From Bacillota bacterium (GTDB taxonomy: Bacteria > Sysuimicrobiota > Sysuimicrobiia > Sysuimicrobiales > Segetimicrobiaceae), in contig JAJPJJ010000041.1 in assembly GCA_021324295.1 (NCBI GenBank), positions 1 to 64,000 of the forward strand: a stretch of DNA of 64,000 nucleotides. The letters are read 5' to 3'. The notes under the pieces were generated by a model. That model saw only the letters and a list, made by a program, of their open reading frames with translations. It was not told the DNA's origin and ran no database searches. Below, piece by piece: positions 1-64,000 of the stretch. The position numbers were made by a program, and so were the translations under genes. Every line of letters starts with the position of its first letter. Position 1 is the first letter of the stretch.

Positions 1-891
1 ACGGTCGCCCGGATCACGTTCGTCCCGATCGCCGAGGAGGCCGTCGCGGTGGCCGCCCTCGAGCGCGGCGAGATCCAGGCGATGTGGACCCGCGGCAGCG
101 CCGAGGCAATCCGGCTGCTTCGAAGCAACCGGAACGTCACCGTAGACATCGTCCCGCGGCCAGGGTCCAACCGCTACCTCCTCGTCAACCCGGACTATCC
201 ACCTCTGCGCGACGTGAGGGTGCGCCGGGCGCTGGCATACGCGGTCGACAAGGCACAGATCGCGTCTGCCAGCGGAGGAACGATGACGCCGCTCGACCAC
301 ATCCTTCCGAACCTGCCGTGGCTCAGGGACGCCGCCAGGGCGGGCAAGTTTCCCGTCTACAGGCACGACCCGGGCCTCGCCAGGAAGCTTCTGGCCGAGG
401 CCGGCCAGCATCCCCTGAAGGTCACCCTAACGTTCACACTCCGCTCCCCGGACCCGGTCCTCGCCCAGATCGTCGGCGAGCAGTTCCGGCGCGTCGGCAT
501 CGACGTCGCCCTGGAGGGCCTCGAACACCGTGCGTGGAGCGCGCGGCTTCAGGCCAACCAGTTCCAGCTATCGCTCCTCGGACTCGGCCGGGGTCCCGAT
601 CCGGACGAGATCGCGCGGGACCTCCTGTCCACCGCGAGCTTCCCGCCCGGCGACAACCATTTCAAGTACGACCGCGCGGACGGGCTGCTCGACGCGGGGG
701 CCCGCGAGCGTGATCCGCAGCGCCGCCACCAGATCTACATCGCCTTGCTGAAGCAGGTCATGGCCGACCTGCCCTACATCCCGCTGGAGAACGACACCTT
801 GGTCGCGGCCTGGCGGGCGCCGATCAAGCGGATGGTCACGGGCATCGACAACGACTTCGACGCCTTCACGATCGAGACGACGAGACCCTGA
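1..891 (+). CDS. Peptide/nickel ABC transporter substrate-binding protein, C-terminal part (5' end outside window)
   Basis: The frame is open from base 1, so only the last 296 residues are present. They match the C-terminal lobe of family 5 extracellular solute-binding proteins (DppA/OppA type): a lobe-linker region with MWTRGSAEAIRLL, then the typical DVRVRRALAYAVDK block, and a C-terminal DLPYIPLENDTLVAAWR segment. Proteins of this family sit outside the membrane and deliver peptides or similar compounds to DppBC-type permeases, which lie 2.6 kb downstream on the same strand. It is clearly paralogous to the binding protein at 7052-8599, which has IWTRGNAEAVKLL at the equivalent place. The ligand cannot be told from the sequence. 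Confidence 0.9.
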   Translation, partial: TVARITFVPIAEEAVAVAALERGEIQAMWTRGSAEAIRLLRSNRNVTVDIVPRPGSNRYLLVNPDYPPLRDVRVRRALAYAVDKAQIASASGGTMTPLDHILPNLPWLRDAARAGKFPVYRHDPGLARKLLAEAGQHPLKVTLTFTLRSPDPVLAQIVGEQFRRVGIDVALEGLEHRAWSARLQANQFQLSLLGLGRGPDPDEIARDLLSTASFPPGDNHFKYDRADGLLDAGARERDPQRRHQIYIALLKQVMADLPYIPLENDTLVAAWRAPIKRMVTGIDNDFDAFTIETTRP

Positions 892-965
892 GCGCCGCGG
901 CGGGAGCACTGCGACAGGGAAGGACCGGACCCTGCGGCCGCGCGGCGACAGCGAGGAGGCGATGG

Positions 966-2072
966 ATGGTCACGTTCTTGAATAGCGAGCAGATTGCGCA
1001 GGTCCTCACACCGCAGCTCTGCCTGGATGCACTCGAGGAGGCGTACGCGGACCTCTCCGATCGAGCCGCGGTCAGCATGCTGGGCCGGGAGGTCGTGATG
1101 ACACGCCTCGCCGACAGGACCTTCCCCAACGCCGATCCAGGCAAAGCCTATTACACGCTGGAGATCCAGTCCGGGCTGATGCCCCGGTACGGCGTGGGCG
1201 CGATGCGGCTGAAATCCGACATGGTCTACTTCGCGGAGACCGAGACGGGGATCCGCAGGGACAAGATCCCGGTGGCCACCGGCCAGCAATACTGCGGTCT
1301 CATCATGTTGTTCAGCATCGAGAGGGTCGAGCCGGTGGCGGTCATGCCCGACGGGTTGATCCAGCGATTGCGCGTCGGCGCGACGAGCGCGCTGGGCGCC
1401 AAGTACCTCGCCCGGCCCGACGCGAAGACGGCGGGGATCCTGGGTGCGGGGTTCCAGGCGAGCGCGCAGCTCATGACCCTCAGGCTCGTGCGGCAGATCG
1501 ATCGCGTCAAAGTATTCAGCCCGACGCGCTCTCGCCGTGAGGCGTTCGCCGCCGAGATGCGCGAGCAGCTCGGGATCGACGTCGTGGCGGTAGACAGCGC
1601 CGCCGACGCGGCCAGGGGTGCCGATATCTTGCAGTCCGCGACCAACTCCAGGACGCCGACGATCGACCCCTCGATCGTCAGGCCAGGCATGCACATCGGG
1701 GTGATCGGTGTTGCGGAGGCCCACGAGGGAGTCGTTCAGAGGGCCGATGTGCTCGCCTCCAGCAGCCGGAAGCACCACAGCGGCTCGCACTTCGCGATCG
1801 CAAACGGCTCTGCCGCCGACATCTACGAGCCCGAGTTCCTCCACGGATGGTGGAAGGATGAAGCGTTGATGGACAGCTTCGTCATGCTTGGCGACGTGAT
1901 GCGGCGGCGGGCCCAGGGCCGCCGCACTTCGAGTGACATCACCTTCTACATCTCGGGGGGCGGTGCGCTCCAGTTCGCGGCCGTGGGCGCAAAGGTGCTG
2001 GAGGCCGCCCGCGCGCGCGGGTTGGGCACCGACGTGCCCGTCGAGTGGTTCCTCCAACCGTACCACCCATGA
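966..2072 (+). CDS. Ornithine cyclodeaminase / mu-crystallin family protein
   Basis: A 368-residue protein of the OCD/mu-crystallin family, NAD(P)-dependent enzymes acting on amino or imino acids (ornithine cyclodeaminase, alanine dehydrogenase, ketimine reductase). The Rossmann glycine motif GILGAGFQA lies at about residues 158-166, preceded by the family block LIQRLRVGATSALGAKYLARPDA; MRLKSDMV near residue 80 is at the usual substrate-lysine region. A GGAGG ribosome site lies 6 bases before the ATG. Its stop overlaps the ATG of the MmgE/PrpD gene (ATGA), so the two are translationally coupled. Many family members are not true ornithine cyclodeaminases, so only the family is assigned. Confidence 0.88.
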   Translation: MVTFLNSEQIAQVLTPQLCLDALEEAYADLSDRAAVSMLGREVVMTRLADRTFPNADPGKAYYTLEIQSGLMPRYGVGAMRLKSDMVYFAETETGIRRDKIPVATGQQYCGLIMLFSIERVEPVAVMPDGLIQRLRVGATSALGAKYLARPDAKTAGILGAGFQASAQLMTLRLVRQIDRVKVFSPTRSRREAFAAEMREQLGIDVVAVDSAADAARGADILQSATNSRTPTIDPSIVRPGMHIGVIGVAEAHEGVVQRADVLASSSRKHHSGSHFAIANGSAADIYEPEFLHGWWKDEALMDSFVMLGDVMRRRAQGRRTSSDITFYISGGGALQFAAVGAKVLEAARARGLGTDVPVEWFLQPYHP

Positions 2073-3442
2073 TCACCACCCGGTTGGCAGAGTTCGCCGC
2101 GTCACTCCAGCCCCACGACCTCTCGCCCAAGGCGCGCGCCACGGCAGGGCTGCTGGCGTTCGACCTGTTCGGGACGGCGTCGTTCGTCGGCCACCGCACT
2201 CCGTGGGGCCGGATCGTCACCGGGCTTGCGGCGGACGAGCTCCAGGGGCCACCCGTGGCGACGATCATCGGCACCGGCACACGTACGAGCTGTGCCGCCG
2301 CCGCGCTGGCCAACGGAACGCTTGCGATGGGATTCGAGTACGAGGACATGCACCCGATCTCGGGCGGGCATCCGTTCAGCATCGCCTTCCCCGCGGCCCT
2401 GGCCGCCGGGCAGTGGCAGCACCGGTCCGGCCTGGAGGTGCTCACCGCCGCAGCGGCAGGGTACGAGGTGGAGACGCGGATTGGCCTCGGGCTGCGCCCG
2501 GAGCGCGGCACATGGGTCGAGCGCGGGCTCTATCCGATCACTATGCTCGGCGTGTTCGGCTCCGCAGCGGCGGCCGCCCGCGCCTTGCGTCTGTCCCCCG
2601 AACAGACAGCCCACGCCCTCGGAATCGCTGGGTCGCACGCCTTCGGCACGATGCAGGCACACGCCGAGGGCACGATGACGCGTCGCCTCCACGGCGGCAA
2701 GGCCGCGGAGGTCGGGGTGGTCGCCGCCCTGCTCGCCCGCCGGGGGTTCACGGGGCCGACGGAGATCGTCGAGGGGCGCTACGGCTTCTTCAAGGTCTAT
2801 GCGACTGCGTCCGACGCGGCGGCGGTGACCGCGGACCTCGGATCGCGCCTGATGATCGAGGACGCCTGGCTCAAGTACTACCCGGTCAACGGTCTCTTTC
2901 AAGCTCCGATCGATGCCGCCCGCTCGCTGCAGGCCGAGCACGGGTTCACGGCGGCCGACGTGGTCGAAGTTCGAGCCACGATCGCGAGGGCGAGCCGCAT
3001 GCACGCGGAGAACGTACACACCAGCAGCGTGCGCGCCCAATTCAGCCTGCCCGTCTGCCTCGCGCTCGCCCTGCGGGATGGACGCCCCCGCCCGCAAGCG
3101 CTGCTGTCCGCAGTCACCGACCCCGAGGTGCTGCGTCTCGCCGAGAGGGTCCACGTGACACTCGATGCCAGGATCCCTGAGGGCCATCCCGACGCCACCC
3201 GCTTCGGCCGCGTGGAGGTTGCGCTCCGCACCGGGCAGGTGGTGCATCGGGAAGTCCTCTATCCGAGAGGACATCCCAAGAACCCGATGGGTTGGGAGGA
3301 CGTCCGCAGGAAGTTCGACGAGCTGCTCGATGGTTGGGTGGGGCCGGCGCACCGGGATGCGCTCGCCGAGCGGCTGGCCGCGTTCGACCGGCTCGATGAT
3401 ACGTCGACCCTAGACCTCGGCGTGCGCACGGAGAGCGGATGA
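2069..3442 (+). CDS. MmgE/PrpD family protein
   Basis: A 457-residue member of the MmgE/PrpD family, which includes 2-methylcitrate dehydratase and cis-aconitate decarboxylase but also many uncharacterised enzymes of small-acid catabolism. Visible family blocks are GFEYEDMHP near residue 90, GSHAFGTMQAHAEGTMTRRLHGGKA split around residues 195-215, and YPVNGLFQAP near 270. I chose the ATG at 2069, which overlaps the previous stop (ATGA), over an in-frame GTG 24 bases upstream. The neighbours are an OCD-family enzyme and a peptide-type ABC importer, not methylcitrate genes, so a role in degrading an imported compound is more likely than propionate metabolism. Confidence 0.88.
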   Translation: MITTRLAEFAASLQPHDLSPKARATAGLLAFDLFGTASFVGHRTPWGRIVTGLAADELQGPPVATIIGTGTRTSCAAAALANGTLAMGFEYEDMHPISGGHPFSIAFPAALAAGQWQHRSGLEVLTAAAAGYEVETRIGLGLRPERGTWVERGLYPITMLGVFGSAAAAARALRLSPEQTAHALGIAGSHAFGTMQAHAEGTMTRRLHGGKAAEVGVVAALLARRGFTGPTEIVEGRYGFFKVYATASDAAAVTADLGSRLMIEDAWLKYYPVNGLFQAPIDAARSLQAEHGFTAADVVEVRATIARASRMHAENVHTSSVRAQFSLPVCLALALRDGRPRPQALLSAVTDPEVLRLAERVHVTLDARIPEGHPDATRFGRVEVALRTGQVVHREVLYPRGHPKNPMGWEDVRRKFDELLDGWVGPAHRDALAERLAAFDRLDDTSTLDLGVRTESG

Positions 3443-3458
3443 GAGATCCCGCGCGGCG

Positions 3459-3501
3459 GCCCGGCGCCAGCGGGGCCACAGCCGCCCCGCTGGCGCCGGG
3501 C
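3459..3501. repeat. Perfect 18-bp inverted repeat between operon genes
   Basis: The left arm at 3459-3476 and the right arm at 3484-3501 are exact reverse complements (18 GC-rich pairs) around a 7-nt loop. It occupies the gap between the MmgE/PrpD stop and the permease start. There is no T-run after either arm, so it is not a classical intrinsic terminator. It may be an mRNA-stability element or attenuate transcription between the enzyme and transporter halves of the operon. Confidence 0.8.
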
Positions 3502-3517
3502 CCGCAGGCATAGCTCG

Positions 3518-4462
3518 ATGGGCGCGTACCTGGTTCGCCGCGTGCTGCTTGCGATTCCCACGCTTGGCTTGGTGCTGATCGCAACGTTCTTCCTCGTCCG
3601 CCTTACACCGGGTGACCCCGCAGCAGCATACCTGGAGGAAGTCACCGTGACACGATCGCAGCTCGAGGCGGTGCGCCACCAGCTCGGGCTCGACCGACCG
3701 GTCCCCGTGCAGCTTTTGTACTACGCGCATCGTGTGCTCCGGGGGGACCTGGGCCGGTCCTATTTCACGCATCAGCCTGTGCTCGCGATGATCGGCGCAC
3801 GCGCGGGGTTCACGCTGGAGCTGGCGCTTGCTGCGACGGTGCTGTCCGTCGTGCTCGGGGTGCCCCTTGGCGTCGTCGCGGCCAGCAAGCGCAACACGCT
3901 CCTGGACTACCTCGTCTCGACCGCGGCCGTCGTCTGTTACTCGATGCCGCGGTTCTGGGTAGGCCTGTTGCTCATCTTGACCTTCGCCGTCCGGCTGCCG
4001 TGGTTTCCGGTCATCGGCGCGGGGACTCCCGGCAACCCGATCGACCTCCTCCATCACCTGGTGCTGCCGGCCGTGGCGGTCGGGCTCTCCCGCGTCGCGC
4101 TGCTCGCCCGCATCACCCGCAGTTCCGTGCTGGAGGTGATCCAGCAGGGGTTCGTCCAAACCGCCCGGAGCAAGGGGCTGGCGGAGCGCGGGGTGCTGTT
4201 TCGCCACGCGCTCCGGAACGCACTCATCCCCGTGCTCACGGTGCTCGGTGTGGGCGTCGGCCACCTCATCGGCGGCTCGATCGTCGTCGAGGCCGTGTTC
4301 GTTCGCACGGGCCTCGGCACCCTGCTGGTACAGGCCATGCAGGGTCGCGACTATCCCGTGATCCAGGGAACGCTGCTGGTCTTTGCCCTCGGCATCGTGA
4401 TCGTCAACATGATCGTGGACGCGATGTATGCGCTCGCCGACCCCCGCGTCCGATACCGCTGA
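3518..4462 (+). CDS. Peptide-type ABC transporter permease, DppB-like
   Basis: A 314-residue inner-membrane permease of the DppB/OppB/NikB family: N-terminal helix (AYLVRRVLLAIPTLGLVLIA), the family block VRLTPGDPAA, and about six membrane segments. The EAA-type loop that contacts the ATPase is recognisable at TARSKGLAERGVLFRHALRNALIPV (about residues 212-236). It forms a heterodimer with the DppC-like protein encoded next, overlapping by 35 bases. No ATPase (DppD/DppF) gene is near, so ATPases must be supplied from elsewhere. The ribosome site is weak (GCAGG). Confidence 0.92.
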   Translation: MGAYLVRRVLLAIPTLGLVLIATFFLVRLTPGDPAAAYLEEVTVTRSQLEAVRHQLGLDRPVPVQLLYYAHRVLRGDLGRSYFTHQPVLAMIGARAGFTLELALAATVLSVVLGVPLGVVAASKRNTLLDYLVSTAAVVCYSMPRFWVGLLLILTFAVRLPWFPVIGAGTPGNPIDLLHHLVLPAVAVGLSRVALLARITRSSVLEVIQQGFVQTARSKGLAERGVLFRHALRNALIPVLTVLGVGVGHLIGGSIVVEAVFVRTGLGTLLVQAMQGRDYPVIQGTLLVFALGIVIVNMIVDAMYALADPRVRYR

Positions 4463-5333
4463 GGCGCCGCCGGCCGCGGCGGAACCGGTGGTGGCACCTC
4501 CGCGGTCCCGCCCGCCGGTCCTCCGCCACCGCGGAGCGACGCTCGGGCTCGCGATCCTGGCCACGCTCGCCGTGGTCGCCCTCGCGGCGCCATGGCTGGC
4601 ACCCCGGGATCCTCTGGCGCAGGATTTCACCCAGGTCCTCAAGGGGCCAGGCCGCGCCCACCTCCTGGGCACCGACCAGCTCGGGCGCGACATCCTCAGC
4701 CGCCTGATCTACGGCTCGCGAGCATCCCTCCTCGTGGGGTCGAGTGCCGTCCTGCTCGGCGGCGCGATCGGCACCGGGGCCGGCCTGCTTGGGGGGTTCT
4801 TCGGGGGCTGGGTGGATCGGGGCGTCGTGGGCGCGATCGACGTGTTCCTCTCCTTCCCTACGATCCTGCTCGCGCTCGCCTTCGTCGCGATCCTGGGAAG
4901 CGGGCTCGCCAACGTCATCGTGGCGATCGGCCTCGCGGTGTGGGCGGGCGTCGCACGGGTGATCCGCGGCGAGGCGATCCGCCTCCGGGAGCAGGACTTC
5001 GTGACCGCCGCGCGGGGGGTCGGGGCCGGCGACGCCCACATCCTCCGGCGCCACATCGCCCCGAACGTCATCGGCCCGCTCATCGTCGTATTGACCTTTG
5101 ACGTCGGCACCGCGATCCTCACGGAGGCGACGCTCGGGTTCCTGGGGATCGGCGTCCCTCCCCCTACGCCCACATGGGGGCGGGTCGTCAGCGAGGGACG
5201 TGATTACCTGCGCATCGCGCCATGGGCGATCACGTTCGGCGGGCTTGCGATCTCGATCACCGTGCTCGCGCTGAACCTCGTGGGCGACGGCCTGCGCGAC
5301 CTCCTCGACCCGAGGCTGCGCCACGAAGGATGA
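4428..5333 (+). CDS. Peptide-type ABC transporter permease, DppC-like
   Basis: A 301-residue partner permease of the DppC/OppC family. It has a short Ala/Pro-rich cytoplasmic N-terminus, a first membrane helix near residues 35-55, the DppC hallmark HLLGTDQLGRDILSRLIYGSR at about 78-97, and the EAA loop AARGVGAGDAHILRRHIAPN at about 195-215. The start codon lies inside the end of the DppB-like gene, indicating translational coupling. Together they make the channel of an importer probably fed by the binding proteins at 1-891 and 7052-8599. Confidence 0.92.
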   Translation: MRSPTPASDTAEAPPAAAEPVVAPPRSRPPVLRHRGATLGLAILATLAVVALAAPWLAPRDPLAQDFTQVLKGPGRAHLLGTDQLGRDILSRLIYGSRASLLVGSSAVLLGGAIGTGAGLLGGFFGGWVDRGVVGAIDVFLSFPTILLALAFVAILGSGLANVIVAIGLAVWAGVARVIRGEAIRLREQDFVTAARGVGAGDAHILRRHIAPNVIGPLIVVLTFDVGTAILTEATLGFLGIGVPPPTPTWGRVVSEGRDYLRIAPWAITFGGLAISITVLALNLVGDGLRDLLDPRLRHEG

Positions 5334-5432
5334 CGCATGAGGCGGCTCCGGTCGGGCCCCGGGGCGAGGCGCGCCCGGCTGCTCCAGCGCGACTACCGTT
5401 GACGACCTAGGACTATTGTGGCATTCTGTGGA

Positions 5433-5444
5433 ATACCAAGGTAT
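5433..5444. promoter_or_regulatory. Candidate operator: ATACC-AA-GGTAT
   Basis: A perfect 5-bp inverted repeat with a 2-nt centre lies in the gap before the CMD-family gene, in an AT-richer patch than its surroundings. The shape resembles binding sites of GntR/FCD-type regulators. No convincing -35/-10 pair could be assigned with it, so the call rests on symmetry alone. Confidence 0.3.
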
Positions 5445-5530
5445 GTACCTCGGGCTTGCGTCGCGAGACCTCGTCTGGCCACGGGCTCAGAGCCGGCTGC
5501 CGCCCCACCACGATCCTTCGGAGGTGACAG

Positions 5531-5989
5531 ATGTCGCAGGAGGTCGACACGCGGCACACGGTGGACCCCGACGCGCAGCGCGCGCGCGCCAAGCAGATCC
5601 GGCGGCGACTCTGGGGCGATTCAGAATCGCAGCGTCTGTCCGTGCTCGCCCAATTCGAGCCCCGACTCCGGGATGTGATCCTGCGTGAGCTGTACGGGAC
5701 GATCTACGCCGATGACCGGCTGTCCCTCGAGACACGCAGCCTATGCACGATCGCCAGCCTGGTCACGCAGGGAAGACCGCACCAACTGGAGAGCCACTTC
5801 CGCGCCGCGCTCCGCATCGGCATCCCCCTCGCCACCCTGTCGGCGCTCCTGGAGCACCTCGTGCTGTACACCGGTCTCCCTCTCGTCATCGACGCGTTCC
5901 GGGCGCTGGCGAAGATCGTCGAGGATGGCCACGGGCTCGACGGGGCGCCGTCTGACCCGCCGCCGGAATCGCCTGCTGACCGGAGCTAG
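5531..5989 (+). CDS. Carboxymuconolactone decarboxylase (CMD) family protein
   Basis: A 152-residue all-helical protein of the CMD/AhpD-like superfamily. The core LSLETRSLCTIASLVTQGRPHQLESHFRAALRIG (about residues 66-99) is the usual CMD stretch, but only one cysteine is present instead of the CxxC of AhpD-type peroxidases, pointing to the decarboxylase-like branch or a non-redox role. A very strong ribosome site (GGAGGTGACAG) precedes the ATG. It lies between the transporter genes and the deacylase, so it probably takes part in the same catabolic pathway; its reaction is unknown. Confidence 0.82.
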   Translation: MSQEVDTRHTVDPDAQRARAKQIRRRLWGDSESQRLSVLAQFEPRLRDVILRELYGTIYADDRLSLETRSLCTIASLVTQGRPHQLESHFRAALRIGIPLATLSALLEHLVLYTGLPLVIDAFRALAKIVEDGHGLDGAPSDPPPESPADRS

Positions 5990-6029
5990 CGAATTTCGCA
6001 CGACCTATTCCCGGAAGGAGGTGTTCGGG

Positions 6030-7031
6030 TTGGCGACGATCAGGGTTCGTGACGTTTCCGTCCCGCCGGGCCAGAAGACGTTCGCCGCGGTAAAGGTAGG
6101 TGAGTGGGCTGACGGGTCGGCCGTCAGCATCCCGGTGAGCATCGTCCACGGGCGCGACCCGGGCCCGATCGTCGCCGTCGCTGCCGGTATTCACGGCGAC
6201 GAGGTCGTCGGCACGGAGGCGGTGCGCCGCGTCACCGCGGAGCTGTTGAACCCCGCGACGCTGCGAGGAGCGGTGGTCGGCGTGCCGATCGTCAACGTCC
6301 CCTCGTACATTTTGAACGCCCGCACCAACGTCCTGGAAGACTACATCGGGTCGAACGACGCCTCCCGCCAACTCTGGACGGCTGAGCCGACGGGATCGCT
6401 GACCGAGCGGATCGCCTGCTTCCTGCGGGACGAGGTCCTTCCGCTGTGCGACGTCTACATCGACCTCCACTCGTCGGCCAAGGGGAGCACGAACTACCCG
6501 CGCGCGATCATCGCCGGCGAGTTTGCCAAGATGTCGCCGGCGCTGCGCAAAACATGCGACGAGCTCGGAGAGGCGTGCGGGTACGAATACGTCTTCAAGC
6601 CCCGGGCGTCCTCGTGGCCCGGCATGTACTTCCCGCCGTCCACCGCGTTCGAAGAGCGGCTGGGGAAGGCCCACATCGTGCTCGAAACCGGACACGCCCC
6701 GACGATCGCCGGCGCGGATGTGCTGGTCCGGGGTATCCGCAACATCCTCGTCCACCTGAAGATGATCGAGGGCACGATCGAGCGGTACGGGCCGATGACG
6801 CTCGTCGACCGGCTGGTCGCCATTCGCGGCAACCGGGGCGGGATCTGGCACCCGCGACACGAGATTCCGCACGTGACCACGGAGGGGGAGGTGCTCGGCC
6901 ACATCGCCGACCTGGCCGACTCGGTGGTCGAGGAGATCCGCGCCCCGGTCTCGGGGATCGCCATCAAGGTGGCCACCCAGGGGGCGGTCGCGACCGGAAC
7001 GCGGCTGTACGTCCTCGGCATCCCGTACTAA
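6030..7031 (+). CDS. Succinylglutamate desuccinylase / aspartoacylase-family zinc deacylase
   Basis: A 333-residue member of the M14-like AstE/AspA family, zinc enzymes that remove acyl groups from N-acyl amino acids or related amides. Zinc ligands are visible as AGIHGDE (H and E, about residues 50-56) and YIDLHSS (about 150), and the likely catalytic glutamate as VLETGHAP (about 215). I chose the TTG at 6030 because AAGGAGG lies about 8 bases before it; an in-frame GTG at 6021 overlaps that ribosome site. The gene follows the CMD gene by 40 bases and precedes a binding protein, suggesting the imported compound is an N-acylated or amide substrate. Confidence 0.85.
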   Translation: MATIRVRDVSVPPGQKTFAAVKVGEWADGSAVSIPVSIVHGRDPGPIVAVAAGIHGDEVVGTEAVRRVTAELLNPATLRGAVVGVPIVNVPSYILNARTNVLEDYIGSNDASRQLWTAEPTGSLTERIACFLRDEVLPLCDVYIDLHSSAKGSTNYPRAIIAGEFAKMSPALRKTCDELGEACGYEYVFKPRASSWPGMYFPPSTAFEERLGKAHIVLETGHAPTIAGADVLVRGIRNILVHLKMIEGTIERYGPMTLVDRLVAIRGNRGGIWHPRHEIPHVTTEGEVLGHIADLADSVVEEIRAPVSGIAIKVATQGAVATGTRLYVLGIPY

Positions 7032-7051
7032 AGCCCGCGAGGAGCCCCGAG

Positions 7052-8599
7052 ATGGTCCGCACGGTCGCGCTCATCACGATCCTGCTCCTGGGAGACGCCG
7101 CCCTCGGATTGAGCCCGGCCCGCGCGCAGGGCGACGGGCGGCCGGCGCTGCGCGTCCGCCTCCAATTCGCCAACCCCGGCGGCATTTACGACCCCGGCCG
7201 GCAGCGCTACACCTCGGACTACTTCGTGTACCCGAGTCTGTTCAACCAACTCGTGCGCTGGAAGCCCGGCACCGACGGCAGCATCCTCGAACCCGAGCTC
7301 GCCCAGCAGTGGACCGTGAGCCCCGACGGACGGACGTTCACCTTCATCCTGCGGAAAGGTGTCCAGTTCCACAAGGGCTTCGGCGAGCTCACGGCGGACG
7401 ACGTGGTCTTCACCTTCCAACGACAGATGACCCACCCCGCTATGAGCTACTACCAGCAGTCGCAACAAATCGCGCGGATCGCGGCGCCGGATCGGTACAC
7501 CGTCCGTATCCAGTTGAAGGACCCCAACGCCGCGTTCCTTCCGGGCTACCTCGCCTACATCCCCGGATTCATCGTATCCAAAAGGGCGGCGTTCCAGTAC
7601 GGGGACGCGTTCGCCAAGAACCCGGTCGGGACCGGCCCCTACGCGTTCGACCGCCTGACACCCGGGCATGAGGTCGTTGTCGTCGCCAACGACGCGTACT
7701 TCAAGGCACGCCCCCCTGTGAAGCAGATTACGTTCGCCCCGATCCCCGACGAGATCGTGGCGGCGGAGGCGCTGATCAAGGGCGAGTTCCAGGTCATCTG
7801 GACGCGGGGGAACGCCGAGGCCGTCAAGTTGCTCACACAGGCGCCCGGCGTCACGGTGACGCGGGAGATCGTGTACACGTCGCTCCGGCACGTCGCCTTC
7901 AGCGCGCAGTTCCAGCCCGCCCAGGATGCGCGAGTCCGGCGAGCGCTGTCCTACGCGATCAACCGCCAGCAGATCTCGGCCGCGCTGCCGGGGCTCGAGG
8001 TCCCGACGGACGTGGTGCGCACCAACAAGGTGTTCGGCGGGAGCCTGAACGTGACCCGATACCCCTACAGTCCTGAGAAGGCCAGGGCGCTGCTGCGAGA
8101 GGCCGGGTATCCCAACGGCTTCCACGTCACGCTGATGTTTCAGACCCGCTCCCCCGAGGACGTCCTGGCGAGCATCGTCCAGGCCGACTGGCGCGCGGTG
8201 GGCCTCAACGTCACGATGGATCCCACCGAGCCCGTGCGCGCTTTCGACCGCCGCCAGCACCTTGACTTCGAGGCCACGGTGGTGTCCCAGGGGCGCCCGG
8301 CGGATCCGGACCTCTCCTATTCCGCCATCTTCTACTCCAAGATCCGGGGAACGCCGGATAGCGGGGACTACATCGGATACACGGGCGTGGACGACCTGAT
8401 CCTCGCCGGGCGCCGCGAGCAGAACCGCCAGAAGCGCCAGCAGATCTACGAAGCCCTGCTGAGAAAGGTCCAGGACGATCTGCCGATCATCCCGCTGTCC
8501 TTCCAGGCATTCGTGGCGGCATGGCGCGCGCCGGTGGTCCGCATGGCGAACGGGGTCAACAACGACTTCCTCTCGGATACCATCCAAGTGCAGAAGTAG
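7052..8599 (+). CDS. Peptide/nickel ABC transporter substrate-binding protein
   Basis: A 515-residue extracellular solute-binding protein, family 5. It begins with a Sec-type signal peptide (MVRTVALITILLLGDAALG, Ala-rich cleavage zone near residue 28), then the typical blocks LAQQWTVSPDGRTFTFILRKGVQFH, ELTADDVVFTFQRQM and GTGPYAFDRLTPGHEVVV. It is a full-length paralogue of the truncated protein at the start of the window, so the operon carries two binding proteins for one permease pair. The ATG is preceded by GAGGAGCCCCGAG. The ligand is unknown. Confidence 0.93.
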   Translation: MVRTVALITILLLGDAALGLSPARAQGDGRPALRVRLQFANPGGIYDPGRQRYTSDYFVYPSLFNQLVRWKPGTDGSILEPELAQQWTVSPDGRTFTFILRKGVQFHKGFGELTADDVVFTFQRQMTHPAMSYYQQSQQIARIAAPDRYTVRIQLKDPNAAFLPGYLAYIPGFIVSKRAAFQYGDAFAKNPVGTGPYAFDRLTPGHEVVVVANDAYFKARPPVKQITFAPIPDEIVAAEALIKGEFQVIWTRGNAEAVKLLTQAPGVTVTREIVYTSLRHVAFSAQFQPAQDARVRRALSYAINRQQISAALPGLEVPTDVVRTNKVFGGSLNVTRYPYSPEKARALLREAGYPNGFHVTLMFQTRSPEDVLASIVQADWRAVGLNVTMDPTEPVRAFDRRQHLDFEATVVSQGRPADPDLSYSAIFYSKIRGTPDSGDYIGYTGVDDLILAGRREQNRQKRQQIYEALLRKVQDDLPIIPLSFQAFVAAWRAPVVRMANGVNNDFLSDTIQVQK

Positions 8600-8684
8600 A
8601 CCCCCCGGGCGACGCCGGCTCCAAATCACCCGGCTCACCGTGCGGAGGTCACCGGGGCCAGCCCCGTTGTCCTTCAACCGAAGG

Positions 8685-8738
8685 CCCGGAAGGAGTGCAC
8701 TCCCCGGGGCGGGAACCCCAGCCTGCACGATACGCCGC
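8685..8738 (+). promoter_or_regulatory. Conserved leader element, copy 1 (upstream of MBL-fold gene)
   Basis: Bases 8685-8724 align without gaps to 31245-31284, upstream of an unrelated gene: an identical 15-base block CCCGGAAGGAGTGCA, 8 variable bases, then a 17-base block matching at 13 positions. Both copies are closely followed by TACGCCGC (8731-8738 here). Copy 1 lies 62-116 bases before the MBL-fold start codon. The layout resembles the core of a glycine aptamer (GAAGGAG, then GAAAxCyCAGG), but its other hallmarks are missing, so no riboswitch class is assigned. Confidence 0.45.
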
Positions 8739-8800
8739 GCTCACCCGAGGCCGAGAGCTCGAGGCATGCGGGATGAAACCGAAGGTCGTGTGAGAGAGCC

Positions 8801-9682
8801 ATGAGCGACGAGGCGGTGTCCGCGTACATCTCACGCCGCCGGATCGGCGAGGCGGAGATCACCCTCGTCTCGGAGGGCTCGTGCCTGTGGGCGCCCAGGC
8901 TGTCCGTCCCCGAGCCGGAGTGGCGCCGCGCGCTGCCGGAGGCCGACGCGCAGGGCAGGATCCCGATCGGGTTCGCCGTCGCCCACATCCGGCTCGGCGA
9001 CGCCTCGGTCATCGTCGATCCGGGCTTCGACGATCCGGGATCGGCGTGGCAGGCGCGGTTCGACGCGGCGTTCCCGTCGCTCGCGGGCCTGGTCCGGACC
9101 CCCGGCCTCCGCGCGGCGCTGGCGCACATCGGCGTGGCCCCCGACCGCATCACGCACGTGCTCATCACGCACGCGCACGCCGACCATTTTGCCGGCGTCA
9201 CCGCGGAGCGCGACGGCCGCCAGCACGCGAGGTTCCCGCGAGCGCGCCACCTGGTCGGCCGCGCGGATTGGGAGCGCAATCCGAAGCGGGCCGAGCCCGC
9301 CTCGGACCTCGCGGTGCGCCTGGCCGCCATCGAGCGCCTCGGCCTGCTCGACCTCCTCGACGGCGAGCGGGAGGTGGCGCCGGGCATCACGGCGATCCCC
9401 GCACCGGGCGAGACGCCGGGGCACATGATCGTCCGCGTGCGCTCCGGCGCCGCGAGCTTCTACTATCTCGGCGATCTCTTCCACCACGCCTGCGAGGTCG
9501 AGCACCCCGACTGGGCCCCGCCCGGCCGCGACGGCGCCGCCCTGCGCGCATCGCGCGATGCGCTCGTCGCCGATGCGACCGCCAGCGGGGCGCTCCTCGT
9601 CTACTCCCACGGGCGCTTCCCGGGGTGGGGGCGCATCCGGCGCACCGCCGCCGGACCGCGCTGGGAGGCCGCCCCGGCGTAG
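8801..9682 (+). CDS. MBL-fold metallo-hydrolase
   Basis: A 293-residue metallo-beta-lactamase-fold protein. The metal-binding motif HAHADH is at about residues 125-130, with the GETPGHM histidine near 207 and YLGDLFHH near 225, as in quorum-lactonase/glyoxalase-like branches. It is a soluble hydrolase with no signal peptide. Its substrate cannot be read from sequence; AHL lactonases, sulfatases and lactam hydrolases share this pattern. The gene follows the peptide importer operon after a 200-base leader and converges on the ABC exporter operon, with only 14 bases between stops. Confidence 0.87.
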   Translation: MSDEAVSAYISRRRIGEAEITLVSEGSCLWAPRLSVPEPEWRRALPEADAQGRIPIGFAVAHIRLGDASVIVDPGFDDPGSAWQARFDAAFPSLAGLVRTPGLRAALAHIGVAPDRITHVLITHAHADHFAGVTAERDGRQHARFPRARHLVGRADWERNPKRAEPASDLAVRLAAIERLGLLDLLDGEREVAPGITAIPAPGETPGHMIVRVRSGAASFYYLGDLFHHACEVEHPDWAPPGRDGAALRASRDALVADATASGALLVYSHGRFPGWGRIRRTAAGPRWEAAPA

Positions 9683-9696
9683 GCGGGGAGGGTCCC

Positions 9697-10521
9697 TCAG
9701 GTGACCAGGCGCGGGAACAGCCGCGCCGCCACGGTCACCAGGCAGGCGAACGCGGCCAGCAGCACCACGAAATCCAGGCCCAGCCCGAAGGTGCTGGACC
9801 CGCCCTGCACCATGAGGCTGCGGAGCGCGTCGACCTCATACGTCAACGGGTTGACGGAGGAGATGGACCGCAGCCACCCGGGCATCAGGCCCAGGGGGTA
9901 GATGGCGTTGCTCGCAAAGAACAGCGGCATCGTCAGCACCTGGCCGAGGCCCATGAAGCGCTCCCGGGTCCTCACCAGGCAGGCGATCACCATCGAGAGG
10001 GTGGAGAACAGCGCGGAGCCCAGCACGATCAGGACCAGGACCCCGAGGATATGGACGGGCTGCACGCTGATCGCCGTCCGCATCAGCAGGGCCAGGAAGT
10101 AGACGATCACGGCCTGCGACAGCCCGCGCATCCCCGCCGACAGGGCCTTGCCGAGCACGAGCGCGGTGCGGGAGGCCGGGCTCACGAGGTACTTGTGCAG
10201 GATCCCGAGGTCCCGCTCCCAGATGATGGACACGCCGTAGAAGATCGCGATGAACAGGACGCTCTGGGCCAGGATGCCCGGCGTCATGAAGGTCAGGTAC
10301 GGCAGCCCGCCCGTGGGGAGCCCCCGGATCCGCGCCATCACCTGGCCGAACACGATCAGCCACAGCGTCGGCTGAACGGCCCGACTGAACAGCTCGAACG
10401 GGTCGTGGCGAAGCTTGCGGACCTCGGCCTCCGCGATCGCCAGCACGTGGTTGATGAATCGCGCGGCTCCCCCGGGCTCACGATAGGCGGCGCGCGGTGC
10501 GGCGGGTGCGTAGGACCTCAC
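9697..10521 (-). CDS. ABC-2 type transporter permease, DrrB-like
   Basis: A 274-residue ABC-2 membrane subunit with about six membrane helices. The N-terminal AEAEVRKLRHDPFELFSRAVQPTLWLIVFG and the central GVSIIWERDLGILHKYLVSPASRTALVLGK stretch are typical of DrrB/NodJ-type drug or lipid exporters. It starts with GTG, preceded by GGGAGGAGG, inside the end of the ATPase gene (44-base overlap). With the ATPase it should form an exporter of a hydrophobic compound, under the MarR-type regulator encoded first in the operon. Confidence 0.9.
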   Translation of the reverse strand: MRSYAPAAPRAAYREPGGAARFINHVLAIAEAEVRKLRHDPFELFSRAVQPTLWLIVFGQVMARIRGLPTGGLPYLTFMTPGILAQSVLFIAIFYGVSIIWERDLGILHKYLVSPASRTALVLGKALSAGMRGLSQAVIVYFLALLMRTAISVQPVHILGVLVLIVLGSALFSTLSMVIACLVRTRERFMGLGQVLTMPLFFASNAIYPLGLMPGWLRSISSVNPLTYEVDALRSLMVQGGSSTFGLGLDFVVLLAAFACLVTVAARLFPRLVT

Positions 10522-11341
10522 GGTAGCCTCCTCCCGGCTCGATGCTCGTCCCTGTCAGGTGGATGAACGCGTCGTCGAGGCTCGCGTCGGGCCCGGCCTG
10601 GGCCCGGAGCTCCGCCGGCGAGCCGACCGCCACCACGCTGCCCCGGTGCATCACCGCGATGCGATCGCACAGGGTCTCGGCCTCTTCCATGTAGTGCGTC
10701 GTGACGAAGATCGTGGTCCTGAACCGGTGGCGGAGCTCCCGGATGTGCTCCCACACCGCCCGCCGGGCGACGGGGTCGAGGCCGACCGTCGGCTCGTCCA
10801 TGAAGAGCACGGCCGGCTGGTGCAGCGTGCTCTGCGCGATCTCGAGGCTCCGGATCATGCCCCCCGAGTAGTGGCGCGCCTGCGTGTCGGCGGCGTCGCG
10901 CAACCCCATGAGCGCCAGCGCCTCCTGGGCTCGCCGGGCGCGCTCCCCGCGCGGCACGTCGTACAGGCGGGCAGACAGGAGCAGGTTCTCATAGCCCGTC
11001 AGCGCGCCGTCGGCGGACAGCGCCTGCGGGACATAGCCGATGCTCCGCCGGACGCGCGCAGGCTGCGCGGAGATCTCGTGCCCGGCGACCCAGGCCCGGC
11101 CCGAAGTCGGCGGCAGGAGGGTGGTCAGCATCTTGATCATGGTGCTCTTGCCCGCGCCGTTCGGACCGACCAGGCCGAAGATCTCGCCGGGCCGGACCGC
11201 GATGGAGACCGCGTCCACGGCGACGAGGTCGCCGAAGCGCCGGGTGAGCGCGGCGGTGCGGATAGCCGCGCTCGACACCTGCGCGCCGTCCGCGGCCTGC
11301 GGCGCGGCCGCGCTACCGCGTGGACCTGGTGGGGACGTCAA
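10478..11341 (-). CDS. ABC transporter ATP-binding protein, DrrA-like
   Basis: A 287-residue ATPase of the daunorubicin-resistance type: Walker A GPNGAGKS, Q-loop GYVPQ, signature YSGGM (a variant of LSGGQ), Walker B VLFMDEPTVGLDP and the switch histidine in TTHYMEEAE. I chose the TTG at 11341, which has GGGAGGAG 5 bases upstream and overlaps the end of the MarR gene by 29 bases; the first ATG upstream of that has no support. A GTG at 11278 is an alternative, giving 266 residues. It energises the DrrB-like permease. Confidence 0.9.
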   Translation of the reverse strand: MTSPPGPRGSAAAPQAADGAQVSSAAIRTAALTRRFGDLVAVDAVSIAVRPGEIFGLVGPNGAGKSTMIKMLTTLLPPTSGRAWVAGHEISAQPARVRRSIGYVPQALSADGALTGYENLLLSARLYDVPRGERARRAQEALALMGLRDAADTQARHYSGGMIRSLEIAQSTLHQPAVLFMDEPTVGLDPVARRAVWEHIRELRHRFRTTIFVTTHYMEEAETLCDRIAVMHRGSVVAVGSPAELRAQAGPDASLDDAFIHLTGTSIEPGGGYREVLRTRRTARRLS

Positions 11342-11816
11342 CGGACGGCTCTCCTCCCTTCTCTGAAAACGCGGCGGCAAGGATCTCCAGACCGAGGCGG
11401 AGCGCCTGAAGCGCCCGCTCCGGCAGCGCCGACAGCCGCTGCTCGGTCCGCCGGCGGGCAGCGTCCTTGGCCCGCTCGAATCGCGCGACCCCCTCACGCG
11501 TCAGCTGCAAGGCCACCTGACGGCGGCTGCGCGCGCTGGGATCGCGGGTCACGAGCCCGCTGCGCACGAGTCGATCCACGAGCGACGACGCGGTCGGCAG
11601 CGTCACCCCCAGGTGCTCGGCCACCTCGCTCAGCGAGCACCCTCCCCGGCGGTAGATGAACGCCAGCGAGCGAAACTGCGGCATCGTGAGGCCCGGCATC
11701 TGCGTCCGCATCTCGGCGCGAATGAACCGGAAGACGAGGGGGGCCACCTCGACGAGGCGCGACGCGCACTCGCCGACCGCATCGCCGCTGCGGGACTTGA
11801 GCAGGCGGACTGTCAC
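11313..11816 (-). CDS. MarR-family transcriptional regulator
   Basis: A 167-residue winged-helix repressor. The helix-turn-helix is at CSLSEVAEHLGVTLPTASSLVDRLVRSGLV (about residues 60-90), followed by the wing DPSARSRRQVALQLT. It is the first gene of a three-gene operon with the DrrAB-like exporter, an arrangement in which MarR proteins usually repress the exporter until its substrate binds. A near-consensus promoter with a repeated AATTAG element lies directly upstream and is the probable autoregulatory site. Confidence 0.9.
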   Translation of the reverse strand: MTVRLLKSRSGDAVGECASRLVEVAPLVFRFIRAEMRTQMPGLTMPQFRSLAFIYRRGGCSLSEVAEHLGVTLPTASSLVDRLVRSGLVTRDPSARSRRQVALQLTREGVARFERAKDAARRRTEQRLSALPERALQALRLGLEILAAAFSEKGGEPSVDVPTRSTR

Positions 11817-11840
11817 CGCGTCTCCAAAATGTATCTGGGA

Positions 11841-11887
11841 CTAATTGTTTCTGATGCTAATTATATCGCTTGCGAACCGAGAGTCAA
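11841..11887 (-). promoter_or_regulatory. Promoter and candidate MarR operator
   Basis: Read on the minus strand, TTGACT (11887-11882), a 16-base spacer and TATAAT (11865-11860) form a near-consensus sigma-70 promoter. The hexamer AATTAG occurs twice in the same direction (11862-11857 and 11846-11841), 16 bases apart; the first copy overlaps the -10 element and the second lies at the start-site region. This AT-rich island stands out sharply from its surroundings and is a likely MarR binding region. Confidence 0.7.
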
Positions 11888-11931
11888 GGCCGTGCCGCGG
11901 CCCTGGGAACGGGCGTCACCGCCTGCCGTCC

Positions 11932-12966
11932 CTACGCGACCGGGGGCCCGGCGGTGCGCGGGGCGGGGGTGGCCCCCGCGTCCCCCATCACGAGCACCGC
12001 AGTCCCCTGCACGTCGCCGCGGCGCACCGCCTCGAGCGCATCGTTGGCGGCGCCGAGCGGGAACGCATGGACCGCCGTGCGGACCGGCACCCGCGGGGCG
12101 AGGGCCAGGAACTCCTCGCCGTCCTGCCTCGTCAGGTTCGCGACGGAGCGGACCGCGCGTTCCTGCCACAGGAGCGCGTAGGGGAACGCGGGGATATCGC
12201 TCATGTGGATCCCCGCGCACACCACCACGCCGCCCCTGGCAAGGGCACGGAGCGCGGCCGGGACGAGCGGTCCGACGGGCGCGAAGATGATCGCCGCATC
12301 AAGCGGCTCCGGCGGCGCATCCAGCGAGCTGCCGGCCCACGCCGCACCGAGCTCCCGCGCAAACCGCTGGGCCGCCGCGTCGCCCGGGCTTGTAAACGCG
12401 AAGACCCGCCGACCCTGATGCAGCGCCACCTGGATGATGATGTGGGCCGCGGATCCAAACCCGTAGAGGCCCAGGCGCCTCGCCTCGCCGGTCATCCGCA
12501 GCGCCCGGTAGCCGATCAACCCGCCGCACAGGAGGGGAGCCGCCTGCAGGTCGGGATAGGCCTGCGGGATGGGGAAGCAAAAGCGGTGATCGGCGACGGC
12601 GTACTCGGCGTACCCGCCGTCGATCTGGTAGCCGGTGAACCGCGCGCGGTCGCAGAGGTTCTCGCGGCCGGTGCGGCAGTACTCGCACTCGCCGCACGTC
12701 CACCCCAGCCACGGCACGCCGACGCGGTCGCCGGCGGCGAACCGCCCGACCGCGGCCCCCGTCCGCACCACCGTGCCGACGATCTGGTGGCCGAGCACGA
12801 GCGGCAGCTTGGGATCGGGGAGCTCGCCCTGGGAGATGTGCACGTCGGTGCGGCAGACGGCGCAGGCATGGACGCGGATGAGGACCTCAGCCGGCGCCGG
12901 CTCCGGCACCGGGAGATCGGCCTCCCGCAGCGGCGTCTTCGGAGCGTCCAGCACCATGGCGCGCAT
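11932..12966 (-). CDS. Zinc-dependent alcohol dehydrogenase
   Basis: A 344-residue medium-chain dehydrogenase. The catalytic-zinc cysteine is in CAVCRTDVH (about residue 36), the histidine in LGHQIVG (about 58), and the four structural-zinc cysteines in CGECEYCRTGRENLC (about 88-102). The cofactor region YGFGSAAH lacks the usual GxGxxG spacing, as in the AdhA-like branch with a degenerate nucleotide motif. The start at 12966 has GGAGGG four bases before the ATG. It stands alone between the MarR operon and a small membrane-protein gene; the alcohol or aldehyde substrate is unknown. Confidence 0.9.
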   Translation of the reverse strand: MRAMVLDAPKTPLREADLPVPEPAPAEVLIRVHACAVCRTDVHISQGELPDPKLPLVLGHQIVGTVVRTGAAVGRFAAGDRVGVPWLGWTCGECEYCRTGRENLCDRARFTGYQIDGGYAEYAVADHRFCFPIPQAYPDLQAAPLLCGGLIGYRALRMTGEARRLGLYGFGSAAHIIIQVALHQGRRVFAFTSPGDAAAQRFARELGAAWAGSSLDAPPEPLDAAIIFAPVGPLVPAALRALARGGVVVCAGIHMSDIPAFPYALLWQERAVRSVANLTRQDGEEFLALAPRVPVRTAVHAFPLGAANDALEAVRRGDVQGTAVLVMGDAGATPAPRTAGPPVA

Positions 12967-13021
12967 ATTCCCTCCAGTCCGCCCCGCGCCTTGCGGGCCT
13001 CCTCCGGCGACCCCGTATCGA

Positions 13022-13228
13022 TTACGGGATCCAGCCCCGGATTCCGGCCGCGATGAGGAACAAGAACCCGGCCAGTTGAACCGCCCCCGCGAGCGCGAGC
13101 ACGAGCACGATCGTCCGACGGCTCCAGGCCAGGCGCAGGCGGACAACGAGGTACGCCAGCACGAAGTCCACGAGCAGCAGGACATAGACGATCGACAGCA
13201 CGAGGACCGGGGCGATGCTCACGGTCAT
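13022..13228 (-). CDS. Small two-helix membrane protein
   Basis: A 68-residue hypothetical protein with two hydrophobic helices (about residues 5-27 and 39-61) separated by the basic loop RLRLAWSRRT, predicting an integral membrane hairpin. It lies between the hydantoinase and alcohol dehydrogenase genes on the same strand and could be co-transcribed. I see no clear ribosome site. The amphipathic organisation and the absence of a better frame in this gap favour a real gene. No family is recognised. Confidence 0.5.
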   Translation of the reverse strand: MTVSIAPVLVLSIVYVLLLVDFVLAYLVVRLRLAWSRRTIVLVLALAGAVQLAGFLFLIAAGIRGWIP

Positions 13229-13292
13229 ATGGACGCGCGGCCGGCGGCGGTCGATGCCCGCGCGGCCCGCGGCCGGCCGGGGCGGGCCGCGG

Positions 13293-14657
13293 CTACACGA
13301 TCGGCCTCAGGAGCTCCCCGATCGGGTCCCCGTAGAGCTCCCCGTGCTTCATCACGACGTGTCCGCGCACGATCGTGTACACCGGCATGCCCCGCACACG
13401 GAAGCCGTGGAACGGGGTCACCTTGCTCTTGCTGTGCAGCTTGTCCTTGTCGATCACGCCCTCCCGCTGCAGGTCCACGATTGTGATGTCGGCGTCCGCG
13501 CCACGGCCCAGGTGGCCCTTGCGCGGCCACAGGTTCCAGGCGCGGGCGGCGCCTTCGGCCTGGACCTTGACGTAGTGGTTGAGGCTCATCCGCCCGGCGC
13601 TCACCTGGGTGAGCATCAGCGGCACGTTCGTCTCCACGCCCGGCCACCCCGCGAGCGCCTTCCAGATGTCGCCCATCGGCTGCTCGGCCATCTTCTCCTC
13701 GGGCGTATGGGGGGCGTGGTCGGTGCCGATGACCTCGATCGTCCCGTCCAGCAGCCCCCGCCACAGCGCCTCGGCGTGCTCGCGCGACCGCACGGGAGGG
13801 TTCACCTTGAGGAGCGAGCCGAGCCCCATGCGCACCATGTCCTCCGCTTCCATGATGAGGTAGTGGGGCGCGGTCTCCCCCATCACGTCCACGCCGCTAT
13901 CCTTGCCGCGGCGCACGAGCTCGACGCCCTCGGCCGCGCTCATGTGGAAGATCATGAGCTTGCTCCCGGCCTCGCGGGCAAACAGGATCGCGCGGGAGAT
14001 CGCCTCCGCCTCGGCCACGGCCGGGCGGGACTCGAGGTGGGCCAGGGGATCCGTCCGCCCCTGGGCCTGGAGCTTCTTCCGCAGGTAGAGGATGATCCCG
14101 TTGTCCTCCGCGTGCACCCCGCAGCGGAGACCCGTCTGCGCCACGATCCGCCAGGCATCGATGATCTCGCCGTCCTGGGGCGCGGGGATGGCGCCGACCG
14201 TCTCCCCCAAAAAGATCTTGTACCCGACGACGCCCGCGTCGGCGAGCGGCAGGATCTGGTCGCTGTTGCCCTCGACGATGACCGCATAGAGGCCGTAGTC
14301 GACGTAGGAGCGTCCGCGGGCAGCGGCGGCCTTGGCCTGGAACGCCTCCACGGTCGCGGTCGGCGGCACGACGTTCGGCATATCGATGACCGTGGTGATC
14401 CCGCCGCACGCCGCCCCCTGCGAGCCGGTGTCGAAGTCCTCCTTGTACTCGAGCCCGGGCACCCGGAAGTGCACGTGCGGGTCGATGAGCCCCGGCAGCA
14501 CGTGCAGGCCCGCCGCGTCGATCACCTCGCGCGCCGGCGGCAGGTCGTCCCGGACCATGATCTCCAGCACCCGACCGTCCCGGACGAGCACGTGCCCGCG
14601 GTAGCTCGCCGCCGTGCTGACGATCGTGCCGTTCTTCACGATCAGATCGACGCCCAT
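13293..14657 (-). CDS. Dihydropyrimidinase / hydantoinase-family amidohydrolase
   Basis: A 454-residue cyclic-amide hydrolase resembling allantoinase, D-hydantoinase and dihydropyrimidinase. Metal ligands are DPHVHF (about residues 58-63), the lysine that is normally carbamylated in VGYKIFLGE (about 149), histidines in GVHAEDNG and IFHMSAAEG, and the aspartate in GTDHAPH (about 312). I chose the ATG at 14657, since the longer frame is low-complexity; AGGAGGG lies 12 bases upstream. It hydrolyses a ring amide to an N-carbamoyl acid. A second family member sits in the ECF operon at 56.8-58.2 kb. Confidence 0.9.
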   Translation of the reverse strand: MGVDLIVKNGTIVSTAASYRGHVLVRDGRVLEIMVRDDLPPAREVIDAAGLHVLPGLIDPHVHFRVPGLEYKEDFDTGSQGAACGGITTVIDMPNVVPPTATVEAFQAKAAAARGRSYVDYGLYAVIVEGNSDQILPLADAGVVGYKIFLGETVGAIPAPQDGEIIDAWRIVAQTGLRCGVHAEDNGIILYLRKKLQAQGRTDPLAHLESRPAVAEAEAISRAILFAREAGSKLMIFHMSAAEGVELVRRGKDSGVDVMGETAPHYLIMEAEDMVRMGLGSLLKVNPPVRSREHAEALWRGLLDGTIEVIGTDHAPHTPEEKMAEQPMGDIWKALAGWPGVETNVPLMLTQVSAGRMSLNHYVKVQAEGAARAWNLWPRKGHLGRGADADITIVDLQREGVIDKDKLHSKSKVTPFHGFRVRGMPVYTIVRGHVVMKHGELYGDPIGELLRPIV

Positions 14658-14779
14658 GCGGCGCGTGCACCCTCCTGGTCTGCGTCTGTCGGCAGCGCTC
14701 CAGCCGCCCGCGGTGCCGTCGGAGTACTTCCACACCGGCGTCGGCCGCCCCCGCACCGCGGGGCGCCGGCGCCGCCGCA

Positions 14780-14883
14780 GGCCCTGGCCGGGCGCGCGAT
14801 TGCACCTCCTCCAGCGCGTCGAGGAACCGGCCCGTGAGCTCCGCGTGCGCGCTCTCGACGTCGTACCCGATCAGCAGCGTCAT
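14780..14883 (-). pseudogene. 5' remnant of a polysaccharide-deacetylase-like gene
   Basis: Directly upstream of the hydantoinase, the minus strand has a ribosome site (GAGGGTGG) and an ATG at 14883, followed by about 28 well-formed codons reading MTLLIGYDVE, then SAHAELTGRFLDALEEV. This opening matches, from memory, the start of NodB-type polysaccharide deacetylases. After that the frame becomes Ala/Pro/Arg-rich low-complexity sequence and runs into the hydantoinase gene in another frame. It is best read as a truncated gene start. The right-hand limit of the remnant is approximate. Confidence 0.42.
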
Positions 14884-14981
14884 CGCGCCACCCTCGCCGG
14901 CTCGCGCCCGAGCGGCCGCCCCACATGCCATTCCCACCACGCCGCGATGTGAGGCCGCGCGGGGCGAACACACGCATGGGA

Positions 14982-15011
14982 TTGACAGCCCGCGCCGCGC
15001 CGGCGCAGAAT
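14982..15011 (+). promoter_or_regulatory. Promoter upstream of the c-di-GMP riboswitch
   Basis: TTGACA at 14982-14987 is a perfect -35 element; 18 bases later CAGAAT (15006-15011) is an acceptable -10. Transcription would start near 15018, about 20 bases before the riboswitch and 275 bases before the start codon of the giant protein. Confidence 0.6.
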
Positions 15012-15039
15012 GGCGAGGACAACCGAATAGCGTGGTCGC

Positions 15040-15117
15040 ACTCCGATCAGGGCAAACCCGAAGCGATTCGGGGACGCAAAGCCACGGGACCCTCGAGGTC
15101 AGCCGGGCCGCCGGAGT
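15040..15117 (+). ncRNA. Cyclic di-GMP-I (GEMM-I) riboswitch
   Basis: The conserved GEMM-I core is present in order: GGGCAAAC, a stem CCGAA/TTCGG closed by the GNRA tetraloop GCGA (15059-15072), GACGCAAAGCCACGGG, a second stem GACC/GGTC (15088-15100), and CAGCCGGG. The closing stem P1 is ACTCCG (15040-15045) with CGGAGT (15112-15117). The class binds cyclic di-GMP and controls downstream genes, often for motility, adhesion or surface proteins. It lies in the leader of the giant protein gene, between its promoter and a terminator. Confidence 0.93.
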
Positions 15118-15139
15118 ATCAGAGAGTTCGGACAATGCA

Positions 15140-15173
15140 CGCGAGTGCGCCGACCGCCGCTCGCGGCTTTTTT
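15140..15173 (+). terminator. Intrinsic terminator of the riboswitch expression platform
   Basis: CGCGAG (15140-15145) pairs with CTCGCG (15160-15165) and is followed two bases later by six T residues (15168-15173); an inner GCCGC/GCGGC pairing is also possible. It lies 23 bases after the aptamer and 120 bases before the start codon, the expected place for a ligand-controlled terminator. Whether ligand promotes or prevents termination cannot be read directly. Confidence 0.75.
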
Positions 15174-15292
15174 GTCTGCGGCACGCTCCGCTTCCTCCGG
15201 CCGACACGAGCACGCGCCGTTCACCCTGCACGACGGACCGCGACGGCGGTCCGAGCGGCCCGCGGCATCGCATCGACAGAGGAGGCCGGCCC

Positions 15293-18235
15293 ATGCCACC
15301 CACACGCGGCAGGAGGACTCGAAGCGGGGCGAACCTCGGCTCATCCGGCCGCGCGCCGGATGCGACGGCTCCGGCAACAGACGGGGCGACGACCGGCACG
15401 CCGATGAGCGCCGCAGCGGCCGGGAGCGGCCCGGCGCGCGGGGGCGCCATCCTGCTCCGGCGCGTCCCGCTGTCCGTGGACCTGCTGGACCCGCGGGCCA
15501 CGATCCCCGCCGAGACGCTGCGGCAGAACCGTATTCAGGCGGTCACCCACTTCCACCTGGCCCTCGGCGAGGCCAAGGCCCACTTGGGTCTCATCGCCCA
15601 GCTCCTGGTGCCTCGCGCCCTCCCCGAGCAACTGCTGGGCACGCTCGTCCAGCCCGACGATGGGGCGCCGGCCGCGCGCGTCCAGGTGAGCATCGATCTC
15701 GGTCCCTTCGGGCTTCCGGGCACGTCACGCGCGGCCCTGACGGACGACCACGGGGCGTTCCTCTTGCCCCTGCCCAAGGGCAAGACCTTCCCCGAGGACA
15801 ACACGCTGACGTTGAGCGTGCACGGGGCCAACGGCACCGCGCCGGTGGCGGTGAGGGCGGATCGGATCGCGCCCAACGGGATCGTGGCCGCGATCACGCT
15901 GCCGGAGCACCTCGCCCCGCTGCCGGTGAGCGTCATCGCCAGCCTGCGAGCGCTCCTCCCGGCCGACGGCGGGGCGACGCCCGCCCCGCAGCCCGCTCCC
16001 GCGCCGAAGCCGACGACGGTCACGCTGGGCGAAGACGGCGGCTGCCAGCTCGTCTACCAGAACAACACGTCTGTCGATCGGTTCCCGTTCGGCGTCTTCG
16101 TGCGGCTGGTCGAGCCGCGGACCAGCATCCTGGCGCCGGTCTTCCGCCTGGCCGGCGTCGAGAACGGCTTCTACGACATCACCAACTGGGGCGGCAAGAT
16201 CCCGTTCGGCAACGTGACGCAGTACGTGGATCGGGTCCCGCTGGAGCAGCCGATCAGCGTCGACGGCTTCCGCGACGACATCGTCGGCGTCCGCAACAGC
16301 GACGTCGTCTCCTCGCAGGAAACGGTCCCCATGGCCGGGACCCTCGGCCTGGGGTACGTGGTGCGCCTCGCGCAGCTGTGGACCCCGAAGGGGCTGGCGC
16401 TCGGCGACCTCGTCTACTCGCTCCCACTGGCGCCGGGCGAACAGCAACGGGTGGCCATCTTCGAACGCCGCGACACCTCGACGGTGCTCGAGACCGAAGC
16501 GCTGACCGTCGAGGAGCAGCAGGCCTTCCAGGAACAGGCGGACACGTCCGCCCTGGGGGTATTCGCCTCGGCGTTCAACGAGGTCGCGCGGGGCGGCAGC
16601 AGCTTCCAGACCTCGTCGAGCAACTGGGGCGTGGGCGGCTTCCTCGGCCTGTTCGGCGGCGGCGGCGGAGGCGCCTCGTCCAGCGGCAGCTCCACGAGCT
16701 GGCTGGAGGGCCAGCGCGACTACGTATCGTCGGCGGCGGAGACGACGCACTCCTCCGTGCAGCGGCAGGCCGCGGCGCGGCGCAGCGCCTTCCGCACGGG
16801 CATGCGCCTGGCGTCCGCCTCGGAGTCCGAGAACGTCACCACCAAGGTCATCACGAACCACAACCACACCCGGGCCCTCACCCTGCAGTACTGGGAGGTC
16901 CAGCGGCTCTTCGAGGTGACCACGACCGTCGAGGGCGTCACGCTCGTCTGCATGGTGCCGCTGGAGGTGGTGCGCTTCCTGCCCGCGGGCCAGCACCTGA
17001 CGCTCACCTCCGCGACGATGCCCAACGACCGGCAGGGGGTGTTGGACCGATACGCGCAGGTGCTCAAGCACGCCGACATCCTGGCGCCCAACCTGCCCAG
17101 CGAGCACCGGTACGGGCTCACGCTCCTGAAGCAGTTCGCGGCGGATCCGGCCGCCACGGTGCAGGCCGCCGACAGCCTCGCCGAGGACGTCATCCAGTTC
17201 ACGCTCACCGGCACGGTCCTGCCGTTCGAGGAGATCTACGTCAGCGCCGTGACGCGCCAGGGGATCCGCCTCGGGCCGGTTCGGCTGGCCGGGCCGATCG
17301 ACCCCATCCCGAGCGTGCACGGCAAGCCGGAGGACCTCGGGAAGGCCTTCTCCAGCGAAGACGCGCTCGTGAGCTACCTGCGCGATCGCCGTGCCGGCGA
17401 GACGTCGTTCTTCGGGATCCCCATCCCGACCACGCCGCCGACGCTCCGGGGCAGCCTGGCCGTGCCGCCGTCGCTCGGCCGCAACGATATCATCGGGTTC
17501 GAGCTCAGCCGCCGCTTCGAGCCCTTCACCTACGAGCTCGTCAGCGAAGAGGTGCAGACGTACGCAGCCCTCGGCCTCCCCTGGCCGGCCACGTTCACCA
17601 AGACGCAGCTCGTCGCCCGCACGATCCGGCTGTCCTCGCAGGACCTCGAGCAGCTCATCGGCGGGCCGCGTCTCGGCAGCTTCGCCGCCGAGATCCTGAC
17701 GGTCGACACGCAGGGGCACCCCACACCCGACCCGCATCAGACCTACGTCAACGATTCGCTGGGCGGGATCGAGATGCCGGCCGACCGGATGCCGATCCCT
17801 GCGGCGCAGCTGCCCCCTGAGCTGCGTTACTCGCAGCTGCTGCAGATCGAGCAGATGCTGCAGCACGTCGTCCGCAACACCATCCCCTACTCCAAGATCG
17901 TCTGGCAGTCGCTGACCGCCGAGGAGCGCGCGATCATGCTCGAGCAGTACACGATCGGCGTCCCACCCGGCGGCGTGCAGGACGAGACGCAGACGATCCC
18001 GCTGCTCAACTGCGTGGAGAACCGCGTGCTGGGCTTCTACGGCAACTCCATGATCATGCCGTTCATCATCCCCCGGTCCGTCGCCGACACGATGGGCATC
18101 ACCTCGGGCCAGATCCAGGATATGCTCACCGCGTTCCACAAGAACGCGTTCGATCCGCCGCGGGCCACGATCGCCCTGCCGACCCGCGGCGTGCTCGGCG
18201 AGGCCGTGCTCGGGCACTGCCCGTCCGCGGAGTAG
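15293..18235 (+). CDS. Giant protein of unknown function under c-di-GMP riboswitch; frame continues past an in-frame TAG
   Basis: A 980-residue product to the amber codon, 1,195 if the codon is read through to 18880. Residues 1-50 are low-complexity, without signal peptide or membrane helix. A carboxypeptidase-regulatory-like beta-sandwich segment (AARVQVSIDLGPFG then LTDDHGAFLLPLPKG) lies near 120-165, a Pro/Ala linker near 225-243, a Gly/Ser-rich stretch near 455-470, and mixed alpha/beta sequence after that. I recognise no named family. The ATG is preceded by AGGAGG. The leader carries a cyclic di-GMP-I riboswitch, suggesting a role in surface, biofilm or secretion physiology. The next gene is likely its partner. 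Confidence 0.85.
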   Translation: MPPTRGRRTRSGANLGSSGRAPDATAPATDGATTGTPMSAAAAGSGPARGGAILLRRVPLSVDLLDPRATIPAETLRQNRIQAVTHFHLALGEAKAHLGLIAQLLVPRALPEQLLGTLVQPDDGAPAARVQVSIDLGPFGLPGTSRAALTDDHGAFLLPLPKGKTFPEDNTLTLSVHGANGTAPVAVRADRIAPNGIVAAITLPEHLAPLPVSVIASLRALLPADGGATPAPQPAPAPKPTTVTLGEDGGCQLVYQNNTSVDRFPFGVFVRLVEPRTSILAPVFRLAGVENGFYDITNWGGKIPFGNVTQYVDRVPLEQPISVDGFRDDIVGVRNSDVVSSQETVPMAGTLGLGYVVRLAQLWTPKGLALGDLVYSLPLAPGEQQRVAIFERRDTSTVLETEALTVEEQQAFQEQADTSALGVFASAFNEVARGGSSFQTSSSNWGVGGFLGLFGGGGGGASSSGSSTSWLEGQRDYVSSAAETTHSSVQRQAAARRSAFRTGMRLASASESENVTTKVITNHNHTRALTLQYWEVQRLFEVTTTVEGVTLVCMVPLEVVRFLPAGQHLTLTSATMPNDRQGVLDRYAQVLKHADILAPNLPSEHRYGLTLLKQFAADPAATVQAADSLAEDVIQFTLTGTVLPFEEIYVSAVTRQGIRLGPVRLAGPIDPIPSVHGKPEDLGKAFSSEDALVSYLRDRRAGETSFFGIPIPTTPPTLRGSLAVPPSLGRNDIIGFELSRRFEPFTYELVSEEVQTYAALGLPWPATFTKTQLVARTIRLSSQDLEQLIGGPRLGSFAAEILTVDTQGHPTPDPHQTYVNDSLGGIEMPADRMPIPAAQLPPELRYSQLLQIEQMLQHVVRNTIPYSKIVWQSLTAEERAIMLEQYTIGVPPGGVQDETQTIPLLNCVENRVLGFYGNSMIMPFIIPRSVADTMGITSGQIQDMLTAFHKNAFDPPRATIALPTRGVLGEAVLGHCPSAE

Positions 18236-18880
18236 ATCGACCTCACCCGGTTCTGGAACTGGGCCGACTCGCCGGCCGACACCGCGACCGCGATCGCGGA
18301 CGTCACGGTGCCGACGACACAACCATCGCTCGTGGCCGGCGCGCAGGCGCCCGGCACGCTGGGATCGCTGCCGGCGCTGATCAACAACTTCAACGCGAGC
18401 GGCGGCGCTCCCACGCCGCAAACCGGTCTCCTGCAGGCCCTCGCGAGCGCGGGCGGCGCGCAGAAGGACTTCAGCACCGATCTCACGGGCGCCACGCAGC
18501 TCGCCGGCCTCATCCAGAGCACCACCCAGGCCGCCACCTCCGCGCGCAGCGACGCCGTGAAGATGGTGAAGGACCTGAACGCCCAGGCGCTCGCCACCGC
18601 GGGCAACATCATCGGCGGGATCTACGGGGGGAACCCGACCGCCGGCTCGGAGGCCGCGAAGGCGGTGTACGGGACAGGCGGCGGCGACGATGGCGGGTCG
18701 GCCAAGAGCACAGGCAAGGCGAGCGGCGCGAAGTCCAAAGGCGGATCGGGTGGCGCCGGCGGGTCGGCGGGATCAGGCAGCGGTGCCGGCGGGTCGGGAG
18801 GGTCGAGCGGAGGCACCGGCGGCGGAAGCGGCTCCTCGGGCACCGGCGGCGGGAGCGGCTCGGGAGGAGGCAACAGCTAG
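18236..18880 (+). CDS. C-terminal continuation of the giant protein after the amber codon
   Basis: This 214-codon stretch is in the same frame as the giant protein and starts right after its TAG (18233-18235). The first 24 codons all end in G or C, and the text IDLTRFWNWADSPADTA reads as conserved protein, so coding constraint crosses the stop. No ribosome site precedes the only early start (GTG at 18308). The region contains a helical segment rich in Ala/Gln (ATQLAGLIQSTTQAATSARS) and ends in a Gly/Ser/Lys tail of about 75 residues. Either the amber codon is translated, or a recent point mutation has cut off this domain, or it is a sequencing error. Confidence 0.7.
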   Translation: MDLTRFWNWADSPADTATAIADVTVPTTQPSLVAGAQAPGTLGSLPALINNFNASGGAPTPQTGLLQALASAGGAQKDFSTDLTGATQLAGLIQSTTQAATSARSDAVKMVKDLNAQALATAGNIIGGIYGGNPTAGSEAAKAVYGTGGGDDGGSAKSTGKASGAKSKGGSGGAGGSAGSGSGAGGSGGSSGGTGGGSGSSGTGGGSGSGGGNS

Positions 18881-18972
18881 CAGGTACCTGCGGGCCGGGG
18901 CCCGGACGCCGGGCGGCGGCGCGCGGTCGCGGCGCCCATCTCGGGACGGCAGGCCGGAAGGGAGAGACAGCC

Positions 18973-19944
18973 ATGGCGGACACGACGGACACCTCCGAGC
19001 AGCGCGCGCTCGACGCGCTGATCAGCATCCTGCAGGCAGCCGGCTCGCCGGACGCGCAGGAGGCGCAAACGATCCTGCTGCGCCGGCTCGCCCTCGAAGG
19101 AGACGTGACGCCGTCGCGCATCCCGGCGCCCAAGAACACCACCGAGATCGGCGGCTACCTCAACCTGCTGGCCGACCTCAGCCAGCCGGAGATGCGGGCG
19201 CAGATGCTGGCCGGCATCCTCGGCGTGGCCGGCCCCAACCCGCCCCTGGGCTGGCTCACCGCGCAGCCGATGCTGTCGATGGTGTCCCTGGCCAACGACC
19301 GGCCGAGCAGCCCGGCCCAGCCGGCGATCCCCCTCACGGTGGCGGTGCGCAGCGACTTCGTGGCCGCCCTGCAGGCGGCGCTGAAGACCCTGCACGACCA
19401 GGGCGCGACGCTGCCGCTCCTCTCACCCCTGCGGCCGCTGCCACCGTCCGCGCCGGGCGTGAGCCCGCCCGACGACGCTCTCCCGTACCTGGGTCGCACC
19501 CTCGATCTCGTGCCCGCGACCGCCCTGCGGGATCCCACGACCGATCCCGTCGCGCTCGTGCGCGCGCAGGGCTCCAGCGATCCCTTCCTGCCGGCCTCGC
19601 AGGTGATCACCGCCGGATCGGTCGCCGTCGCTCCGGCGAACTACGACGCGCTGAAGTGCGACGCCACCGCCTGCGCGGCCGTCCAGCTCAACGGCGCCAG
19701 GTTCGTGCCGATCGCTCCTGTGCTCGCCGCAGCGGGCTTCTACCCGACCGCGCCGTTCCCTCAGCCCACATCGGTGGCGTCGGTCGCGTGGGCGCACTTC
19801 ACGAACGTCACCGGCCTCGTCTCGGGGGTCACCAAGCTGGGGGACGAGCTCAGCCTGCTGTACCCTCCCGCGGCGATCGCGTCCAGCGTCTTCGCCGACC
19901 GCCTCTACTGGGTCTGGAACGGAACCGGCTTCGCGCAGCCATAG
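18973..19944 (+). CDS. Hypothetical protein, likely partner of the giant protein
   Basis: A 323-residue soluble protein of unknown family. The N-terminal third is helical (EQRALDALISILQAAGSPDAQEAQTILLRRLALEGD), followed by a Pro-rich middle and a C-terminal beta-rich part with two cysteines (KCDATACAAVQ, about residues 222-232) ending in LYWVWNGTGFAQP. There is no signal peptide. AAGGGAGAGACAGCC precedes the ATG. It is 92 bases downstream of the giant gene on the same strand with no promoter or terminator evident between, so both should be on the riboswitch-controlled transcript. Confidence 0.75.
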   Translation: MADTTDTSEQRALDALISILQAAGSPDAQEAQTILLRRLALEGDVTPSRIPAPKNTTEIGGYLNLLADLSQPEMRAQMLAGILGVAGPNPPLGWLTAQPMLSMVSLANDRPSSPAQPAIPLTVAVRSDFVAALQAALKTLHDQGATLPLLSPLRPLPPSAPGVSPPDDALPYLGRTLDLVPATALRDPTTDPVALVRAQGSSDPFLPASQVITAGSVAVAPANYDALKCDATACAAVQLNGARFVPIAPVLAAAGFYPTAPFPQPTSVASVAWAHFTNVTGLVSGVTKLGDELSLLYPPAAIASSVFADRLYWVWNGTGFAQP

Positions 19945-19948
19945 GGGC

Positions 19949-20332
19949 TCACGCGTTCCACTCGAGCCCCCACGGGGTATCGATCACGAACCGCCACGTC
20001 CCATCCGCCTGCCGGCGCGATACCTCGGCGCTGTGGCCCGCCATCTTGACCGGGGTGCCGTCCGGCGCCGTTCCGGCTAGCTCCCATCTCGCTGACGTGA
20101 GCGCGATGTCGCCGGTCTGAGCGAGGATCTTCACGTCCACGGTGAGCGTCGGCCGCGCGGCGAGGAACTGGCGCAACGCTTCCCGGATCGCGTGCGTTCC
20201 CGTGACGACGTGCCCGGGCTGGGCCGTCAGGGCTGCGTTCGGCTCGTACAGAGCCGTGAGGGCATCAAGGTCACCCGCGTTCAGACCTTCCGCAAACAAG
20301 CGATCCAACTCCTCAGGACTGCGGGCCGCCAT
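19949..20332 (-). CDS. SnoaL/DUF4440-like protein (NTF2 fold)
   Basis: A 127-residue protein of the NTF2-like superfamily: EELDRLFAEGLNAGDLDALTALYEPNAALTAQPG is the usual first helix pair and loop, followed by the HAIREAL helix and the C-terminal strands (ALTSARWELAGTAPDG, WRFVIDTPWG). Such proteins are small enzymes or ligand binders (ketosteroid-isomerase-like). The ATG at 20332 has GGGAGGTGA upstream. It converges on the giant-protein operon with 4 bases between stop codons. Confidence 0.85.
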   Translation of the reverse strand: MAARSPEELDRLFAEGLNAGDLDALTALYEPNAALTAQPGHVVTGTHAIREALRQFLAARPTLTVDVKILAQTGDIALTSARWELAGTAPDGTPVKMAGHSAEVSRRQADGTWRFVIDTPWGLEWNA

Positions 20333-20557
20333 GCGGTCACCTCCCGGTTTCGAGCGCGCGAGCCGCCCCACTCAAGGCATCCCCGCGGGGTCGCCCTCGA
20401 CTTCGCGACAGACCGCTGCCGCGACCCGTCCCGTCGCGGCAGCGGACGCCGCCCCGGCCTGCGACACCGCGCGGGGCGGTCCGCGCCAGCCGGCACTTCC
20501 ACTGCGAGCCCGCGAATGCCTCCCCTGCCGCGCTCGCCATCGCGCCCCGCAAGCGCC

Positions 20558-20563
20558 TATAAT
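20558..20563 (+). promoter_or_regulatory. -10 element upstream of OsmC gene
   Basis: A consensus TATAAT lies 31 bases before the ATG of the OsmC-family gene in otherwise very GC-rich sequence. No good -35 hexamer is found at the expected distance. Confidence 0.45.
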
Positions 20564-20593
20564 GAAGCCATCAACGCCGAAGGGGGCACCAAC

Positions 20594-21037
20594 ATGGCCA
20601 CCGTTCGACGCGCGGATGCGGTCTGGCAGGGTGACCTGCTCTCGGGGTCCGGCGTGGTGACGGCCGGCTCCAGCCGAGCCTTTACGGAGTTGCCGGTGAG
20701 CTGGGCGTCCCGCACCGAGGCGCCCGGGGGACGGACGAGCCCGGAGGAGCTGCTGGCGGCCGCCCACGCGAGTTGCTTTGCGATGGCGCTGTCCTTTGGC
20801 CTGGCGAACGCCAAGACGCCGCCCCGCAGGCTGGAGGTCAGCGCTGCCGTCACGTTCGACCGGGTGGACGGCGGATGGCGGGTCGTCTCGAGCGCCCTCA
20901 CCGTGCGGGGGCAGGTCCCCGGTCTCGACGCGGAGGGCTTTCGCCGGGCGGCGGAGGCGGCCAAGGACGGCTGCCCCATCTCGCAGGCGCTCAAGGGGAA
21001 CGTCGAGCTGAGCGTCCAGGCCACGCTAGAGCCATAG
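20594..21037 (+). CDS. OsmC-family peroxiredoxin
   Basis: A 147-residue protein of the OsmC/Ohr family, thiol peroxidases that reduce organic hydroperoxides in the cytoplasm. The two redox cysteines are visible: Cys61 in AAAHASCFAMAL and Cys127 in AAKDGCPIS. TSPEELLAAAHASC and the order of segments fit the OsmC branch (SDS-PAGE name YhfA/OsmC) rather than Ohr. AGGGGGCACCAAC precedes the ATG. It is followed after 10 bases by an SDR gene, probably co-transcribed. Confidence 0.92.
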   Translation: MATVRRADAVWQGDLLSGSGVVTAGSSRAFTELPVSWASRTEAPGGRTSPEELLAAAHASCFAMALSFGLANAKTPPRRLEVSAAVTFDRVDGGWRVVSSALTVRGQVPGLDAEGFRRAAEAAKDGCPISQALKGNVELSVQATLEP

Positions 21038-21047
21038 GGGGCGCCGC

Positions 21048-21824
21048 GTGGCAGGACACCTCGCAGGCAGGGCCGCGATCGTCACGGGAGGAGGCCGGGG
21101 AATCGGCCGCGCGATCGCTCTGAGGCTGGCCGCGGACGGCGCCGACGTCCTCGTGGCCGACCAGGACGGCGAGAGCGCGGAAGCGGTCGCCCGCGAGGTC
21201 GCAGCGCTGGGCCGACGAGGGGTGGGCGCGGACGTAGACGTCGCCACCACGGCGGGACGGCGGCGTCTCGTCGCCGCGGCGATCGAGGCGTTTGGTCGCT
21301 TGCACGTTCTCGTGAACAACGCCGGCATCGTCCGCGTGCACCGGCCCGAGGCCGTCACGGAAGAAGAGTGGGACGAGATCATGAACGTGAACTGCAAGGC
21401 CGTCTTCTTCGCCTGCCTGGCCGCCCGCCCCCACCTCGCCGGCGGCGGGTGCATCGTCAACATCGCCTCGATCGCCGGCAAGCTGGCGACGCCGTGGTGG
21501 GCGCCCTACGGGGTGAGCAAGGCCGGGGTCATCTCGCTCACGCGGAGCCTGGCGGTCGCCTTTGCGCCGGACCGGATCCGCGTGAACTGCGTGTGCCCCG
21601 GGCCGGTCGAGACGGCGATGTGGGCGCAGATGAACGACGAGGGCGCGCCCCGGGTGGGGCTGCCACCGGGCGAGTTCACGCGCATGCGGCTCCAGGGCAC
21701 ACCGCTCGGTCGCCTCGGCCGAGCGGAGGATGTCGCGGGGGTCGTCTCGTTCCTCTGTTCGCCGGACGCCGGCTACATGACCGGGCAGGCGCTCAACGTG
21801 AGCGGCGGCTTGCTCTTCCACTGA
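21048..21824 (+). CDS. Short-chain dehydrogenase/reductase (SDR)
   Basis: A 258-residue classical SDR, NAD(P)H-dependent. The cofactor motif TGGGRGIGRA lies at about residues 13-22, NNAG at about 87-90, the catalytic serine in NIASIAG (about 139), and the Tyr-Lys pair in YGVSK (about 152-156). It starts with GTG after GGGGGCGCC. FabG-like and alcohol or sugar dehydrogenases all share this pattern, so the substrate is not assigned. Confidence 0.92.
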   Translation: MAGHLAGRAAIVTGGGRGIGRAIALRLAADGADVLVADQDGESAEAVAREVAALGRRGVGADVDVATTAGRRRLVAAAIEAFGRLHVLVNNAGIVRVHRPEAVTEEEWDEIMNVNCKAVFFACLAARPHLAGGGCIVNIASIAGKLATPWWAPYGVSKAGVISLTRSLAVAFAPDRIRVNCVCPGPVETAMWAQMNDEGAPRVGLPPGEFTRMRLQGTPLGRLGRAEDVAGVVSFLCSPDAGYMTGQALNVSGGLLFH

Positions 21825-21860
21825 GGCGTGGTCGTCGTCCGGCACGTGGGGCCGCGGCCG

Positions 21861-24491
21861 TTACTCGGCGCTCCGCGAGGGGAGCCGGATAAGCCCTCGC
21901 CGGAACGCCTCCCTCACGGCCTCGCCGCGCGTGCGCGCCCCGAGCTTGGAGAGCACCGAGGAGACATGGTGCTCGACCGTCTTGGGCGCGAGGAACAGCC
22001 GGCGCGCGATCTCGGCGTTGGGCAGGCCGTCCGCGACCAGGCGAAGGGTCTCCGTCTCCCGCTCCGTCAACCCGGCCGGGCTCGCAAGCGTGGAGCGGCG
22101 CGGCCCGCGCGGGATATCCCGCACCCCCAGCCTCCGTAGCTTCTGGGCCACGATCGCCGCCATAGGGCGGGCGCCGAGACGCTCGCATGTCCCGAGGGCC
22201 CGGCGCAGCGCCTCGGGGGTGTCGGATTCCGCGAGGGCCAGGGCGGCCTGGTAGGGGCAGCCGATCTCGGTCCACAGCTCCGCCGCCCGCTCCCACCGGC
22301 CGGCGATCTGGAGAGCGTACGGCCGAGCGGCCTGGGGCGGGATGCCCTCCCGGATCCCGGCGCGCCAGCGCCAGTAGGCCAACTCGCCGATCGGCCACGG
22401 CTCGCCGGCGCGCAGGGCCAGGCGAAATGCCCTCTCGGTCTCCTCACCGATCGCCTCCGGGCGGCCCCCGATCCACGCCGCCTCGGCCCTCGCGGCCGCT
22501 ACCGGCCACAGGCCCTGCAGCTCTCCCCTGCCGGTCTCGAGCGCGAGCAGCTCATCGAGCACCGGCCACACCTCGGGATCGCCGCGGCGTGCCCGGACCA
22601 GTCCCAGCACCATGAGGGGAAGGCCGCGGAAGAAGCTCGTGTGGCTCTGGCGGAGGATGGCGAGGGCGCCGTCGGCGGCCTCGGTCCACCGGCCCTGGTC
22701 GAGCGCGAGGCAAGCGCGAATCGCGAGCAGGCGGAGGCGCCACGCGTCGAGGTCGCGCCCGGCCATATAGCGGATTCCCTCGTCGATGTATCGTGTGGCG
22801 AGCGCGTGCAAGCGGGTGTCGACTGCGGTCATCGCGAGGCTGGCGAACGCCCGGCCCACGTGGTACTCGAGCCCCGCCTCCTGCGCGATCTTGAGGCTCC
22901 GTTCAAGCGTACCGGGATCGCCCCGGCGGAATTCGATGCAACCGAGGGTGCTCAGCGCGTAGGCGCGTATCTCGACGTCGCCCAGCCGCTCCGCGAGCTC
23001 GAGCGCGCGCTGAGCCCAGGTAACCGTTCCGTCGCTGTCTTCCGTGTTCAAGAGGAGGTGCGCCATATTGGCGTACGCGAGCGCAAGCTCGCGCCCCGGT
23101 GGGAGCCGCTCAAGCAGCGTCACCGCCTGCAGGCCGACCTCGTTCGCCCGCGCGATCGGGCCGGCGAACCAGAGCAGGCGGGACAGCCACCGAAGCGAGT
23201 CGCCCTCCTTCCGAAGGTCGCCGACGCGGCGGTAGCACTGCAGCGCGTGCTCGAGCGCCTTGATCGCCTCGTCGTGCTGCTCGATCAGGTGGCACTCGTA
23301 CGAGCGGCGCTTGAGCAGGTCGGCCAGCGCCGCCGGCGGTTGGGTGTCGGCGAACCGGAGCGCCCGCGCGTACTGGGCGGCAGCTTCCCGGTGGGCTCCC
23401 AGGGCCGCGGCGCGCCGCGCGGCCTCAGGGGCGTGCTCCGCGACCGCACCCCGGTCGCCGGCCGCCTCAGCGTGGTGCGCCAGCCGGGCCGGATCGCTCG
23501 CGGCCAGAGGCGACGGGCGCAGCGCGGCGAGCACGGCCCGGTGGAGGGCGAGGGCTCGTTGGACGGACAACGACCGCAGGATCGCGTCGCGCTCCAGCTC
23601 GTGGCGGAATGCCAGCAGCGTGCCCTCCGCCCGGAGCATCCCGCGCGACAGGCATTCGTCCACCGCCCCCGTGGCCGGCGCCGCGATGCGCTCCAGCAGC
23701 CACGGCTCGATTCGGGCCCCGATCACGGCGCAGGCCTCGAGCGCCCCCCGCGCCGGCGTCGAGAGCCGGAACGCGCGGGCCAGGACGGCGTCCGCCACCG
23801 TGGCCGGGATGTCCGGCGCCCCGCTGGCCAGGATCTCCGTCACGAAGAAGGGGTTGCCACCGGTGCGGCGGTGCAGCAACAGCGGGTCCAACGCGCTGCC
23901 TTCGGCGAGCGCCCGGACCGCCGCCTCCGACAGCGGCGGCACCGTGATCCGGTGCACGGCCGGGGACGTCGCGAGATCCCCGAGCAGGACACGCACCGGG
24001 TGCCCGGCCCCCACCTCGTCGTCCCGGTAGGTCGCGACGAGCAGCGCCGCGGTCTCGCCGATGCGGTGGCCGGCAAACCGCAGGAAGTCGATCGTCGCCT
24101 CGTCCGCCCAGTGCACATCTTCGACGACGAGCGCCGAGGGCTTCGCCCGGGCGCGGAGCAGGTCGAGCAGCGAGCGAAACGCCAGCCGGCGTCGGCGCGG
24201 GGCGTCAAAGAGCCGCGCGACGTCTGCGTCGAGGGCGGCGGCGATCTCGACCACCGGAACGAGCGGGCTGGGCGTGGACAGGGGCTCGCAGACCCCCCAG
24301 GCGATCCGGGCGGTGGCGCGGGCGGCTTCGCAAAACCTCCGCGCCAGCGTCGTCTTGCCGACACCGGCCTCGCCGCCTACGAAGACGAGCGCCCCGCTCC
24401 CCTTTCTCGCCTCGTCGAGCTTGGCCGACAGGTCGTGGAGGAAGGTGGCGCGCTCGAGAAATGCCCCCATCCATGCGCTTTTCGGCGCCAA
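21861..24491 (-). CDS. Large LuxR-family regulator with AAA/NACHT-like ATPase
   Basis: About 876 residues, of the MalT/LAL type. Walker A GGEAGVGKTT is near residue 39, and SALVVEDVHWADE (Walker B) near 110. A long TPR-like helical middle (about 340-760) follows, with a C-terminal LuxR helix-turn-helix at GLTERETETLRLVADGLPNAEIARRLFLAPKTVEHHVSSVLSKLGA (about 805-850). I prefer the TTG at 24491, which has GGAGGGG 8 bases upstream; ATG 24470 is the alternative. Such proteins activate promoters when an inducer binds. It is transcribed divergently from a methyltransferase gene. Confidence 0.88.
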   Translation of the reverse strand: MAPKSAWMGAFLERATFLHDLSAKLDEARKGSGALVFVGGEAGVGKTTLARRFCEAARATARIAWGVCEPLSTPSPLVPVVEIAAALDADVARLFDAPRRRRLAFRSLLDLLRARAKPSALVVEDVHWADEATIDFLRFAGHRIGETAALLVATYRDDEVGAGHPVRVLLGDLATSPAVHRITVPPLSEAAVRALAEGSALDPLLLHRRTGGNPFFVTEILASGAPDIPATVADAVLARAFRLSTPARGALEACAVIGARIEPWLLERIAAPATGAVDECLSRGMLRAEGTLLAFRHELERDAILRSLSVQRALALHRAVLAALRPSPLAASDPARLAHHAEAAGDRGAVAEHAPEAARRAAALGAHREAAAQYARALRFADTQPPAALADLLKRRSYECHLIEQHDEAIKALEHALQCYRRVGDLRKEGDSLRWLSRLLWFAGPIARANEVGLQAVTLLERLPPGRELALAYANMAHLLLNTEDSDGTVTWAQRALELAERLGDVEIRAYALSTLGCIEFRRGDPGTLERSLKIAQEAGLEYHVGRAFASLAMTAVDTRLHALATRYIDEGIRYMAGRDLDAWRLRLLAIRACLALDQGRWTEAADGALAILRQSHTSFFRGLPLMVLGLVRARRGDPEVWPVLDELLALETGRGELQGLWPVAAARAEAAWIGGRPEAIGEETERAFRLALRAGEPWPIGELAYWRWRAGIREGIPPQAARPYALQIAGRWERAAELWTEIGCPYQAALALAESDTPEALRRALGTCERLGARPMAAIVAQKLRRLGVRDIPRGPRRSTLASPAGLTERETETLRLVADGLPNAEIARRLFLAPKTVEHHVSSVLSKLGARTRGEAVREAFRRGLIRLPSRSAE

Positions 24492-24692
24492 TATGGGGGC
24501 CCCTCCATGCACCTGCACAACGTGCCACGACGCGGTCAATGCGGGGAACCACTCGATAGCGGCGCCGTCAGCGCCAGCCTGGCCACGCAGGGCGGCTGCA
24601 GGGTGCTCGCAGGGCGTCCCCCCTATCGTTGGCGCCACGCGGGGGCGGCGGGAGGCGGCCCCGGCGGATCACGACGGCGGGAGGGATCGGAG

Positions 24693-25748
24693 ATGATCGA
24701 CGAGGCGAAAGTAAACGATTTCCTGGGCCGGATGGTTGGGGAGCTGGGAGCGGTGTGGTCCGCCCCCCTCATCGTCCTGGGACATGACCTCGGCCTCTAC
24801 ACGGCGATGGCCGAGATGGGTCCTGTGACACCCGCGGATCTCGCGAAGCGCACCGGGACGGAGGAGCGGCTCGTCGCCGAGTGGCTGGCAAACCAGGCCG
24901 CCGGAGGGATCGTCACCTATGACCCGACGGCCGGGCGTTTCACCCTGCCCGCAGAGCAGGCGTTCATTCTGGCGGATCCCGGTTCTCCGGTGGACCTCGT
25001 CAGCGCGTTCCGCATGGGCCTCCTGGTCGCGGACGACCGGCAGCGGCTGGCCCGTGCCTTCCGGGGCGAAGCACCGCTCGGCTGGCACGATCACCATCCC
25101 GACTTCTACGGGGCGAGCGACCGCTTCTTCGCGGCGGGGTACCGGGCCGCGCTCGTGCGGGACTGGATCCCCGCGCTCGAGGGGGTCGAGGCGAAGCTGC
25201 GCCGCGGCGCACGGGTGGCCGACGTCGGCTGCGGCCTGGGCTCCTCGACGTTGATCCTCGCACGGGCCTACCCCGCATCGACTTTTCGGGGCTTCGACTT
25301 CCACGCTCCGTCCATCACGGCTGCTCGCCGGGCCGCGGCCACAGGCGGGATGGCGGACCGGGTGACGTTCGACGTCGCCTCGGTGACGGACTACCCGGGC
25401 CGGGACTACGACCTCATCCTGTACTTCGACGCGCTCCACGACGTGGGGGACCCGACGGCCGCTCTCGCACATGCGCGCGCTGCGCTCGCCCCGGATGGCA
25501 CGGTGGCGATCATCGAGCCGAACGCGGGAGAGACCCTGGAGGAGAACCTGAACCCCGTCGGCCGGTTGTTCTACGCCGGCTCGACGATCCTGTGCGTCCC
25601 GTCGGCGCTGGCTCAAGAGGGCCGGCTCGCCCTCGGCAACCAGGTCCCCGAGAGACGCTGGCGGGAGCTGGCGACGCAGGCGGGCTATGCGCGCTTCCGT
25701 CGCGCGGTGGCGACTCCCTTCAACCGGATCTTCGAGCTGCGCCCCTGA
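24693..25748 (+). CDS. SAM-dependent methyltransferase, winged-helix type
   Basis: A 351-residue class I methyltransferase. Residues 1-90 form a helical/winged dimerisation domain typical of small-molecule O-methyltransferases (MGPVTPADLAKRTGTEERLVAEWL). The SAM-binding motif VADVGCGLGSST is at about 175-186, followed by FRGFDFHAP and the acceptor-loop DALHDVGDPTAAL. GGGAGGGATCGGAG precedes the ATG. It lies between two giant ATPase regulators and its 3' end overlaps the BTAD regulator gene by 64 bases on opposite strands. The substrate is unknown. Confidence 0.88.
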   Translation: MIDEAKVNDFLGRMVGELGAVWSAPLIVLGHDLGLYTAMAEMGPVTPADLAKRTGTEERLVAEWLANQAAGGIVTYDPTAGRFTLPAEQAFILADPGSPVDLVSAFRMGLLVADDRQRLARAFRGEAPLGWHDHHPDFYGASDRFFAAGYRAALVRDWIPALEGVEAKLRRGARVADVGCGLGSSTLILARAYPASTFRGFDFHAPSITAARRAAATGGMADRVTFDVASVTDYPGRDYDLILYFDALHDVGDPTAALAHARAALAPDGTVAIIEPNAGETLEENLNPVGRLFYAGSTILCVPSALAQEGRLALGNQVPERRWRELATQAGYARFRRAVATPFNRIFELRP

Positions 25749-28700
25749 CCGGACGCCGGGCCTCGCGCGAGGACGGCTCGCAGGCGGGGGACGGTATCGA
25801 GGTGCCCGTCGGTCTCGGCGGCGACGATCGCCTCCCGGGCGAGCGCCGCGGCGCGCGGGTCTCCGAGCGCGGCGGCCACTTCCGCCTCGGCGCACCGCGC
25901 CAGGTGGTAGGCGCTCTGGTTCCGCTCGCTCGCGGCGCGGGCCTGCGCCACGTAGGTCGAGGCTTCTCTCGATCGTCCGACCGCCACGAGCAGGGCGGCC
26001 AGGCCGGACGCGGCGACCGCTGTGTGGATCGGCATGCCCCTGGCCAGCTCGAGCGCGGATCGGAAGTCCGCCTCCGCGCCCGCCAGAGCGCCCAGCGCCT
26101 GCCGGGCGCTCGCCCGCGCCGCATTCGCCGCGCTCAGCCACTCGCGGTGCCCGAGGCGGCTGGCCATCGCGACCGCCGCGTCGGCCGCGGCCTCGGCCTC
26201 GATAGGGCGGCCGAGGCCCACGAGGGGATAGGCACGCTGGAGCAGCGCGTAGCACTCTCCCTCCGGGTAGCGGAGCATCCGCGCAAGCGCGACCGCGCGG
26301 TCGGAGTCGGCCAGAGCCTCCTGGTACCGTGCCATCTGGCTCAGCGCCCGGCTGCGCGTGGCCAGCGGCATGACGGCCCGGAAGAGGTCGCCGCGGCTCG
26401 TAAAGAGCGTCGCCGCGCGCTCGAACAACCCCACGGCCTCGCGGAGCCGTCCCTCCTCGAAAGCAACGATCGCCTGGATATCGACGACACGCGCGATGCC
26501 CTCGGCGTCCCCGATGTCCTCGAACGCGCGCAGGGCCTCCTCCACGCGGGTCCGGCACCGGCGCAGCTCGCCCAGGTTCAAGTCGATGCGCCCGGCCACC
26601 GCGAGCGCATGCGCGCGGGCCGCTCGGTCCCGGCCGGACGCGGCGATCGCCGCCTCCGCCATCTCCAGGCCCTCGGCGTAGTCGCGTCCCCCCGCCACCA
26701 ACCAGGCCAGCCGGGCCGCTGTCCTGGACCACCCCGCTCCCTTCGGGGTGCGTCCCAGGACCCGGCGCAGGTCGGCCTCCGCGCCCGCCAGCTCCCCGCG
26801 CCGGGCCCGCGCTTCGCCCCGCGATTCCAACAGGACAAGCTCCGTGGCCTCGTCCGGGCCAAGGGCGAGCCCGGACGAGGCCAGGCGCTCGGCATCGTCG
26901 TTGTCGAACCGCCCGAGCGCGGCGACGGCGGCCTCCGCGTAGGCCCGTGCCGCCGCCGGGCGGTCCCCCGCGCCCACGAGGTGGCGCGCTACCTCGCTGG
27001 GGTCGGCGCCGTCGGCTCGTAGCGCGCCAGCCAGTCCCCCGTGCAGCGCGATGCGGTCCGCGGGCGAGAGCATCGCGGTCACCGCCTCCGCCACGAGGTC
27101 GTGTGATGTCGCCCACCCGTCGCTGCCCAGCCGCGCCAATCCGGTGCGGATCAGGGTGTCGAGAGCTTCGAGCGTCTCGGCCTGTGTGGTCCCGGCGGCG
27201 CGTGCGAGCAGCCGGGCCGGTGCCTCGCGCCCCAGCAGGGCGAGCCGGGCCAGCACCTCGCGGCGATCCGGCGGGAGGCGCCCGGCGCGGAGGATGATCG
27301 CGCTCCGCTGGCCCGCCCGCGCCGCCTGCCGGGCCCGCTGAACCGCCTGCCTGCCCCGGCCGAACCACCGCCCGTCGCCGCGGCGCGCAACCGCGCCCTC
27401 CCGGGCCAGCGCGCGGAGCACCTCCATCACGGCGAGCGGGGTGCCGTCGGTCTCCTCGGCGACGACTTGTGCCAGCCCACTGTCCGCGATCAGACCCTGC
27501 AGCGCCTCCAGGGAGAGCGGGCCCAGCGCAATCTCGCGGCATCCTCGCCGCCGCAGGGTCTCGAGGGCCTGGGCCAGCGGACTGCGCACCTGCACCTCCT
27601 CCGGGCGGTACGCGATCGCCAAGCCGCCCGCGGTGCGCTCGGCGGCGAGCGTGAGGAGGCGGAGGCTGGTCGCGTCGGCCCACTGCGCGTCGTCCGCCAG
27701 GATCAGGCGCGCCCGCGAGGCGGCGACGATCTGGACCGCGCCCTCCAACGCCAGCGCCCGCCGGCTCTCGGGATCGAGCGTCAGTCGCGGGAGAGGCCGT
27801 AGCTCCGCGAGCTCAGGGAGTTCCTCGGCGAGCGCGACCGCGGCGTGATCCGCCGCGGCCCGGGCCGCTTCGACATCGAGTCCCAGCGCTTCGCGCACCA
27901 GCCGCCGTCCCAGGCTCCAACTCTGCTCCTGCTCGGCCACGAACGCACGAACCGAGAGGACGGGCACGGGTGACCGCGCCGCCGCCTCGGCCAGCAACCG
28001 CGACTTGCCGGCGCCCGCGGGCCCGGCGAGCACGACGACCGCATGGGCCTCCCCGGAGGCCGTGGCCAGGACGGCATCGAGCTCGACCTCGCGGCCGACG
28101 AAGAGCGGCTCCTGAGGCGCGGCCGGCGAGGAGCGCGCCCGCCCGACCGCGGGAGACAGCGGAGCGGGCGGGGATAGGGGTTCTCCACGAAGGATGCGCG
28201 CCCGGAGTTGCTCCGACTCGGGGGAGAGAGCGAGACCCAACTCGTCTGCGAGACGCGCCTCGAACGCAGCGAGCACGTCGAGGGCCGCCGCGCGGTCCCC
28301 CGAGGCGGCCAGCGCCTGGGCGAGCAGGAGGTGCGCGGTCTCCCGCAGCGGTTCCTCGGCGATGGCGCGCTCCGCGTGCGCGACCGCCTCCGCCGGCTCG
28401 CCCACGGCGAGCGCAGCCGCCGCGGCTCCCTCCAGCACGTCGACGTAGCGGCGCTGGAGCTCCCGGCGGGGTTGTTGCGCCCAGTCCGCGTAGGCGTCTT
28501 CCGGGAGCGGCTCGCCGCCCCAGTGGTCGAGGGCGTGGCGGAGCACCCCCAGCGCGGCGGCGGGACGGCCGGCCAGCAGGTGCCGGCGCCCCGCGTCGGC
28601 CAGCTCGGCGAAGCGCTCCGCGTCAACCTCGCAGTCGGCGGTCCGGCGGAAGACATAGCCGCCGGGGGCGGTCGCGATCATGGTCGCGTCGCCAAGGGCC

Positions 28701-28936
28701 CGCCGTGCCCGCACCACGAGGATCTCGACGTTCCGCACGGGATCGGCCGGCGGCCGGTCTCCCCACAACGCTTCCACGAGGACGTCCTTGGGGACGAGCT
28801 GCCCCCGGCGGGTGAGGAGCAATCGCAGCAGCGTGCGCGTCAGCCGGCCGCCGAAGGCGGCCGACGGCACTTCCTCCTCGCCGCGGCGCACGGAGAACCG
28901 GCCCAGGAGCGCGATGGACACGGGTGCCGCAGACAC
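25685..28936 (-). CDS. BTAD/AfsR-like regulator with AAA ATPase and TPR repeats
   Basis: About 1,083 residues. The N-terminal winged-helix (SIALLGRFSVRRGEEEVP, then TRTLLRLLLTRRGQLVPKDVLVEALWG) is followed by a bacterial transcriptional activation domain (about 95-245). An AAA ATPase comes next, with LAGPAGAGKSRLLAEA (about 305) and ARLILADDAQWAD (about 400), and then a long TPR array to the C-terminus. AfsR/SARP-type proteins activate neighbouring operons in response to phosphorylation or ligands. The start is uncertain: GTG 28936 or GTG 28921, neither with a strong ribosome site. The tail overlaps the convergent methyltransferase gene. Confidence 0.87.
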   Translation of the reverse strand: MSAAPVSIALLGRFSVRRGEEEVPSAAFGGRLTRTLLRLLLTRRGQLVPKDVLVEALWGDRPPADPVRNVEILVVRARRALGDATMIATAPGGYVFRRTADCEVDAERFAELADAGRRHLLAGRPAAALGVLRHALDHWGGEPLPEDAYADWAQQPRRELQRRYVDVLEGAAAAALAVGEPAEAVAHAERAIAEEPLRETAHLLLAQALAASGDRAAALDVLAAFEARLADELGLALSPESEQLRARILRGEPLSPPAPLSPAVGRARSSPAAPQEPLFVGREVELDAVLATASGEAHAVVVLAGPAGAGKSRLLAEAAARSPVPVLSVRAFVAEQEQSWSLGRRLVREALGLDVEAARAAADHAAVALAEELPELAELRPLPRLTLDPESRRALALEGAVQIVAASRARLILADDAQWADATSLRLLTLAAERTAGGLAIAYRPEEVQVRSPLAQALETLRRRGCREIALGPLSLEALQGLIADSGLAQVVAEETDGTPLAVMEVLRALAREGAVARRGDGRWFGRGRQAVQRARQAARAGQRSAIILRAGRLPPDRREVLARLALLGREAPARLLARAAGTTQAETLEALDTLIRTGLARLGSDGWATSHDLVAEAVTAMLSPADRIALHGGLAGALRADGADPSEVARHLVGAGDRPAAARAYAEAAVAALGRFDNDDAERLASSGLALGPDEATELVLLESRGEARARRGELAGAEADLRRVLGRTPKGAGWSRTAARLAWLVAGGRDYAEGLEMAEAAIAASGRDRAARAHALAVAGRIDLNLGELRRCRTRVEEALRAFEDIGDAEGIARVVDIQAIVAFEEGRLREAVGLFERAATLFTSRGDLFRAVMPLATRSRALSQMARYQEALADSDRAVALARMLRYPEGECYALLQRAYPLVGLGRPIEAEAAADAAVAMASRLGHREWLSAANAARASARQALGALAGAEADFRSALELARGMPIHTAVAASGLAALLVAVGRSREASTYVAQARAASERNQSAYHLARCAEAEVAAALGDPRAAALAREAIVAAETDGHLDTVPRLRAVLARGPASGQGRSSKIRLKGVATARRKRA

Positions 28937-29271
28937 AGGTGGATTCTGGCACCACGGTGGCTGCCGCGTCAAGCCGCGACAGGGCTCGGCGCAGTGCCCG
29001 TCCTTGCGCCGGGCGGCGCGGTCGAGCTCGCGCTTGCGATCAGTGCGCCATGGCTTGCGGTGCGCCGGGGGGAAGTGAACCATGAGTGTTGACGCCGCCG
29101 ACCCGATCCCGTGCCTCGAGGGCCTGCGGCGGTCGCGGATGCTTCGCACCTCGGAGAAGTCCGGACCGCACCGCCGGAGGCCGTAGGGCGGGAGGCGTGC
29201 GCACGCCTGGCCAGAACGTCCGCGGAGCTGATCCAGGCGCTGGCACGCTACTGTCAGCGGGGGCGGGACTG
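28937..29271. other. Intergenic region upstream of BTAD regulator
   Basis: 335 bases between the 5' end of the regulator and the 3' end of the next minus-strand gene. It should contain the regulator's promoter, but no convincing -35/-10 pair, repeat or open frame with a ribosome site was seen. Confidence 0.5.
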
Positions 29272-29727
29272 TTAGAAGCGAACCTCGATGACGTTCCCCC
29301 GGCACGTTCCGCAGGCCACGCTGACCGCCGGTTTGGGGGGCGCCGGCCCCACCTCGAACCTCATTGCCTCGGGAGCGCGCGCATGGGCAACCGCCACATG
29401 GATGACCCCGCCACGCACCGATTCTCCCGACGCGGAGAGCCGGATCTCCCGGGGCAGCTTTCGAGGTGCGTGCCGCCCGCGCCGGTCAGCCGCGGCCACT
29501 TTGACGGCGGCAGGGTGCGCCCGAGCGAATTGCTTGGGGGGCGCCGGAGCTGCCCGCGCCGGCAGCGCCGCCGGCCCGACGCGCCCGGGCGCACGGCTGA
29601 CCGACCAGCCTCCCAGCGCTGCGGCGGCAACCACTACCGCCCCTCCGACCGCGACGAGGATCGGCGTCCGCCAGCGTGCGTTCCTCATCCCTCTTAATGG
29701 TCCCCCGCGGTCACTCTCGCTTAACAT
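29272..29727 (-). CDS. Membrane-anchored hypothetical protein with C-terminal CxxC
   Basis: A 151-residue hypothetical protein. A single hydrophobic segment (TPILVAVGGAVVVAAAALGGW, about residues 20-41) after a basic start predicts a signal anchor with the rest outside the cytoplasm. The middle is Ala/Pro/Arg-rich and the end is a compact strand-rich part with VACGTCRG, a CxxC that could bind metal or form a disulfide. An internal ATG at 29688 would start 14 residues later. No family is recognised and no neighbour points to a role. Confidence 0.5.
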   Translation of the reverse strand: MLSESDRGGPLRGMRNARWRTPILVAVGGAVVVAAAALGGWSVSRAPGRVGPAALPARAAPAPPKQFARAHPAAVKVAAADRRGRHAPRKLPREIRLSASGESVRGGVIHVAVAHARAPEAMRFEVGPAPPKPAVSVACGTCRGNVIEVRF

Positions 29728-30071
29728 CCGGGTGGCCGCTCATCGTCCCGCTGACGGCATCGCCCGACTCCGCCCGGCCCGGCGCGCCAGCGTGGAGGAT
29801 CTGCGGCGCCAGTACACGCAGCTGGACCGCCTGCGGAAGGGCACGGAGAGGCCGACCGATCGGTTGACGCGGACGGCCCGGCCGCGACGCCCACCCGTCC
29901 CCCTTTCGCGTGCCTCCCGGCGCGCGCGCGGCGACCCGCGCGGCGGTCCAGCGCGCGTAGCCCCCGCGCACCGAACGACGCGGCCCATGGGCGCCTGGCG
30001 ATCCCCCGGCCCATCAGACGCGCGTGGTCCAGCGGGCCCCGGGCTTCCTTTCCGGGCGGTCGCGTGAGACA
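29728..30071. other. Intergenic region between divergent genes
   Basis: 344 bases between the membrane-anchored protein (minus) and the coiled-coil protein (plus). Open frames here lack ribosome sites and look like random GC-rich frames. No promoter or structure could be assigned with confidence. Confidence 0.5.
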
Positions 30072-30839
30072 ATGATGCCAATGCCGAAGCCAACACCAGC
30101 ATCCCGCCGGCCGCGCGTCGACCCCGTGCGCCAAGCCCTCGAGCGCCTCGCGGACGCGCAGCTTGAGACCCAGGCCGAGCTTCGCACTCTCTCAGAGGCG
30201 CAGCGTCGGACGGAGGAGCGGCGCAGCGAGTTCATTCGGCGAACCGACGAGCGCTTTGGCCGACTTGAGTCCGCCGTCGAACGCCTCGCTGAAGCCCAGC
30301 GCCGGACCGAAGAGCGGGTCGAGCGCCTGGAAGCGGCCGTCGAACGCCTCGCCGAAGCCCAGCGCCGGACCGAAGAGCGGGTCGAGCGCCTGGAAGCGGC
30401 CGTCGAACGCCTCGCCGAAGCCCAGCGCCGGACCGAGCAGGCGGTGGCGCGGCTCGCCCAGCAGGTTGGGCGGCTCGGCGAAACGATCGGGTTTACGCTG
30501 GAGGACCTCGCTCGCGACCTGACGCCTGATCGGCTGGCGCGGCGCTACGGCATCCAGGTCGACGCCCTGGACCGGGCGTTCTTCCAGCTCGACGGGGAAG
30601 AAGTCGAAATCGACCTCTACGGCATCGGGCGGCGCAACGGACAGCCGGTCGCGATCGTCGGCGAGGCCAAGAGCCGCATCTACGACCGTGACGTGGAAGC
30701 CCTCGTGGGACGCGCCCAGCAGCTCGGCCCGCAGCTCTCGGCGGCGCCCGTCCCGGTCCTCTTCGGGTTCGTCGTCCACCCGTCGGCCAGGGAAGCGGCG
30801 GGCCGGCTCGGGGCGATCGTCATCGCCTCCGGCGGCTAA
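30072..30839 (+). CDS. Coiled-coil protein with C-terminal nuclease-like domain (DUF3782-like)
   Basis: A 255-residue protein. Residues 15-140 form one long coiled coil made of heptads, with an internal 21-residue repeat ([21 protein letters not shown]). The C-terminal part (about 145-255) has [27 protein letters not shown]: a D and E-x-K pattern seen in PD-(D/E)xK restriction-like folds and in DUF3782 proteins. Its role is unknown; such proteins are common in thermophiles and cyanobacteria. I start at the first of three clustered ATGs (30072, 30075, 30081). Confidence 0.75.
30273..30437 (+). repeat. 63-bp tandem repeat within coiled-coil gene
   Basis: About 2.6 copies of a 63-bp unit start at 30273, 30336 and 30399; the second and third copies are almost identical at DNA level, including synonymous positions. 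Each unit encodes 21 residues, exactly three heptads, so copy-number change would lengthen the coiled coil without breaking frame or register. Confidence 0.85.
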
Positions 30840-31320
30840 GCTGAAGCAACGCGAAGGGGAGAGGGTCCTACAACCCCCACCGGCGGCACGCCGGGCCGGG
30901 GCCCTTGTCGCAGACGGGGGTACGAGCGCCGTGGTGACAGCAGCACGACACGAGCCGAGAAGTCGTGGCAATCGGAATCGGGAGTACGGCATGGGGGATT
31001 CTGCGGAGTCTCCAACCGGTACCTGACAGAGGTACTTTCAGGTAGTAGGACTTTCGGTACTTTGTTGTCGTTGAGCCCGGAAGATGAGCGGGGGACAGGC
31101 CGGCCGCCCGGGTGCGCCTGACCGCCGACAGGCCCAATCCTCCTACATTCGTTGCGATCGCCTCCACGCGGATCTCCGACGCCCCTTCGGGTGCTGGCAC
31201 GTTCGCACTCCCCAGGGGGGGTCTCCCCGATCGGCCCTCACACTCCCGGAAGGAGTGCAGGCACCAAGGCGAAAACCTCAGGCTACGCCGCATGTCACGA
31301 GACCGGGGAGGTGAGGTGGG
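30840..31320. other. Leader and intergenic region before the second peptide importer
   Basis: 481 bases without a gene. An AT-richer patch at about 31025-31075 has two similar GGTACTTTC/CGGTACTTTG words and may hold the promoter, though no clear hexamer pair is seen. The last 80 bases contain the second copy of the conserved leader element (31245-31291) and the ribosome site. Confidence 0.5.
31245..31291 (+). promoter_or_regulatory. Conserved leader element, copy 2 (upstream of Tat-type binding protein)
   Basis: Bases 31245-31284 match 8685-8724 without gaps (see copy 1). In this copy CACTCC (31241-31246) can pair with GGAGTG (31252-31257), making a small hairpin with loop CGGAA, and the second block reads GGCGAAAACCTCAGGCT. 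The element ends 30 bases before the start codon of the binding protein, close enough to influence translation. Confidence 0.45.
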
Positions 31321-32931
31321 ATGGGGCATAGGCGGATGGCGGAGGGCGGGACGACGCGCCGGGAGTTCCTCGCGCGGGCGGCGTTGATGGCACTGTCCGC
31401 CTCATCCGTGGGGCCGGCACGCGCGGCGGCCGCGCAGGCCCCAAGGCGCGGCGGCACGATGGTCGTCACAGGCCATCAGGAGATCTCCAGCTTGAGCCCC
31501 GATGACGCGGGCCCGACCGTGCACTGGACAGCCGTCACGCAGATCCACAATGCGCTTCTGGAACTGGACGAAAACTACGCCCTCGTGCCGACGTTGGCGC
31601 AGTCGTACACGGCGTCCCCGGACGGGCTGTCGTACACGTTCAAGCTCCGCCGGGGAGTGAAGTTCCACGACGGGACAGAGTTCACCGCCGAGGACGTGAA
31701 GTACACCTACGAGTGGTACATGAACCCCGCCAACCACGCGATCAACGCCAACAACTTCAAGGACGTCGACGCGGTGCAGGCCGTGGACAGGTACACGGTC
31801 CGCGTGCGGATGAAGCAGCCCAACGCGGCGTTCCCGGCGAAGGGCGCGTCCACGTTCATCGTCCCCGCCGCGTACCACAGCAGGGTCGGGGAGAAGGGCT
31901 ACAAGAGCGCTCCGATCGGGACCGGGGCGTTCAGGCTGAAGGAGTGGAAACCTGCCGAGCACACCCTCGTGCAGGCCTTCGACCAGCATTTCCGCGGCCG
32001 GCCGTATCTCGACTTCTTCCGCGTGGACATCGTCCCCGAGGCCTCGGTCCGGGCGATCGGGTTGCAGACCGGCACCTCGGATTCCGCCGTGTGGCCGCTC
32101 CTGGTCGAAGACAACCTCAGGCTCGCGAAGGACCCGAACTTCACCACCTTCGTGACCGTGACGACCGGCGTGAACCACTTCCCGATCAACAACAAGCGGC
32201 CGATCTTCGCCGACAAGCGCGTCCGGCAGGCGATGATGCATGCGATCAACCGCCAGCGGCTGATCGACGACATCTTCAAAGGAACGGCGGTGATCGCGAC
32301 CTCGCACCTGTCGCCCGCATTCAAGACGTACTACGAGCCGAACGTCACCAAGTACCCGTACGATCCCGCGAAGGCCAGGGCGCTGCTCGACGAAGCGGGC
32401 TGGAAGCCCGGCAGCGACGGTGTCCGGGAAAAGGACGGGGTCAGGCTCTCCTTCACCTGCGTCACGATCACGGGCGATCAGGCGCGGCGGCCGGAGGCCG
32501 AGGTCGCCCAGCAGGATCTCAAAGCGGTCGGCATCGAGATGAAGCTCGCGGAAGCGCCCGTGGCAACCATCACCGAGAAGATGCACAAGGGCGAGATGGA
32601 CGCGTCGCTCTTCAACTGGACCTACGGCGGCGGAGGCGGCGACCCCGATCCGTCCGTGACCCTCCGCTCCAACGGGGGCAACAACTGGTCGCATTACGAG
32701 AACCCGAAGGTCGATAGCCTGATCGACGCGGGCCTCCGGGAGCCCGACCCGAAGAAGCGCCGGCCGATCTACAGCGAGATCCAGAAGATCGTGGCCGAGG
32801 ACGTCCCCTTCCTTTACATCATGTACTGGAATTGGTACACGATCTTCACGAAGCGCATCAAGGGGCTGCCGAAGTCCGCGTTCAACGGGCCGCAGCTCTA
32901 CCGGAAGGCCTACCAGTGGTGGATCGGGTGA
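31321..32931 (+). CDS. Peptide ABC transporter substrate-binding protein with Tat signal
   Basis: A 536-residue extracellular solute-binding protein, family 5. The N-terminus carries a twin-arginine signal, TTRREFLARAAL, followed by a short hydrophobic stretch and an Ala-rich cleavage site near residue 40. Family blocks are GLSYTFKLRRGVKFHDGTEFTAEDVKYTYEW split around residues 100-130, GTGAFRLKEWKPAEHT, and PYDPAKARALLDEAGWKPG. GAGGTGAGGTGGG precedes the ATG; an ATG 15 bases later is also possible. It is followed by its two permease genes. Tat export implies folding or cofactor binding before secretion; the ligand is unknown. Confidence 0.93.
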   Translation: MGHRRMAEGGTTRREFLARAALMALSASSVGPARAAAAQAPRRGGTMVVTGHQEISSLSPDDAGPTVHWTAVTQIHNALLELDENYALVPTLAQSYTASPDGLSYTFKLRRGVKFHDGTEFTAEDVKYTYEWYMNPANHAINANNFKDVDAVQAVDRYTVRVRMKQPNAAFPAKGASTFIVPAAYHSRVGEKGYKSAPIGTGAFRLKEWKPAEHTLVQAFDQHFRGRPYLDFFRVDIVPEASVRAIGLQTGTSDSAVWPLLVEDNLRLAKDPNFTTFVTVTTGVNHFPINNKRPIFADKRVRQAMMHAINRQRLIDDIFKGTAVIATSHLSPAFKTYYEPNVTKYPYDPAKARALLDEAGWKPGSDGVREKDGVRLSFTCVTITGDQARRPEAEVAQQDLKAVGIEMKLAEAPVATITEKMHKGEMDASLFNWTYGGGGGDPDPSVTLRSNGGNNWSHYENPKVDSLIDAGLREPDPKKRRPIYSEIQKIVAEDVPFLYIMYWNWYTIFTKRIKGLPKSAFNGPQLYRKAYQWWIG

Positions 32932-33053
32932 CCCGGGCGCCCGCAACGCAACGATCGGCCGCCATGCCTAACGCCTCACGCCGTCGGCCCAGCGGCCCAG
33001 CGCCGGGGCGCGGCGCGGGGACGCGCTGACGCCGGGCGCGTCGGCGCGGGCCG

Positions 33054-33980
33054 ATGTGGCGCTACGTTGCCACCCGGTTGCTGCAGGGCGCGGCCGTGAT
33101 CTTCCTGGTCGCGACGGCCACGTTTCTGATCCTCCGCCTGACGCCGGGTAACCCGATCGATGTCCTGGTCGGCGAGGCGGAGGTGACACCCGAGCAGGTC
33201 GCGGGGATCAAGCAGCTGTGGGGGCTCGACCGGCCCTGGTACGAGCAGTATCTCACCTGGCTCGGCAACATGGCGCGCGGGAACTTCGGCGTGTCGGTCA
33301 TCCGAACCGGGGTTCCCGTGGGGACGATGCTGGCGCAGGCGGCGCCGGTGACCATCACGCTGAACATCGCGGCCCTGGTCGCTTCCGTGGCGATCGCCAT
33401 TCCCGTGGGAATCCTGGCGGGGATCCGGCGCTACTCGGCGTTGGATTACCTCGGGACGGTGGGAGCGACGTTGGGGGTCGCGCTGCCGAGCTTCTGGGTC
33501 TCGCTCATGGCCATCATCCTCTTCGCGGTGAAGCTCCGCTGGCTGCCGCCGTTCGGCCTCCACTCCTGGTCGGGATACATCCTCCCCGCCGCCGTGCTCG
33601 CGACGGAGCAAACCGCCGTGCTCACCCGCATGATGCGCGGCTCCGTCGCCTCGGTCCTGCACCAGGACTACGTCCGGACCGGGCGGGCGAAGGGTCTGCC
33701 CGAAGCGGCGGTGGTCCTGCGCCATGCCGTGCGCAACGCGTTGCTGCCGGTGATCACCGTGCTCGGGTACCGCATGGCGTTCCTCCTCAGCGGGACGATC
33801 ATCGTGGAGACGGTGTTCGCGCTGCCCGGCATCGGCCGGCTGCTGACGGACTCGGTCTACCACCTGGACTACCAGGTCGTCCAGGCGATCGCCCTTCTGC
33901 TCGCGGTGATTGTGGTGGTGGCCAACATCGCGACGGACCTCGTGTACGCGCTGGTGGACCCGCGGATCCGCATCGGATGA
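33054..33980 (+). CDS. Peptide-type ABC transporter permease, DppB-like
   Basis: A 308-residue DppB/OppB-family permease: N-terminal RYVATRLLQGAAVIFLVATATF, family block LRLTPGNPIDVLVGEAEVTPEQV, six predicted helices, and the EAA loop GRAKGLPEAAVVLRHAVRNALLPV at about residues 205-228. It lies 122 bases downstream of its binding protein. The operon has no ATPase gene, as in the importer at 3.5-5.3 kb. Confidence 0.92.
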   Translation: MWRYVATRLLQGAAVIFLVATATFLILRLTPGNPIDVLVGEAEVTPEQVAGIKQLWGLDRPWYEQYLTWLGNMARGNFGVSVIRTGVPVGTMLAQAAPVTITLNIAALVASVAIAIPVGILAGIRRYSALDYLGTVGATLGVALPSFWVSLMAIILFAVKLRWLPPFGLHSWSGYILPAAVLATEQTAVLTRMMRGSVASVLHQDYVRTGRAKGLPEAAVVLRHAVRNALLPVITVLGYRMAFLLSGTIIVETVFALPGIGRLLTDSVYHLDYQVVQAIALLLAVIVVVANIATDLVYALVDPRIRIG

Positions 33981-33993
33981 GCGCAGGGCGGGG

Positions 33994-34908
33994 GTGAGGA
34001 GGCTGCACGCACCGGGAGCCGGCCTGGGGGCCGCCGTTGCCACGCGATCGACCGCGACGTCGCACCGGCGGTCGGAGGCATGGCGGGCATGGCGTCGGTT
34101 CACCCGCTACCGCCCCGGGGTCGCCGGACTGATCGTCGTCGCGCTCATCGGCCTCGTCGCGATCTTCGCCAACGTGCTGGCTCCCTACTCGCCCACCGCG
34201 GTCCACCCGTCGATGCGGGGCGCAGGTCCGACGCTGGCCCACCCGCTTGGCTACGACCACGTCGGGCGCGATATCCTCAGTCGGCTGATCTACGGGTCCC
34301 GCATCGCCATCGTCGTCGCCGTCCTGGCGACCGGGATCGCGGTCGCGATCGGGGTCGCGATCGGCACCACAGCCGGCTACCTGGGCGGCCGCGTCGACGC
34401 GGTGCTGTCGCGCATCACCGACGCCCTGATGGCGTTTCCCATCCTCGTCCTCCTCATCGCGCTCGTCGCAGTCCTCGGCCCCAGCCTGGCCAACGTCATC
34501 CTCGTCATCGGCACCACCGCGTGGGCATCCTATGCGCGTGTCGTCCGCGCCGAGGTGCTGAGCCTGCGCGAGCAGGAGTTCGTGCTGGCCGCGCGGGCGA
34601 CCGGAGCCACCGATCGCCGCATCATCTGGCGGCACCTCGTGCCCAACGTCGTCGGCCCGGTCATCGTCCTGGCGACGCTGTCGGTCGGAAACATCATCAT
34701 CCTCGAGGCGGCGCTGTCGTTCCTCGGCCTCGGGGTGCGGCCGCCGACCCCGGACTGGGGCGGGATGCTGGCCGACGGGCGGGCGTTCATCACCATCTAT
34801 CCGCAGATCGTCATCGCCCCCGGCGCCATGATCGCCATCACCGTCCTCGCGTTCAACCTCCTGGGGGACGGCCTGCGGGATGCTCTCGATCCGCGCCAGC
34901 GGGACTGA
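33994..34908 (+). CDS. Peptide-type ABC transporter permease, DppC-like
   Basis: A 304-residue DppC/OppC-family permease with the hallmark HPLGYDHVGRDILSRLIYGSR (about residues 87-107) and EAA loop AARATGATDRRIIWRHLVPN (about 203-222). I chose the GTG at 33994, just after the DppB stop; the ribosome site is poor (GGGCGGGG) and the true start could be a little downstream. A short hairpin GGGACT/AGTCCC spans its stop codon (34901-34920) but has no T-run. Confidence 0.9.
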   Translation: MRRLHAPGAGLGAAVATRSTATSHRRSEAWRAWRRFTRYRPGVAGLIVVALIGLVAIFANVLAPYSPTAVHPSMRGAGPTLAHPLGYDHVGRDILSRLIYGSRIAIVVAVLATGIAVAIGVAIGTTAGYLGGRVDAVLSRITDALMAFPILVLLIALVAVLGPSLANVILVIGTTAWASYARVVRAEVLSLREQEFVLAARATGATDRRIIWRHLVPNVVGPVIVLATLSVGNIIILEAALSFLGLGVRPPTPDWGGMLADGRAFITIYPQIVIAPGAMIAITVLAFNLLGDGLRDALDPRQRD

Positions 34909-35663
34909 GGGACGAGTCCCCGATGCGCATCGCGGGTTCGTCAGTCCGGCGACGCCAATCACGACGCGTGAGGAGAGCACCCCGGCCCGGGACCCCGTCC
35001 ACGAGCGCCCTGGTCCCGTCACCGCGCTGCCCGCGTCGCCCTTGGACGCGCCCAAGACACGACCGCCCCGGATCCCCCGTCATAGCCCGGTCCGTCTGTC
35101 GCCGGGCCACGGCCGCCGGCCGCCTATGCATGTCGGCGGCACCCGCCCCCGGACGCGGATCCTCGAAGGGCCGCTTCGGACTCTTGACACCGAAATGCGA
35201 CGTGCCCGCGCAGCGGACGCCGGGAAGGACGCGGCTTCGGCCGGGCCGAGCCCGTGCCGATGGGGCCAGCCCGTCTGAACGATCTCGCACTCCCCGAGGC
35301 ACCGCTGAGCGATCTTCGAGCGCTCACCAGGCTGACCGCCGAACCGGAAGCGGCGAGGGCGCTTGGGGTCGACTTGGCGCAGGGGCGATCCTGTACGGGC
35401 TCCCTCGCGGCCAGCGTCGGGCTCGATGCGTCCGCGTGGGCTGCCCGGCTTAGGATGCACACGGTGCCGCTCTTAGCGACGTTCGCCGTCGCGCTGCTGG
35501 CAACGCTGTGGCCGACCGCGGCCGCCACGCCTATCCGCCAGTGGACCGGGTCCCATCCGCGGAAGATGCAATCCTTTGGCCTGAAGCGGACAAGCGAGCC
35601 GGCCTGATGAACCGCGATCCAGCTAGACTAGGATGCTTGATTGATAAGGCTTGCCACGAATCT
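34909..35663. other. Long non-coding stretch between importer operon and tRNA-Arg
   Basis: 755 bases in which no open frame has both a ribosome site and recognisable protein sequence. A 50-codon frame at 35455-35607 begins MHTVPLLATFAVALLATLW, which looks like a signal peptide, but it lacks a ribosome site and uses codons unlike the neighbours. No structured RNA was recognised. Confidence 0.5.
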
Positions 35664-35739
35664 TGGCGGGCCCGGAGGGAATCGAACCCCCGACCAGAGG
35701 CTTAGGAGTCCCCTGCTCTATCCACTGAGCTACGGGCCC
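35664..35739 (-). tRNA. tRNA-Arg (anticodon CCU)
   Basis: On the minus strand a full cloverleaf folds: acceptor GGGCCCG/CGGGCCC (seven pairs), D arm GCTC-AGTGGATA-GAGC, anticodon loop CTCCTAA giving anticodon CCU (reads AGG, Arg), T arm GGGGG-TTCGATT-CCCTC, discriminator G and an encoded CCA. The anticodon stem has one A-G mismatch next to the loop. It has its own promoter directly upstream and is adjacent to archease and rtcB. Confidence 0.95.
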
Positions 35740-35797
35740 GAGACACCGCCGAGCAGTCGCGGCGCGCGGCCACACAGGCCTGCCCGCGGCGGCTACC

Positions 35798-35825
35798 ATT
35801 ATAGCATCTCTGAAGGCTCTCTGAA
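35798..35825 (-). promoter_or_regulatory. Promoter for tRNA-Arg
   Basis: On the minus strand TTCAGA (35825-35820), a 16-base spacer and a consensus TATAAT (35803-35798) precede the tRNA by about 59 bases. The nonamer CTCTGAAGG is repeated at 35808 and 35819 on the plus strand, 11 bases (one helical turn) apart, overlapping the -35 region. Confidence 0.6.
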
Positions 35826-35980
35826 GGCCGATCGCCGGTGGCGGGGCAGCTCTCAAGACCGGGCGACGGCCGCGCCGACCCGTCGCGGCGCAGCGCTTGC
35901 CAGCGCGAGCGACGCGTGCTAAGGGGAAAATGGAAGGGGTCACCGACGGGCACGCTGCGGGATCTCCCGTGAGGGCAGCC

Positions 35981-36397
35981 ATGCGGCCGTTCGAGACGTT
36001 CGAGCATACCGCGGACATCGGCTTGGTAGCGCGTGGCCGAAGCCTCGAGGAGGTTTTCGTCCACGCCGCCGAGGGCCTGGTCGATCTCATCGTCGATCCG
36101 AAGGGGCTCACGGAGAGCCAGCGCCTTACCGTAGACGTCTCCGCCGCGGACCGTGAGGCGCTCCTGGTCGCGTGGCTGAACGAGCTGCTCTACCACCTCG
36201 ATACGCGGAGCTTCCTGCCGCGCCGCTGCGTCATCACGCGGATAGGCGATACCGAGCTCAGCGCCGAGCTCGCCGGGGACACGGTCGACCGATCCAGGCA
36301 TGCCGTGCGCCGGATGGTGAAGGCCGCAACCTACCACGGGCTCCGGCTCGCGCACACGGACGGACGGTGGGAGGCACGGGTGATCCTCGATCTGTGA
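35981..36397 (+). CDS. Archease
   Basis: A 138-residue protein matching archease in length and motifs: FEHTADIGL at the start, LEEVFVHAAEGL, LVAWLNELLYHLDTRSFLP in the middle and the C-terminal AATYHGLRL. Archease helps RtcB-type RNA ligases to guanylylate and turn over. It lies 21 bases upstream of rtcB, the expected partner, on the same transcript. I start at the ATG at 35981 (GAGGG upstream); the longer frame is not conserved sequence. Confidence 0.92.
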   Translation: MRPFETFEHTADIGLVARGRSLEEVFVHAAEGLVDLIVDPKGLTESQRLTVDVSAADREALLVAWLNELLYHLDTRSFLPRRCVITRIGDTELSAELAGDTVDRSRHAVRRMVKAATYHGLRLAHTDGRWEARVILDL

Positions 36398-36418
36398 CGT
36401 GCCCGGGGGAGGCGTGGT

Positions 36419-37876
36419 ATGGCTCAGACGATACCGAGCCTGCGGCAGATCGATGAGTACCGGTGGGAGATCCCGCAGGGGGCCATCCCCGGCATGCGCG
36501 TGCCCGGACGCATCTACGCGGACGAGGAGTTGATCGCGCAGATCCGGGAGGACCCCGCGGTCTTGCAGGTGGCCAACGTGGCGACGCTTCCCGGCATCGT
36601 TGCGTGGTCGGTCGCGATGCCGGACATCCACTGGGGCTACGGCTTCCCGATCGGCGGCGTGGCGGCGATGGACCCGGAGGAGGGCGTGATCTCCCCTGGT
36701 GGAGTCGGGTACGACATCAACTGCGGTGTGCGTCTCCTCTCGACGCACCTCACCGAAGACGAGATGCGGGCGCCGCTCGAGGAGCTGGCGGCCTGCCTGT
36801 TTCGGAACGTCCCATCCGGAGTCGGCGCTGCCGGCCGGCTGCGTCTCTCGCCGTCCGAGCTCGACGACGTCCTACGCCACGGTGCGGCGTGGGCCGTGCG
36901 CCGCGGTATGGGGCGCTCAGGCGACCTCGCCCGCATCGAGGCGGAAGGCGTGATCCCGGGCGCGGATCCCGAGCAGGTCAGCCGTCGGGCGAAGTCGCGC
37001 GGGGCTGATCAAATCGGCACGCTCGGGTCGGGCAACCACTTCCTCGAGATTCAGCGCATCGACGAGATCTTCGAGCCGGAGGTGGCCCGCGTCTTCGGGC
37101 TGCGCGACATCGGGCAAGTGACGGTCCTGATGCACTGCGGCTCCCGCGGGCTCGGCCACCAGGTCTGCGACGACTACCTGGCCACCAGCGGCCGCGCGCT
37201 CGCGAAGTACGGCATCGCCCTGCCCGACAGGCAGCTCGCGTGCGTGCCGCTCGCCTCGCCGGAGGGGCGCGCGTACCTGGGGGCGATGGCGGCCGCGGCG
37301 AACTTCGCCTTCGCCAACCGCCAGGTGATCACGCATTGGGTGCGGGAAAGCTTCGAGGAGGTGCTCGGGCGGAGCGCGGAGGATCTCGGGCTCGATATCG
37401 TCTACGACGTCGCGCACAACATCGCGAAGATCGAGGAGCACGTGGTCGACGGACGCCAGGTCGGGGTATGTGTGCACCGGAAGGGTGCGACGCGCGGCTT
37501 TCCGGCCGGGCATCCCGGGGTCCCCGCGGAGTACCGCGCGGTGGGGCACCCCGTCCTGGTGCCCGGGGACATGGGGCGATACTCCTATGTGCTGGTCGGG
37601 ACGGAGCGCACGCTCGCGGAAACGTTCGGCTCGACTCCCCATGGGGCGGGACGCGTACGGAGCCGGGGCGCGGCGAAGCGTCTCCTGCGCGGTGTGGACC
37701 TCGTGGATACGCTCGCCCGGCGTGGCATCGTCGTCCGAGCCCAGAGCCGGGAGCTGCTGGCGGAGGAGGCCTCCGAGGCGTACAAGGACGTCGCGGAGGT
37801 CGTGCGCGCGAGCGACGGAGCCGGGCTCACCCGCAGCGTGGCCCGGCTCCGGCCCCTCGCTGTCGTCAAAGGCTAG
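36419..37876 (+). CDS. rtcB: RNA-splicing ligase RtcB
   Basis: A 485-residue RtcB, which joins RNA 2',3'-cyclic phosphate or 3'-phosphate ends to 5'-OH ends using GTP and Mn2+. Metal ligands are Asp99 and Cys102 (GYDINCG), His207 (GSGNHFLE), His239 (LMHCGSRGLGH) and His333 (DVAHN); the guanylylated histidine is His408 (STPHGAGR). In bacteria RtcB is linked to RNA repair and stress; here it has archease upstream and a tRNA gene nearby, but no RtcR regulator. GGGGGAGGCGTGGT precedes the ATG. Confidence 0.97.
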   Translation: MAQTIPSLRQIDEYRWEIPQGAIPGMRVPGRIYADEELIAQIREDPAVLQVANVATLPGIVAWSVAMPDIHWGYGFPIGGVAAMDPEEGVISPGGVGYDINCGVRLLSTHLTEDEMRAPLEELAACLFRNVPSGVGAAGRLRLSPSELDDVLRHGAAWAVRRGMGRSGDLARIEAEGVIPGADPEQVSRRAKSRGADQIGTLGSGNHFLEIQRIDEIFEPEVARVFGLRDIGQVTVLMHCGSRGLGHQVCDDYLATSGRALAKYGIALPDRQLACVPLASPEGRAYLGAMAAAANFAFANRQVITHWVRESFEEVLGRSAEDLGLDIVYDVAHNIAKIEEHVVDGRQVGVCVHRKGATRGFPAGHPGVPAEYRAVGHPVLVPGDMGRYSYVLVGTERTLAETFGSTPHGAGRVRSRGAAKRLLRGVDLVDTLARRGIVVRAQSRELLAEEASEAYKDVAEVVRASDGAGLTRSVARLRPLAVVKG

Positions 37877-37888
37877 CTCAGCGATCCG

Positions 37889-38362
37889 TCACTCGCCGGG
37901 CTCACCCGCGGGGACGCCGCTTCGCTCGGCGCCCGCTTCCTCGAGCTCCGGCACCTGGTCCCCGTTCCCGTAGGCCGGCGCCGGCCGCGGGATCGCCTCG
38001 AACCTCGACGTCCGCACCGGCTGCCGGCCGCCGAACTGCGACTGCCGCCGCACGCGCACAGCCTTGGGGCGGCCATCTTTGCCCGGTGCGATCTCAAACG
38101 TGACGACGTCTCCGGGGTCCAGGGACCGTAGACCCGTCCCCTCGATGTCGCTGTAGTGCACGAAGAAGTTGCGGTTCATCGCCTCGCATTCGATGAATCC
38201 CCATCCGTGCTCGAACCGTGACACGACACCCGTGTAGCGGCGGCCACCCTCCGTGGGGAGCCCCTCGCCGCTGCCGTTCCCGCCCTGCTCGGTGTCTCGC
38301 ACGCCAAGATGGGTGCACAGCGCGCGAAGCATCTGCTCAATGCGGTCCAACTGCGTGGACAT
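37889..38362 (-). CDS. Cold-shock-domain protein with extended termini
   Basis: A 157-residue protein whose centre (about residues 40-105) is a cold-shock domain: RNP1-like GWGFIECE and RNP2-like NFFVHYSDIEGTG, then LDPGDVVTFEIAPGKDGRPKAVRV. Unlike a 70-residue Csp, it has a helical N-terminal extension (TQLDRIEQMLRALCTHLGV) that could dimerise, and a disordered acidic tail. It should bind single-stranded RNA. GGAGGGTTGAGGA precedes the ATG. It converges on rtcB with 12 bases between the stops and has a long 5' leader. Confidence 0.88.
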   Translation of the reverse strand: MSTQLDRIEQMLRALCTHLGVRDTEQGGNGSGEGLPTEGGRRYTGVVSRFEHGWGFIECEAMNRNFFVHYSDIEGTGLRSLDPGDVVTFEIAPGKDGRPKAVRVRRQSQFGGRQPVRTSRFEAIPRPAPAYGNGDQVPELEEAGAERSGVPAGEPGE

Positions 38363-38756
38363 TCCTCAACCCTCCGCTGATATGGCCGGCCAGACCAGCG
38401 CCAGCGTGATCCACGTTCATGGGGAGCGAAACGATCAGTGCAAGGAGTACGCGTGGACGTGCTCGCTCAGACGTTCCCCACACTACCGAATTTGCCCTCA
38501 TCTCTAAGTGTACAAACTTTCACACGGGCGTCAAGCGTGCGAGCGATCTCGCGATCTCGACGATCCCGCGCCGATGGAACCGGCGCCTCGATCGTTCGAA
38601 CGGCGCCCGGCGAGCGCCGCGCCGGCGCCATCCGGCAGCAATAAAGGCGCGTCCGCCGTCGTTATCCACTGTATGGCGGGCGCTCGCCGGGCGCGCCCAC
38701 GGAAACCGCTCCTGTGGCACGAGCAGGACGGATTGTCGCTCGCGGAGGTGAAATCG
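38363..38756. other. Divergent intergenic region: cold-shock leader and selenoprotein upstream region
   Basis: 394 bases between the divergent cold-shock and SelW-like genes. The minus-strand promoter at 38507-38534 leaves a 5' leader of about 135 bases for the cold-shock gene, typical of cold-shock mRNAs. No promoter was identified for the SelW-like gene, only its ribosome site. Confidence 0.55.
38507..38534 (-). promoter_or_regulatory. Promoter of the cold-shock-domain gene
   Basis: On the minus strand TTGACG (38534-38529), a 16-base spacer and TACACT (38512-38507) lie in an AT-rich island. Transcription would start near 38500, giving a leader of about 135 bases. Confidence 0.5.
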
Positions 38757-39008
38757 ATGGCTGCGCCGATCGAGGTCACCATCGAGTATTGCACGAGCTG
38801 AGGGTACCTGCCGCATGCCGTCCGTGTGGCGGAAGAGATCCTGAAAGCCAAGAAGAACGAGATCGCGTCCCTGCGCCTGATTCCTTCTTCCGGCGGGGTG
38901 TTCGAGGTCACCGCCGGCGGGCGCAGGATCTTCTCCAAGGCGCAGACAGGGCGCCGTCCGGAACCGGGCGAGGTGCTGAGCGCCCTCGAAGCCAAGCCGC
39001 GCGGCTAG
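38757..39008 (+). CDS. SelT/SelW/SelH (Rdx)-family selenoprotein, UGA read as selenocysteine
   Basis: An 83-residue thioredoxin-like protein of the Rdx family. The TGA at 38799-38801 lies exactly where the redox-active residue belongs: EYCTS-U-GYLPHA gives the CxxU motif (Cys12, Sec15). The sequence on both sides is in one frame and family-like (EEILKAKKNEIASLRLIPSSGGVFEV, split, and GRRPEPGEVLSALE). GGAGGTGA precedes the ATG. A hairpin 10 bases after the UGA (38811-38832) fits a bacterial SECIS. Rdx proteins are small oxidoreductases of uncertain substrate. Standard gene calling would truncate it at 14 residues or start it inside. No sel genes are in this window. Confidence 0.88.
38811..38832 (+). 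promoter_or_regulatory. Candidate bacterial SECIS hairpin
   Basis: CCGC (38811-38814) pairs with GCGG (38829-38832), then after one bulged G, ATGC (38815-38818) pairs with GTGT (38824-38827) with two G-T pairs, closing a loop CGTCC. The stem starts 9 bases after the UGA and the loop is 18-22 bases after it, within the spacing SelB needs in bacteria. Confidence 0.55.
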
Positions 39009-39240
39009 TGCCGCGTCGCGCACTGTCGAGGAGGGGACGCGGCGGGGCTGCCCTGCGCGCTCCCGGGGTCCCCAACGAATCGCCGTGCTCCCGCGACTCG
39101 CTGCGCTGGGACGCCGTTCCTCGGCCGGACGCGCGGGGCACCCCCGCGGCCGATCCATCTCGCCCCTCGTCAGAGTCGGAGATCCCGACGCCACGCATCG
39201 TCTCCGGAGATGTAGGCGCGGGGGGCCGGGGCTTCTGCCA

Positions 39241-39277
39241 CCCCACGCATTCGCGTTCTCTCGGCGAACGCGTGGGG
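39241..39277. terminator. Convergent hairpin between selenoprotein and DNA ligase genes
   Basis: CCCCACGCATTCG (39241-39253) pairs with CGAACGCGTGGGG (39265-39277) at 12 of 13 positions; an outer CCGGAGA/TCTCCGG pairing (39204-39210 and 39285-39291) encloses it. It lies between two convergent genes, where a two-way terminator is expected, although there is no T-run. The rest of the 317-base gap (39009-39325) shows nothing else. Confidence 0.5.
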
Positions 39278-39325
39278 CCCCGGGTCTCCGGCGGGGTGCT
39301 CGGGGCATCGAGCGAGGCTGACCGG

Positions 39326-41083
39326 TTAGGCCTTCCGGTTTCGCGCGCGGGCTCGCTGGAACATCTGCCAGAGCTCGTCGACGGTCGTCGCGTCTTCCGG
39401 CGCCTTGTCGTCGCGAAAGCGGCCGGTGAACCGCGGGAACCGCAGGGCGAGCCCGGCGTTCTCCTGCGCCCTGCCCCACGCCGCGGTGTGGATCGGGGAG
39501 AGCGTCAGCTCGGCCCCGATCACCTCCAGCACCAGCGTGGGCTCGAACCAGATGTCCGGCTCCATGCGGGAGTCCACGCGCCGCGGACGGTGGGAGGCCT
39601 GATAGGGTGCGAGCCGCTCGAAGATCTCCGCGAGGTGCGCGTCCGTGAACCCCGTGCCCACCTTCGTGACGGTCGGAAAGGCATCGTTCGCGGGATCGTA
39701 AGCCGAGAGCAGCAGCGCGCCGTACTTGCCGCGGCGCTTGCCGCGGCCGTGGAGGGCGCCCACGACCACGAGGTCCAGCGTATCCTGGAGCGCCGTTTGG
39801 TACTCGCGCTTGTACTTGATCCACAGCCACCCTCGGGTCCCCGCCTGATAGACGGAATCCGGGGCGACGGACTTGCACATCACGCCCTCGCAGCCGTCGG
39901 TGACGGCCTGCTCGAAGAACGCCTGAAGCTCCTCGGGCGTATGGACTGTCTCCTGCGTGGCCATCCGGAGGTGGTCTGACCGCTTGATCGCCTCCGCGAG
40001 CGCCGCCCGGCGCTCTGGGTACGGCCGGCGGGTGAGATCGTGCCCCTCCGCATACAGCAGGTCGAAGGCGAAGAGGCCCACGGGGTACCGCCGCATGGCC
40101 TCCTCGATCCCGTACTTCCGCCGGCGGTGCATCAGCTCCTGGAACGGGCGCAGGTCGCCGCTCTCCGGGTCGATGGCCACGACCTCGGCCTCCAGGATCG
40201 CGCGCTTGGGCCGCAACCCCTCCTCGAGCAGCTTGATCGCGTCCGGGTACTGATCGGTGATCCGCTCCAGGCGCCGCGAGAAGATGAGGAACTCCTCGTC
40301 ACGGCGGTGGACCTGCACCCGCTCCCCATCGTACTTGTACTCCGCGACGCACGCGCCCTTGAACCGCCTGAGGATCTCGCCTGCGCTGGACACGCGCTGC
40401 GCGAGCATGGGGCGGACGGGGTTCCCGGGACGCACCTCGAGCCGCTCCACGGCCGTCGCCCCGCCACGGGCGACCGTCGCGGCCACGAGGCCCAGGTCGG
40501 ACGAGATGTTGTAGGCGCGCTCGAGCGCAGGCCTCTGCGCCCGGCCCCCCGCGTGCACCTCGGCCAGCGCGTCCAGGATCGTCGCATCCCCCACCCCAAG
40601 GCGGAGCTTGCCGGTCGCGGTCCGCACCAGGTACCGGGCCTCCAGCGGCGAGGCCCGCCGGATCAGACGGGCCAGCCCGGAAATCTTGTGCGCCTGGGCG
40701 CCCTTGCCCGACGCCGTCGCGATCGCGCGGAGCTCCTCGAAGACTTCCCTCACCCCGAGCGCCGGGTGCCCGTCCGCGCCCCGCCGGCCCAGCAGGTGCT
40801 CGGCCGCGCTCCCCAGGTCACCCGTCCGCCTCAGCGACGCGGCCACGCGGTCTTCGGTGGCCCCCGCTGCATCGGCCACGGCGCGCGCCGCGAGCTTCTC
40901 GGCAAGCCCGATCTCGACGCCGGCGAAATCCGGAGCGATCTTGCCCTGGCAGAGGTAGGTCACCGGGGTGAGCAGGTCCGGTGGAGTGTGCCGGAAGAGT
41001 TCCGCCAGGGTGGCGATCATCTTGAGTCGGCCGCTCGCCTCCTCCAGCTGCTGGTAGGCCTCGGCCATCACCCGGTACCGCAT
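39326..41083 (-). CDS. ATP-dependent DNA ligase (archaeal-type LigB)
   Basis: A 585-residue ATP-dependent DNA ligase with the archaeal/eukaryotic layout: N-terminal DNA-binding domain (about 1-210), nucleotidyltransferase domain with the adenylated Lys250 in EYKYDGERVQVH, motif III-like GLFAFDLLYAEG, motif IV EGVMCKS and motif V LWIKYKREY, then an OB-fold (VVVGALHGRGKRRGKYGALLL). Bacteria use NAD-dependent LigA for replication, so this is probably a repair ligase. GGGGTGAT precedes the ATG at 41083; an ATG 15 bases later is possible. It is not linked to Ku or polymerase genes here. Confidence 0.95.
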   Translation of the reverse strand: MRYRVMAEAYQQLEEASGRLKMIATLAELFRHTPPDLLTPVTYLCQGKIAPDFAGVEIGLAEKLAARAVADAAGATEDRVAASLRRTGDLGSAAEHLLGRRGADGHPALGVREVFEELRAIATASGKGAQAHKISGLARLIRRASPLEARYLVRTATGKLRLGVGDATILDALAEVHAGGRAQRPALERAYNISSDLGLVAATVARGGATAVERLEVRPGNPVRPMLAQRVSSAGEILRRFKGACVAEYKYDGERVQVHRRDEEFLIFSRRLERITDQYPDAIKLLEEGLRPKRAILEAEVVAIDPESGDLRPFQELMHRRRKYGIEEAMRRYPVGLFAFDLLYAEGHDLTRRPYPERRAALAEAIKRSDHLRMATQETVHTPEELQAFFEQAVTDGCEGVMCKSVAPDSVYQAGTRGWLWIKYKREYQTALQDTLDLVVVGALHGRGKRRGKYGALLLSAYDPANDAFPTVTKVGTGFTDAHLAEIFERLAPYQASHRPRRVDSRMEPDIWFEPTLVLEVIGAELTLSPIHTAAWGRAQENAGLALRFPRFTGRFRDDKAPEDATTVDELWQMFQRARARNRKA

Positions 41084-41100
41084 GGAGATCACCCCGATCC

Positions 41101-41129
41101 ACTGTACGCTGGCCGCGTGGACAGGGCAA
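41101..41129 (-). promoter_or_regulatory. Candidate promoter for DNA ligase
   Basis: On the minus strand TTGCCC (41129-41124), a 17-base spacer and TACAGT (41106-41101) lie just upstream of the ligase. The predicted start point, near 41094, leaves only about 10 bases of leader, so the ribosome site would be partly at the very 5' end. Confidence 0.4.
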
Positions 41130-41467
41130 CGGGCTCGGGAGGCCGCCGGCAGGGCCCGGCAGCGGACGTCTGTTCGCCGTGGTTGCGGCGGGCCACCGGC
41201 CCAGGCGGGTGTACTGTGGACGCCAGCGCGCAGTCTGGCCCAACGGGCGGCGCGAGCGGGCAGCTTGCGTCCACGCCCCACAGCGGCACACGGTACACGT
41301 ACGAACGAGCGGCGCGAGCGCGGACCTTGCCCTTTCCTTGACAAGGGAGCGGCGCACCGTCCGGCGAAGGCCTGGTCACAGACGATGCCTGCGCGTATCC
41401 TCGCGCCCGTGCGGCTCACGGATCTCCCACGCATCGCGGAGGGTACGAGGGCAAGGAGGCGAACGCG
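41107..41467. other. Intergenic region between ligase and DUF1326 gene
   Basis: About 360 bases between divergent genes. A perfect TTGACA (41338-41343) points toward the DUF1326 gene, but no acceptable -10 element follows at 16-19 bases. GCAAGGAGGCGAACGCG directly before the DUF1326 ATG is the ribosome site. No other element was seen. Confidence 0.5.
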
Positions 41468-42106
41468 ATGGTTGATATCCCGCGGTGGGAGCTCCGGGGC
41501 GACTGGTTCGACGTCTGCAAGTGCAACATCCCGTGCCCGTGCACGTTCGCGCAGCCGCCGACGTCCGGCGACTGCGACGGCGTACTCGCCTACCACATCC
41601 GCGAGGGCCGGTACGGCGACGTCCGGCTCGATGGCCTCAACCTCGTGTTCGTCGGTGCCTTCACGGGCAACATATGGGCGGGGGCAAGGGGAGTGGGCGC
41701 GGGCTTCATCGATGCGCGGGCCACCGAGCGCCAGCGCGAGGCGCTGCAGATGATCTTCGGCGGCCGGGCCGGCGGGTGGCCGGCGGAGTTCGCCAAGATG
41801 TTCGGGGAGATACGCGGCATCGAGGTTGCGCCTATCACCTTCGAGATCGCCGACGACCTGGCCCACTGGCGCGCCGAGGTACCGGGCAAGGTGGCGGCCC
41901 GGGCAGAGGCGCTGACCGGGCCGACGATGCTCCCGGGGCAGCGCGTGCAGTTGCACCACCCGCCGGGATCCGAGGTGGGGCCCGGGCCCGACGTCGTCGC
42001 CACGTGGGGCAGGGCGGTGGTGGACCGCGCGGATGCGTTCGGGTTCCGGTGGGAGAGGAGCGGGAAGTCGAGCAAGCACATGCCCTTCCACTGGACGGGA
42101 CCGTGA
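41468..42106 (+). CDS. DUF1326 domain protein
   Basis: A 212-residue soluble protein with the DUF1326 signature: WELRGDWFDVCKCNIPCPCTF at about residues 7-27, including the CxCxxxCxC-like cysteine set, a likely metal site, then DCDGVLAYHIREGRYGDVRLDGL. The family has no established function. It overlaps by one base the start of a DUF2182 membrane protein; these two families are recurrent neighbours, which suggests a joint role in metal handling. AAGGAGG precedes the ATG. Confidence 0.92.
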   Translation: MVDIPRWELRGDWFDVCKCNIPCPCTFAQPPTSGDCDGVLAYHIREGRYGDVRLDGLNLVFVGAFTGNIWAGARGVGAGFIDARATERQREALQMIFGGRAGGWPAEFAKMFGEIRGIEVAPITFEIADDLAHWRAEVPGKVAARAEALTGPTMLPGQRVQLHHPPGSEVGPGPDVVATWGRAVVDRADAFGFRWERSGKSSKHMPFHWTGP

Positions 42107-42939
42107 TGGACCAGCACCCGCCCCATCCGACGGCTGCCGCCGGCGAGACGACACCGGCGTCCGCGGGGCCCTCGCCCCGCGCGCAGCCCGTGCTGTGGCT
42201 GGCCCTGCTGCTCCTTGCCGGCCTCGGCTGGGCGATCACGGCGCTCCAGGCCGGCGACATGCGCAGCATGACCCAGATGCCCGAGATGGGGATGGCGCCG
42301 GCACCGGCCCCGGTGTTCCTCGCCGTCTGGATCAGCATGATGGTGGCGATGATGTTCCCCTCGGTGGCGCCGGTCGCCTCGCTCTTCACCACGATGAGCC
42401 GAGCGCGCCGCCGGACCGGCGCCCCGGTGGCTCCCACGTGGGCCCTCCTCGCGGGATACCTGGCGGTGTGGACGCTGTTCGGCGTCGGCGCCTATCTACT
42501 CTCGCTCGCCGTCCCGGCTGTGGGGATGCGGGCGCCCGGGCTGCGCGCCTACAGCCCCGTGGCGGCAGGCGTCGTGCTGATCGCGGCCGGGCTCTACCAG
42601 TGGAGCCCTCTCAAGAACCTCTGCCTGAGGCACTGCCGGTCGCCGCTGGCGATCATCGTGCACGGGTGGCGGGACGGCTACCTCGGGGCTCTGCGCATGG
42701 GGATCGTGCACGGGGCCTACTGCGTCGGGTGCTGCTGGGGCTTCATGGTGATCCTGTTCGCGGTCGGGCTCATGAACCTGGGGTGGATGATCCTGCTCAC
42801 CGGCCTGATCTTTGCGGAGAAGGTCGTCCCGCGCGGTGTGCTGATCGGCAAGGCGGCCGGCGTCGTCCTCGTGCTCTTGGGCGTCGGCGCACTCGTCGCG
42901 CCGCTGCTCGGGCGGCTGCCCGGTCCGCACCCGGTGTGA
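42106..42939 (+). CDS. DUF2182 integral membrane protein (predicted metal-binding)
   Basis: A 277-residue membrane protein with about seven helices. The DUF2182 features are MSMTQMPEMGM-like Met-rich sequence in the first outer loop (MRSMTQMPEMGM, about residues 51-62), WISMMVAMMFPSVAP (about 72-86), and HGAYCVGCCWGFM (about 200-212). The Met, His and Cys ligands suggest copper or a similar soft metal. The ATG shares its first base with the stop of DUF1326, so the two are coupled. Function is inferred only. Confidence 0.9.
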   Translation: MDQHPPHPTAAAGETTPASAGPSPRAQPVLWLALLLLAGLGWAITALQAGDMRSMTQMPEMGMAPAPAPVFLAVWISMMVAMMFPSVAPVASLFTTMSRARRRTGAPVAPTWALLAGYLAVWTLFGVGAYLLSLAVPAVGMRAPGLRAYSPVAAGVVLIAAGLYQWSPLKNLCLRHCRSPLAIIVHGWRDGYLGALRMGIVHGAYCVGCCWGFMVILFAVGLMNLGWMILLTGLIFAEKVVPRGVLIGKAAGVVLVLLGVGALVAPLLGRLPGPHPV

Positions 42940-42986
42940 CGCTCCCCGGCGCCCCCAGCCGGGCGCCGCGCGCAGCGAGCCAACGG

Positions 42987-43018
42987 GCGGCGCGGGCGCC
43001 GCGCGGCGCCCGCGCCGC
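42987..43018. terminator. 32-nt perfect GC palindrome between convergent genes
   Basis: Bases 42987-43002 and 43003-43018 are exact reverse complements (16 plus 16, no loop), all G and C. The palindrome lies between the stops of the DUF2182 gene and the exported-protein gene, a position suited to terminate transcription from both sides. There is no T-run. Confidence 0.55.
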
Positions 43019-43035
43019 GTCCGTGGACGGGGCCC

Positions 43036-43461
43036 CTACATCTTCGACAGGCTCGCGAGCTGCACCTGGATGATGTGCGCCGCGGCCTTGGCCTGCTGAA
43101 GGTTGCCCATGGAAAGAGCCTGGTCGGCGATGTGCGCCAGCCACCACGCCACCTGGTACTCCTGGTCTTCGCCCATCTTGGCCTTGATGTCCGGCATGAT
43201 ACCGTTGCCCTGACCCTGGCACGGGTTCCCGGCCGCCTTGTCGAACATCTTGTCGTTCGGACCCACCAGGCAGTTGACGACGTGGTGCAGGTGCAGGCTC
43301 ACTTCCTTCATCGTATCGTACTTGGCCGCGAACCCCGCATGCGTGATCGCGGTCTTGAGCTCGTCCGCCATCCCCATCGGCGCCGCCGCGATCGCCTGCG
43401 CGCCGAGCGCCATCGCGGCCAGCACAGCGATTCCCAGCACCGACCACCGAGCCATTCGCAT
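43036..43461 (-). CDS. Exported small protein with His/Cys residues
   Basis: A 141-residue hypothetical protein. A clear signal peptide (MRMARWSVLGIAVLAAMALGAQAIAAA, cleavage near residue 27) is followed by a helical domain of about 110 residues. HLHHVVNCLVG and NPCQGQGNG give one HxHH cluster and two cysteines, which could bind metal or haem, although no CxxCH is present. AAGGAGG precedes the ATG, and a promoter lies upstream. It converges on the DUF1326/DUF2182 pair, so a shared link to metal homeostasis is possible but unproven. Confidence 0.8.
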   Translation of the reverse strand: MRMARWSVLGIAVLAAMALGAQAIAAAPMGMADELKTAITHAGFAAKYDTMKEVSLHLHHVVNCLVGPNDKMFDKAAGNPCQGQGNGIMPDIKAKMGEDQEYQVAWWLAHIADQALSMGNLQQAKAAAHIIQVQLASLSKM

Positions 43462-43516
43462 GTTTGCCTCCTTGATCCGGCGTTTCGTGCCGCCGGTATT
43501 CCCATCGACCGATCGG

Positions 43517-43545
43517 AGTATATCCGGTGGTGTGTGACGATTGAA
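43517..43545 (-). promoter_or_regulatory. Promoter of the exported-protein gene
   Basis: On the minus strand TTCAAT (43545-43540), a 17-base spacer and TATACT (43522-43517) precede the gene by about 56 bases. The -10 is strong and the -35 moderate. Confidence 0.5.
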
Positions 43546-43624
43546 TAAAGGCCAGGCATCCGGCGCCCTTCGCGACCCCGCGGGCGGCCGCGCTCACCGC
43601 GCCGAACGCGTGCTCGCAGGGCCA

Positions 43625-44866
43625 TCACAGCCGGGCGTTCCACTCCCTCGCCGCCCACTCAAGAGCCCGCTGCGGCGTCATGCGGCCGAAGAACGCGTTC
43701 TCCACCGCCTCGCGGAAGATGCGGAAGAGTTCGTCGCTGTGGGGCGTGACGACGGTGAGGTCCCGCGCGATCCCGAGCTCCCGCGCGGCGACCATCCGAC
43801 CCCGGTCTTCCGGAGTGGTCCCGGCCCGCGTGAAGTACGGGTCGGCCGCGGCGGCCCGGGTGGACGGAAAGGTCACGATATCGTGCGCGAACGCAAGCTG
43901 GTTCTCGTCGTTCGTGACAAAGAGCGCAAACTCCACCGCCTCAGGCCGGTGCCGGCTCGCGAGCGGCACGGCCAGGTCCATCGTCGGCAGGTCGAGCACG
44001 CGGCCGCGCCCGAGCGGCGCCGGGGCGACCAGGGTCTCGCGGTAGGCCTCGGGGCCGTCCTGGCGCACCCGCAGCAGAAACTCCGGCCCGGTGACGAGCA
44101 TCGCGAGCTGTCCGGCCGCGTATCGCTCCGTCGCGCCGAGGTAGCCGCGCTGGAGCGTGTCGGCCGGGAACATGTCGCGCTTGAACAGGTCCACATACCG
44201 TGCGAGCAGCGCCACGTGGGCCGGGCCGTCGAACACCGCGCGCTTCCGGTCCGCGCTGAGCACCGGCAGCCCCTCCTCCTGGAACAGCGTGAGCAGCCGG
44301 ATCGTGTCCACGTTCGGCATGAACCCGTACACGCCGGTCCGTTGCTTGATCATGACCGCGGCCTGGATGAACGCATCCATCGTCGCCGGCGGATGGGCAG
44401 GATCGAGCCCGGCGCGGCGGAACAGCGCCCGATTGTAGGCGAGGACATCGGGCTCCACGTACCACGGGATCCCGTAGGCACGCCCCTGGACGCGCAGCGA
44501 CGCCCAGATGTTGGGGAAGTAGCGGGCCCGCACGGCCGCCGGGACGGCGGCGTCCATGTCCACGAGCGCGTGCGCCTGCGCCATCCGGATCGTCGTCTCG
44601 GTGTTCAGGTTGACGACGTCGGGCGCCACGCCTCCCGCGATCGCCGCGAGCAGCTTCTCGGCCAGGGCCTGCAGCTGGACGTCGATCCACCGGATGCGCA
44701 CGCCGGGATGCGCGCGCTGGTACCGGCCGATCAGGCCCTGGATGTAGGCCGTGGAATACGGCTGGAGGGAGATCGTCCAGAACTCCAGCAGCACCTGCGG
44801 GGCCGCGGAGGCGGCGCCGGTCCCCAGCAGGAGGGCGAGCACGGCGGCGGTGCGCAGGCGTCTCAT
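43625..44866 (-). CDS. Sugar-type ABC transporter substrate-binding protein
   Basis: A 413-residue extracellular solute-binding protein, family 1 (UgpB/MalE-like). A Sec signal (MRRLRTAAVLALLLGTGAASA) is followed by VLLEFWTISLQPYS, QRAHPGVRIRWIDVQ, GGVAPDVVNLNTET, and the C-terminal TPQRALEWAAREWNARL. It should capture a sugar, glycerophosphodiester or similar solute in the periplasm or at the surface. No permease or ATPase gene is adjacent, so it is an orphan; its partners must be elsewhere. Confidence 0.92.
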   Translation of the reverse strand: MRRLRTAAVLALLLGTGAASAAPQVLLEFWTISLQPYSTAYIQGLIGRYQRAHPGVRIRWIDVQLQALAEKLLAAIAGGVAPDVVNLNTETTIRMAQAHALVDMDAAVPAAVRARYFPNIWASLRVQGRAYGIPWYVEPDVLAYNRALFRRAGLDPAHPPATMDAFIQAAVMIKQRTGVYGFMPNVDTIRLLTLFQEEGLPVLSADRKRAVFDGPAHVALLARYVDLFKRDMFPADTLQRGYLGATERYAAGQLAMLVTGPEFLLRVRQDGPEAYRETLVAPAPLGRGRVLDLPTMDLAVPLASRHRPEAVEFALFVTNDENQLAFAHDIVTFPSTRAAAADPYFTRAGTTPEDRGRMVAARELGIARDLTVVTPHSDELFRIFREAVENAFFGRMTPQRALEWAAREWNARL

Positions 44867-45169
44867 CGTCGGCTCCCCGGAACGTCCGATCGCGCTTTCG
44901 GCGCCACGGGGGCCGGCTCCTTGCGCCGCGCGCCCCGCGAGATCGGCGCCTGCCCCGTCCGCGCGCTCCCATCACGACCGGTGGGCGCGGCACACGCGAC
45001 CTCTGGAGCCGCGAGAGGTGGCCACAGACGCCCGGGCGGGCCAGGGGCGCAGACCACCCACGCCTGCCCCACCCAAGGCGCCAGCCGCGCCGGCGCCGAT
45101 GCCGCCGGTCCGGGCCATCGCCGACGCCGCGACGGCGTCCCTCGCTCCGGATCAGAGCGGGGCTGCCCG
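44867..45169. other. Intergenic region between orphan binding protein and ArsR
   Basis: About 300 GC-rich bases between divergent genes. Apart from the arsR promoter at its right edge, no promoter for the binding protein, structure or credible open frame was seen. Confidence 0.5.
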
Positions 45170-45200
45170 TTGACGAGATGATTTGGTTATTTTAGAATAA
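45170..45200 (+). promoter_or_regulatory. Promoter and candidate ArsR operator
   Basis: TTGACG (45170-45175), a 17-base spacer and TAGAAT (45193-45198) form a strong promoter. The inverted repeat TTATT-TTAG-AATAA (45187-45200) overlaps the -10 element, the typical position for ArsR repression, in an AT-rich island. Confidence 0.7.
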
Positions 45201-45231
45201 AGAAAGCACGGCCTCCGCAGGTGGCGTCCCG

Positions 45232-45609
45232 ATGAGGACCGAGGCGAAGAAGGAGGGCCGCACAGAGGACATCGCCCGCTACGCGGACATGTTCTCGGCG
45301 ATCGGCACGGAAGCCCGGCTCGGCATCGTGCGGCTCCTCCTGTCCGCCCATCCCGAAGGGATGGTGGTCGGGGAGATCCAGGCCGAGCTGGGCATCCCCA
45401 GCTCCACGCTCTCTCACCACCTCGAGAAGCTGCGCCACGAGGACCTGGTGACGGTCCGGCGGGAAGGCACCTTCCTCCGATACGCGGCCAACACGGAGAC
45501 GCTGCGTGAGCTGCTGAGCTTCCTCTACGCCGAATGCTGCACGCGAAGCCGCGCCGTGAGCCCGCGAGAGATCGTGTGGACCGGACGGCCGTCCGGGAAG
45601 GACCGGTAG
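45232..45609 (+). CDS. ArsR-family metalloregulator
   Basis: A 125-residue winged-helix repressor: [17 protein letters not shown], then the helix-turn-helix [26 protein letters not shown] (about residues 48-73). The DNA-recognition helix lacks the ELCVC cysteines of classical ArsR. Instead a vicinal pair sits near the C-terminus (YAECCTRS, about 100-105), as in the ArsR type whose As(III) site is C-terminal. It is followed after 21 bases by an arsM-like gene and would release the promoter when arsenite binds. Confidence 0.9.
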
Positions 45610-45630
45610 AGAGGCCGGGGGAGGGACGCC

Positions 45631-46464
45631 GTGGACATCAAGGAAGCCGTGCGGGAGAGGTACGCCGACGCGGCGCGCCGCGTGCGGACAACCGAAGCGG
45701 GCTGCTGCCGAATCGCCTGCTGCGGATCCGCCGCGCCGGAGGGGCTCGGTGAGCCCGTCGCCCTGCCCCTGTACGACGCGGCGCAAGTCGCGGGCCTGCC
45801 ATCCAGAGCCGTGCAGGCCTCCATGGGCTGCGGGAATCCCACCGCGCTGGCCCAGCTGAATCCCGGAGACGTCGTCCTCGATCTCGGATCGGGCGGCGGG
45901 ATCGATGTCCTCCTCTCCGCCAGGCGCGTCGGCCCCACGGGCAAGGCGTACGGGCTCGATATGACCGATGAGATGCTCGAGCTCGCACGCGAGCATCAGC
46001 GGGCGGCAGGCCTCGAGAACGTCGAGTTCGTCAAGGGAGAGATCGAGCACATCCCGCTCCCCGACGGCTCCGTGGACGTGATCATCTCGAACTGCGTGAT
46101 CAACCTCTCCGCGGACAAAGACCGGGTCTTCGCGGAGGCATTCCGCGTGCTGCGGCCCGGCGGGCGGTTCGCGGTGTCGGACGTCGTGGTGCGCGGCGCG
46201 GTGCCTCCCGGGATCCGGCGCAACATCGCGCTGTGGACCGCATGCATCGCGGGGGCGCTGGAAGAATCCGAGTACATCGCGAAGCTCGCACGCGCGGGCT
46301 TCGAGGAGATCACCATCGAGCCGACGCGCCTCTACGTGCCCGGGGAGGCGCGGGAGTCCGTCGCAGCACGCGGCATCGATACCGACGGGGGCGCAGGGGT
46401 CGCGGAGGCGACATTTATGAGCGCGTTCGTCCGCGCGCGAAAGCCGGGACTCGCGCAAGGATAG
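45631..46464 (+). CDS. arsM: Arsenite methyltransferase
   Basis: A 277-residue SAM-dependent As(III) methyltransferase. SAM motif [13 protein letters not shown] is at about residues 82-94, and the three family cysteines are Cys67 (SMGCGNP), Cys155 (SNCVINLS) and Cys205 (WTACIAG). Additional cysteine pairs near the N-terminus (GCCRIACCG, about 24-32) may help to hold arsenic. It converts arsenite to methylated, partly volatile species. It starts with GTG after GGGGGAGGGA and is in an operon with ArsR; no arsenite pump or arsenate reductase is nearby. Confidence 0.93.
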
Positions 46465-46556
46465 CCCAATGGGCCCCGGCGGCCCAGAAGACAGCGGCCG
46501 GCGCGCGGTCGAATTCGTGAGGACAGGGGCACGCCGCACCGCCGATCGGCACGCGC

Positions 46557-47912
46557 CTACGCCAGCAACTGCGGCGCCGCGCGCTCGATGTCCGGGCGCA
46601 TCTCGCCGAGCGCGTCGCCGACCGCCGCGATGCACTCCTCGATCTCGGCATCACCCATCGGCACGCAGAGGCTGAGCGAACCGCGCGAGATCACGTACAC
46701 GCCGCGGTTGAGCAGGTGCAGGTGGAGCAGGGACTGGAGGCTCCCCGGGACGGCCGCTCTCGAGCGGTAGTCGGTCACCGGGTGGTCGGTAAAGAAGAAG
46801 CTGGAGAGCGAGCCGACGCCGACCACCTGCACCGTGACCCCGGCGGCGCGGGCCGCCTCGCGCAGCCCGGCCCGCAGGCGCTCGCCCATCGCGTTGAGGC
46901 GGGCGATCTGTGCCTCGTCGAGCACGCGCAGCGCTGCCGCGCCGGCAGCCATCGTCGCACGGTTGCCGTTGAATGTCCCGGAATGGTGCAGAGAGCCCGG
47001 CCGCGACGGGTCGAACAGGTCCATGATATCGCGCCGGCCGCCAAACGCCCCGACCGGAAACCCGCCGCCGATGATCTTGCCCATCGTCGTGAGGTCGGGC
47101 ACCACCCCGAACAGCTCCTGCGCCCCGCCTCGGCTCAACCGCAGAGTCTGGATCTCGTCGAAGATCAGCAGCGCCCCATGGCGCCGGACGGCATCGCGCA
47201 CGCCAGCCAGGTAGCCCGGGGGCGGAGGGATGTATCCCATGACGCCGGGGACAGGCTCGATGACCAGCGCGGCGATCTGGCCCGGATACCGCTGGAACGC
47301 CCGCTCGACCGGCTCGAGGCCGCCGTACGGGACAACGACGACCTCGTCCCGGACGCGCCCCGGGACGCCGTCCGAGGCGAGCACCGGCCGGGGATCGTCC
47401 GCCGGGCCCGCCGCCTCGAGGGACGGCGAGACGCTGACCTCGACGGTATCGTGCGTGCCGTGGAACCCACCTTCGATCTTGATGACCTTCTCGCGCCCCG
47501 TGAAAGCGCGGGCCGCGCGGATCGCGAACAGCGTCGCCTCCGTGCCGGAGTTGCAGAAGCGGACGGACTCCAGCGACGGCACCCGGTCCACGAGCATCTC
47601 CGCCAGCGCCACCTGCGCCCCGAGCGGCGCAGCGTACGCCGTGCCGTGCCGCAGCTCGCGGGTCACCGCCTCCAGGACCGCCGGGTGCGCGTGGCCGAGG
47701 ATCAGCGACGTGTAGTTGTTCACAAAGTCCACGTACGCGTTCCCGTCGGCGTCCCAGATCCGGCACCCGTCGCCGCGCTCGATGAAGACCGGGTACGGGG
47801 CCCAGTACGCGGATGTCCGGGTGTCGCCGCCGGGCATCACACGGCGCGCCCGCTCGTGCAGGCGCCGGGATGCGCCGGTGCGGGCCAGGTAGGTCTGCAG
47901 GGCATCGCCCAT
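46557..47912 (-). CDS. Class III aminotransferase (glutamate-1-semialdehyde aminomutase-like)
   Basis: A 451-residue PLP enzyme of the class III fold. VMPGGDTRTSAYW at the start and the cofactor-lysine region TTMGKIIGGGFPVGAFGG (about residues 268-285) resemble glutamate-1-semialdehyde 2,1-aminomutase; FDEIQTLRLSRGG contains the PLP-contacting Asp. HemL-like proteins of this size outside a haem cluster are often aminotransferases or aminomutases with other substrates. AAGGAGCCGACG precedes the ATG at 47912. The flanking creatininase-family gene is divergent. Confidence 0.9.
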   Translation of the reverse strand: MGDALQTYLARTGASRRLHERARRVMPGGDTRTSAYWAPYPVFIERGDGCRIWDADGNAYVDFVNNYTSLILGHAHPAVLEAVTRELRHGTAYAAPLGAQVALAEMLVDRVPSLESVRFCNSGTEATLFAIRAARAFTGREKVIKIEGGFHGTHDTVEVSVSPSLEAAGPADDPRPVLASDGVPGRVRDEVVVVPYGGLEPVERAFQRYPGQIAALVIEPVPGVMGYIPPPPGYLAGVRDAVRRHGALLIFDEIQTLRLSRGGAQELFGVVPDLTTMGKIIGGGFPVGAFGGRRDIMDLFDPSRPGSLHHSGTFNGNRATMAAGAAALRVLDEAQIARLNAMGERLRAGLREAARAAGVTVQVVGVGSLSSFFFTDHPVTDYRSRAAVPGSLQSLLHLHLLNRGVYVISRGSLSLCVPMGDAEIEECIAAVGDALGEMRPDIERAAPQLLA

Positions 47913-48240
47913 CGTCGGCTCCTTCTCCGGCCGGCAACGTCGGGAATCGGGCCGGTCATGCCGCGCGGCTCGCCTCACGCGCAGGGCGGCACGACCGCGG
48001 CCCGCGCCGAGCGTGGCTGCCGCCGCATGGCCACGCGGCGCGTACGAGGACGTTCTGCTGGAGACGCGGAACTCCTGTCTCGTTCCCGACCCTCATAGGG
48101 CCGCTCGGCCCGGCGGCCGCTCCCGTAGCGGTCCCCGTCGCGCTCGGGGGAAGGGAATGGAGCCACGGCGCAGGAACGGGTAGTCGGTGGCCGGCACCCG
48201 CCGCATACGGTCCCTAATACCCGGGAGGAGGCTGGGACAC
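47913..48240. other. Intergenic region between divergent aminotransferase and creatininase genes
   Basis: 328 bases that should contain two divergent promoters. No convincing -35/-10 pair or symmetrical operator was seen; GGGAGGAGG before 48241 is the ribosome site of the plus-strand gene. Confidence 0.5.
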
Positions 48241-49011
48241 GTGAAGGACACCGTGCTGCTGGAAGAACTGTCGTGGCCGGAGGTCCAGCGAGCGCTCGAC
48301 GCCGGCGTCCGGACGATCGTGATCGTCGCAGCGTCGGTGGAGCAGCACGGACCGCATCTGCCGACGATGACCGATGCGGCCATCGGTCTGGCGGTCGGCG
48401 AGCGCGTGGCGCGCAAGCTGGGCCGGGCGCTCCTCGCGCCGGTGATCCGCCCGGGGTGCTCGGACCATCACCTGGCCTTCCCGGGCAGCCTCTCCCTCCC
48501 CCGCGAGACGTTCATCCAGACGGTCATCGCCTACGTCCGGTCCCTCGCGCCGCACGGCTTTCGGACCTTCGTGCTGCTCTCCTCCCATGGCGGAAACTTC
48601 GACGCGCTCGAAGAGGCGGCCCGACGCCTCCGAGAGGAGCTCGCGCGGCAGGACGTCCGGATCGTGGCCTACGCCGGCCGATCCGCCCTCGCCGAGATGA
48701 TGCGGGTGATGGTCGCCGCCGCGGCGTCCCTGGGTGCGGCCCAGGACGTCGACGCGATCCATGCCGAGGCGACGGAAACCTCGATCATGATGGTTCGGCA
48801 CCCGGACCTCGTCGCCGCGGACCGGCTCGAGCGCGGGCTCACCGGCCGGATCGACACGAACGAGCTGTTTCGGCGAGGCCTCAGGGCGATGACACCGAAC
48901 GGCATCCTGGGCGACGCGACGCTGGCGACGCCCGAGATCGGCGCGGCCGTCCTCGAGCGCCTCGCGGACCATCTCGCCGCGTTCGTCCGCCGAGAGCTCG
49001 AGGCGGGATAG
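48241..49011 (+). CDS. Creatininase-family amidohydrolase
   Basis: A 256-residue metal-dependent amidohydrolase of the creatininase/MftE/ArfB family. Metal ligands are visible in ASVEQHGPHLP (Glu and His, about residues 31-41), TMTDA, HHLAFPGSLS, the SSHGGN loop (about 120) and HAEATETS (about 176). I chose the GTG at 48241 after GGGAGGAGGC. Relatives hydrolyse creatinine, formamides or a mycofactocin peptide; no partner genes decide between them. Confidence 0.88.
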   Translation: MKDTVLLEELSWPEVQRALDAGVRTIVIVAASVEQHGPHLPTMTDAAIGLAVGERVARKLGRALLAPVIRPGCSDHHLAFPGSLSLPRETFIQTVIAYVRSLAPHGFRTFVLLSSHGGNFDALEEAARRLREELARQDVRIVAYAGRSALAEMMRVMVAAAASLGAAQDVDAIHAEATETSIMMVRHPDLVAADRLERGLTGRIDTNELFRRGLRAMTPNGILGDATLATPEIGAAVLERLADHLAAFVRRELEAG

Positions 49012-49103
49012 CCTCGTCCCGGGCGGCGAGGGACGATCGAGTCCACACCGGAGGGCGCGGGCGCGTCCGCGCGCGCAGGGCCTGAAGAGAGCGGGGTGCC
49101 GGG

Positions 49104-50324
49104 CTGCAGTTTCGGAGCGATGTCATCGTCGTGGGGGCCGGCCCGAGCGGGTCCGCGGCGGCGTACTTCCTGGCTGCGCGCGGCGCGAGGGTCATGCTCG
49201 TCGACAAGGCGAGCTTCCCGCGCGACAAGGCGTGCGGGGATGCCCTCACCCCGTGCGCCATCGCGGCGCTGCAGGAGATCGGAGTCCTGCCGGACCTCCT
49301 CCGGACCGGCCAGCGGATCGCCGGCATCGAGGTGGTCGCGCCCGACGGCTCCGCCACCACGGCACCGGTCCCCGCCCCGGGTGGCCTCCCGGTCCCCATG
49401 CTCGTCGTGCCCCGCGTCGCGCTCGACAACGCGATCAGGGAGCGCGCCCTGCGCAGCGGCGCGGGGTTCGCCGGTGGCGTGCACGTCGGCGACATCGACC
49501 GGGACGGCGCCGGCGTGATCGTGCGAGGAACCAGTCACGAGCGGCCCGTGGCGTTCGCCGCGCCGGTGGCGATCGTCGCCACCGGCGCGTCCGTCGCGCT
49601 GCTCCGCCGCATGCGGGTCCTCGCCCGAACGCCCGAGATGATGCTGGCGGCCCGCGCCTACGTCAACGGGATCACAGGGCCGAGCGACCGCGTCCAGGTG
49701 CGCTTCGATGGAGTCCCGCTGCCGGGCTACGGCTGGATCTTCCCGGTCTCCGGATCATCGGCCAACGTGGGAATCGGTGGCGTCGCCGGCCCCGCAGGGC
49801 TCGGCCGCGTCGGTCCTCCCCCGGCGGCGCTCCGAAGCTTCCTGCGGAGGCTCTCGCATCTCGGCGCGCTCGGCGGCGGGCGTCCGGAAACGCCGCCCAA
49901 GGGCTATCCGCTGCGCGTCGACTTCCCCCATGCTCCGACGTCCGCCGAGCGCGTGCTGCTGGTCGGCGAAGCCGCCGGGCTGGCGAACCCGTTGACCGGC
50001 GAGGGCATCGACTACGCGCTCGAATCCGGGCGGATCGCCGCGGACCACGCCGTCCGCATGCTCGAGGCCGGGGACCTCTCGCAGGCGCGGTTCGAAGAGT
50101 ACGGCCGGGCGTTGCGCGCTCGTTTCGAGCGGCTGTTCGCCTTCTGCCGGTGGCTCCGAGGCTGGTCTCTGCGCCCGCCCCTGGTCAACCGGCTCGTGCG
50201 GGCCGCGTCCCGGCACACGGAGCTGCGGACGCTGCTCCTCCAGATCGTGCTGGGCTCCCGGGCCGTGCCCGAGACGCCGCCGAGCAGCGCGGTGCTACGC
50301 GGGCTCCTCGCGCGCCTCTCGTAG
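49104..50324 (+). CDS. Geranylgeranyl-reductase-like FAD-dependent oxidoreductase, CTG start
   Basis: A 406-residue flavoprotein of the GG-reductase/FixC family: FAD motif DVIVVGAGPSGSAAAYFL at the very N-terminus, DKACGDALTP (about 47-56), and the GD-type motif LLVGEAAGLANPLTGEGIDYALESG (about 290-315). The frame has no ATG, GTG or TTG early enough to include the complete FAD motif; a GTG at 49131 would cut it. The frame opens at 49086, so a CTG at 49104 (LQFRSDVIVVG) is the only start giving a full domain. Relatives saturate isoprenoid lipids; a different polyene substrate is possible. Confidence 0.88.
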   Translation: MQFRSDVIVVGAGPSGSAAAYFLAARGARVMLVDKASFPRDKACGDALTPCAIAALQEIGVLPDLLRTGQRIAGIEVVAPDGSATTAPVPAPGGLPVPMLVVPRVALDNAIRERALRSGAGFAGGVHVGDIDRDGAGVIVRGTSHERPVAFAAPVAIVATGASVALLRRMRVLARTPEMMLAARAYVNGITGPSDRVQVRFDGVPLPGYGWIFPVSGSSANVGIGGVAGPAGLGRVGPPPAALRSFLRRLSHLGALGGGRPETPPKGYPLRVDFPHAPTSAERVLLVGEAAGLANPLTGEGIDYALESGRIAADHAVRMLEAGDLSQARFEEYGRALRARFERLFAFCRWLRGWSLRPPLVNRLVRAASRHTELRTLLLQIVLGSRAVPETPPSSAVLRGLLARLS

Positions 50325-50354
50325 CATCGCCGCCCGGCGGGAGGCCGCGCGCCT

Positions 50355-51710
50355 TCACCGCCCGGCCGCGAGGAGCCGCTGCTGCTCCTCCCAGAGCGCA
50401 TGCAGGGGAGAGCCCTGCGCCTCCAACGCGACGTCGTCGAGGTGCACGAGGCCGTCTTCGGCGATCGGCCGGCGCACCCGGGCACCGTGCGACAGGCCGA
50501 TCGGCAGCAGCCGCTCGTCCCGGGCCGTCCGCGCGTCGTCGATCAGGCCGTACACCGTGGCCCCTCCCTCCCCGTCCAGCACATCGCCGGGTGCGAGGGC
50601 GCGCTTGGCAGCGCACACGACCGTCGCCCCCGGCACCGGGAGCGGCGCGCCGGTAGCTTCGCGCTGGAGGACCGCTCGCGCGATGCTGACGGGGAGTTCC
50701 ATGCCGACGAGGTGGTACGGCCGGTAGAACACGGCGTACCTGCCGCTACGGTCCACGGGCAGGCCGTACTCGGCGAAGCACCGCCGGAGGTACGGCCGGG
50801 GGGAGGTGATCACCACGTACACGCCCCACCGCAGGTCGTTCGGCACCGGCCGCCCGTCGCGGTCGATCGAGCTCACGACCTCGACCACGCCGGTCCGCTG
50901 CAGGATACCGCCGTCCTGCCGCGGCTTGAGCACGTCCGCGAGGTTGTGGATGCCGGCCGGCGGGAAGTGCATGCCGCGGCAGTCCGGCCGCAGGCCGGTC
51001 ATGTTGGCCGCGGCCGCCATCTCGATCGCGGACTTAGTACCGTCGGTGAACGAGTTGTACATCCTGGGGTTGAGGCCGTCCCGCTCACCGGGGGCAATCC
51101 CGTAGCGGTCCCACACGTCGTCCGGCGTGCCCTTGCGGTAGCCCGGCAGGTACTTCGTCCCCTTGCCGGCGGCCACCACCTCGAACCCGAGCCCCGTCGC
51201 CCACTCGTAGAGCTCGTGGATCAGGGCCGGCTGGTCGCCGTATGCCGCCGTGTAGATCACGCCGGCCCGGTCGGCCGCGCGCCGCAGGACCGCCCCGACC
51301 AGCACGTCGGCCTCCACGGTGACCATCACGACGTGCTTGCCGTGCCGGATCGCCCTGAGGGCCGTCGCGGCGGCCGCCCCGGGCACCCCCGTGGCCTCCA
51401 CGACGACGTCGACGTCGCTCTGGACGAGGAGGTCCGTCTCGCCGGTGAGGGCCGGCACGCCCCGGGCGATCGCGTCGTTGATCTGGCCCAGGTGACCGGC
51501 GCGCACGACCGCGTCCCGGGGATAGCCGGCGTGCGCCAGCGCTTCTAGTCCCCGGATCTCGTTGAGTTCCGCGACGACGGAGGGCCGCATCCCGCGCATC
51601 GTGGCGAGCTGGCAGACGATCATCGTCCCAAACCGGCCCGCGCCGGCGATGCCGACGCGGATCGGCGTGCCCTCCGCCTCGCGCGCCGCGAGCCGTGCCT
51701 TCAACGACAT
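50355..51710 (-). CDS. Homoserine-dehydrogenase-like NAD(P)-binding protein with SAF domain
   Basis: A 451-residue protein. The Rossmann domain IRVGIAGAGRFGTMIVCQL (about residues 17-35) with VEATGVPGAAA and HVVMVTVEADVLVG resembles homoserine dehydrogenase or Gfo/Idh oxidoreductases. A SAF-like domain follows near the C-terminus (about 350-430: VVCAAKRALAPGDVLDGEGG). Proteins of this layout occur in sugar-acid catabolism and are often misnamed FlgA-like. Its substrate is unknown. GAGGGCGAGGG precedes the ATG. It converges on the flavoprotein gene. Confidence 0.85.
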   Translation of the reverse strand: MSLKARLAAREAEGTPIRVGIAGAGRFGTMIVCQLATMRGMRPSVVAELNEIRGLEALAHAGYPRDAVVRAGHLGQINDAIARGVPALTGETDLLVQSDVDVVVEATGVPGAAAATALRAIRHGKHVVMVTVEADVLVGAVLRRAADRAGVIYTAAYGDQPALIHELYEWATGLGFEVVAAGKGTKYLPGYRKGTPDDVWDRYGIAPGERDGLNPRMYNSFTDGTKSAIEMAAAANMTGLRPDCRGMHFPPAGIHNLADVLKPRQDGGILQRTGVVEVVSSIDRDGRPVPNDLRWGVYVVITSPRPYLRRCFAEYGLPVDRSGRYAVFYRPYHLVGMELPVSIARAVLQREATGAPLPVPGATVVCAAKRALAPGDVLDGEGGATVYGLIDDARTARDERLLPIGLSHGARVRRPIAEDGLVHLDDVALEAQGSPLHALWEEQQRLLAAGR

Positions 51711-51870
51711 CCCTCGCCCTCCCGCGCCACGTCCGAGCGTAGGCCCGCGGCCGTCGTCGAGCCCGACGTGGACGAGCCCCTCTCCACTCTACCTCAGCGC
51801 GCGGACGATAGGGATGCGGCGGAGCGCACGGGCTGCCGGGTGCCTGTGCCGAGGACCGCGAGCGCCACGC

Positions 51871-51876
51871 TATAAT
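51871..51876 (+). promoter_or_regulatory. -10 element upstream of methyltransferase
   Basis: A consensus TATAAT lies 50 bases before the chosen ATG, with no good -35 hexamer at 16-18 bases. Confidence 0.4.
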
Positions 51877-51925
51877 AACGGCGACCGGCTTTGCCGCTGT
51901 GGAAGACGCGATTCGGAGGCCCGTG

Positions 51926-52696
51926 ATGGGTGCCGTTCGCCGCGGGCAGAGAGGGTCGACGAAGGCAAGGCGTGCGGGGGTGGGTATGAGACTCTCGGGC
52001 GACGCGCGGGACCGGTGGACCGACGCAGAATTCGCCGCGGAGTGGGACCGCGCCGCGGACGTCGGCAATCCCGCGCGCGCCGAGCAGCTGGACCTGCTCG
52101 CCCACCTCGTGGCACGCAGGTACCGTCCTGGCGGCGTCGTTCTCGACCTCGGGGCCGGGTCGGGGCTGGTGGCGGCCCGCGTGCTGGCGGCCGTCCCCGA
52201 GGCCCGGATCGTCGCGGTGGACTCGTCGCCGGCGATGACCGAGCTGGCGCGGCGCCGGCTCCAGGGAACCGGGGACCGCGTCGTCTTCATCCAGGGCGAC
52301 ATCGCCGACCTCTCCGCCGTCGCGTTGCCGCGCGCAGACTACCAGTTCGTGCTGCTGGTTCAGGTCTTGCACCATATCCCGCACCCGGCCAAGGAGCGCC
52401 TGCTTACCCGCCTCTACAGCCTTCTGCCGGCCGACGGGACCGCGATCATCATGGACCGGATCGGGCTTGCGCCCGCGAGCCTGGCACCGATCTTTGGGGC
52501 CGCGTGGGAATGGGAGGAAAGCCGCGCGGCGCAGAAGAGCGGGTGGGACGCTCGGACGTTCCTCGGCCGGTTGGCCGCGAAGGACGATCACCCGGCGACC
52601 CTGGATGAGCACGTCGCCATGCTGCGCGCGGCCGGGTTCGCGGCCGCGTGCATTCACCTCCGCCTGAATCGCGCGGTGTTCGTCGCGACGAAGTGA
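51926..52696 (+). CDS. Class I SAM-dependent methyltransferase
   Basis: A 256-residue methyltransferase. SAM motif VVLDLGAGSGLVAARVL is near residues 71-87, followed by IVAVDSSPAM and the post-motif LVQVLHHIPHP. I chose the ATG at 51926 (GGAGG six bases upstream), although an ATG at 51986 would start nearer the folded domain. It is an isolated gene between two minus-strand genes; the acceptor is unknown. Confidence 0.87.
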   Translation: MGAVRRGQRGSTKARRAGVGMRLSGDARDRWTDAEFAAEWDRAADVGNPARAEQLDLLAHLVARRYRPGGVVLDLGAGSGLVAARVLAAVPEARIVAVDSSPAMTELARRRLQGTGDRVVFIQGDIADLSAVALPRADYQFVLLVQVLHHIPHPAKERLLTRLYSLLPADGTAIIMDRIGLAPASLAPIFGAAWEWEESRAAQKSGWDARTFLGRLAAKDDHPATLDEHVAMLRAAGFAAACIHLRLNRAVFVATK

Positions 52697-52772
52697 GCGT
52701 TTCGGGCGGCAGGGTGCGCTCGCCTGACGGCGTCGGCACCCTTGCGGTCCGGAACCCCGCAGCCCGCCCCGG

Positions 52773-53996
52773 TCACTGAACGTACGCGGAGAGCGCGCGC
52801 TCCACCTCATGGAGATCCGCGCCGATTTCGAGGGCATCCAGCGCCGGAACCAGGTGCTGGGGCGCTTTGAGCGCGGAGCCAGTGATCAGGACCACCACGT
52901 GCTCGTTGGCTCGGACGAGCCCGGCGGCCAGCGCGCGTTCCAGTCCCGCAAGCGCTGCCGCGCCCGCTGGCTCGGCCAGCACCCCGGCTCGAATCGCGAG
53001 CACCTGCACGGCCTCCAGCATCTCGGCATCGGCCACCGCGACGAAACTCCCGCCGGACTCCCGGACATCCCGCACAGCCACCGGCCCACACACCGGCGTG
53101 CCGACGGCGATGCCGTCGGCAATCGTCGCCGGACGGACCGGCTCGAGCGTGGATCGTGTCTCCCAGGCACGCTTGATTGGCTGGCACCCTTCTGCTTGGA
53201 CCCCCACGATGCGGGGGATGCGTCTGGCGACACCGCAGGCCACGAGCTCGCGGAACCCCTTCGCCATCGCGCTGAGCGTCACCCCGTCACCCGCGGGCAC
53301 CACCACTGCATCCGGCACCGTCCGACCGAGCTGCTCCCAGATCTCGAACGCCACGGTCTTCTTCGCGTCCAACGTGAAGGGATTGACGCCGGTGTTGCGA
53401 TCGCACCAGCCGAACAACGCGGCGGCCTGCCGGGAGAGCCGGAACGCCGCACCGTAGCCCTCTCGGACCTTGAGCACGGTCGCTCCCGCCGAGAGCATGA
53501 GTCGGAGTTTGAACTCCGCCACGCCCGTCGGGACAAAGACCACCGCGCGCTTGCCCGCCGCGGCGGCGCCGACGGCGAGGGAAACGGCGACGTTCCCGGT
53601 GGACGCGCAGCTGACCGTGTCGATCCCCTCGTTCATCGCATGCTGCAGAATGAGCGCCGTGGCGCGATCCTTGTTCGACCCCGTGGGGCTTCGCGTCTCG
53701 TCCTTGAGCCACAGGTTCGCCACGCTGAGGGCCCGGCGCAGCTGCGGCGGCGCGACAAGCGGCGTGTCCCCGACCGGCAGCGGGTAGCGTACCGGCCCCG
53801 GCTCAACCGGGAGCAGGGCCCGGTACCGCCAGAGTCCTCGCGTCTCGTCACGCGTCGCCGGCACCGCGGCTGCGTCATAGCGGTAATGGAGCTCCACCCG
53901 CCCGCGGTCGGTCTCGCGGAGGGCTGCGCCGACATCGGAGAATCGACGGGTCGTGCCGTCCTCGTACACGACGCTGGCCCCGATCGCCCGACTCAC
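52773..53996 (-). CDS. Threonine-synthase-like PLP enzyme
   Basis: A 407-residue fold-type II PLP enzyme most like threonine synthase. The PLP lysine is in PTGSNKDRAT (about residue 110), the phosphate loop is ASTGNVAVSL, and a C-terminal ITGSALKAP matches the family. It starts with GTG overlapping the stop of the M20 hydrolase gene (GTGA). It is the last gene of the ECF operon, far from any homoserine kinase or dehydrogenase gene, so a beta- or gamma-eliminating lyase acting on the product of the preceding hydrolases (compare diaminopropionate ammonia-lyase next to ygeY in E. coli) is as likely as threonine synthesis. Confidence 0.88.
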   Translation of the reverse strand: MSRAIGASVVYEDGTTRRFSDVGAALRETDRGRVELHYRYDAAAVPATRDETRGLWRYRALLPVEPGPVRYPLPVGDTPLVAPPQLRRALSVANLWLKDETRSPTGSNKDRATALILQHAMNEGIDTVSCASTGNVAVSLAVGAAAAGKRAVVFVPTGVAEFKLRLMLSAGATVLKVREGYGAAFRLSRQAAALFGWCDRNTGVNPFTLDAKKTVAFEIWEQLGRTVPDAVVVPAGDGVTLSAMAKGFRELVACGVARRIPRIVGVQAEGCQPIKRAWETRSTLEPVRPATIADGIAVGTPVCGPVAVRDVRESGGSFVAVADAEMLEAVQVLAIRAGVLAEPAGAAALAGLERALAAGLVRANEHVVVLITGSALKAPQHLVPALDALEIGADLHEVERALSAYVQ

Positions 53997-55192
53997 CGGC
54001 TGTCCCGTCCCTTCGCGCTCACCAGTTGCCGGACGATCGCGGGATAGGCCCGGGCAGCGGCGGCAAGCTCTTGGACGTCCACGCACTCGTCGATGCGGTG
54101 CGCCTGGTCTTCATCGCCGGGGCCGAATCCGATGGTCGGGATTCCCAAGTGGCCCGCCGTGGCGCTCCCATTGGTGCAGAAGGCATACTGGCCGAGCACA
54201 GGAACGAGCCCGGCCTCCCTCAGGCCGCGCACGGCGGCCGCCACGATCTCGGCATCGTCGTCGAAGAACCATGCGGGCGCAAAGTTGGGGGCCGTGACCC
54301 GGTGGCCGGTATATGTCGCGAAGTCGTCCGCCGCGATGCCGACCCGCGCCGTAGCGCCGCTGCGGGCGGCCGCACGCGCTGCCGCTTCACGGATCGGGCC
54401 GAGCACGTCTGTCTCGCGCTCCCCCGGGAGTGTCCGTCGGTCGTACGTCGCCACGCAGCGATCCGGCACGACAGACAAGGCCGGGTACGGGTCCGACTTG
54501 ATGTCGGTGAGGACAAGAATCCCGGCGCCCAGCACGGGATGGCGCGGCGGCGGGAGCTCGCGCAGCGCGACGATGATGTCCGCCATCGCCTCGGCGGCAT
54601 TGATGCCCAGGTCCGGCCGGGACGAATGGGTCGGCCTGCCGGCGACTTCGATCCGCACCTCCGCGCGGCCGCGTTGGCCGCGCGCCAAGCGCAGCGAGGT
54701 GGGCTCGCAGACGATGACGTAGTCCGGGTCCACCTGTTCCGCCACGCGGCCGAGCGCCGGGCCCTCCACGAACTCTTCCGCGACGCTCGCCGAGAAAACC
54801 ACGGTGCCGCGGTCCAGGCGGCCCACCAGCGTCGACAGGCCGTACACCGCGGCGGCGAGCGGCCCCTTCATGTCCACCGCTCCGCGACCATAGAGCCGCG
54901 TTCCGACGCGCTCGCCCCGGGGGTCGTGCTTCCACACCGTCGTATCCGTGACGCCGACGGTATCCATGTGGGCGTCGACGAGCACACGCGGCCCGGGACC
55001 GTCGCCGATCGTGCCGAGCACGTTGCCCCAATCGTCCACGCTCGCCTCGAAGCCCAATCGGGCCAGCTCCTCGCGGACCAGCGCGGCCACGCCTTCTTCC
55101 TGCCCGGAGGGACTCGGGACCCGGATCAGGCGCAGGGCGAACTCCGCCACCGCGTCGGCGGCGAGGATGTCCGTGCGCGCCTGCCCGTTCAC
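53993..55192 (-). CDS. M20-family metallohydrolase, YgeY-like
   Basis: A 399-residue zinc hydrolase of the M20/ArgE/DapE family. Ligands: DAHMDTVG (His, Asp, about residues 73-80), GRGAVDMKG (about 106-114), VAEEFVEG (Glu pair, about 140), CEPTS and the C-terminal HRIDE. The N-terminal IRVPSPSGQEE and C-terminal FCTNGSATAGHLGIPTIGFGPGDE closely follow the YgeY family described as linked to selenium metabolism. It starts at GTG overlapping the previous stop (GTGA). It probably hydrolyses an N-carbamoyl or N-acyl product of the two amidohydrolases encoded upstream. Confidence 0.88.
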   Translation of the reverse strand: MNGQARTDILAADAVAEFALRLIRVPSPSGQEEGVAALVREELARLGFEASVDDWGNVLGTIGDGPGPRVLVDAHMDTVGVTDTTVWKHDPRGERVGTRLYGRGAVDMKGPLAAAVYGLSTLVGRLDRGTVVFSASVAEEFVEGPALGRVAEQVDPDYVIVCEPTSLRLARGQRGRAEVRIEVAGRPTHSSRPDLGINAAEAMADIIVALRELPPPRHPVLGAGILVLTDIKSDPYPALSVVPDRCVATYDRRTLPGERETDVLGPIREAAARAAARSGATARVGIAADDFATYTGHRVTAPNFAPAWFFDDDAEIVAAAVRGLREAGLVPVLGQYAFCTNGSATAGHLGIPTIGFGPGDEDQAHRIDECVDVQELAAAARAYPAIVRQLVSAKGRDSR

Positions 55193-56790
55193 AGGACCGG
55201 CCTCTCGGCACGGCGGGGCTCCCGCCACACGCCTCCGGGCCGCGCCCCCGACGGGGTCCCCGCCCGCCACACCGAGCGGCCGGCCACCCACACGCCCACG
55301 ACCCCGTCGGGCGTCCGGGCCGGCTCGTCGTACGTCGCCCGATCGATGAACGTCGCCGGGTCGAGCAGCACGAGGTCTGCTCGAAGCCCCTCGCGGATCC
55401 GCCCCCGGTCCCCGAGCCCGAGCCGGTCGGCGGCGCGCGCGGTGAGTCGCGCGACGGCCTCCTCCGCCGGGATCAGCCGCTCCCGCAGCGCGTACCGTCC
55501 CAGCACCCGGGCGGCGGTTCCGTATAGCCGGGGGTGCGGGTGGTCCCCGAAGATGCCGTCCGATCCGACGAGGTGCAACGGGTGCCGGAAGATCGCGCGC
55601 ACCGTGTCCTCCGACGCATAGTGGTCGATCATGGTCACGTCGAGCGCCGTGTCGGTCAGCAACTCCATCGTCGCCGCCACCGGGTCGCACCCTCGCGTCT
55701 CGGCGATCGCCGCGAGGGAGCGGCCGACGTCCGCAGCGCGCGGGGGCGCCGCGTGTGCGATGACGATCGCCGCGGGGCCACACGCGCGGTAGAGGTTCTC
55801 CCAGCCGGCGAGCCCCTGCGCGACATCGCGCGCGATCGCCGCCCGAGCATTTGGGTCACGCAAGCGAGCGAGGGTCGCTGCCGGGCCCCCCTCGTGCGCC
55901 CACGGCGGTAGTAGCGCCGAGAGCATCGTGCTCCCGGCACCGTACGGGTACTGATCGAACGTGACGTCGATCTCCGATCTGGCGCGATCGATCATGGCCA
56001 GCAGCGGTTCAACCAGGTGCGGGCGACCGACCACCTTGAGGTGCGACAGGTGCAGGGGCGCTCCCGCGCGGCGTGCGACCTCGATCATCTCACGCACCGC
56101 GTCCAGGACGCCGTCGCTCTCGTTGCGGACGTGCGGCATCAGCGGCACGCCGAAGCGCGCCGCCTCGGCGGCCAGCGCGACCAGCTCGTCGGAGGCCGCG
56201 AACGCCCCGGGCATATAGATCAGGCCGAACGACAGCGCGCGCGCACCCGCCTCCAGCCCGAGGCGCACCTCCCGCCGCATCGCCTCCAGCTCCGCCGCGG
56301 TTGGCGCGCGCCTGTCGGCTCCCATCACGAAGTCGCGGACGGCATTGTGGCCGACCGAGGGGACCAGCGTGGTTGCCGGGCGGGCCGCCGCCAGCGCTCC
56401 CAGGTATTCCGGGATCGACGACCACGACCACTCCTCCGGTCCCGCCCCCTCCAGTGCCCGCAGGTACGCGCGGCGCTCCGTCCAGCGCGCCCGATCCACG
56501 GGCGCGGGGGCGAGGCCATCGGGGTTGATCAATTCCGTCGTGAACCCCTGGGCAACCTTCGGGATGAGCCGCGGATCGACGAACGGCTGGAGTGCGGAGT
56601 GCGCGTGGAGATCGATGAATCCCGGACACAGCATCAGCCCGTCCGCGGCCACCACCTCGGTGGCCTCCTCCGCGGGGAGCTGGCTGCCCACAGCGGCGAT
56701 GTGGCCGTCGCGCACGCCGACGTCGCCCCGATACGCGGCCGCCTCGCCCGCATACACCTGCGCGCCCCGGATCAGCAGATCGAACACCAC
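55189..56790 (-). CDS. N-acyl-D-amino-acid deacylase family amidohydrolase
   Basis: A 533-residue amidohydrolase-superfamily enzyme like D-aminoacylase. Metal ligands are in DLHAHSALQP (about residues 60-69), HLSHLKVVG (about 230) and VGSDGIFGDHPHPRLYG (about 405-421); ELINPDGLAP replaces the usual cysteine-containing loop. It removes acyl groups from N-acyl-D-amino acids or similar amides. It is the sixth gene of the ECF operon, downstream of the dihydropyrimidinase-like gene and coupled to the M20 gene. Confidence 0.9.
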   Translation of the reverse strand: MVFDLLIRGAQVYAGEAAAYRGDVGVRDGHIAAVGSQLPAEEATEVVAADGLMLCPGFIDLHAHSALQPFVDPRLIPKVAQGFTTELINPDGLAPAPVDRARWTERRAYLRALEGAGPEEWSWSSIPEYLGALAAARPATTLVPSVGHNAVRDFVMGADRRAPTAAELEAMRREVRLGLEAGARALSFGLIYMPGAFAASDELVALAAEAARFGVPLMPHVRNESDGVLDAVREMIEVARRAGAPLHLSHLKVVGRPHLVEPLLAMIDRARSEIDVTFDQYPYGAGSTMLSALLPPWAHEGGPAATLARLRDPNARAAIARDVAQGLAGWENLYRACGPAAIVIAHAAPPRAADVGRSLAAIAETRGCDPVAATMELLTDTALDVTMIDHYASEDTVRAIFRHPLHLVGSDGIFGDHPHPRLYGTAARVLGRYALRERLIPAEEAVARLTARAADRLGLGDRGRIREGLRADLVLLDPATFIDRATYDEPARTPDGVVGVWVAGRSVWRAGTPSGARPGGVWREPRRAERPVL

Positions 56791-56809
56791 GGCTGTGCCT
56801 CGCGCGGCG

Positions 56810-58207
56810 TCACGGCAGCATCGCTCGCCCCACCGGCGCGCGAGGGATCAGGCGACCGTGCCCTGCGGGCACCGTCACGTCCGTCCCATCGTAGGCGACC
56901 TCTCCCCGCAGCACGGTCGCCGCGACTCGCCCGGCGACGGCCATGCCGTGATAGGGCGAATACCCCGCCGCGCTGCGCACGCTCCGATCGTCGATCGTGC
57001 CGTGGGCCGACGGGTCGTAGACGACCAAGTCGCCGTCGGCCCCCTCGAGGACCGTTCCCTTTCGCGGGAAGAGACCGAAGGTGCGGGCGGGATTCTCGCA
57101 GCAGAGGCGCGCGAGGTCGCTCACCTCCAGCCGCCCGGCGCGGACGCCGTACGTGTACAGCAGTGGAAACAGCGTCTCCGTGCCCGGAATCCCGGGCGCG
57201 ACACGCGTGAGGTCGCTGTAGTCCGTCCGTTGTCGGAGGGTGTACCCGCAGTGGTCGCTCGCGACCGTCTGCAGGCCGCCTTCCCGCAGCGCCTGCCACA
57301 GCTGCTCCTGATCCTGCTTCGACCGCAGCGGCGGCGTGTGGATGAACCGCGCCGCGCGGTCGGTCGCGTAGACGGAATCGTCGGCGACGAGAAACTGCGG
57401 GCACGTTTCGCCCACGACGCGTGTCCCCTCCGCGCGGGCGGCCGCCACTAGCCGCACCGACGCCCCAGCGGACAGGTGCACGGGATACACCGCGCACCCG
57501 GTCGCCCGGGCGAACAGCAGTACCCGCTGCACCGCCTCGACCTCGGCGATCACCGGGCGCGACTGGGCGTGATACGCAAAGCCGACGCGGCCTTCGCGGA
57601 GCAGCCGCTGTCGAGCGCCTTCCACGATTGCGTCATTTTCGCAGTGCACCATGACGATCCAGCCGGCGGCGGCGGCGGCTTCCATGAGCCGTAGCAAGGT
57701 ATCGTCGTCGCAGTAGAAGCCCGCCGCGCGGTACGTGGTGTACACTTTGGCGCTGGTGAATCCCCGGCGTGTCAAGGCGGGCAGCTCCCCCAGCTGGCCC
57801 GCCGACACATCCGTCACGATGAGATGGAGCGAGTAGTCTGCCCGGCTACGAGCGGCTTCCTCGAGCCGCGCCTCGAGCGCCGCCGTCAGGCTCTCCCCGA
57901 CGTGCTGGTGCGCGAAGTCGAGGAACGTCGTGACACCGCCGGCTAACCCGGCGGCGCTGCCTGAGGCGAAGTCATCCGCCGTGCGGTGCGGCGCCGCCAC
58001 GAGGGCGAAATGCAGGTGGGGATCGAGGATCCCCGGGAAGACCAGCGCACCGCCGACATCGAGCACCGGTTCGCCGCGCGGCTCCAGATCTGTCCCGATC
58101 TCCGCAATGCGGCCGCCCGCGCAGCGAACGTCCGCGCGGCGCGCCCCGGCGGGTGTCACCAGCGTGCCTCCCCTTACGAGCAACCGGCCGGCCTCTCTCT
58201 CAGGCAT
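56810..58207 (-). CDS. Dihydropyrimidinase-like amidohydrolase
   Basis: A 465-residue cyclic amidohydrolase. Metal-site residues: DPHLHFAL (about 62-69), the carbamylated-lysine position in TSAKVYTTY (about 149), MVHCEND (about 182), VHLSAGASV (about 240) and VASDHCGYT (about 315). The ATG at 58207 overlaps the end of the second ECF ATPase gene by 8 bases. It is a distant paralogue of the hydantoinase at 13.3-14.7 kb. It would open a ring amide (hydantoin, dihydropyrimidine or similar) brought in by the ECF importer. Confidence 0.9.
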   Translation of the reverse strand: MPEREAGRLLVRGGTLVTPAGARRADVRCAGGRIAEIGTDLEPRGEPVLDVGGALVFPGILDPHLHFALVAAPHRTADDFASGSAAGLAGGVTTFLDFAHQHVGESLTAALEARLEEAARSRADYSLHLIVTDVSAGQLGELPALTRRGFTSAKVYTTYRAAGFYCDDDTLLRLMEAAAAAGWIVMVHCENDAIVEGARQRLLREGRVGFAYHAQSRPVIAEVEAVQRVLLFARATGCAVYPVHLSAGASVRLVAAARAEGTRVVGETCPQFLVADDSVYATDRAARFIHTPPLRSKQDQEQLWQALREGGLQTVASDHCGYTLRQRTDYSDLTRVAPGIPGTETLFPLLYTYGVRAGRLEVSDLARLCCENPARTFGLFPRKGTVLEGADGDLVVYDPSAHGTIDDRSVRSAAGYSPYHGMAVAGRVAATVLRGEVAYDGTDVTVPAGHGRLIPRAPVGRAMLP

Positions 58208-59102
58208 CGGCCTGCGCACCCGGCCCGGCCGGCGGTTCCTGCCGTCCGGCACGCGGCACGGCCACCGCGCGCTCCCCGCCGGCGACCCGCACGACCTCAT
58301 CCACCAGCTCGTCCACGGTCAGCGCGTCGGCGCGCACGCCCGCGCCGGCCCACGCCCGCGCAAGCCGAGTGACCTGTGGGGGCTTGACGAAAGTCTGCGC
58401 CAGGAGGTCCGGCTGCGCGAACACCTCTCGCGTCGGACCATCCGCGAGGACCCGGCCGCGGCACAGCGCGATGACGCGCTGGGCGTACGCGGCCACGATC
58501 GGCATCTCGTGCGTCACGATGATGATGGTGTGGCCCTGCTGCCGCCACAGGCGGGTCAGGAATTCCATCACGTCGATCGACTGGCGGTAATCCTGTCCGG
58601 TCGTGGGCTCGTCGACGACGATCACCTGGGGGCGGATCGCAAGCGTCGAGGCGATCGCCACGCGCTGTCGCAGCCCTTTGGAAAGGAAGAAAGGATGCTC
58701 CGAAAAGAGCTCCGGCCGCACGCCAGCCACCGCCGCGACCTCGCGCACCACCGCGTCGCGCTCGCGCTCAGGGACACCGAGGTTCTTCGGGCCATAACTG
58801 ATCTCGTCGTAGACCCGGGTATTGAAGAGCTGATGGTCGGGGTTTTGGAACACGTAACCGATCCGGCGCACAAGGGCCTTCATCACGCCCTTCGCGGCCG
58901 TGTCGATCCCGCCGACGACGACGCGACCGTGGGTCGGGCGGAGCAGGCCGGCAAGGCACTTCGCCAGGGTCGTCTTGCCGGCGCCGTTCTGACCGATGAG
59001 GGCCACGAACTCGCCCGCCGCAATCGTCAGCGTGACCCCGTCGAGGGCCGGCGTGCCGTCCGGATAGCGAAACGCGAGGCGCTCTGCCCGAATCATCGCC
59101 AC
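58200..59102 (-). CDS. ECF transporter ATPase (second copy)
   Basis: A 300-residue ABC ATPase of the CbiO/EcfA type. Walker A GQNGAGKTT (about 37-45), Q-loop GYVFQNPDHQLF, the signature is LSKGLRQ rather than LSGGQ, Walker B VIVVDEPTTG and switch THEMP. The C-terminal 70 residues are an extra domain rich in Ala/Val. It overlaps both neighbours (8 and 10 bases), so all four ECF components are made in a fixed ratio. Confidence 0.92.
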   Translation of the reverse strand: MAMIRAERLAFRYPDGTPALDGVTLTIAAGEFVALIGQNGAGKTTLAKCLAGLLRPTHGRVVVGGIDTAAKGVMKALVRRIGYVFQNPDHQLFNTRVYDEISYGPKNLGVPERERDAVVREVAAVAGVRPELFSEHPFFLSKGLRQRVAIASTLAIRPQVIVVDEPTTGQDYRQSIDVMEFLTRLWRQQGHTIIIVTHEMPIVAAYAQRVIALCRGRVLADGPTREVFAQPDLLAQTFVKPPQVTRLARAWAGAGVRADALTVDELVDEVVRVAGGERAVAVPRAGRQEPPAGPGAQADA

Positions 59103-59959
59103 CGCCCCGCGCCCTGGAGCAGCCGGGTGCCCGCCGCGACGCCTTCCTCGTCGGTCAGAGGCAGGGGCCCCGCATAGAGGCCGCGCCGCTGCAACCGCGC
59201 AAACACCTGCGTCACCTGTGGCGGGTACACTCCACAGTCGATGAGCGACTCGACGTCGTCGAAGAACGTACGAGGGGCGCCCTCCCGCTCGATGCGCCCG
59301 TCGCGCACCAGCACCACCCGGTCGGCGAGGGGCGCGAACGCCTCGACGTTGTGCTCAACGACGATCACCGTCATCCGCCGATCTCGCTTGAGGCTCCCAC
59401 AGATGTCGACAATCAAATCCTTGCCCAACGGATCGATCATCGAGGTCGGCTCGTCGAGGATCAAGATCTCCGGATCCATAGCGAGGACCGACGCGATAGC
59501 GACCCGCTGCTTCTCGCCGCCGGAGATGTCATACGGTGGCTTGTCGAGGAGGTCGGAGATCATCGTGAGTTCGCTCGCCCGTCGGATCCGAGCACCGATC
59601 TCGGACGTCGGGACGCCGACATTCTCCAGCCCAAAGAGAATCTCTTCCTCGACCGTGAGCGCCGTGAACTGCGCGTCCGGATCGCCGAAGACGTAGCCCA
59701 CCTGCCTCGCCAGCACGGCGGCGTTCTTCTGCGCGACCGGCTCGCCAAACACGCGAACCGTGCCGTCGTGCCGTCCGGCGAGCGAGTGCGGGATGATGCC
59801 CTTGATCGCCAGCATCAGGGTCGTCTTACCCGCCTCGTTGGGGCCGACGACCAGCGTGAACTCGCCTGCGGGGATCGCGAGCGACACCTCCCGCAGGGCG
59901 TCACGCTGCGCGAACGGGCACCGCCACGAAAACCGCTCCACCTCGACGGCGAGCCTCAT
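59093..59959 (-). CDS. ECF transporter ATPase (first copy)
   Basis: A 288-residue EcfA-type ATPase: Walker A GPNEAGKTT (Glu instead of the common Gly), Q-loop GYVFGDPDAQF, signature ISGGEKQRVAIAS, Walker B ILILDEPTS and switch VEHNVE. The start overlaps the EcfT stop by 4 bases. The two ATPases differ clearly and would form the heterodimer of the energising module. Confidence 0.92.
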   Translation of the reverse strand: MRLAVEVERFSWRCPFAQRDALREVSLAIPAGEFTLVVGPNEAGKTTLMLAIKGIIPHSLAGRHDGTVRVFGEPVAQKNAAVLARQVGYVFGDPDAQFTALTVEEEILFGLENVGVPTSEIGARIRRASELTMISDLLDKPPYDISGGEKQRVAIASVLAMDPEILILDEPTSMIDPLGKDLIVDICGSLKRDRRMTVIVVEHNVEAFAPLADRVVLVRDGRIEREGAPRTFFDDVESLIDCGVYPPQVTQVFARLQRRGLYAGPLPLTDEEGVAAGTRLLQGAGRWR

Positions 59960-60840
59960 CGCGCAGCCACCATGCCGACGACGACAGCGCGCAACGGCGA
60001 GAGGTGATCGGAAAACACCCCCGTGGTCTTGCTGAGCGCCGCCACGAGCGCGAACGCGCCCACCAGCCCAACGCTGACCGCCCAGTCGCGGGCCCGGACC
60101 GGGTACTGCGCGCGGAGGTAGTCCGTGCGGCGCCCGCCCCCTGCGGGACGCCCGGACAGGGTGTAGCCTTTGGCGAACAACGCGTTGGAGATCTCGTCCG
60201 CGCGGCGCAGCGCGACGGCGAAGAGCGGTACCGTGTACATCGTGTACAGCTTGGCTTTTTCGACAACCGACAGGGATTCCAGATCCAGCCCCCGCGCCTG
60301 TTGGGCCTCCCGGATCGTCTTGAAGTCTTCCATGAACATGCCAGCGCTCCGCAGCGACAGCGCCGCAACGTAGCTGACCGCAAACGGCACGCCCAGGGAG
60401 CGGAGCGCCACGAGCGTGTCACGCTCGCGGTTGGTCGAAAAGTAGAGGATGGCGCCGAACAGCATGGCGATCAGCCGACAATAGCTGACGAACGCCCACC
60501 ACATGGGTTCGAAGTAGAACGTCGCTCCAACGGACCGGATCGGGGTGAGCGCCGTGCGATTGCCCGGTGCCAGAAACGCGACCCCAAACATGAAGATCGC
60601 GACTGTCACGAGGAGGGGCAGGTACCGCCTGACCTGCTGCATGCGGACCCGGCCCCACCACAGGAGGCCAAGCGTCACGAGGATCAGTCCTAGGTTGACC
60701 TCTGGCATATCGATGAAGAGTGGCGTGACCGAAAGAAAGATCAGCAGCGCCATGCGGCCGACCGGGTGGAATCGGTAGAACGGCGAGTCCGCCGGCACCA
60801 TCCCGAGCAGGGTCTTTTTGGCGATCTGCGCTTCGCCCAA
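59956..60840 (-). CDS. ECF transporter transmembrane protein EcfT
   Basis: A 294-residue membrane coupling protein. About five helices are followed by the two coupling helices: AQQARGLDLES (Ala-Arg-Gly motif, about residues 187-197) and LFAKGYTLSG (Lys replaces Arg in the second motif). The family uses these to clamp the EcfA pair. The gene follows the S component by 39 bases. A dedicated T component in the same operon makes this a group I ECF importer. Confidence 0.9.
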   Translation of the reverse strand: MGEAQIAKKTLLGMVPADSPFYRFHPVGRMALLIFLSVTPLFIDMPEVNLGLILVTLGLLWWGRVRMQQVRRYLPLLVTVAIFMFGVAFLAPGNRTALTPIRSVGATFYFEPMWWAFVSYCRLIAMLFGAILYFSTNRERDTLVALRSLGVPFAVSYVAALSLRSAGMFMEDFKTIREAQQARGLDLESLSVVEKAKLYTMYTVPLFAVALRRADEISNALFAKGYTLSGRPAGGGRRTDYLRAQYPVRARDWAVSVGLVGAFALVAALSKTTGVFSDHLSPLRAVVVGMVAAR

Positions 60841-60879
60841 GCGGCGCCAGCCTCCCCTCAGGACGTCCCGGCCGTCAGC

Positions 60880-61515
60880 CTACGCCCACCACCCTTTGGC
60901 AAAGGCCTTGCTGCGCAGCACCATCGGAGAGACGTACTTGAGCAAGATCGAGCCGAAGATCAGCGACGGCACGGAGTTGCCGAAGAACCATCCAAGCAGC
61001 GCGGTAGGCCTCGCGGATGCCGTGATCATGCCAAACCAAGTCAGCACGTAGGTCCCCCAGAACGCACCGAGAAAGTTCGCCAGTAGCACACCGATGACGA
61101 CCCAGACGAACCAGTCGCGAGAAGTCTGCAGGCGCGGATCGACCCTGAGCCAGCGAAATGCGGCCCCGGCAAGGAACGACTGCAGGAAGTTGGCGGGCAG
61201 GTACGCCGCAGAGACCGGGAGGGGCGCGGATCCGCTCAGGGCGTTAGAAATGAACGGGAAAAACATCCCGGCGAGCACGCCCCACCAGCCAAACCACACC
61301 CCGCCGACGGCCTGGACGGCCTGCCCCGGCCAGAACGCGGAGACGAAGCCGATCGGAACCGCGAGGCTCCCCAGGGTCCCGACGACGATCCCGATCCCGA
61401 TGAACAGCGCCAGCATCACAACGTGCACGATGCCGGGCTGTCGACGCTCGCCACGCTCAGTCGCCCAAACGGCCTCACCCGACGGGCCTACGGATGCCGT
61501 TCTCGGTACAGACAT
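60880..61515 (-). CDS. ECF transporter S component-like membrane protein
   Basis: A 211-residue protein with about six helices after a 30-residue cytoplasmic start (VHVVMLALFIGIGIVVGTLG is helix 1). Small hydrophobic proteins of this size before EcfT-EcfA-EcfA are the substrate-binding S components. The N-terminal helix lacks an obvious match to biotin, thiamine, riboflavin or cobalt S proteins, so the ligand is unknown; operon partners suggest a cyclic amide or its N-acyl or carbamoyl derivative. GAGGAGGAG precedes the ATG at 61515, and the promoter lies about 160 bases upstream. Confidence 0.8.
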   Translation of the reverse strand: MSVPRTASVGPSGEAVWATERGERRQPGIVHVVMLALFIGIGIVVGTLGSLAVPIGFVSAFWPGQAVQAVGGVWFGWWGVLAGMFFPFISNALSGSAPLPVSAAYLPANFLQSFLAGAAFRWLRVDPRLQTSRDWFVWVVIGVLLANFLGAFWGTYVLTWFGMITASARPTALLGWFFGNSVPSLIFGSILLKYVSPMVLRSKAFAKGWWA

Positions 61516-61649
61516 GGCCGCTCCTCCTCTCCCGCGCACCGGGCACGGATCCCCGCATGTACAGCCCCACCCATCCCGACTCACACAACCGTCCCGCTCG
61601 TGTCGCCCCACCCCACTCCGGCCGCAACACCCGCTGCCGACGGGCGACC

Positions 61650-61703
61650 TTGCCAGCGGGCCGATGTAGAATGTAGTATATCAGTTACCATCCCGCAGCA
61701 CAA
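61650..61703. promoter_or_regulatory. Face-to-face divergent promoters: ECF operon and GntR gene
   Basis: Minus strand: TTGTGC (61703-61698), a 17-base spacer and TATACT (61680-61675) drive the ECF operon. Plus strand: TTGCCA (61650-61655), an 18-base spacer and TAGTAT (61674-61679) drive the regulator gene. The two -10 boxes occupy the same bases, so one bound regulator dimer would block both. The overlap region GTAGTATATCAGTTAC is weakly symmetrical and is the likely GntR site. Confidence 0.65.
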
Positions 61704-61724
61704 GCCGCTCACGAGAGGGGACGC

Positions 61725-62501
61725 ATGCCGCTGCCGAAGCACGTGGATCGCATTGGACGGCCACTAGTCCGCGAACGCGTCTATACGACGCTGCGCGAGT
61801 GGATCGTCAGAGGCACGTTGAGGCCGAACGAGAAGATGCGAGATGCGGAGCTCGCAGCACGGCTCGGGGTCAGCCGGACGCCCGTCCGCGAAGCGCTGCA
61901 GCGGCTAGAAGACGAGGGGCTCGTCCAGACCGCGCCGAATCGCTGGACCCGTGTTTCTCCGGTGGATGTAGCCGACGCCCGCCGACTGTACCCCATCATT
62001 TGGTCGCTGGAGGTGCTCGCGGTCCGGATCGCTGGGGCGAGGTTGGACGCGCAAGACCTGAGAGAAATGGCCGAGGCCAACGACCGTCTCGCTCGAGCGC
62101 TACGGCAACGGAACGCTCCCGAAGCGTCGAACGCCGATCGCAGTTTCCACGCGGTGGTGGTGCGGCGCGCCCAGAACGTGGAACTGACCAGGATCCTTGG
62201 AGACCTTAAGACAAAGCTCCGCCGCCTCGAAAACACGTATTTTGAAGGCAGCGTCGTCGCGAGACCATCGGTAGTCGAGCATCGTCGTATTCTGGAGGCG
62301 CTCCGGCACCACCGGATCGAAGAAGCTGCACAAGCCCTGGAGGCCAACTGGCGGAACAGCCTCGGCCGATTGGCGCGCCACATCAAGCGAACAGCGATCC
62401 CGACGTCGCTCGCCTCCAAATCCACGGACAGCCCCCGGCGGGAAGCCGAAACGCCCGAGATATGGCAGTCAGGCCGGAGAGGGCCGCGACCGCGTTCATG
62501 A
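61725..62501 (+). CDS. GntR-family regulator, FCD (FadR-like) subclass
   Basis: A 258-residue regulator. The winged helix is at residues 15-80 (VYTTLREWIVRGTLRPNEKMRDAELAARLGVSRTPVREALQRLEDEGLV), and the helical FCD effector domain at about 90-230 (FHAVVVRRAQNVEL, VVEHRRILEAL). It is divergent from the ECF/amidohydrolase operon with shared promoter space, so it is probably the repressor of that operon, released by the transported compound or a breakdown product. Confidence 0.92.
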   Translation: MPLPKHVDRIGRPLVRERVYTTLREWIVRGTLRPNEKMRDAELAARLGVSRTPVREALQRLEDEGLVQTAPNRWTRVSPVDVADARRLYPIIWSLEVLAVRIAGARLDAQDLREMAEANDRLARALRQRNAPEASNADRSFHAVVVRRAQNVELTRILGDLKTKLRRLENTYFEGSVVARPSVVEHRRILEALRHHRIEEAAQALEANWRNSLGRLARHIKRTAIPTSLASKSTDSPRREAETPEIWQSGRRGPRPRS

Positions 62502-62874
62502 ACGTCGGGGAGGGTGGGGATCAGGACCCGAGCGCAAACCGGCCGGGGTCAGCGACCATCGTCCCATTGGGACCCCCGGCCGTCAGGGCCCGGCAATCGT
62601 CCACGGGTATACCCGGTGCGGTTCCTCTTCCGGAGACCCCGATGCAGCAGGGCGGCTGCGCCCCAAGTCCGAGAAAGCTGAGCGACGACGCGCCCGGTAC
62701 CTCCGGACCCGGACGCGCGGGGCGCACCTGCCGGCGGTCTCACTCCTCATCTGGTCGCCCACCGAGCCTCGTCCGTGTCAACCGCGCATTCAGTCTCACG
62801 CTCGAGAGGATCCGGGCGATCGATCGAGTGGTTATCGGAGGCACCGGCCTGCTACGGAGCCACCCCCAGAGCGC
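62502..62874. other. Intergenic region with a 12-nt palindrome
   Basis: 373 bases between convergent genes. The only feature is the perfect palindrome CGGGTATACCCG (62604-62615), whose centre GGTATACC is like sites of FadR-type GntR proteins. Its position after the GntR gene and before the 3' end of the nitrilase gene argues against a promoter operator, so its role is uncertain. Confidence 0.4.
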
Positions 62875-63738
62875 TCACGGCACGATGCGGCTCCCGAGGG
62901 TCCTGTCGTAGAAGTCTGTTCGCCGATCCTGCATAATGCTATTCAGTTCGTTCAACGTCTTCATGCGCCGCGACTCGGCGAGGTTGCAGTCGGCATAGAT
63001 CGTCTCCGGCTCGTCTGCGCTTGCCGGGCCCGCCAGCGGCCAACCGGCCGGGCTGACGACGACACTGCGCCCCAGGAATAGCTGTCCTCTTTCCGTTCCA
63101 ACACGATCGGCTGCTGCAACGTAGACGGCATTAGAGTGCGCTGCCGCCATGCACAAGTATACCGCCATGGGCCGCTCGTCAGGCGGCTGCGCTGGCATCG
63201 GAACCCAGTTCGTCGGGACACAGATGACATCAGCGCCCTGCACGGCCATCAACCGCATCGTCTCAGGGAACCAGACGTCGTAACAGATGGCCATACCGAC
63301 GCGCCCCAATGGAAGCGCAAAGACAGGAAACCCCAGATCCCCCGGTTCAAAGAACAGTTTCTCCTCGTACCACAGGTGCATCTTGCGATACGTCCCAACA
63401 TAACCGTCCGGGCCGACGAGCACGGCGGAGTTATATAGACGTCCGCCGGCCCGCTCCGCGATCCCGGCGGCGATGAACAAGCCCCGCGTCCGAGCGACCT
63501 CGATCCATGCCTGGGTCGTGGAGCCCTGAGGCACCTCTTCCGACAGCGCAAATGCCTCAGCCCGGGTATTAAACAGGTAGCCCGAGTTGCAAAGCTCCGG
63601 CATGACGCATAGTCTTGCGCCCCGGTCGGCCGCCAAATGCAACAGGCGAACCGACTCGGCTACGTTTTCCTCCTTGCGCCCGACGCGAGGCTCGAACTGA
63701 ATGCACGCGACCGTGATCAGACTCTCAGAACCACGCAT
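62875..63738 (-). CDS. Nitrilase-superfamily carbon-nitrogen hydrolase
   Basis: A 287-residue amidase of the nitrilase/N-carbamoylase superfamily. The catalytic triad is visible: Glu in VMPELCNSGY (about residue 44), Lys in TYRKMHLW (about 115) and Cys in AICYDVWFPE (about 149). Such enzymes cleave amides, including N-carbamoyl amino acids, in keeping with the hydantoin-type enzymes nearby. I chose the ATG at 63738; one at 63765 has a ribosome site too close to it. It is co-directional with the truncated gene upstream. Confidence 0.9.
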   Translation of the reverse strand: MRGSESLITVACIQFEPRVGRKEENVAESVRLLHLAADRGARLCVMPELCNSGYLFNTRAEAFALSEEVPQGSTTQAWIEVARTRGLFIAAGIAERAGGRLYNSAVLVGPDGYVGTYRKMHLWYEEKLFFEPGDLGFPVFALPLGRVGMAICYDVWFPETMRLMAVQGADVICVPTNWVPMPAQPPDERPMAVYLCMAAAHSNAVYVAAADRVGTERGQLFLGRSVVVSPAGWPLAGPASADEPETIYADCNLAESRRMKTLNELNSIMQDRRTDFYDRTLGSRIVP

Positions 63739-63863
63739 GCGCTCATGATCACCCTTCACACCCATCGCCTCCCGTGACACATGAGCGGTCGTCCAGCAAG
63801 CGATCTCGCTCTCATAGGTTCTATCCTCTTCTCGCGGCATGTGTCTCTGCGGGTTCTTCCCTC

Positions 63864-64000
63864 TCACCGGGCATAGAGGGCCCTGTCCAGTTCGCGGAGG
63901 TATGCCAAGATGGCGTGAAGCGGCATCACATCGGCGCTAATCATGTCCATGTCGAAGAGGTTCACCTGATGGGGCACTTCTGCCCGGTCTGCGACGGCCT
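63864..64000 (-). CDS. C-terminal end of an unidentified protein (5' end outside window)
   Basis: The minus strand is open from the window edge to a TGA at 63864-63866, encoding about 45 residues that include VNLFDMDMISADVMPLHAILAYLRELDRALYAR. The even codon use and amphipathic final helix suggest a real gene end. It lies upstream of the nitrilase on the same strand and may be its operon partner. No family is recognised from this short piece. Confidence 0.55.
   Translation of the reverse strand, partial: AVADRAEVPHQVNLFDMDMISADVMPLHAILAYLRELDRALYAR

Follow-up and report, generated by a model that had tools for sequence, protein, structure and literature searches.

A SelW-like gene with a conserved in-frame UGA and a covarying SECIS hairpin in a bacterial draft genome

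Within the window, the whole stretch of 64,000 nucleotides analyzed here, we found a gene that almost certainly encodes an 83-residue SelW-like oxidoreductase of the thioredoxin fold, with a Cys-x-x-Sec motif whose selenocysteine (Sec) is delivered by SelB via a hairpin just after the UGA codon. The evidence comprises the gene itself, the conservation of its UGA, the covariation of the hairpin, a full set of machinery genes and the predicted fold; from these sequence data, Sec is presumably the residue inserted at the UGA. The gene is a genuine selenoprotein of the bacterial SelW-like type (PF10262), a family already well known in bacteria. The coordinates of the features are collected in Table 1.

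Table 1. Features of the SelW-like gene and of its relatives with two TGAs
Feature	Position	Strand	Details
SelW-like (Rdx family) selenoprotein gene	38757..39008	+	83 aa, Sec is residue 15, stop TAG
Shine-Dalgarno-like GGAGGTG	38744..38750	+	ATG 6 nt further; read directly
TGC, Cys12	38790..38792	+	resolving Cys of the C-T-S-U redox motif; Cys here in 81/81 tblastn matches
In-frame TGA, selenocysteine codon 15	38799..38801	+	TGA in 81/81 matches, 8/8 same-family genes, 18/19 phylum genes
SECIS stem-loop	38818..38832	+	stem 38818-38822/38828-38832, loop CGUGU 38823-38827; covariation, 89 distinct sequences
Alternative hairpin (minimum free energy)	38808..38832	+	more stable in the window sequence alone; begins 6 nt past UGA; not conserved
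SelW-like gene, TGA at both motif positions	L150:1501-1740 (G031), L152:1501-1740 (G032)		one SECIS-like hairpin

A SelW-like gene with a conserved in-frame TGA

Once the TGA is taken as Sec, the region forms a single frame, and its product begins MAAPIEVTIEYCTSUGYLPHAVRVAEEIL... (TGA translated as U). The protein scored 74.2 bits with the Pfam profile Rdx PF10262 (cut-off, 22.6) and 58.6 with TIGR02174 (cut-off, 34.2). It also matched NCBIfam NF041051 (SelTWH_Campy) over its full length with 88.5 bits, barely above the cut-off of 88; as this family is named after Campylobacter-type members and the score lies so near the cut-off, the equivalog label is a weak one for the window protein. The first-pass annotation had proposed an in-frame TGA at the CxxU motif of an otherwise complete Rdx protein, preceded by a good ribosome site and split in two by automatic gene finding. 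The intact frame, the profile scores and the conservation of the TGA confirmed the first of these proposals, the GGAGGTG upstream of the ATG bore out the second, and a mechanical list of open reading frames did report it as two pieces, 38508-38801 and 38826-39008. Gene finders thus overlook this gene or cut it short.

An AlphaFold2 model of the protein, built with 23 sequences, reached a mean pLDDT of 83.1 and places the Cys-x-x-Sec motif between strand 1 and helix 1. In a Foldseek search with this model, the best matches were all SelW-related crystal structures (TM 0.80 to 0.89, e.g., 2fa8 and 2obk). The Rdx structures 2fa8, 2obk, 2oka, 3dex, and 2p0g, which we take to be Cys-x-x-Cys forms, have the fold of the window protein at 27 to 38% identity. 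Mouse SelW (2npb) shares with it the fold (TM 0.65) and the CxxU motif at 23% identity but has a eukaryotic SECIS in the 3' untranslated region, unlike the window gene with its hairpin just after the UGA. The closest counterparts are the bacterial SelW-like selenoproteins (PF10262 Rdx, CxxU; PMC1088965, PMC1794560, PMC2398784, PMC13188914), which have the same length, fold, motif, single Sec and directly downstream SECIS; the window gene differs from them only by its host lineage and by the loop CGUGU, whose end bases C and U are unpaired, in place of the commoner AGUUU or GGUCU.

In tblastn searches of other bacteria of many phyla, the aligned codon was TGA in all 81 matches, found at 80 loci (one of which holds two tandem copies), and the residue partnering Sec in the motif was invariably Cys. 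Both kinds of homolog were within reach of the search patterns; as one pattern included the motif itself, however, the lack of Cys forms among these matches carries limited weight. A tandem pair of SelW-like genes, each with TGA at the motif, was seen in a Thermomicrobiales genome (L076:1568-2080). Among 43 genomes of the phylum, 19 contain the gene, with one TGA in 16, two in 2 and Cys in 1 (G035). The first-pass annotation had named TGC in place of TGA as the observation that would overturn its reading; the relatives have TGA, with that single exception within the phylum.

The gene is present in 8 of the 12 same-family genomes, its own included, with a single TGA in each of them, and the frame 3' of the TGA is 69 to 77% identical across the family. 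Three of the 12 lack it at 96 to 97% completeness, and all three have selB and tRNA-Sec, showing that the gene is dispensable. The closest named records to the window gene are soil genomes called ANGP1, which presumably belong to the phylum Sysuimicrobiota (CSP1-3). All 42 relatives fall within one order, which agrees with this placement, as Sysuimicrobiota was described with a single order (PMC11604079).

Covariation in the SECIS hairpin

To locate the SECIS, we compared 89 distinct homologous sequences without gaps, numbering the columns from the U of UGA. Columns 24 and 30 form Watson-Crick pairs in 90% of the sequences (44% expected) and columns 21 and 33 in 88% (53% expected). These were the top two among all column pairs, a ranking that serves as a control preserving relatedness. 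Both join wobble positions to wobble positions: the columns are third-codon positions on either side, so the protein does not dictate the pairing. Columns 23 and 31 form a standard pair in 99% of the sequences. Together, these columns define a stem of 5 bp closed by the loop CGUGU; the stem begins 16 nt past the UGA and the loop at 21 nt. The family alignment provides a clean covariation proof of a SelW SECIS.

The passages on bacterial SECIS elements in PMC13188914 give a loop of 3 to 9 nt, a stem of 4 to 16 bp, a distance of 16 to 37 nt from the UGA, and a G at loop position 1 or 2, with G or U as the usual next base. In loop length, stem length, loop G and distance, the hairpin of the window agrees with these constraints. 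The energy criterion for bacterial SECIS elements is a minimum free energy of -7.5 kcal/mol or less. Folds of 40 nt gave -15.5 kcal/mol when unconstrained, forming the other hairpin (38808-38832), versus -8.2 kcal/mol with the SECIS pairs enforced; by itself, the SECIS hairpin has -6.1 kcal/mol. With synonymous codons randomized and the protein kept, the 48 nt from the UGA of the window gene fold 1.2 standard deviations better than expected, and the mean z was -0.90 at the UGA versus -0.41 and -0.49 further along. Since this signal is weak, energy alone was not used as evidence for the SECIS. Rfam at gathering thresholds reported no SECIS in the window, a result that is uninformative for elements so short.

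We initially read the more stable hairpin, 38808-38832, as the SECIS and rejected it as the SelB site because its pairs covary little across relatives; judged by these sequences, it is probably not the SelB target. The earlier claim of a SECIS-like hairpin downstream of the TGA thus held in one respect, a hairpin with compensatory changes in relatives, and failed in another, as the conserved stem, 38818-38832, is not the most stable fold.

Selenocysteine machinery and alternative readings

The selenoprotein reading implied that this organism has the Sec machinery, and selA, selB, selC, and selD are indeed present in its genome (G000), a metagenome-type draft of 4.02 Mb in 129 contigs that is 96% complete. 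Contig C106 carries selB (357 bits; cut-off, 242), tRNA-Sec (72.6 bits; cut-off, 47; ARAGORN anticodon TCA, i.e., UCA) and selA, also above its cut-off; these three are the lineage's own set, and SelB is 66 to 70% identical across the family. The native selA (L103:16414-17802) reads in two frames, with an apparent base loss in a run of C (GGCCCCAGG); the assembly is more likely to be wrong than the gene to be broken, as the other selenoprotein genes are intact. Contig C90 carries selD, likewise above cut-off, whose active site includes an in-frame TGA (ACAGUASKLS). Two formate-dehydrogenase-like (FdhA-like) genes, on C14 and C26, carry a TGA at the Sec site (ARI/V-U-H), and the loops of the hairpins downstream, GGUCU and AGUUU, are each common in SelW hairpins too.

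Another selA/selB pair, divergent in sequence, is located close to the end of contig C42 (L125:3207-7131), with a PemK/MazF-like open reading frame between the two genes. Its SelB is 38% identical to the native one, its SelA has no relative in the phylum closer than 46%, and its composition is like that of the genome; the pair is either a second set of the organism or contamination. In another genome (G007), contig C34 (L126) holds a second cluster of selA, selB, tRNA-Sec, SelD and formate dehydrogenase with a GC content below that of the native set, likely contamination from a proteobacterium.

These data allowed us to weigh other explanations of the TGA. A draft assembly in many contigs, whose selA has an apparent one-base error, could also show TGA where sequencing or assembly had corrupted a TGC, making the gene an ordinary Cys-x-x-Cys Rdx protein; the relatives refute this, with TGA in 18 of the 19 phylum genes and in every match elsewhere, and the chance of such an error is negligible. 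Nor is it realistic to regard the gene as a decaying pseudogene in which the TGA ends translation. Its absence from several related genomes would fit decay, but the identity past the TGA, always with the same single TGA across the family, shows purifying selection, and the hairpin covaries.

A different residue at the UGA, through a suppressor tRNA or a code in which UGA means Trp or Cys, is very improbable. We found no support for it, although an in-frame TGA alone leaves the residue unnamed; the Sec machinery is present, and in SelW, SelD, and FdhA the TGAs stand where Sec is known to occur. Moreover, when the window was scanned for other TGA positions flanked on either side by coding-like composition, only three turned up; none lies in a recognizable gene body, and none is convincing as a further gene with an in-frame TGA.

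If the UGA is decoded as Sec, SelB carrying Sec-tRNA(UCA) would bind the apical loop of 38818-38832 and hand Sec to the ribosome at the UGA. With the first bases past the UGA inside the ribosome, the 5' arm of 38808-38832 would come apart, which may free the SECIS stem. Most likely, the protein switches between a reduced state of its Cys/Sec pair and a Cys-Sec selenenylsulfide, and its substrates would most likely be peroxides or mixed disulfides, reduced with a thiol partner.

Relatives with two TGA codons and genomic context

G031 and G032, two related species from the same phylum, have a SelW motif that reads TGA GCG GAA TGA, i.e., UAEU. Over 2.6 kb, the two loci share 94% identity, and the genes differ at eight codons, seven of them silently, with both TGAs retained. 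The SECIS stem is the same. Its loop lies 30 nt past the first UGA and 21 nt past the second; each distance falls within the range of 16 to 37 nt. G031 has a tRNA-Sec; none was found in G032 at the threshold used, and SelA is present there. From these two related genomes, we consider it reasonably probable that the SelW-like protein of this sister genus is a UxxU double selenoprotein, with TGAs 9 nt apart and one visible SECIS-like hairpin for both, the window gene being the single-Sec form. In the passages found by a keyword search of two recent reviews (PMC13188914, PMC9312934), SelW-like proteins are CxxU and UxxU is given only for other families. These genes, which lie outside the window, are a more unusual result than the window gene, and they could test whether one bacterial SECIS decodes two nearby UGAs.

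SelW-like CxxU proteins ranked first in abundance among selenoprotein families in the Sargasso Sea set (PMC1088965), made up the largest family of the GOS set (PMC2398784), and were included in 2006 genome surveys (PMC1794560). With the family abundant in marine metagenomes by 2005-2008 and SelA in 34 of the 43 phylum genomes, the surprise initially attached to the window gene was too high. The map of selenium use nevertheless gains a phylum with near-universal Sec machinery; provided that our phylum placement is right, a search of its founding description (PMC11604079) gave no hit for the stem selen-.

The window has three further features. A dispersed intergenic repeat of ∼110 to 130 bp (39050-39164) has at least 40 copies in the genome at 79 to 96% identity, including one each 3' of selW and selD; we rejected it as a selenium-linked element because its copies are scattered over the genome. 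The next downstream gene, on the opposite strand (39326-42154), appears by eye to be ATP-dependent DNA ligase-like. Finally, a riboswitch of the c-di-GMP-I-GGC class (63.6 bits) is located at 15042-15116 on the plus strand.
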